Assembly: GCF_000003605.2 (NCBI RefSeq)
Contig: NW_003116463.1
Coordinates: 92,536 to 123,707 of the forward strand
DNA: 31,172 nucleotides
Reading direction: 5' to 3'
Source: Saccoglossus kowalevskii
Taxonomy: Eukaryota > Hemichordata > Enteropneusta > Harrimaniidae
The stretch's first letter is position 1. The number at the start of each line of letters is the position of its first letter. Under the pieces are notes generated by a model. The model worked only from the letters and a program-made list of their open reading frames with translations, made no database searches and had not been told where the DNA came from. Position numbers and translations under genes: made by a program. Below, piece after piece: positions 1-31,172 of this stretch.

Positions 1-1190
1 TCATTCATTCAATTACTAGTATTTATAAATTTATTGGTGGTGGCACAATTCACTGAAGATCACAAATTAATATGTAAATTAGATCATTTAAATAATGTAT
101 TTATCACTTTCTTATGGTTATTAAAAGTTGGTATGTTTATATGTACTGTAAACCATAATTGTAGTTGCTAGGAATTTCCTGATTTGATGATTTAATGGCA
201 TAGAAAGACAAGAAAGTGAAATGTTCACAACTATAGAAATCTCTTGCTGTTATAAATGATGTACAGAGGCATACTAGTATACTACTTGTAGTATAAGTAT
301 TGTCAGTTATAAATGATGTCCTATAAATTATATGAGTACTTTGTATTTTGTACTTGGCAGGATAGATTTACAACCTTCTGCAGTGACAGATTTAGAGAAG
401 GCGCAGAAGCCCCCCCCCAAAAAAAAAAAAACGTCGTTACACATATATCTATAGCAAAGTGTGGGTATGTGAGCTTATAAATTACACTAGTGGGTTCATG
501 AAAAGTAAAAAAGACAGTGTTTCTTTCCACACGAAGAACGAAACACGACTATTTAACAGTCGTCAATGGATATCTCTTCAATGTTACGTTTACTCACGTT
601 GCTGAGCACACTGCCCGAGGATTCTTTCCGCAAAATTCTGACGTACATTTTGGTCTGCATAAACTTGGATCGTCAGACACTATCACTGTCGAGTCCGTTC
701 CTGTCAACATAAAAAAAACATGCAGTGTTTTATAATGAAATTATTAACATGCATCCTTAAAAATGCCCAGAAATTATTTATTCGTGTTTTGGACATCGAA
801 AAGACACGGTGGATAATTTGTTTTAAGATTAAATTAGACAGATTTGCCGGAGTAAACAGTTTGGGTATGTAATTAGAGATCGATGTATGTTCTTTTGTAT
901 AGTTTCTGTTTCCGTTATCTGAAATAATTACCAATTAACGGACTATTCAGTAGCGTATTATGTACCTTGTAGTTTGATGAAGGGATGTTATTGACGTACG
1001 ACTTATCTAATAGCATCTTGTTATGGACACCACCTCCCGCTATCTGAGATACCGTAACGCATGTACTAAATGCTTCTCCGTTAACTCTGTCGAGAGGTGT
1101 TGAATGAACCATGTACAGTCACCACGCTTGGTTAAATGAGGTGACAATCATCGAGTAAATGATGTAATTTATTATTACTGAAGTACTTAC
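1..1190. other. No gene recognised
   Basis: AT-rich sequence without a recognisable exon. It contains a C-run followed by an A-run at 410-431. Any further exon of the minus-strand IGFBP-domain gene would lie here or beyond the left edge, but none can be identified with confidence. Confidence 0.5.
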
Positions 1191-1536
1191 TTGACCGACA
1201 CACTCCAGGAAGCGGATTATAATATCCAGGCGGAATATTAGGATTTGCTGGTTTCACACACTCCAGTCCGAAGTCGCACTTTCCTAAACTTCCCCACTTG
1301 CCACCACAGCTTTCTCCTTCCACGCTTGCACACGCTGGGCAGCAATCGCATGTTCCCGTTGTCACACCTCCTCGACACTTGTTTTCTAGCCGACTCGGCT
1401 TCCTGGGCTTGCAGAGCATGCGGTCGCATGGTGGACAATGTAGACCATCGCGCTTTCCTTTATCGCCATAGCTGTCCACATTTTGTATAGCCAATAATAA
1501 TATTACTGTTAACAGTGTCGTAACTGTGCTGTCCAT
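1191..1536 (-). CDS. Secreted single IGFBP N-terminal domain protein, first coding exon
   Basis: The ATG at 1536-1534 opens a reading frame with a hydrophobic signal peptide (residues 1-22, LLTVILLLAI core). A compact cysteine-rich domain follows, with 12 cysteines at residues 34, 37, 42, 54, 63, 65, 66, 69, 77, 87, 93 and 113. The spacing and the CDCCPAC and CGGKWG motifs are those of the IGFBP N-terminal (insulin-like growth factor binding) domain, as in CRIM1, HTRA1 and the single-domain SIBD proteins of invertebrates. The usual GCGCC core reads TCDCC here. The domain closes at PGVC (residues 110-113), and a consensus donor GTAAGT follows at 1190-1185, leaving the exon in phase 1. If the donor is not used, the frame runs 19 residues further to a stop at 1132. 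The protein is expected to be secreted and may bind an insulin-like peptide; that role is inferred from the family. It could be a complete single-domain protein with a short second exon, or the first exon of a longer multi-domain gene. Confidence 0.8.
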
Positions 1537-1696
1537 TATGCTTAGTTATATGGAGACCTCGGCGTGGATGGAACACGAACAATTCTGACAAGATACGTCA
1601 CTTCGTAGAAGTACGGACTATGCACTCGGCTGATAAACAATTGCTCGCTGTACTCGGTTTAGCTTAGTTTTGGCGTGGTTTGAACGTACGCAAAGC

Positions 1697-1703
1697 TTAT
1701 ATA
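1697..1703 (-). promoter_or_regulatory. TATA box for the IGFBP-domain gene
   Basis: TATATAAG on the minus strand lies about 160 bp upstream of the ATG at 1536. Transcription starting some 30 bp downstream would give a 5' UTR of about 130 nt. A second TATA-like sequence, TATATAAAG, faces the other way at about 1724-1732. Confidence 0.45.
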
Positions 1704-1736
1704 CATATCGATCGGACTTGAGTATATAAAGTCAGG

Positions 1737-3012
1737 GCAATATGACCCCTGTACCTTATTGAGTCAACCGACACCAAAATATTGCCAAACTCTGTTTGAC
1801 ACAAATCAGAACCCTTCAACGAATCGCGATCGCTAATTCCCACATTAGCTGTCAAACAATTGACCAATGAAGAGCCGATTCCGTGTGAAACGGAACAATG
1901 TAGCATAGTTTGGCGTTGATGATTCGATGGTGCCTCCCCCTTTGTGTTGAGTATATTGAAAAAAACTGCAATCTTGTTTCTCTTCTCACAAGACAGCTAT
2001 GTCAGATAGTTGTTTTTTAAAACTGTTTACTCACTTTTCAGTGTTTTGGTCTCCTGTCGTCGCCTGTTTTATGTTGGGATTTCACAAAGTCGTCCGACAG
2101 ACAATCACGCTATACAACATTGCTATATAGCCGTACTAATTTCTCGAAGTCATGCACGTCCAATGTAAACGCAGTCATGGGAAACTTGCCAGCGACTTCA
2201 ATCCGGCTCATTTGATATTTTTTGCTGAGATCATCCTTTTATGAAATAAAACAGCTCCATGATTTTCAGTACATTTGGTCAAACATTACATCTATTTTAG
2301 CATTTCAATAAAGTCATTGAAGACCGCATATATAGCGTCGAAGGCGGTTTCTTTCAACCTCGGTCCTGTTCAAACGATGAGGTTTTACATAGCTTGTTGT
2401 ATTTGGATTGGTATAAGTTCACGCTTGAATTACTTTCAACCAATCCATGATTCTCTTATAAAGCCTACCCTGTCACCACCTAATTAGAGATGTATATATT
2501 TTCTCGCAATACGGTCCCGCCTATGTAATGAGAGGTGCGACCCCATTGAAAACACATTCCTCACAAGAGTAAACAATTGTCGCAATGCGCGTGATTTGCA
2601 CAGGAAGTATTGAACTTTCAAGTGTTTTGTTATACGCGTCATAATCGCCGTTGATCATTGATTTTGAGACGTACTCGTAAACTTTGGTTTCAACTAGTAT
2701 TTGCTGGCACTGTGTCCTTATTTATGCATTAATTTTTAATGTGGTAAGTATTTTTTTTTTGTTCTACAAATTATTTGCTCTTTGTGAAATAAAATTATTT
2801 ATAAAAATGGTCAGTTGACTGTGTTTTTATCTGCATACATAAAGGCTACAACACATGCGAGGGACGAGAATTCTAATTATAATACATTCCAGGAATGTCT
2901 AAAAAGAAGAAACATTTAATTTGGAATAGAAACGCCATGTATGCCATGTATACGATCATATTCACTGAAAAAAATGACTTGTTTGCACATGGCTTTAGAC
3001 AGGTAGTAACTC
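1737..3012. other. Intergenic, nothing recognised
   Basis: No exon with family similarity or paired splice sites was found on either strand. Short open frames here (for example 2275-2487) show no recognisable domain. Confidence 0.5.
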
Positions 3013-3017
3013 GAATG

Positions 3018-3534
3018 AGGGGAGGCAAGGGGGGGTAGCTGGTACGGTTTTACGGGAAATAAAAAGGGCTTTTCACAATTTACGAAGAAAAAAAGACGTT
3101 TTTACAGTTTACAGTGTTAACAAATGTAACATTGAATGGTCCGAAGAGCTCTCCGACTCAAATTCTCCACCATTGCTGCGCCGTGTGAAGAGACGCATGC
3201 GCATATTACCCTCGTAATGCTCTTCATTCGGTTAGAGGGCCTTTTACGTCTTGACATTCAATTTTGTAGTGAATTGTGCCTTCTAGTCGTTTTACAGTTT
3301 CTAAAATGTAATTTCCCTGGATTATTCTTTACGATTTTTTTATTTGGATCTGAATTTTTGTACGTACGAGAAAAATGACACATTTTTACAGTGTACGAAA
3401 AAAATATTTGATTGATTACGTTGTACGTCTAGCCTGTGATTACAGAATTACGGAATTTATTTTTTGTATTTACGTTGTACGAAGAAAAAAATATTGCAAT
3501 TACGTTGAACGAAAATAACCCTTGCCCCCCCCTT
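3018..3534. mobile_element. Non-autonomous DNA transposon-like element with TIRs and GAATG duplication
   Basis: The left end begins AGGGGAGGCAAGGG and the right end, read on the minus strand, begins AAGGGGGGGGCAAGGG. The ends are flanked by GAATG at 3013-3017 and again at 3535-3539, consistent with a 5-bp target duplication. Inside, motifs of the type TTTACGTTGTACGAA followed by an A-run recur in direct orientation (about 3076-3100, 3384-3406, 3466-3492). No transposase is visible. The superfamily is not identified. Confidence 0.5.
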
Positions 3535-3539
3535 GAATG

Positions 3540-4002
3540 TGATAAAAATCTGATGTAATTAGAATTTCATGTGCCGATGTACGTCGTTTAGCTACATGAC
3601 CAAATGAATATGGACATTTAATTAATTGGCTGAGAAAGAAGCTGCCTAAACGAGATTTGTTCTCGTCATTTAGTCAAATTACAGTCGCAGTCACAGTGGA
3701 GACATTTTGATCAAATGTACTTACAGGCGACCATCTTCTACTTTACAGTGTTCCTAAAAAATGCTTACCAGAGAAAGTTATATTCGAACCTATATGAACC
3801 CAAGTAATTGGACGATGAAAGTGATATGTATCGGCGATAAGGGCCTTTATCTACGTATCTCATTTGAGATTGCGCTATTATGAAAGTTGTTATGTAAGTA
3901 CCCGAAACGCGACAAAGCCGTTCCTTTTATCTTTATAAATATTTATATTTTTCAAATGTAGATGATTCGTCATTTAAATCCACCCACACGAGGCAGAAAG
4001 TC
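3540..4002. other. Intergenic, nothing recognised
   Basis: Unremarkable AT-rich sequence between the TIR element and the minisatellite. Confidence 0.5.
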
Positions 4003-4616
4003 GTGTTCACAAAGTGTGATCCCAACGATGGACAACGGTTACTGAAAAAGTTGTGTTTACACTGACCGCTTGTAAACTGGTTGGATATGGAGCGGATATG
4101 CTTACATCGTCTACTCGTAATCAGGGTGGGCACGATGTCGTGTTTACATTGTCTACTCGGTAACAAGCTGGGTACGGCCATGGATTGTAACAATGTTCAC
4201 TCGTAAACTGGCGCTAGATCGGCACGGGCATGGTGTTGTGCTCTGTGCATTCGTGAATTGATTGGCTACGGACATCATCCACTCATCAACTGGATTGATA
4301 TGAGGGCGGTGTTGTATTTACACTATTCATTCGTTAACTGTGTGAACACGGGCTTGATGTTCCGTTTACACTCTCCGCTTGTAAACTCAGTGGGTCGGTG
4401 CAGGGTACGGGTATAGTGTTGCGTTTACATTATCTACTCATGAAATGGGTGGGTGAGGGCATGATGTTGTATGTACTTGTAAACTGGTGGGTATGGATAG
4501 TGTCCTCTCGTAAACTGAGTGGAGACGGACATTGTTCACTCATAAAATGGGAGGTTAGGGACAATGTTCACTCAAAAACTCTGTGGGCACGAACAATGTT
4601 CACTCGTAAACTTGAC
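4003..4616 (+). repeat. Degenerate minisatellite, CACTCGTAAACTG-type units
   Basis: The core GTTTACACT-(N)-CACTCGTAAACTGG-(N)-GGGCACGG recurs about a dozen times with unequal spacing of roughly 35-60 bp. Well-kept copies are near 4195-4210, 4500-4520 and 4590-4612. The spread of substitutions and indels indicates an old array. Confidence 0.65.
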
Positions 4617-4639
4617 TGAACAAGAAATAAAGGATTGAC

Positions 4640-7030
4640 TCCTAATACAAAATCTATTTTTACATAAATTGTGTGAAATATTTTTCCAGATTTTTTTGTC
4701 TGTTATTGATTCCTGTAGGCTGTGTTTTCTTTTGCTTTTATTTCCATTTCTGCCATCACCGTGTTTCTAATAGACCGGCCCTTTAATAGAAATGTGTTTA
4801 TATTTTCTATATATATATTTTTTTTAGAATTTTCGAAACTTTTGTTTGGCACAGTCTCGTTCATTGTGTCAGAATACACAGAACTGCATCGTTTCAAAAA
4901 CTTGAATGGCCCTGGATATAACCAAACTAACGATCCATAGGTTCAGTGTAAAAAGGTACAATATACATGTATTTCGTCGAAAGATAAATTTACCGTAATT
5001 TAAGTTTTCAAATTCCATTAAATTGCGACGAAATGTCATAAACCAACCGTAACATCGGCCACGATTGATTAACGTATTGATTCATGAAATGTGTACCACC
5101 AGAGATTACCCAGGAGAATCAAACATAAATCATTGTTATTCAGAATGTTATTACATTAACGTGTTTATACTCGGAAAGGAGCAACTGGAATTGTCCAAAA
5201 ACAATCTCATAGACCTACACTTCGCAAAACACCCACAACTTGTATCATTGAAATTGAAAATCAATACCAAGAAATTTAATTTAAATTATTTCACCATATT
5301 AAATAAAGTTTAAAATGAAGAGAAATGAAAATACCGTTAGTTAGATTTTGTATAATGAGAATGACACGCTTGAATATTTATTTCACATGTGGATCCACAA
5401 CAAGATTCAAGTTTTTGTTTGGAACTACATATTTAATCACAATGATATTATATTTAATGACATTACTTTATCTAAATTACACTTGCTGGCAAAGATAATT
5501 GCCGGCTAGATGCACAATCATTTGGGGGAACCTTAAGGGTAAACCGAAGGCCCGACCGTATTCATATCTATGTTATTTCTGGCAACTGTATTGCGCGTAA
5601 ATACGGGGTGGTCTAACTAAATTGGCAGTTAACCAACTCACCGGAACCTCCATTATAACCCGTATACGGACGCATACGTCGTGCGCAAATTACCGCAGCA
5701 TCAATCAACAGAAAAAATAAACCGAATCAAAGCGGAAAGATGAAAGATACACCGGAAATCCCGAGAAATGGACGAAGTCAAATAGTTTTGTCATTTTTCA
5801 CTGCGGCTGTCTTTGCTTTGGTCTTTACTTCCATTATGGATGCATGATTAATGAAAGTACTGGTTATTTTAAATCATTCTTATGTGTGTTTGTCTCCAGC
5901 TAAAAGTCGGTGTTCTATTTAGAGTCGACACTCAGCTGCCCTTCGGCAACCATCGAAATGTGGAAACTACCCTCTGACCAGTCAATACATTTATAGTAGA
6001 CTTGTGGTTCAAATACGTATTAATATATGCGCGAACAGTGTTATATACAACGTAGAGCGTGTAGATTGCATTCTCAGGACAATGAGTTGTGTATTTAGCA
6101 GCTGATTCCAAGTTGGCCAGGTATAGTTTGAAATTTTAATACCAGAAATCAGAGAATGCATAAGCCATAGACAAACTGTTACAATAATTATTGAAAGCAC
6201 ATAGACCAGAGAAACACTTTGGTCTCAATATACTGGGCTAGTAGAGATCTGAAATAAGAAAGGCGCACTGAAATGTTAAATTGTTTGTCGGAAATTCGGG
6301 AGAGATTGCATATTATTAATGGTAAAGCTATTAAGATTGACCCCCACAAACCCTAAATATTTCTGCTACCCTGCTGTAATCCACTAAAAAGGTACTGTGT
6401 TTTATACATGTAAAACATCACATGCCAAATAGAAGTCGACCATAAAGAATGTGTAAGTTCTCTGTTCAATTATTAGTCGACTTAGACGCTAATACTTACT
6501 AAACACCAGTATCTAAAACTTAAATTATTATTCCACTTCGGCCTAAACTAGGTATCCATCACGGTTGATTGTTTGTTTGTTTGTTTTAATACTTTAATGT
6601 GTACCACTTTTGAAGACAAATAAATTTATTTTCATCCTCAGGCTGTGTAGGTAGGAACTGTGACTCATCTATGGGCTGTGACAGATTTTAAGGCGATGCA
6701 GCTAAAATTTCAGGCGAAGTCCCATACGCCTAATTTGGCATATGTAAAAAGAGGTAACTATAAATAAATAACTATACGTTTGCCAAAACGCCGTTTTAAT
6801 GTATCGAAGAATTTGATGTATGTGTAAAATTGTCGTTGCTTAACAATGTTTGAGAACTTGTTTTTAATAAACGAATACATAGCAACGATCACAAAAACAG
6901 AGCGCCGAGTGAATCGGCCAAGAACCCCAACTGTCTTAAATACACCGTTGAGGGAAGTACACATAAACTAGAGTGGAAACACATTAGAAGTCATACGTCT
7001 GAGGGCCAGTATATTATTAAAGCCAAGATG
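4640..7030. other. Intergenic, nothing recognised
   Basis: No exon, RNA gene or long repeat could be supported. Local simple sequence includes a (TTTG)n run near 6567-6588. Open frames at 5065-5313 and 6758-6964 lack domain features. Confidence 0.5.
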
Positions 7031-7035
7031 CAGTA

Positions 7036-7199
7036 TTAAAGCGGGGAGTCGTCATCTGCGCATGCGTCAGATGACCATACCGTGTCATTGTTTATAAACA
7101 AGCGTCTACCAAAGAGCCTTTGCGTTTTTAGCGTGTGTTGTTATTATCGCTTGGAACTCAATTCCCGAGCGTGCGCAAGTGACGACCCTTCCGCTTTAA
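7036..7199. mobile_element. MITE with TTAA ends, copy 1
   Basis: A 164-bp segment bounded by TTAA at 7036-7039 and 7196-7199. The left terminus starts TTAAAGCGGGGAGTCGTCA. The right terminus read on the minus strand starts TTAAAGCGGAAGGGTCGTCA. The inverted similarity extends about 30 bp into a GCGCATGC/GCGCACGC stretch. TTAA targeting is typical of piggyBac-type elements. No coding capacity. A related element lies at 20994-21126. Confidence 0.6.
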
Positions 7200-7311
7200 T
7201 AAGTAAATCTATAACACATAAACCTACGGGGACTGTGATTCAGTTTCAATTATCAAAAAAAATTGGTAAATTTTCTATTCTATTCTTTCTATTCTATTTT
7301 ATTCTATAACT

Positions 7312-7422
<111 letters not shown>

Positions 7423-8334
7423 GACACACCACTGACAGCAATAAGGTCATATACAAAACAAATAAAGGTACAGTAGAAAAAAAAGGCAAATACATGTAGA
7501 AACAAATACTGTAAAACGCTTTCTCTATACACTGGTTAGTTGTTGCTATCTTGAAAAAATCATGCCGTTGTCGTTAATCACCAAAATTAATTGTCTTCTC
7601 TTTCTATATTCTCTTTCTTGTCTTCACTGATTATAATTGTTCAACTTTTTCTACTTTCGTGAGGCATTTTTCTAATTTCATTTCATATCTGAAATTCCTG
7701 TAGGTTGCGGTTCCATTGCATTATAACAGTTGGTGTTTATCTGTTTGTTTATTAATATTTAATACATGGTTATAATGTTTAATTAGTTTTCTTTAATAAA
7801 TACATAGATAGCAAAAGTCTGCATATCTACCGTTATGAACGTATTTATAAACAATCCAAAAGGAATCGACTGTAGTCTGTAGGCACTAACACGACCCCAT
7901 ATTTCACAACAAATACGTAACAATCGGAGGAATGAGTTTGTCAAACAAGGAGAGTGAAAATATATTTTGTTTATGGCCAATTTTGACTTTCAGAAATAAT
8001 TTTTTTGATCCTTTTTTCATGATTAGCATGACCCCTTTAAAATATTGGCTTAAACGTATAGATGCAATATTGTTGTTTGATACTTAATGTAGGTGAATGC
8101 TGAGAGATGATTTTGTCATGACGTGAAACGCTGTGTTTGTAGCACACAACTCAGTAGTCGTTCGAATATTGCTGTGCGTCCTGTAAACTCAACATCATTA
8201 TAAATCATAATTCGATTTGACCTTTAGTATGAAGTATCCAACAACAATATTAAAATATATAATATATGTGTTTCTTTATATTACATTTAATACTACTGCC
8301 ATATAAGGGACGACTGACCTGACTGTCCATCAAT
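7423..8334. other. Intergenic, nothing recognised
   Basis: AT-rich spacer between the microsatellite and the LINE remnant, with no supportable gene. Confidence 0.5.
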
Positions 8335-8540
8335 TAAGGATCATGCATGTATTCGGATCGAAAATAGAAGGAAAATCCTTAATGAATAAAGTTTGACTCA
8401 AATGACACCCCTGTTTTACGACTGAATGGGATTTAGATGACTCATGATCAATTATACCATTATGTTTTGTACCTATTTCCCTTAATACCATATATTTTAG
8501 TTTCATATACCCATTCGTCCCAGATACTGTTAAAAACTTT
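8335..8540 (-). pseudogene. LINE reverse transcriptase fragment (inverted 5' part)
   Basis: The minus-strand frame carries the signature VVKQGCHLSQTLFIKDFPSI (about 8425-8366), which corresponds to the GVKQGCxLSPTLFNxxINDLP block of non-LTR retrotransposon reverse transcriptases. The preceding TNGYM segment fits the YGINGxM block upstream of it. The similarity stops at both ends without the YADD catalytic block, so the piece is not functional. It lies head-to-head with the C-terminal fragment that starts near 8541. Confidence 0.65.
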
Positions 8541-8965
8541 GCATAAGTCAAAATTAAAAGAAATCTATGTTGAAAAAGTTTGGCTACCAGCAGTTCAGAC
8601 AAACCAAAATTACAATAAATTACGTACAGTGTCAGTTCAAACCTACATATAAATTTGAACCATATTTGAATCAAGTAAAAAATGCACAACATAGAACCAG
8701 CTTCACCAAATTTAGGATATTTGCACATACCCTACCAATTGAAAAAATTAGATATCAAGGGATACCTCAAGAGGAAAGAAAGTGCCAGCTTTGTAATAAT
8801 GGGGCTATTAGCAATGAAATCCATGCACTTTTAGACTGCAGCCATACTGGAATAACAAATGCTCGTACTGAATTTCTGTATGCAGAAATTTTAAGTTCGA
8901 GAGATAGGTTCATTGCCAATAGTGCTAGCAAATTTATTGACAGCATATTATTTTACTATAAGTAA
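8541..8965 (+). pseudogene. LINE reverse transcriptase C-terminal fragment (3' part)
   Basis: The plus strand encodes the C-terminal region of a non-LTR retrotransposon polyprotein: HRTSFTKFRIFAHTLPIEK, then the GIPQEERKCQLC zinc-knuckle-like stretch with C-X2-C...H-X4-C spacing (CQLC, H, C in HALLDC). The stop codon ends at 8965. Upstream, the similarity (LKEIYVEKVW, NKLRT) lies in another frame, so a frameshift occurred near 8630-8650. The part before this region of the element is present only as the inverted fragment to the left. The 3' UTR presumably continues beyond 8965, but its end is not evident. Confidence 0.75.
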
Positions 8966-9948
8966 TTTTACTTAGACTTTAGTCTTTTATGTATTTTCTT
9001 TTGTCTCGTGTGTGTACTTGTGTTTTATTATATTTAATGTCTTTTTACCACAGATACTAAATGTTTTTCATCTTTCAGCTAAAAGTGCATTTTCTGTAGG
9101 GGATATTCCGCAGCGACCCTATTCAATGTTTATAAGAATGTGAATGTGAGCACCTATTCCAGTCTGAATTTTGTCAACGCAGCACATTGGTTCAATTATG
9201 CAGTCATCAGCCGAGTCATGCATTTTTTAGTTCTCTGTATGTTCTTGTTTTTATGATTTCATCATTATGGCATTGATTGTTTACTCATACAAAATTATAC
9301 CAAATTATACCCGGATCTTACTAGAATAGGTCACAATAGCAGCAGTTTTTCTTTTGGTATTGTTCTATAGCTGATGATGAATTCCACTGTGAGAATAATT
9401 TGAACTCCGCAAAACGAAAGAGCGCCGCTTGTGGTGACACGGTGACGGTGACCTTATAACGACGATGACGTTAGTCTTTTGTTCAGATTCGGTTTAGGGT
9501 TACTGCAATTTCGCTTTCTCAACAGAACACATGTGCTCAAGAATCGTCTGATTGTTAGTGTTAATCGCTTTGCAGTTATGGATATTGTACATGACACCAG
9601 CGAACGTACTTATTTTCGCTATTGACACGCAGATACAACAGTGGCGAAGACAGTGAATACTAGTCAAAGATCAACCCGAATTCGAGACTAACTACAACAA
9701 CATGACCTCCTTGGCAACATAAAACGACGCTAATTTTGTGATTGATACATTAACCGGACGAAGTTGGAAAATGTACTGATAAGAATTTTCGAAAAATAGT
9801 TCTCCTCTGTGACAAGACTGTGAGAATCTCACTCACAGACTCGCCAAAACCTTCATTGGATTAGAAAGCGAACTCGATCACTTACTCGTTGGATTGGTGC
9901 CCTGTTTGTATACAACAGCTGATAGCTCATTCGACTTCAGGACGTTCA
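8966..9948. other. Spacer upstream of the FAM227 gene
   Basis: Probably begins with the LINE 3' UTR. From about 9400 on, the sequence becomes richer in CpG and likely belongs to the FAM227 promoter region. It contains three GGTGAC repeats at 9433-9451. No exon was identified. Confidence 0.4.
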
Positions 9949-9960
9949 GTTACCAGTAAC
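9949..9960 (+). promoter_or_regulatory. X-box-like RFX site upstream of FAM227
   Basis: GTTACCAGTAAC fits the RFX X-box consensus GTNRCC(N0-3)RGYAAC with no spacer. It ends 70 bp before the ATG at 10031, within the distance at which X-boxes occur in ciliary genes. A zero-length spacer is less common than one or two bases, so this is a candidate only. Confidence 0.45.
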
Positions 9961-10030
9961 AATTTTGAAAAGAAAAAAAGATACTACGGTAACGAATCAG
10001 TGTTCTACGGATTTGGGGAGTTACGCGAAC

Positions 10031-13000
10031 ATGGCGACTAATGACCCAATGTTTGACCCCAGGGTCTTGGCACTCATGGCGAAAGTCGGTGGTCAATCAC
10101 AAGAGGACCAACAACGAGAAGAAGAGGAAAGAAAGAAAAGAGAAATGAAGAAACCAACCCCGCCTTCAGATGTAGATGCTTGGATGAAAAGTGAAGGATT
10201 TGTGAGTGTTGAGTATTAATTTTCTTTTTAAAAAAAAATTAATTGTTGTTTTATTAAAAAACAAGATCCATTTTGGTGCTCTGTAAAATCTTAACTTTTA
10301 TTTGGGGGGGGGGGGGTAAACGATGTAAAATCATGGGAGTGGCTGGGAGAGTGACCAGTGCAATTTTTTTGCAATGTTTTATTTCTACATTTTCCCCTGC
10401 AATTCCATGTATGCAATTTTTCTGTCTGAGTGTCTACTCTTCAATTATTCCAGCCACCTCCATTATTTCAAATAGTCAATCCCTTTGATATATACATATT
10501 ATTTTATTTTTAATATCTGTATTTCTTGTTATTGTGTTGTTGTTTTTTTGTGTATGATTATTGACCATGGCTAATGTATTTCCAATTCATTAATTTGAGT
10601 CAAATAAAATAAAATATACTATATACATACTACATAAAGTATGTGCGAGATGTCATGAAGATTACAAGCAAATTGAAAAAGGTCACAACATCGCAAAAGA
10701 AATTCCATTTCTAAGAATCCTAATTAAAATTAGTGAGTCTGTGTAAGAATTAATTTGCATTCATCTCTGATAGTTTTGGATAGTGTCAGTTTTATTCACA
10801 AATTTTTATTCACATGCATTTTGAATGCCACAATATTCTCACTAATTTATGTTTATGCATTCTGTGATGCTATTAGTTACAAATACGTGCACAAAATAGG
10901 ATCACTTTCAAATGTTTGCAAATCGCAAGAGTTCACTTTTTGTGAGATTTTCATCACATATCACTGTGCATGGTTTTGAAACTACATACCATTACGTTAT
11001 AAATCATTGAGAACATATATTAGGATATATATTGCTTTATTAAGGTAGTGAGATGGAAAGGAAGAATATTTTGACCAATCATTGTGATTGCGTGTTTAAC
11101 ATCTCGTAATGCAGATTAAATTAATTGTGAATGTTGTGAATATATTTTTATGTTCATAAAACTTAATACCCTAATGTGCATATTGCTGATCTGAGATTTT
11201 TTGTGTGAAAATCATTGTATTATTTGATTTAGTCTTGGAATGGATTATGAGATTTGTATGTTTATAAAGAAATACACTGTTATGACTAACATTGAACTGC
11301 TAGTCATTCTTTTTGACTCCCGTGTGCGAAGCACAAAAAAGGAGATTTTGCAGTGAGTGTGTCTGTCTGTGTGTCTCTGTGTGTGTCTGTTCCACTGCTA
11401 TCTCAAGAACCATACGTCAGTTTTTGATGATTGATTGATTGATTGATGAAACTTGATGCATAGATGCTCTGGGCCAATGTGCAGATTTGATTAGGTTTTG
11501 GTAAAATCCATGCATATTAATTACCTAATTTGCATAATGATTAGTAAATTTTTGGCTTTAATTTCCACTGATATATAATCTCAAGTACTAGTCATCACAT
11601 TTCAATAAAACTTGGTACATATATATCATACAACACTGCACAGACCTGATAGTTTTTAGGGTAATATTAGTACATATTAATTACCTAATTTGCATAATTA
11701 ATTAATTTTCAGCTTTTGATATTCCAAGTAATAATCATCACATTTCAATAAAACTTGGTATAGTTACTTAAGGACTGTGCAGAGTCCTGATTAGTTTTGG
11801 GGTAAATATTTGTGCATATTAATTACCTAATTTGCATAATTAGTTATTTCCCCCCATAAGTGTTCCACTGATATATAAAGAACCACTAATTGAATTTTAA
11901 AATCATCATCACATTTCAATGAACCTAGGACTAAGCAGAGACCCGATTAGTTTTTGGAAAATATTTATGCTTATTAATCACCTAATTAAAATAATTAATT
12001 AACACTGATATCTCAATTACTAATCATCACATTTGAATAACATTTGGTACATAAATGCTTTAGGACAATAGACAGGCCCGATTAATTTTGGGTTGAAATT
12101 TGTTCATATTAATTCTCTAATAATAACTCATAGTTTTTTTGTTCTAATCACATTTCAATTAAACTTGGTACATAGAAATTACATTACGCAGGTCTTATTA
12201 GTTTTACACTCAAATCTGTTCATATCAATTATCTGATTTTTTTTTTGATTTTTTTTTATATTTATTGGAATCAAGTAATAATTACATATCAGTGTTACCT
12301 ATCTATTACAGTATCTATTGACAGTGATAAGTACAAGTGGTATACATACATAGTATATCTAATGAAATGATAAGTACAAGTAGAATACAGAGATAGGTTA
12401 TGGCTCAGCAAATTGCTCATTTCTTGAAACAATCTTTTTTAGGTATTTACCCCACTTCCTATTATGCGAGTTTAATTTGCCATTTTTGTTAGCAATAATA
12501 TATTCAATGTATTGAATCAATTATCTGATTTACATACTGTAAAATGACTAATTTTCACTGGGTTTAAATTTCACTGATTTACCATTCCAGGCATATTCAG
12601 TAGGTTTTAAATTCATGTTGTTATAATTTAGATAATGTGTTCTACGTTCAATTTTACATATTCACTGGGTTTTAATTTAGCGCATTTTCCAGTCAGCGAA
12701 ATAAGCAAAATTAAAACCCAGTGGATAATTAATCCTTTCACAGTAATTAGTTTTCAGCTATTCCATCAATATCTCAAGTACAAGTAATTTTGAATTAATT
12801 TTTAATGTGTCTTCAATACTCTCAGCATACGGGAGTTCTTTCTAAGCTTTCTTTGATTCAATCTTGTGATTGCGAAAGAAAAAAACCTGTTAAACCTGTA
12901 CTCTACTGGGAAAAATAAATAAAATATAATTAAAAAAAACAGTATTTTGTTACGAGAAACATTTTTTCCTTGGACTAATTGTTTATTAATATTTCAGGAT

Positions 13001-16000
13001 GAATGGCCAATGAGAGTGACATCAGAAGGACAGATGGGTCTTGAAGATGAAAGAAAAATGATTGGTAGCAAAGATAATATTGTTGATGAACTTCGCAAGC
13101 ATGCACGTATCCTTCACAATTACACTGCTATATAGGTACATGTATACACTAGAATTATGATTGTCCAAATAATTGCTATCTTTATGGCCTCTTTCATGGT
13201 ACGCATACAAGGATTCTCAAAGCGAATATAAGCGCTGGTAGCTAGAGTGACAATGATAGTAAAACTGATACTCCAGAACATGCATTACATGTTATCAATA
13301 TTAGCAACACTGATTCCAGCTTAACTGCTATCTAATTGCTCTTTTGCCCACAAATGCAAACGGTTAGCCAATGTATGCAGGATATGCTCAATTACAGGTT
13401 TCTGTTTTGTTACAATCACCACCAGAAGAAGACAATTATGTCAGCCTCTATTGAAGTAAACATTGGCTTTGTGGCAAATCAATTCATCCAAAGGCTGAAG
13501 TGAGGTGTATTACAATCACCTACTCATTACTTCACTGAAACACCATACCTCAAAACAGTATAATAACAAATGTATATATTGTGATAGTACACTGTAAAGT
13601 ACACAGATTTTTGTCAACACAGGTGGTTATATCTCCTTAACAAAACTATTTCAGCTCTTCCTGTCAATTTGCTGGATGACTTGGAAGAAAAACTAAACAA
13701 TTTAGAAAAAAGGCTAAATGTATATACAACAGAGATCCTAACTGATGAACCAAGAACTTCTAGAATCAATCAGAATCTTTTCCACTCTCCAGAATATGGT
13801 ATGTTTTTCAAGATTTGTCATCTGTTAGGTAGTTTACTTTAGCTATGAAGCATCATGCAAAAATGCACATTATTTGCTGCTATATGTGTCCAAGATTGAA
13901 TTCCTCTATTTAATTATTGCAATACATTGATTTACAGAAACACCAATAGTTATTCAGACAAGTTTATGTAACTTTGTTATGAGGCTATTCTAGGCAGGCC
14001 GAATAAATTTACATTCAAATAACCAGTGTTCATTCCAGTGAAAATCATGGGAACTACTGCAACACTCGTTTCAGTATATGATACACCTGTATATTTACGC
14101 CAGCTGATTGTGAACATTTTTATTTCAGCCATGTTTTGTATTTTTGCTCAAATATTCATAGAACAGATATGCACTTTACATGAATGACCTTTTAAAAAAT
14201 AATCCAGTGAAAACTGAAAAAGTTTAATAGTATAGTGTTAAATGTATTTTGTATGCTGTATATTATTTCTATTTTGAAAACAAAAGCTAAAAATCAGAGG
14301 ATGTTTCAAAACCCTGCCACTGATACAACTGTCATGGATACTACTGATGTAATTTTTTTTTTTCTCATTCCCCTTTTTAAATTCATCATATTTTCCCCAC
14401 ATTCACTCATTTACTGGCTTCTTAAATTCATTTATAATGGATGAACAGGAGTGTCATCACCATTAACTCTCCTTTCCCATTCCCATTCCACTGATCATTC
14501 TCTCACAGGACTAAAGTTCCAGCAAGGTGGGTGATAACAAGCAATCCATCATATCTATAGCTTTGCACATTGAACTGGCATATGGTGTTAGAAGCACTTT
14601 ATTTTTGGCACTGTGTGTTTTTTTGTTTTTTACCTTAGCCATGTTATATGTCACCTGTTAACACAGTATTAGTCATTAGACAACCATTAGGAGTAGTTTT
14701 AATTAATGATAAATATTCAATAGACTTGCTGAATCAGGAAATTGTCAATTAGCAATTTGTAGTTGCACTAGACTTCATACAACTTAATAAATGTTGCTTC
14801 TTCATGTCACTTAAACATAGTAATGGCAAGTCTGAACTACTATAATGATAGTTCATGGCTGATCATGGTCACATAAAATCCAACAAAAAATGAAATAATG
14901 TATGGAATAAAATGTGGTTACCAATGTGTTGATATACAATTATAGACTGGTTTCCAGTCATCAAGCATTGTACAATTTATATTATCTGAATTCTTTCACG
15001 ATGAACTATTGCTCTTATTTATAATGACCTTTATTTGCCACAATTCTAATGTCAATCTTAGCTTCATTATAGCTAGACCTATCTTAAGTTATTGATTGGC
15101 CAAGCTTTTCCTTTCTACTTCAGTTTGCCCAAAGCAGACTGTCTAGTCCTATCCATACACATAGTATTGGCTGACCCATAGTTAGACCACTATTTAGTTT
15201 TCCATACCAAGTTGCCCAAAGCTGGACAAAACTATGCCTATCAATAACTAGGCTAATATTGGTTGACCAATCAGTCTTCAGTCAGGGCTGGTTATATCAG
15301 GACCATACTTGGCCTATCCATATCCAGACTAGTATTGGCCAACCCATATCTGGACCAGTCTTGGCCAATCCATATCTAGACCAGTCTTGGCCAATCCGTA
15401 TCTAGACCAGTCTTGACCAATCCATATCTAGACCATACTTGGCCAATCCATATCCAGACTAGTATTGGCCAACCCATATCTAGACCAGTCTTGGCCAACC
15501 CATATCTAGACCAGTCTTGGCCAATCCATATCTAGACCAATCTTGGCCAATCCGTATCTAGACCAGTCTTGGCCAATCCGTATCTAGACCAGTCTTGACC
15601 AATCCATATCTAGACCATACTTGGCCAATCCATATCCAGACTAGTATTGGCCAACCCATATCTAGACCAGTCTTGGCCAACCCATATCTAGACCAGTCTT
15701 GGCCAATCCATATCTAGACCAATCTTGGCCAATCCGTATCTAGACCAGTCTTGGCCAATCCGTATCTAGACCAGTCTTGACCAATTCATATCTAGACCAT
15801 ACTTGGCCAATCCATATCTAGACGAGTCTTGGCCAACCCATATCTAGACCAGTCTTGGCCAACCCATATCTAGACCAGTCTTGGCCAATCTGTATCTAGA
15901 CCAGTCTTGACCAATCCATATCTAGACCAGTCTTGGCCAATCCGTATCTTGACCAGTCTTGGCCAATCCATATCCAGACTAGTATTGGCCAACCCATACC

Positions 16001-19000
16001 TAGACCAGTCTTGGCCAACCCATATCTAGACCAGTCTTGGCCAATCCATATCTAGACCAGTCTTGGCCAATCCGTATCTTGACCAGTCTTGACCAATCCA
16101 TATCTAGACCAGTCTTGGCCAGTCCATATCTAGACGAGTCTTGGCCAATCCATATCTGGACCAGTCTTGGCCAACCCATATCTAGACCAGTCTTGGCCAA
16201 TCCATATCTGGACCAGTCTTGGCCAATCCATATCTAAACCAGTCTTGACCAATCCATATCTAGACCAGTCTTGACCAATCCATATCTGGACCAGTCTTGA
16301 CCAATCCATATTTGAACCAGGTTTGCCCTATCCATAGCTAGAAAACATTATAATTGTCTTGAAACTCAAGATGAGGAATGTTTTGAGGGCAACTAAAATA
16401 TACAGGTTGATCACCTTTGTAATATTTTTTCCTGTACTAATACTTGGGAGTTACACATTTAAAAGTTGCTTCTGTGGCATGAAAATTGTTATAGTTTAGT
16501 TAGTATAGTATCTACATGTATGTCAACAAAAATGATATATGTTTACTGTGTATGTACATGTTTGTGTTTTTTACTCACTTCGCTGCTTTACCATTTATGT
16601 TTCTTTAACATTGCACTCATCGCTTCACTGATTTATCATGTTTGTTATCACAAATTATTACTCTATTTCTCAGTTATGATCAAAGCTGCTGAGTCAAATG
16701 CCGTGCAGATCCAGCGTGGACGAAAGAAGAAACATACAAAAGATATAAAAGATCAGATTTTAGGTACCAAGACAAGAAGTGTGGAGGTATAAACATTACT
16801 TTAGTTTATCATTTCTATTCATCTGTAGCTGTGTGATCTATGTAAAAAAATGTCTCTATAACAATCAATTGGCTTCAGCAGTGTAGTTAGATAGTTCTAA
16901 CCTCATATGGTTTATTTATGTCTCCAATGATTATATCATTGGTTTTGTTAAATGTAAATATGATATTTCATCAGCCATGCATGGTTTTATTTCCCACTAA
17001 ATGTCACCTGAACACTTGGAGTTCATGCTGTCTGTTTCTATATATTGTGTCAGACAACGTAAACCAAATTACGCAATGAAAAACTATAGTGTATGAATCT
17101 AGGGTGTGTAATTACTGTAAAATCTGTATTAGAAGCAGCGGCTTTTATTGAAATGGTACAATGCAATAGAGGGGATGGGGTTCTATTAGAGCATCTACAC
17201 ATAAGAGAAATGGTGAATTTTTGGTTCTCAGTTTTTCAAAAAAAATGGTGCGGCTTCTATTAGGGATCTGGCTTCTAATACAGATTTAATGGTAATAACG
17301 TAAAACCTTGATATGAGTGTAGAAAATGCACATGATACATGTATACAGTAATTGGCAGCTCACATTCTTTGGATTACTAGTTAACCAAAATTATACTAAA
17401 GTTCTTTTATTGGCATTTTCAGAATGCTTCTTTTCCAGGATTCAATAGGAAAGAACTTACAGAACTTCCTCATCAACTAGAATCACCACAGATTCTTGAC
17501 AGAGTCACACATGCACAGGATTTCAAAGTAAATATCATTATCAAGCTTTTTTGTTTATTTATTTTCTCCAATAATAATACTACCCCTCTTACAATTGAAA
17601 AGTTAGTACTGTGTAAAGAAAAGTCAACTTCTCTCAAACATTAAAGTCCATCCTGTGAGGCATAGTATTCTTAATGCAGTGCAGTATGATGATTGATAGA
17701 TAGAAACAAACTTGTAAATCTCAATAAATAAAACCATGATATGTCAACTTGACTTCTAATGTACTAGAAAATTGTTACTTTTTACTAGCCTGGATTTAAG
17801 AAATTTTGGAAGAAGTTATTTTTGTCTGAGGCATCAGTAGCAGTTATGCAGGATACTTTCTGGTGGTTTTTCCTGAACAGCTGGGAGGTATGTAATTTAC
17901 ACTCAATCAGGCTGTCATGTGAATGCTTTTGATTATGCCATACCAATGCACAAGGGGGTGGTACTCATAGATTTTTGCAAACTGGAAGCAGATTTTTTTG
18001 TAAATTCATCAATGCATATTTTTAGTAATGTTCCCTTGTGTACTATAATAAAAAATGTTGAAGAAATCTACAACAGGCACCAAAATAAACTGATCCCTTA
18101 TTCATATGTATTCTTATGACTCTCTCATGTGGCATTCTTACATGTAGTTTATCAATGTGTATTCCTCTCTTTATCTCATTAGACTGACAGGAAAGAGGAA
18201 CAAGAGAAATTGTTCAATAGAATTGCTGACAGCTTTGTTGCATTGTTTACTAGTGTTAATCCCAATATCAAAGATAAATTTTTTGCTGTAAGTATTATAT
18301 CCATCATATCTGTGTCAATGGATATTGTTTGACACCAGTGCCTGTCATATCTGGTAATATATATATGACTAATTTGACTGTTATTTCCATCAATATGTAT
18401 TGTTTGACATGTGTCAGTCATACTTGTCAATATATATCATTTGACATGTACAGCTGATTTGCAGTGTCTGGTTGATGCATGAGACCATAGTGACTAAGAT
18501 CACTATGAAGTTGAGTGTAATCCATCGACAATGCCAAACCATTACCAGTTATTTTGTAGTTACTTGGATTTGATGGAATGTCATTTATTTTCAAAACACA
18601 ATTCAGATACTGATTTTTTTCCTGCTTGCTCACTTGTTTTGAAGTCAGTTTTATGATATTCCCTGCTTTTAAACATTAGTACATAGTCATAAAAAGTGAT
18701 TATAAATTGTTATTCAATGTTAAAATAGAGACAGTGTATGCTTATTTCAAGCATTGCTGGTGTTATACTTGTGCTTAAAATACTGTCCAGTAAAAATGCA
18801 TTAATTTGTGCATGTCATTAAAGGCACCATTTCAGCAGTGAGCAACCAGAAATTTTATAAGCACAATAATTGTTCATGTTTTATAATAACTACATGTAGG
18901 TGTCACAGAATGACTGAAGAAAGACAAAATCATTCACAAACATCAAGTAGCATTTATAATTGTATTTATGGAACATGTTGAAACAAAATGCATTTCTCCG

Positions 19001-22000
19001 GGATAAAGACATCATTGGAAACAAATGAACTGGTGATAAAGCTGAGAATACACATACCTGCCATGTGTAGATTATTAGTGATGTTGTGTGTGATGCTAAT
19101 TATATTGTTTTGTTACAGGTGTATGCAGACTGTTTAGCACAGTCTATTTATGCAGCATATTTTGAAGCATTCCCCGATTCCCATCAGCAATTTGAAGGAG
19201 TATTTAAAACTGAATTATGTGATTTGTGTCATGAATGGATCACAGGTGAGATGAGTTTTATGTGATATCAGTGAAAAAAATAAGTCCTAGTGTACTTGGT
19301 TAGCAAACCTGGTTCATATGATAATGTAGAATGTTTGTTTTATTATTCGTCATGAGAATATAGTACAGTGAGGGGTTGGCCATTCAGAATTGTGTATGTC
19401 GTGAAGAATCTGCACAGCTGGGAAAAATTTGACAAATAAAATTTACAGGGAACTTACAGAAACATAAAGTTTGTATAGAGAAAAGCAAAAAAAATATAAT
19501 CATGTTTAGAACTAAGGAAAAAATAAATTACAGTTTTTCTATCATCTCCCCTCCCATAGTTTCCAGTGGTTAATCCCTTATAGTGTTGTGTGTGTTGAAT
19601 GAATTGACAGACTGAATAAAACTGTCATTAACTGGTTATTTTGCTAAACCTCAATATTTACAATTTGTTGTGGTAACTGTATTGTAATCCATCTCCTCTG
19701 AGATGTTATAAACATATATTAGTTTGTTGTATTGTTAGCTTAAGTCAAGAATTGATATACTATAAAACACTGAAACATTGGCTAAATTAAATAATATAAG
19801 CTGTGCTATGGTACCAGTTCTAGTGTTTTTATTATACCCATCCTCTATTCAGGTGTGAAACCACAACCACGGTCATGGAAACAGTGGGATACCTACAGGC
19901 TACAACCAAAACATATGGCAAAAGAAAAAGAAGAGGACCTAAGAAAAGTAGTTCTTCTTAAAGATGGTCAAGTCAATAGAGAAGGTATATAAATACAGAT
20001 AGGACTGATGGTTTCAAACTGCACATCTTATTCCACTTCAAAAAATAACATACATATAGTTTTCCCTGATCCATTTAATAGATATGTACTGTATTTGCTT
20101 TATTAGTAGCCCTGCTTACATAACTGACAGAGGTTTATGTCAAAAAAAGTCATGTTTTCAACTTTTACAATAAATGCAATTTCATATTTACTTAAATGCA
20201 CACATATGTGGTCAAGTCAATGTGGGGCTGACAAATGATGATGGAATACTTCTGTCATTCAAATATTGTACTACTATAGGGTAATACATAAAAGATGAGA
20301 AAATAACAACATTCATGTTTTGATTGGTGTTCTTTAACAGCAAGTTTTGCTATTGAGTTTGAACTGGCCGCAGAGGAAGGTGAGAGTATGTATGATGTGT
20401 CATCAGGTGTACAACCAGGTATATCCAGAGAAATCACTCAGATAACAACCAAGAGTGGCAAAACAGCTGCTGTAACACAACCAAGAATTCCAACAGCTGG
20501 TACCAGTCGTCCCAAAACTCAGGTATATATTTCTCTATAAAATAAAACTTTCTATATTAATGCTCCTTTAGAAACTTTGGGGTGGGGTGATTTTTTAGAA
20601 AAATAATTTTTTCCCTAATTTTCCATCTAGCAATTTTTCTCCAAAATTGTCTCTGTGCAGATGGAAACCATTTATCTCAGACATGCATGGACTGATCACA
20701 TTCAAACTTCACACATACATAAAACATCTTGGAATACATATGCAGATTCATTCGTTTTCACAATCTGATTCAAGATGTTGTGTATTTAGTTGTGTATGGA
20801 CATATTTTGTTCAAACTTACCACAACACTGGACATTATGAGATATTGATGTACATCATTTTGTTCAGCACATCGACTTCAAAATGGCCGACTGGTGGCAA
20901 TTTTGCTGTTTACACATATATATCATACATCATGCCACACTAATATTCACAGGCATTTGTTTCATGATTGAAGATGGTCAAATGGTGTCCATTTTAAAGG
21001 GCGACAGTCGTCGTGCCGCGTTCTGTTCGATATGGGACTCATAGCATCATATACAACGTGTGTAAAATACATTGTTTATTTACATGAAATTCAAACACAC
21101 GCTGCGCGACGACCACCGGGCTTTAAAGCTAAAAGTCAAACTGGTCAGTCATCAGCATTATTAACCAGTTGATTGTGCCACAATAACTCAAAAAGTTTTT
21201 ATCCAATCATTTTCAGACTTTTTAGTATACTAATATGTTCAATGTCAATGTATTTTCTGTTCTTTTTTCTGCTATCAAAATTTACCTACGTTTTATCCAG
21301 TCACATGATATAGGTCCAGGTCCTGAATTTGAACGTGTACAATTCAACATCACTGGTAGATCACCACTAGTTGCACATTATCTTTATATGAAAGATTTAG
21401 CATCAAATGAACACAGAGGAAAAAATGTCAGAAGAACTGAAGTAGCAAAACTTCCATATCCTTTAAAATTTCACACTGTATCAAGGGTTTTTTTAAATTT
21501 GTTAACCCACACTCTATTTATTTAATATTTAAATATATATTTATTTACTTATCTAGTTGCTGCATTGTCACTGATTCTCTCTAAAACAGGTTCTAACTAA
21601 TTTTAAACATTAAGAGCTGCAATTACATTGAGTGTTGATGGCAAACAAAAAATTACAAAAAGGTAAATTAAAAATATAACACAAGAACAAAGGGGTTAAT
21701 GAAGTTTTCTTCTGAATTCAAAAGCATCGATTAAAAACTGCTTTAGTTAATTTATTATTCATGTACTGTGGAATTATATACATGTAGATGTGAAAAGACT
21801 GCTTAGTTATCATACAGAATAGAATATTGCTTTATTACAACGTTAAAGAAAATTTGACAATTCTTTTTTGGTTTCTACACATGTAGAAGGTAATAAAGTT
21901 AAAAACAAACAAAACAAAAAGTGTGACAAACAAACAAGAAAAAGTAAACTACTGTGGTAATATTATTTGCTCACTTATTGTATACGCTGTTTTGATATAT

Positions 22001-24658
22001 TTAATTAACCCCAGTAATTGTTGTCTAGTATGGGCATTCATAATACATATAAATTTGTCCTTGTTTTTGATACCATTGATGTTATCAAACAAGGAATATA
22101 ATTCCTGTACATGTACATGTAGTGTTGTCAGATAATCAATACTACAGTACCAATCAACAAACACAGATATACATGCATGCACCTTAACTTTAATCACTCC
22201 TCCAGCACCTACATACAAAGAAGTTATCAAAGAAACTAAAAAAATGGCCAAGACATTGCATATAGAGTACCAGAAGTAAGTAGCATGTTATTTTGGGCTA
22301 TACTGAGCCTGTACTGAAACAGCAATGAGTTTTAGACTCCATAGTATTTACCTTATGATCTTCAAACTCACAATTTTACTTGCATTCATGTACCGGGTAT
22401 GTTGTATATATTTGCATGTTTAATAAATCTGATATAATGGGTCACTCATTTTGAATATCTGTTTTGGTTTCACAACTATTTTTTCAATAGAAACTGGCGG
22501 AATTTGCGTCTGCAGGTCCAATGCTACTTAGCATGTTTCATTTCATTTGCAAACAAGAAGTCATTTACTTGAAAACAGTTTATTGGTAGCAATATTCACA
22601 TTCTATATTTATGGTTATAGAAACTATTTTAACTGAGATTCTGAGATAATTCTATTCCTAATCTCCACACATCTCACAAGTAATTATCAAATAGAATGTT
22701 GGAATCCCGTGCATTGACAGAATAAAGTTGCATAATGCATATGTGACTTAAAACATGACATGGCAAACATTTCAAATAATCTGTATATAGTGAAAAAGTT
22801 AATAGATTTTATAGACACTTTTAAATTACATACAAGGACCAATCAATTATTCGCAGAGTGATATCAAAATATCACATGGTATGTGCATGATGCATGTGAT
22901 AATAATGATATTTCTTTCTAGGATTAGTGAACAAACAGCTAAGGAGCTTGTTGCAATTGAAAAACAGAAAGTGGAACAACTGCGTGAGATTGAGAAGATC
23001 AGAAAACAGTTAATTGAACATAGTGTTGACATGAAGATATTGAGTGAAAAGATTTTGGATAAAAGGGTGAGTCTAAAATATTGGTTATTACGTGTACAGG
23101 GAAAACTGACTTTTGTGGAGGCTGGCATATTCAGCACATCAAATTGAGAGTTATCAGTTAGTTAAATCGAGAGTCATACGTGTTCTTGTCTGGTATATAC
23201 AGAGTGTATACTTTGCATAACAATTCTCAATATCTGTAAAATATTCTCATCACATTTACTGGTATATTTCTCGGTTATCTGAGCAGGAAATGGATTTTTA
23301 GCTTTACTGCTATTCATAACTGTAAAAATTATGTTGCCTTTGATTAATGGCAAATCATATAACCAGTGACATAATATTTCAGAATCCTTCAAATCTGTAT
23401 GTTTTCATTCTAATCAGTGATGGAGTTGCTGCTATTCAACAGCTGATTACAATGTGTCGCTATATTGATCAAATATACATTTTTTCCCCTTCTTTCTGTC
23501 ATGCTTTTTATAAATTTTGAATACAGGGATTTGAAGGTATAATGGCAGTCATGACGGAAATAAACGATGAGGTATTTTTGAACAGGATTGTGTACACTGC
23601 ATGTCTTAGTGAATTTAGGGAGAAAGCACTGTGATTGGTCAGAATATGTGGACTGTACACAAATAATGCATGTACCCAGACTTGCACAATGGCGATGAGC
23701 CACACTGAAATGCACTGTAGTTATTATGTACTAGATTAATCATGGTAATAGATCCAACCATACCATATATAGATATGTAAACTGGTGTTGAATAAGTATC
23801 CAGGTAGTTTGTTAGCAATATACACCCATCCCATTATACTGCCTATACTTCATTTTGTGTTAACAATAAATGCAGATTTGCACTAGAAAAGACCATGATA
23901 ATTCCTCCAACTCATAGTACTATTCTCACATAATGACAAAGATGAATTATAATTTAATTTAGCATGTTTTGATCTAGTTATTCTGCTTTATAAATTCCCT
24001 GTGGTATATTCTTTTTTTTCAATTCAATCTTTTTCTCACTGAATATTGATATTACATAAAGTCCTAATCTGATCCACCGTCCCTGTGTCTGATCTGACAA
24101 TGTGAAAATGACTGAAGTTTTAAGTTACCTAATTTGCTAATGGAGGAATCCAATTCTTCTAAGTTGTTTATTTAGTAGTCTCCTTTCGCACAGACTTGCA
24201 AGATAGTTCAGCAGTCATGATAAAGGTTGTTTTGACAGCATTGTTCCCTAAGTTTGTCTGGAGCAATGACTGACTCAACTCAACAGGTATTTGTGGGAAG
24301 AACACTGTAATGTCAAACCTATTGTACAGTAGTTATAGTCTAGTACTGTGAATATAACAAGTTAGTTCTGTATTTTAGACTGTACTTAGACATCATTTTA
24401 TAAAATTTCTTGATAATTTACTGTAGTTCTTGTATTTTATTGACAGTTCTCAGTTCCTACTTAGACATTATACAAAGCCTTTGTACACAGGATAAGATCA
24501 TATCTTGAGGGACTCTCCATTTATTTGTCATTATTTTTTTTTTTTGTCAACAGGAAAATGATATACCTTTACCAAAACAGATAAAACAAACAAGTCAAGC
24601 TGCCGGTGGCATATTTGGGGATGACTGGTCCTCTTCATCAGATGAAAATGATGACTGA
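10031..24658 (+). CDS. FAM227B: FAM227 family protein (FWWh domain), FAM227B-like, 15 exons
   Basis: Exons: 10031-10201, 12998-13106, 13655-13798, 16674-16786, 17423-17527, 17789-17887, 18183-18287, 19119-19245, 19853-19984, 20341-20522, 21301-21455, 22198-22275, 22922-23066, 23527-23571, 24554-24658. All phases agree and give 1815 nt, 604 residues plus stop. The start is the first ATG of the open frame (ACGCGAACATGG). An acidic/basic charged N-terminus is followed by the family core: FWKKLFLSEASVAVMQ then FWW at residues 238-240, continuing to HEWITGGVKPQPRSWKQW near residue 340 (exons 6-9), the FWWh domain of FAM227A/B. GRSPLVAHYL (exon 11) and APTYKEV (exon 12) are also family-like. Exon 13 is a predicted coiled coil, and the tail ends GDDWSSSSDENDD. 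The biochemical role is unknown. The B assignment rests on convergent adjacency to GALK2. Two introns are U12-type. Confidence is high for the family and good for most exon borders. Confidence 0.9.
11316..12836. repeat. Composite repeat in FAM227 intron 1 with inverted ends and degenerate tandem core
   Basis: The left end reads ACTCCCGTGTG (11316-11326). The right end (12826-12836) is its inverted copy with one mismatch. After a GTGTCTGT-rich stretch, about six diverged units follow. Each carries CATCACATTTCAATAAAACT and ATTAATTACCTAATTTGCAT, spaced roughly 120-170 bp (starts near 11450, 11593, 11736, 11906, 12024, 12146). No coding capacity was seen. No clear target duplication flanks the ends, so mobility is inferred only. 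Confidence 0.5.
12663..12723. repeat. Perfect 16-bp inverted repeat (hairpin)
   Basis: CACTGGGTTTTAATTT at 12663-12678 pairs exactly with AAATTAAAACCCAGTG at 12708-12723, leaving a 29-nt loop. A partial relative of the arm occurs at about 12557-12571. It sits inside the intron 1 composite repeat and may be a small nested element. Confidence 0.7.
13107..13654 (+). other. U12-type GT-AG intron (FAM227 intron 2)
   Basis: The 5' splice site GTATCCTTC matches the minor-spliceosome consensus RTATCCTTT at eight of nine positions. A branch site CTCCTTAAC lies at 13633-13641. Its branch adenosine is about 14 nt before the acceptor TTTCAG (ends 13654), the short spacing expected for U12 introns. Splicing joins a phase-1 exon end (13106) to exon 3. 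This choice avoids the in-frame TAG at 13133-13135, which would end the protein if exon 2 ran on. Confidence 0.85.
14509..14526 (+). CDS. FAM227B: Candidate 18-nt in-frame microexon of FAM227
   Basis: A pyrimidine-rich tract and CTCACAG precede GACTAAAGTTCCAGCAAG, which is followed by the donor GTGGGT. Entering in phase 1 from exon 3 and leaving in phase 1 to exon 4, it would insert GLKFQQ after SPEY and extend the protein to 610 residues. The frame is kept with or without it. Such a short exon could arise by chance, so transcript evidence is needed. Confidence 0.45.
15293..16343. repeat. 26-bp satellite with 182-bp higher-order period in FAM227 intron 3
   Basis: About 40 tandem copies of a unit of the form CATATCTAGACCAGTCTTGG plus CCAATC. 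The array is flanked on the left (about 15070-15290) by strongly diverged copies. Unit variants (TTGACC, CCATACTTGG, CCAGACTAGTATTGG, CCGTATC) recur in fixed order every seven units: TCTTGACC appears at 15411, 15593 and near 15775, each 182 bp apart. Each unit contains TTGGCCAAT, so a CCAAT box recurs every 26 bp. Both strands are open for long stretches because of the repeat, not because of coding. Confidence 0.95.
17113..17294. mobile_element. MITE in FAM227 intron 4
   Basis: A 182-bp element. The left end has TACTGTAAAATCTGTATTAG and continues GAAGC. The right end inverted has TACCATTAAATCTGTATTAG and continues GAAGC. Terminal bases are TA on both sides. Internal GGCTTCTATTAG-type motifs echo the ends. 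No coding capacity. Confidence 0.6.
20994..21126. mobile_element. MITE with TTAA ends, copy 2, in FAM227 intron 10
   Basis: A 133-bp segment bounded by TTAA at both ends. The left terminus is TTAAAGGGCGACAGTCGTCG and the right terminus inverted is TTAAAGCCCGGTGGTCGTCG. It shares the TTAAAG...GTCGTC terminal pattern with the element at 7036-7199 but has a different interior, so it is probably a relative rather than the same subfamily. Confidence 0.6.
21456..22197 (+). other. U12-type AT-AC intron (FAM227 intron 11)
   Basis: The intron starts ATATCCTTTA right after CTTCC (exon 11 end 21455), a full match to the U12 AT-AC donor consensus. The branch site CCTTAAC lies at 22182-22188. The intron ends with AATCAC at 22197, about 10 nt after the branch adenosine. 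Joining gives AKLPPPAPTYKEV, the run expected in the family. All GT donors near the exon end leave the wrong phase for exon 12, so the AT-AC reading is the only one that fits. Confidence 0.9.
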
Positions 24659-25996
24659 ATACTGGATTGCCTTGATGTAATTACATGGCAGCCTAGCCAA
24701 ACCTGGATTACCAACATATGACTGCAGGGGTAACAAAATGCTTTGATCACAAATACCATTTGGAGACAACACAGAAAGCTGTTTCCCACAATGCAATCCA
24801 AAATTATACCTGTGGATGGTGTATTGTTTGAGATATTGTGGATACTATTAGGAATTCACTGTAGTACTGAACACTAAGAAATGCTTAGATATCAAATCCT
24901 AGAAGAAATGTTCTTGTTTGTTTGTTTATCATTCATTTCAATGTTGGTAGATAAAATTATTTACCACACACAGTTATTTAAATCTAAAATAAATTTATTT
25001 GTTCAATATTCAAAGTTTTACAGAATGATATAGAAATATTTTACTCTACTTGAACCATACATCTATCAGGTGAAATGTCATCCATGTTTAATAACCGAAA
25101 AGTCTGTGGACCAGAACCCGTGTGACCCTACCCAACTGAAGTCATGGAAACCCTATACTTTCAGGTTGGGAAAATTCCTTACATATTATATTGTCTACAC
25201 TTTAAACTTTGGCTTGATTTGCTATATAGTGACCTCGTTTGGATAGGGTCAGAGGGAGCGAGCTTGCTTTTTCAGTCTAGGGATACAACAGGTGAATAAA
25301 GCAAATAGTAATGTGTTGATGTATGTTACCAAATCTAACTACAACTCGATGTGGATTTTTTTGGTTCGTGACCATGATTGCATTATGTTTGGTCAGTCTA
25401 CAGCCAATAATATGTTAAAGCTTTCATTTTGTTTTCCAGCAACTAGAAAAGTACTTGACATTATTTTCTTTAATTAATATTATATAATAGTATTTGAAAT
25501 TGTATATAATTTGATTTTATAAATATATTTTTTATAAGATCTAGAAAGCAACTTGTTATTTTTTTTGTTTAACCTATCTTCTCACCAACATTACACTATA
25601 GTATGTCAGGTCATTGAATGTATATACCCTTTCCCTAAACAAAACAGATTCATATTATATATTTCCTGCATAAAAAACACATTGCCATGATATTAAAAGA
25701 GACACACTGAAAGTAAATCAGAATATGCACAGATTTGTACCACAAAATATCAGGTAAGTGATACACAAGTTCCATTAGTCCCACTTTGTGCTATAATACC
25801 AAACAGGTTTAGAAAAATATGAATTTCAAAGCAACATAGTGATTGAAACACTGAGGTCACAGCATGGTATTATTAAAGTCAGATTCAGTGAAAACTTTAA
25901 AATAATGAACGGTTAATGTATAAACACCCATCACAAATAATAATAATATGACACGAGAAATAATTTGCATTTAGGAAATGAAGGGGAAACAGATAA
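24659..25996. other. Convergent 3' UTR interval between FAM227 and GALK2
   Basis: The two stop codons are 1.3 kb apart and the genes face each other. The interval is AT-rich. No independent exon was seen, and the short open frame 25292-25477 lacks domain features. Confidence 0.6.
24988..24999. terminator. Palindromic poly(A) signal AATAAATTTATT
   Basis: AATAAA on the plus strand (24988-24993) lies 330 bp past the FAM227 stop. The same palindrome reads AATAAA on the minus strand (24999-24994), about 1 kb past the GALK2 stop. It could serve FAM227 alone or both genes. A minus-strand ATTAAA variant near 25470 is an alternative for GALK2. Confidence 0.5.
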
Positions 25997-28900
25997 TCAT
26001 GGAATATAAATTGCAGCACCACTGCCAGGCTGAGTTGCAAACAAACTTTCCTCCACTTTGGCTTTCTTTTGGGGATCATTTGCATAATACCCATCATGTA
26101 CTCTGGCAAGGAATTCTCCAACTTTACTGGCTGGAACCATGGAAACTGCACAACCTCCCCACCCAGCACCAGTTAAGCGGGATCCATATGCACCAGCTTG
26201 CCTGAGGGAAGAAATTCAATACATGTATTAAACAATATGATGATAAACCATAACACTGTTACCATGTGTTCAGGAAGGTGCTATAGGAGGTTACATATTT
26301 CACATTTTAAGACAAAATAATGTCATTATTTGCTGCTGCTTTTGTGTACTACTTTGAGCATGTTGTTTGTGAGAATATTCAGATACTGTTTTGAGCAATA
26401 CCCCATGTTATTGTGGGTATTAACCACATCATATTGTGCAACTGCATCTGCAAGAAAATATTATACAAATGTAGTTGCATCTATCAATATTTTTTCTCTG
26501 AATCAGATTTGGAATAAAACACGTCCTGTGTCATTAGTGTCAATTTGTAAGGACTATTGCCAAAACATGAAAGCATAGCATATACACTATACACCGACAT
26601 TGTACATTAAATCACTTGCAAGGGAAAAAAGATGGCTACAGGTTTGCATCCAGTTTTCCAGAGGGCGCTATTCAGTTTTGTTAAATGAACCTCTGGAATT
26701 ACGATACAAGATGACGACTTACTGAGAGCCCTGGGCGAAATGTTAAATGTGTCGCTATTTTTACTGATGATTTTATGTGTCATTTTCCATGACAGTGTGT
26801 GTCATACATCACATTTTTTTTGGCCCCCCATCACATGACTGATTTAAATGAAATGCCAACTACTCAACATTAGCTTTCATGTAGCATTTCAGCATAGCGT
26901 ACCATGTGAAAAGTAAAGGACAGAGGGATACATAAAATAGTAGTCATAGGACTCCTGTGTATACTAAGAAAGCAATCTTTCAAGTAAACACATGGCTATA
27001 CCAAGCCTGGCACCATTTGAGGTTAAGCTTGATTGTACAATATCAAGTTATGTAAATGGAAATTATATAAATGACAAGTGAAAGTCACCTAGTGTGAAAT
27101 TTGGTGTTGTCACAACAGACATGACACTGTTTGTCGGACATGGCCATGCTGGTTGGCCACAAATGTAAATAAAGGATGGGATAGTACCAAAGTCTATACT
27201 TACATACACAAGTTGGTGAGTTCATCTAATTCAGGGGAACTACATTCATAAAGATCTCTGCAACTAGTGTGGCTTTCATTCATCAGGTTGCCAAGCAACA
27301 TTTTGGTATCAGGTGGTCTTTCATCACAGATTTGCTTGAATCGCAGAACTCTATTTGCTTCAGCGTAGACATGTTTGGCCCGGTCATGGAGTTTGAATGA
27401 TGTGACTGAATCATAACAATAGAAAGTTTGATAATGATTACAGTGTGTTTATGACATACTGAAGCTATGAGAAACAGTTCCAGACACGTTTAAATATCAG
27501 AATTTAGCAAATTTGAGGACAAAAAATGGCTGCCAGTCAGCCATATTTAATCGAGTCATAACGAAATTTGGCGTGCATATGTAGGTCATCATATATTGTC
27601 TGTATGCCAAGTTTGAACGAGATCGGTCACAGGGTGTCTCCAAGAAATGGCTTCTTATCAGCCATTATTACATTCCAAAAAAGCCATGCATGGCACAATG
27701 TGGTTAACAAATATTCAGTGAGATTGAAAATGAGATTATATAGACTATTAACTAAAAAAAACAGAGTGTAGTGTAGTGCATTACAAAAACAGTTATGGTG
27801 TCAGCAGCTATCTTTGATTGGATGACTAACTGACTGCATATGCATATTTATGCCATGGTATACGAAGGTTGAAATGTTCCTTTAGGCACGTCTGAAATAT
27901 TCTAAAAAAAATAACAAAAAAAGAAGGCCATTTGAATCAAAACATGGAAACAAAGTAATTCTGCATGCTCAACCATAATACCAAATCTGTAAAATAACTG
28001 TCAATGCTTGTTCAAACAAGGACTGTGGATCATAATCTTATGGTACGGAGTAAGAGCACACAAAGTTTCTATCAACAGAATCACCTCTGGCAAAAGCATT
28101 ATGCAGTGCAGTATTTAAAGAAGATAGAATTATCAGTTAATCTGCAAAACTTTCACATGATTATCTCTCATTGGTTAAATAGCACCCTATTCTGCATATG
28201 CAAAAACAAAATGACCACCAGTCCATCACAACATCAGTAAATCTGCATGTTTAATCATCACAATTATCAATGTATATCTGAGAAAGTTTGATAAAGCACT
28301 GAAATTATGATTATTTGTCATTTTGAATTTAGCTATTTAATCAAAAACAATCAAAAAAAACTTGACATACATCTGTCAACCTATCAACGTACCAGATTTG
28401 CTCCAAATTGGTCAACTTTGGAGGAGTAAAACCAAGAAACAAAACAAAGGAAGAAAAGACATACACCAGTAATTCGGCATGTTCAATGAGCATATCAATT
28501 ATGAAAAAGATTGAACAATGCATGTCTTAAAAAATTACCGGTATATAGCAATGAAATTTAGATTTTTCAATGTTTGTAAAATGTTTGAAATTTGAAAGAA
28601 AAGAAAAGCATGTTTGGGAAATGACTTCAGATATGCAAAAATATAATAAAATGGCAAACAATCTACTATTTTGAGCCAAAAGTAAAAAAACAAGACATAC
28701 TTTTAAAATTAAAATTGATGGCACCCCTATCAAATAAAGTGAAACTATCTATCTGTAAATAATCTGGGTAAACACATGACAAGACAACTGCCATACATTT
28801 TTATCTTGGAATATGGAAGGATATTTCCTGGTTTTAGGGTACTGGTCACCTTCAAGATATACCGTACACGTATGGTATTTTATTGAGATAGTTACAATGT

Positions 28901-31172
28901 CAACAATGTTTATTATTGCATTTGAATGAACTGCATTTAGCACATAGTGCACATACCAGAGAACAGAAGAGAACACATGCGTAGTTCTCAGTTCTGACAA
29001 CATTCATGGTTTTAATTACAATTGTTTTATATTTAAAAAGGTGGTGAAATCCAGCATTAATTTAAAAGAAAAAAAAAGTTGTCAAGTACGAGATCGCTAA
29101 ACAAGACAAATTACTTACTGTGCAGGGTATTATCACTAAGACTCATCTGATTTAGATCAGCTTCACTGACTTCAAGAATTTCACAGATTTCTGATTTCAA
29201 ATATGGTTCTTGATGAAGTATGAGTGTAACCATGGCGATCATATCATCAAGGCTGACATTCAATACTTTTTGCAGATCACCAAGTAAACGTATTTTTTTC
29301 CATTCTAAGCCTTTAGACTTTGCAATTATCTGAAATGTACAATATTTGAGACCAGACAAAAATAAAATGTTGGTCCAATTCCACACAAAGTCCTAGATGT
29401 GAAATAACAAAGCAATCTGGCAAGTTGTTTTAAAGGAGAATAAAAATATTTTTTTTTAACCAAAAATATACACCAAAATGAACAAATCCCAGAGAGAACA
29501 GTGATGGACATGAAGATGAACTGACGCAAGAACAAGAAACAAGTCTTTTGTCTTGGCCTCATTGTCTGTTTTATCAAAGGACAACAAAAAACACACAGTT
29601 TGCGATGTATGCGATAATAATAAAATAATAACAAAATAAAATATAATAAAAAACATCCCAGTAGTATGTATAAAATAAAATATATAAAACAAGTCACTAT
29701 CAATGATGTACATCCATTTGTATTATAGGCATGAGATATTGCATGCTTACTGAGGTGATATCCATAATATCTGTCAACACATGACTGAGATCTGATTTAA
29801 GAATGATGAAAATATGTGATTATGATGACTTTTTGCCTTAAAAATGGCTGTCATTCGGCCATCTTGAATCAAATTATAAAACAAATGCATGTGCATATGA
29901 CCGATATAATGTCCGATATGTACATGTATGTGTAGTTTAAACTACAAGTTCATTGGTCCAAGTAGACAAATCTGAGGTGAACAACATTTTAGACAACTGT
30001 AAACAGCACAATTCAGTGATCGATCAAAATTTTAGAGGGGACAACATTTCTTTATAGTAATTAAAAAAGCATTTAATTTTAATCAGGATGGTTTTTATAT
30101 ACATAACAGCATTATTACCTGAGCTGCTAGTCTGCATTCTGCTACTCTGATATTATAATGTGATGATGCTGCTTTCTCCATGACAACGTTACTGTTTGAG
30201 ATGACAAATACAACACCATTTGGTAATTTCACATCAGTCGCTTTCAATGGATGAAATTCTATATGTTTGGCCTGTAAAGAGAAATCAATTCTATCTATTA
30301 TGTTAGTAATAAAGTGAAAGACAAAATAATAATTCTGACAATATATCAATATTTTATAATATCCATTGTTGCATTTACATGAACAGGCTCAGCTAGGAAT
30401 GAAATGGCTTGGTCCATACCACCGCTTTCTGTACCAATGTAACGCTCACTCCATGTACATATTTCTGCCAGGTTTAACTAGAGAAAATAAAATCAGAGAA
30501 ACAAAGTCAAGAAGTGTCTTAACAATATTAAAACTGTTAGCTGAAATATTCCATCTGTCTGAGATTTGAAATGATAGGATGTATCTGACAGAAGATGTGT
30601 GATCATTGCGGAAATCTGCAAAATAAATAAAACTGTATCTACAAATACAGTAAACACTTACTGTTGATTAAATTATAAATTGTGCTAATTAAAACTAAAA
30701 TCTAGCTACTAATTACAGCTACAGTTAAAAAACACTAAATAATTGCTAAAAATAGAAAATCTGAGATATACTTTCGGAGATAGAATATCCCTCCCTATAC
30801 ATGGTTAACAATTATAAAAACAATAATAGTTCATATTTTGGGGGAAGAAATTGAAAAAATATAAGTTTTGACCACAAAAGAGCAAAAATAAAAAAGTTCT
30901 AGAATGTAAAAATGAGTCAAAATGAAATTGTTCTCTTTGACACAAACTAAAAACTACATAAAAATACATGGAGCTTATGGTATAAACATTTGGGAGTAGT
31001 TTAAGTTTTACTTAACATACCCCCCAAAAAAATATTATATATTCAGTTTTTATTCATACTTCTATGATTGTTACTAACCTTTGAAATCTTGAGTTTATTT
31101 GCATACATTATAATCAAACCAGCACAGCATACGAATGCACTGGAACTAGACAATCCGGCACCTTTCGGTACT
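25997..31172 (-). CDS. GALK2: N-acetylgalactosamine kinase GALK2, six 3' exons, 5' end outside window
   Basis: GHMP-family sugar kinase that phosphorylates GalNAc at C1 in cytosolic salvage. Exons on the minus strand, in gene order: 31172-31079 (open at the window edge), 30477-30379, 30271-30119, 29329-29119, 27405-27204, 26201-25997. They join in frame to 320 residues plus stop. Motif 2, [11 protein letters not shown], is in the first exon. [16 protein letters not shown] in the second carries the catalytic aspartate region. [17 protein letters not shown] and RVAECRLAA follow in the third. [17 protein letters not shown] and [13 protein letters not shown] are in the fifth. [18 protein letters not shown] (motif 3) is in the last. 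The order and spacing follow vertebrate GALK2 (about 458 residues), so roughly 135 N-terminal residues are missing to the right. One glycine of the usual GGGMDQ is serine. All splice sites are GT-AG of the major class. Confidence 0.96.
27520..27680. repeat. Dispersed repeat with ATGGCTG-CAGCCAT hairpin, copy 1
   Basis: Begins AAATGGCTGCCAGTCAGCCA with 7-bp inverted arms. A second hairpin of the same kind, ATGGCTTCTTATCAGCCAT, sits near 27648-27666. It lies in the GALK2 intron between exons 29119-29329 and 27204-27405. A related copy starts near 29841. Confidence 0.45.
29838..29940. repeat. Dispersed repeat with ATGGCTG-type hairpin, copy 2
   Basis: AAAATGGCTGTCATTCGGCC followed by ATCTTGAATC parallels the copy at 27520, including the GCATATG-type stretch further on. 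It lies in the GALK2 intron between exons 30119-30271 and 29119-29329. Confidence 0.4.

Follow-up and report, generated by a model that had tools for sequence, protein, structure and literature searches.

In human, 770 minor introns are reported in 714 genes, of which 50 carry two and three carry three, and about 22% of these introns are of the AT-AC kind (PMC6717393). Clustering of U12 introns within the same gene is given as significant in every one of the 21 genomes tested in PMC7367187, and minor introns are described as biased away from phase 0, with molluscs and one brachiopod noted as relatively minor-intron-rich (PMC10639083). The distance from the branch point to the intron end is stated to have an optimum of 11–13 nt, and the first A of the branch motif may serve as well as the last (PMC3584512).

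The window (i.e., the whole stretch of 31,172 nt that was analysed) carries a FAM227 gene on its forward strand, and the 742 nt phase 2 intron 11 of this gene, at 21456–22197, can be assigned with high confidence, on its motifs and reading frame, to the classical U12-type AT-AC (A-type) introns. It is like the animal introns of this type in its ATATCCTTT donor, its CCTTAAC branch motif and its AC end, and also in having a short branch-to-end distance and a phase other than 0. Matches to some parts of the minor spliceosome occur in its genome, and no feature was found in which it differs. It is, then, a fresh example of a long-known intron class.

The FAM227 gene and its neighbour

A hand-built model of the gene comprises 14 exons (10031–24658, forward strand), begins at an assumed ATG in exon 1 and runs through 589 codons to its stop, uninterrupted by any other. 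Exons 1–4 lie at 10031–10201, 12998–13106, 13655–13798 and 16674–16786. The Pfam domain FWWh starts in exon 5 (17423–17527) and extends over exons 6 (17789–17887), 7 (18183–18287) and 8 (19119–19245), and these are followed by exons 9 (19853–19984) and 10 (20341–20522). Exon 11 (21301–21455) has a coding-like tail and ends in phase 2 at CTTCC/atatcc, while exon 12 (22198–22275) starts with TCCTCC and encodes PPAPTYKEV and onwards. Exons 13 (22922–23066) and 14 (24554–24658, with a TGA at its end) complete the model. Intron 3 contains a 26 bp tandem repeat (ATATCTAGACCAGTCTTGGCCAATCC) in about 40 copies (15294–16342).

The joined 589-residue protein matches FWWh (PF14922) at 4.7e-51 and 173.1 bits (cut-off 25), over positions 2–150 of the 150 in the domain, and on the strength of this match the product is a FAM227 protein, as the initial annotation had proposed. 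The likeness to the FAM227 family is one of shared FWWh domain. Two more Pfam matches of the protein, GDPD (0.023) and SHLD1_C (0.032), are both below cut-off. Compared whole with solved structures, the protein gave no match with an E value of 0.1 or less, and the two found with exon 8 alone (E values of 0.3 and 0.32) were rejected as chance. Searches for relatives beyond the source genome produced 59 pattern matches in contigs of other genomes and 49 in viral contigs, none of them confirmed in either set.

Downstream of FAM227, and tail to tail with it, lies a gene on the opposite strand (about 25990–29400), two exons of which best match the N-acetylgalactosamine kinase structure 2a2c (4.5e-20 and 1.4e-23). 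We take this structure to be human GALK2, and the gene is accordingly referred to as GALK2-like. Human FAM227B presumably adjoins GALK2 in the same way, on the opposite strand and tail to tail, and the window pair is arranged likewise. Given the FWWh domain, and because its neighbour is GALK2-like, the window gene is likely to be the orthologue of FAM227B. The open frame at 29111–29392 shows an ENT-domain Pfam match below cut-off, and is presumably another GALK2 exon.

Intron 11 and competing splice joins

The intron 11 donor reads ATATCCTTTA at 21456–21465, with ATATCCTTT (21456–21464) as the predicted U12 5′ splice site, positions +4 to +9 of which complement the U6atac of the same genome. 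A branch site like TTCCTTAAC is present near the 3′ end as CCTTAAC (22182–22188). Measured from its last A, the distance to the last intron base is 10 nt, just below the optimum of 11–13 nt; measured from its first A it is 11 nt. The intron terminates in CAC (22195–22197), its AC end keeps the reading frame, and joining 21301–21455 to 22198–22275 in phase 2 reads AKL-PPPAPTYKEV. On approximate scoring matrices the donor reaches 13.9 as a U12 site and −14.1 as a U2 site, compared with U2 donor scores of 3.3 to 11.9 for the 11 U2-looking introns of the gene. The initial annotation had placed the intron at these coordinates with the same donor, CCTTAAC and CAC, all of which are exact in the sequence, and its reading of the interval as an AT-AC U12 intron is backed by the motifs and their spacing, by phase and frame, and by the matches to minor-spliceosome parts in the genome.

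The donor alone is not significant, as the window has one copy of the 9-mer RTATCCTTT where 0.97 would be expected; for CCTTRAY, 11 copies compare with an expectation of 16.3. The arrangement as a whole was defined as an RTATCCTT donor, a CCTTRAY motif with its last A 8–21 nt before an AC or AG end, and a join that is open and keeps the frame. The real 975 nt stretch contains it once, and it appears in 0 of 20,000 dinucleotide shuffles of that stretch, rising to 34 of 20,000 when the frame is ignored. When only the intron was shuffled, the corresponding counts were 1 and 14 of 20,000. The combination of donor, branch, end and frame is thus significant for intron 11, the one of the two U12-like introns that the shuffle test covered, and 21456–22197 is the sole frame-keeping U12-like join in the 975 nt stretch under the tested arrangement.

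It had also been claimed that only this join gives the LPPPAPTYKEV run. This holds for the exact run but not in the sense of a sole frame-keeping join, as 51 GT/GC-AG joins within the scanned limits keep the frame, the best being 21356/22206. In that alternative a U2-type GT-AG intron at 21356–22205 would be used instead, joining NIT to APTYKEV with a loss of 108 nt (36 codons). It keeps the frame, and on the approximate U2 matrices its donor (5.1) and acceptor (9.1) total 14.2, a value that falls among those of the U2 introns in the gene. Against this, 100 nt of exon 11 would become intronic, of which a 98 nt tail is open and coding-like: under a codon model trained on exons 1–10 the tail scores 0.341 bits per codon in frame, the two alternative frames giving −0.430 and −0.258, and a score as high was reached by 0 of the 2,231 stop-free draws obtained from 20,000 overlapping draws of the gene's introns. 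The U12 donor, the branch site and the matching phase would also have to be coincidental. Regular use of this U2 join is therefore very unlikely, but it may act as a cryptic or bypass route when minor splicing fails. A spliced retrocopy was sought as indirect proof of splicing, and the C-terminal protein matched only the window's own exons (four of four matches).

U2-type AT-AC introns exist (PMC6717393, PMC3584512 and PMC8280824, as reported there), so that an intron with the same ends might in principle be removed by the major spliceosome; with a donor that fits the U12 consensus and not a U2 donor, and a U12 branch motif 10 nt from the intron end, this is scarcely credible here. Equally hard to credit is a U12-type AT-AG intron ending at the AG of 22204–22205, which lies 18 nt beyond the last A of the branch motif, as that end breaks the frame and AT-AG combinations are described as disfavoured (PMC3584512).

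A second U12-like intron and the paralogous gene

The gene has 13 introns: 11 are GT-AG with U2-like donors and two, introns 2 and 11, have U12 donors. Intron 2 (13107–13654, forward strand) is a U12-like GT-AG intron in phase 1, with donor GTATCCTT and the branch motif CCTTAAC at 13635–13641, the intron end lying 14 nt beyond the last A of the motif. Motifs and frame fit at both 13107–13654 and 21456–22197, in keeping with the earlier proposal of two U12 introns in one gene. Its description of such a pair as unusual needs softening, since two or three minor introns are found in 53 of the 714 human genes and same-gene clustering is seen in 21 genomes; such genes are still uncommon. FAM227 resembles the known genes with two minor introns, two of its 13 introns being U12-like, the one GT-AG and the other AT-AC, and no difference from those genes was noted. 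The phases of introns 2 and 11 (1 and 2, respectively) agree with the bias of minor introns reported in PMC10639083.

A paralogous FAM227 gene on contig C1213 (minus strand) also carries a phase 1 U12-like intron, of 1,828 nt (C1213:258650–256823), with donor GTATCCTT, the branch motif CCTTGAC and an AG end. Its split codon falls three residues before an aligned V/I, matching the window gene as read by eye from the alignment, whose piece there is a weak match on its own (E = 4.4), and the FWWh exons of the paralog follow on the same strand (matches of 1e-14 to 6e-4). The matching G-type intron suggests that FAM227 carried a minor intron before the duplication and, as residue and phase both appear to correspond, the GT-AG minor intron is probably older than that duplication. 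The position of the AT-AC intron is unreadable in the paralog because the C-terminal part, beyond the last matched exon, is hidden in a run of 30,502 N (C1213:213520–244021).

If intron 11 is spliced as proposed, the gene has a clean A-type intron beside a G-type minor intron in one transcript, offering an internal comparison for studies of subtype-selective splicing. Gene-prediction programs built on the assumption of GT-AG introns could get exons 11 and 12 wrong. The full-text literature search returned no paper pairing FAM227A, FAM227B or C15orf33 with minor-intron terms; an existing intron-database entry for FAM227 introns is quite possible, since supplementary intron lists and database tables fell outside that search.

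Minor spliceosome components and predicted effects on expression

The genome (572 Mb in 4,830 contigs) was searched for parts of the minor spliceosome. U6atac gave at least two matches (136.2 and 111.8 bits), and in both copies positions 11–16 are a perfect complement of the TCCTTT in the intron 11 donor. U4atac gave one match (67 bits), and exon-sized matches were found for PDCD7 (three) and CCDC84/CENATAC (two). For U11 and U12 snRNA there was no Rfam match in the genome, in a search that cannot show absence. Of two U12 snRNA patterns allowing up to three mismatches, one had no matches and the other had two, with three mismatches each, equalling the reversed control; an exact 14-mer of U12 snRNA matched twice, as often as its reversed control, and neither locus had an Rfam match. 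The 14 control genomes were silent for all families searched and, as these include the families that match in the source genome, the controls calibrate nothing. Within the window itself, neither the tRNA scan nor the Rfam scan gave a match. In the second U6atac copy (L007 1501–1631) the central stem-loop contains additional bases and mismatched pairs, and this copy may be a pseudogene or variant.

In the mechanism that we infer, U11 and U12 would recognise ATATCCTTT and CCTTAAC of intron 11, the donor's TCCTTT would base-pair with U6atac, and exon 11 (to 21455) and exon 12 (from 22198) would be joined by the minor spliceosome, reading ...AKLPPPAPTYKEV... across the junction. Because the gene also has the U12-like GT-AG intron 2, a full-length FAM227 mRNA would need two minor-spliceosome events (introns 2 and 11). 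Going by human cells, intron 11, as an AT-AC intron, would additionally depend on CENATAC. Actual splicing of intron 11, its CENATAC dependence and any effect on expression are all predictions of this scheme.

The sensitivity of FAM227 expression to minor-spliceosome activity, put forward in the initial annotation, is plausible. Work cited in PMC7367187 holds that U12 introns are not excised at sufficiently different rates for expression to be altered appreciably, and this argues against a strong effect on FAM227 under normal conditions. A broader proposal, which we consider improbable, is that FAM227 was already a minor-intron family when its two genes split, the GT-AG intron being shared, and that the extra AT-AC intron of this copy adds CENATAC control to ordinary minor splicing. 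On failure of the AT-AC intron, joining at the U2 sites 21356 and 22205 would then yield an in-frame protein shorter by 36 residues, and the level of minor splicing would decide which of two FAM227 proteins is made. A switch between two FAM227 proteins sits poorly with alternative splicing of U12 introns being described as almost entirely absent (PMC3584512) and with the minor role in expression given to splicing speed in the work cited in PMC7367187.

Two further features were observed in the window, both upstream of FAM227. An open frame on the reverse strand (1132–1545) encodes an IGFBP-like domain by Pfam (1.6e-6, 29 bits with a cut-off of 28), and a perfect (TTTA)n microsatellite of 27.8 copies lies at 7312–7422.
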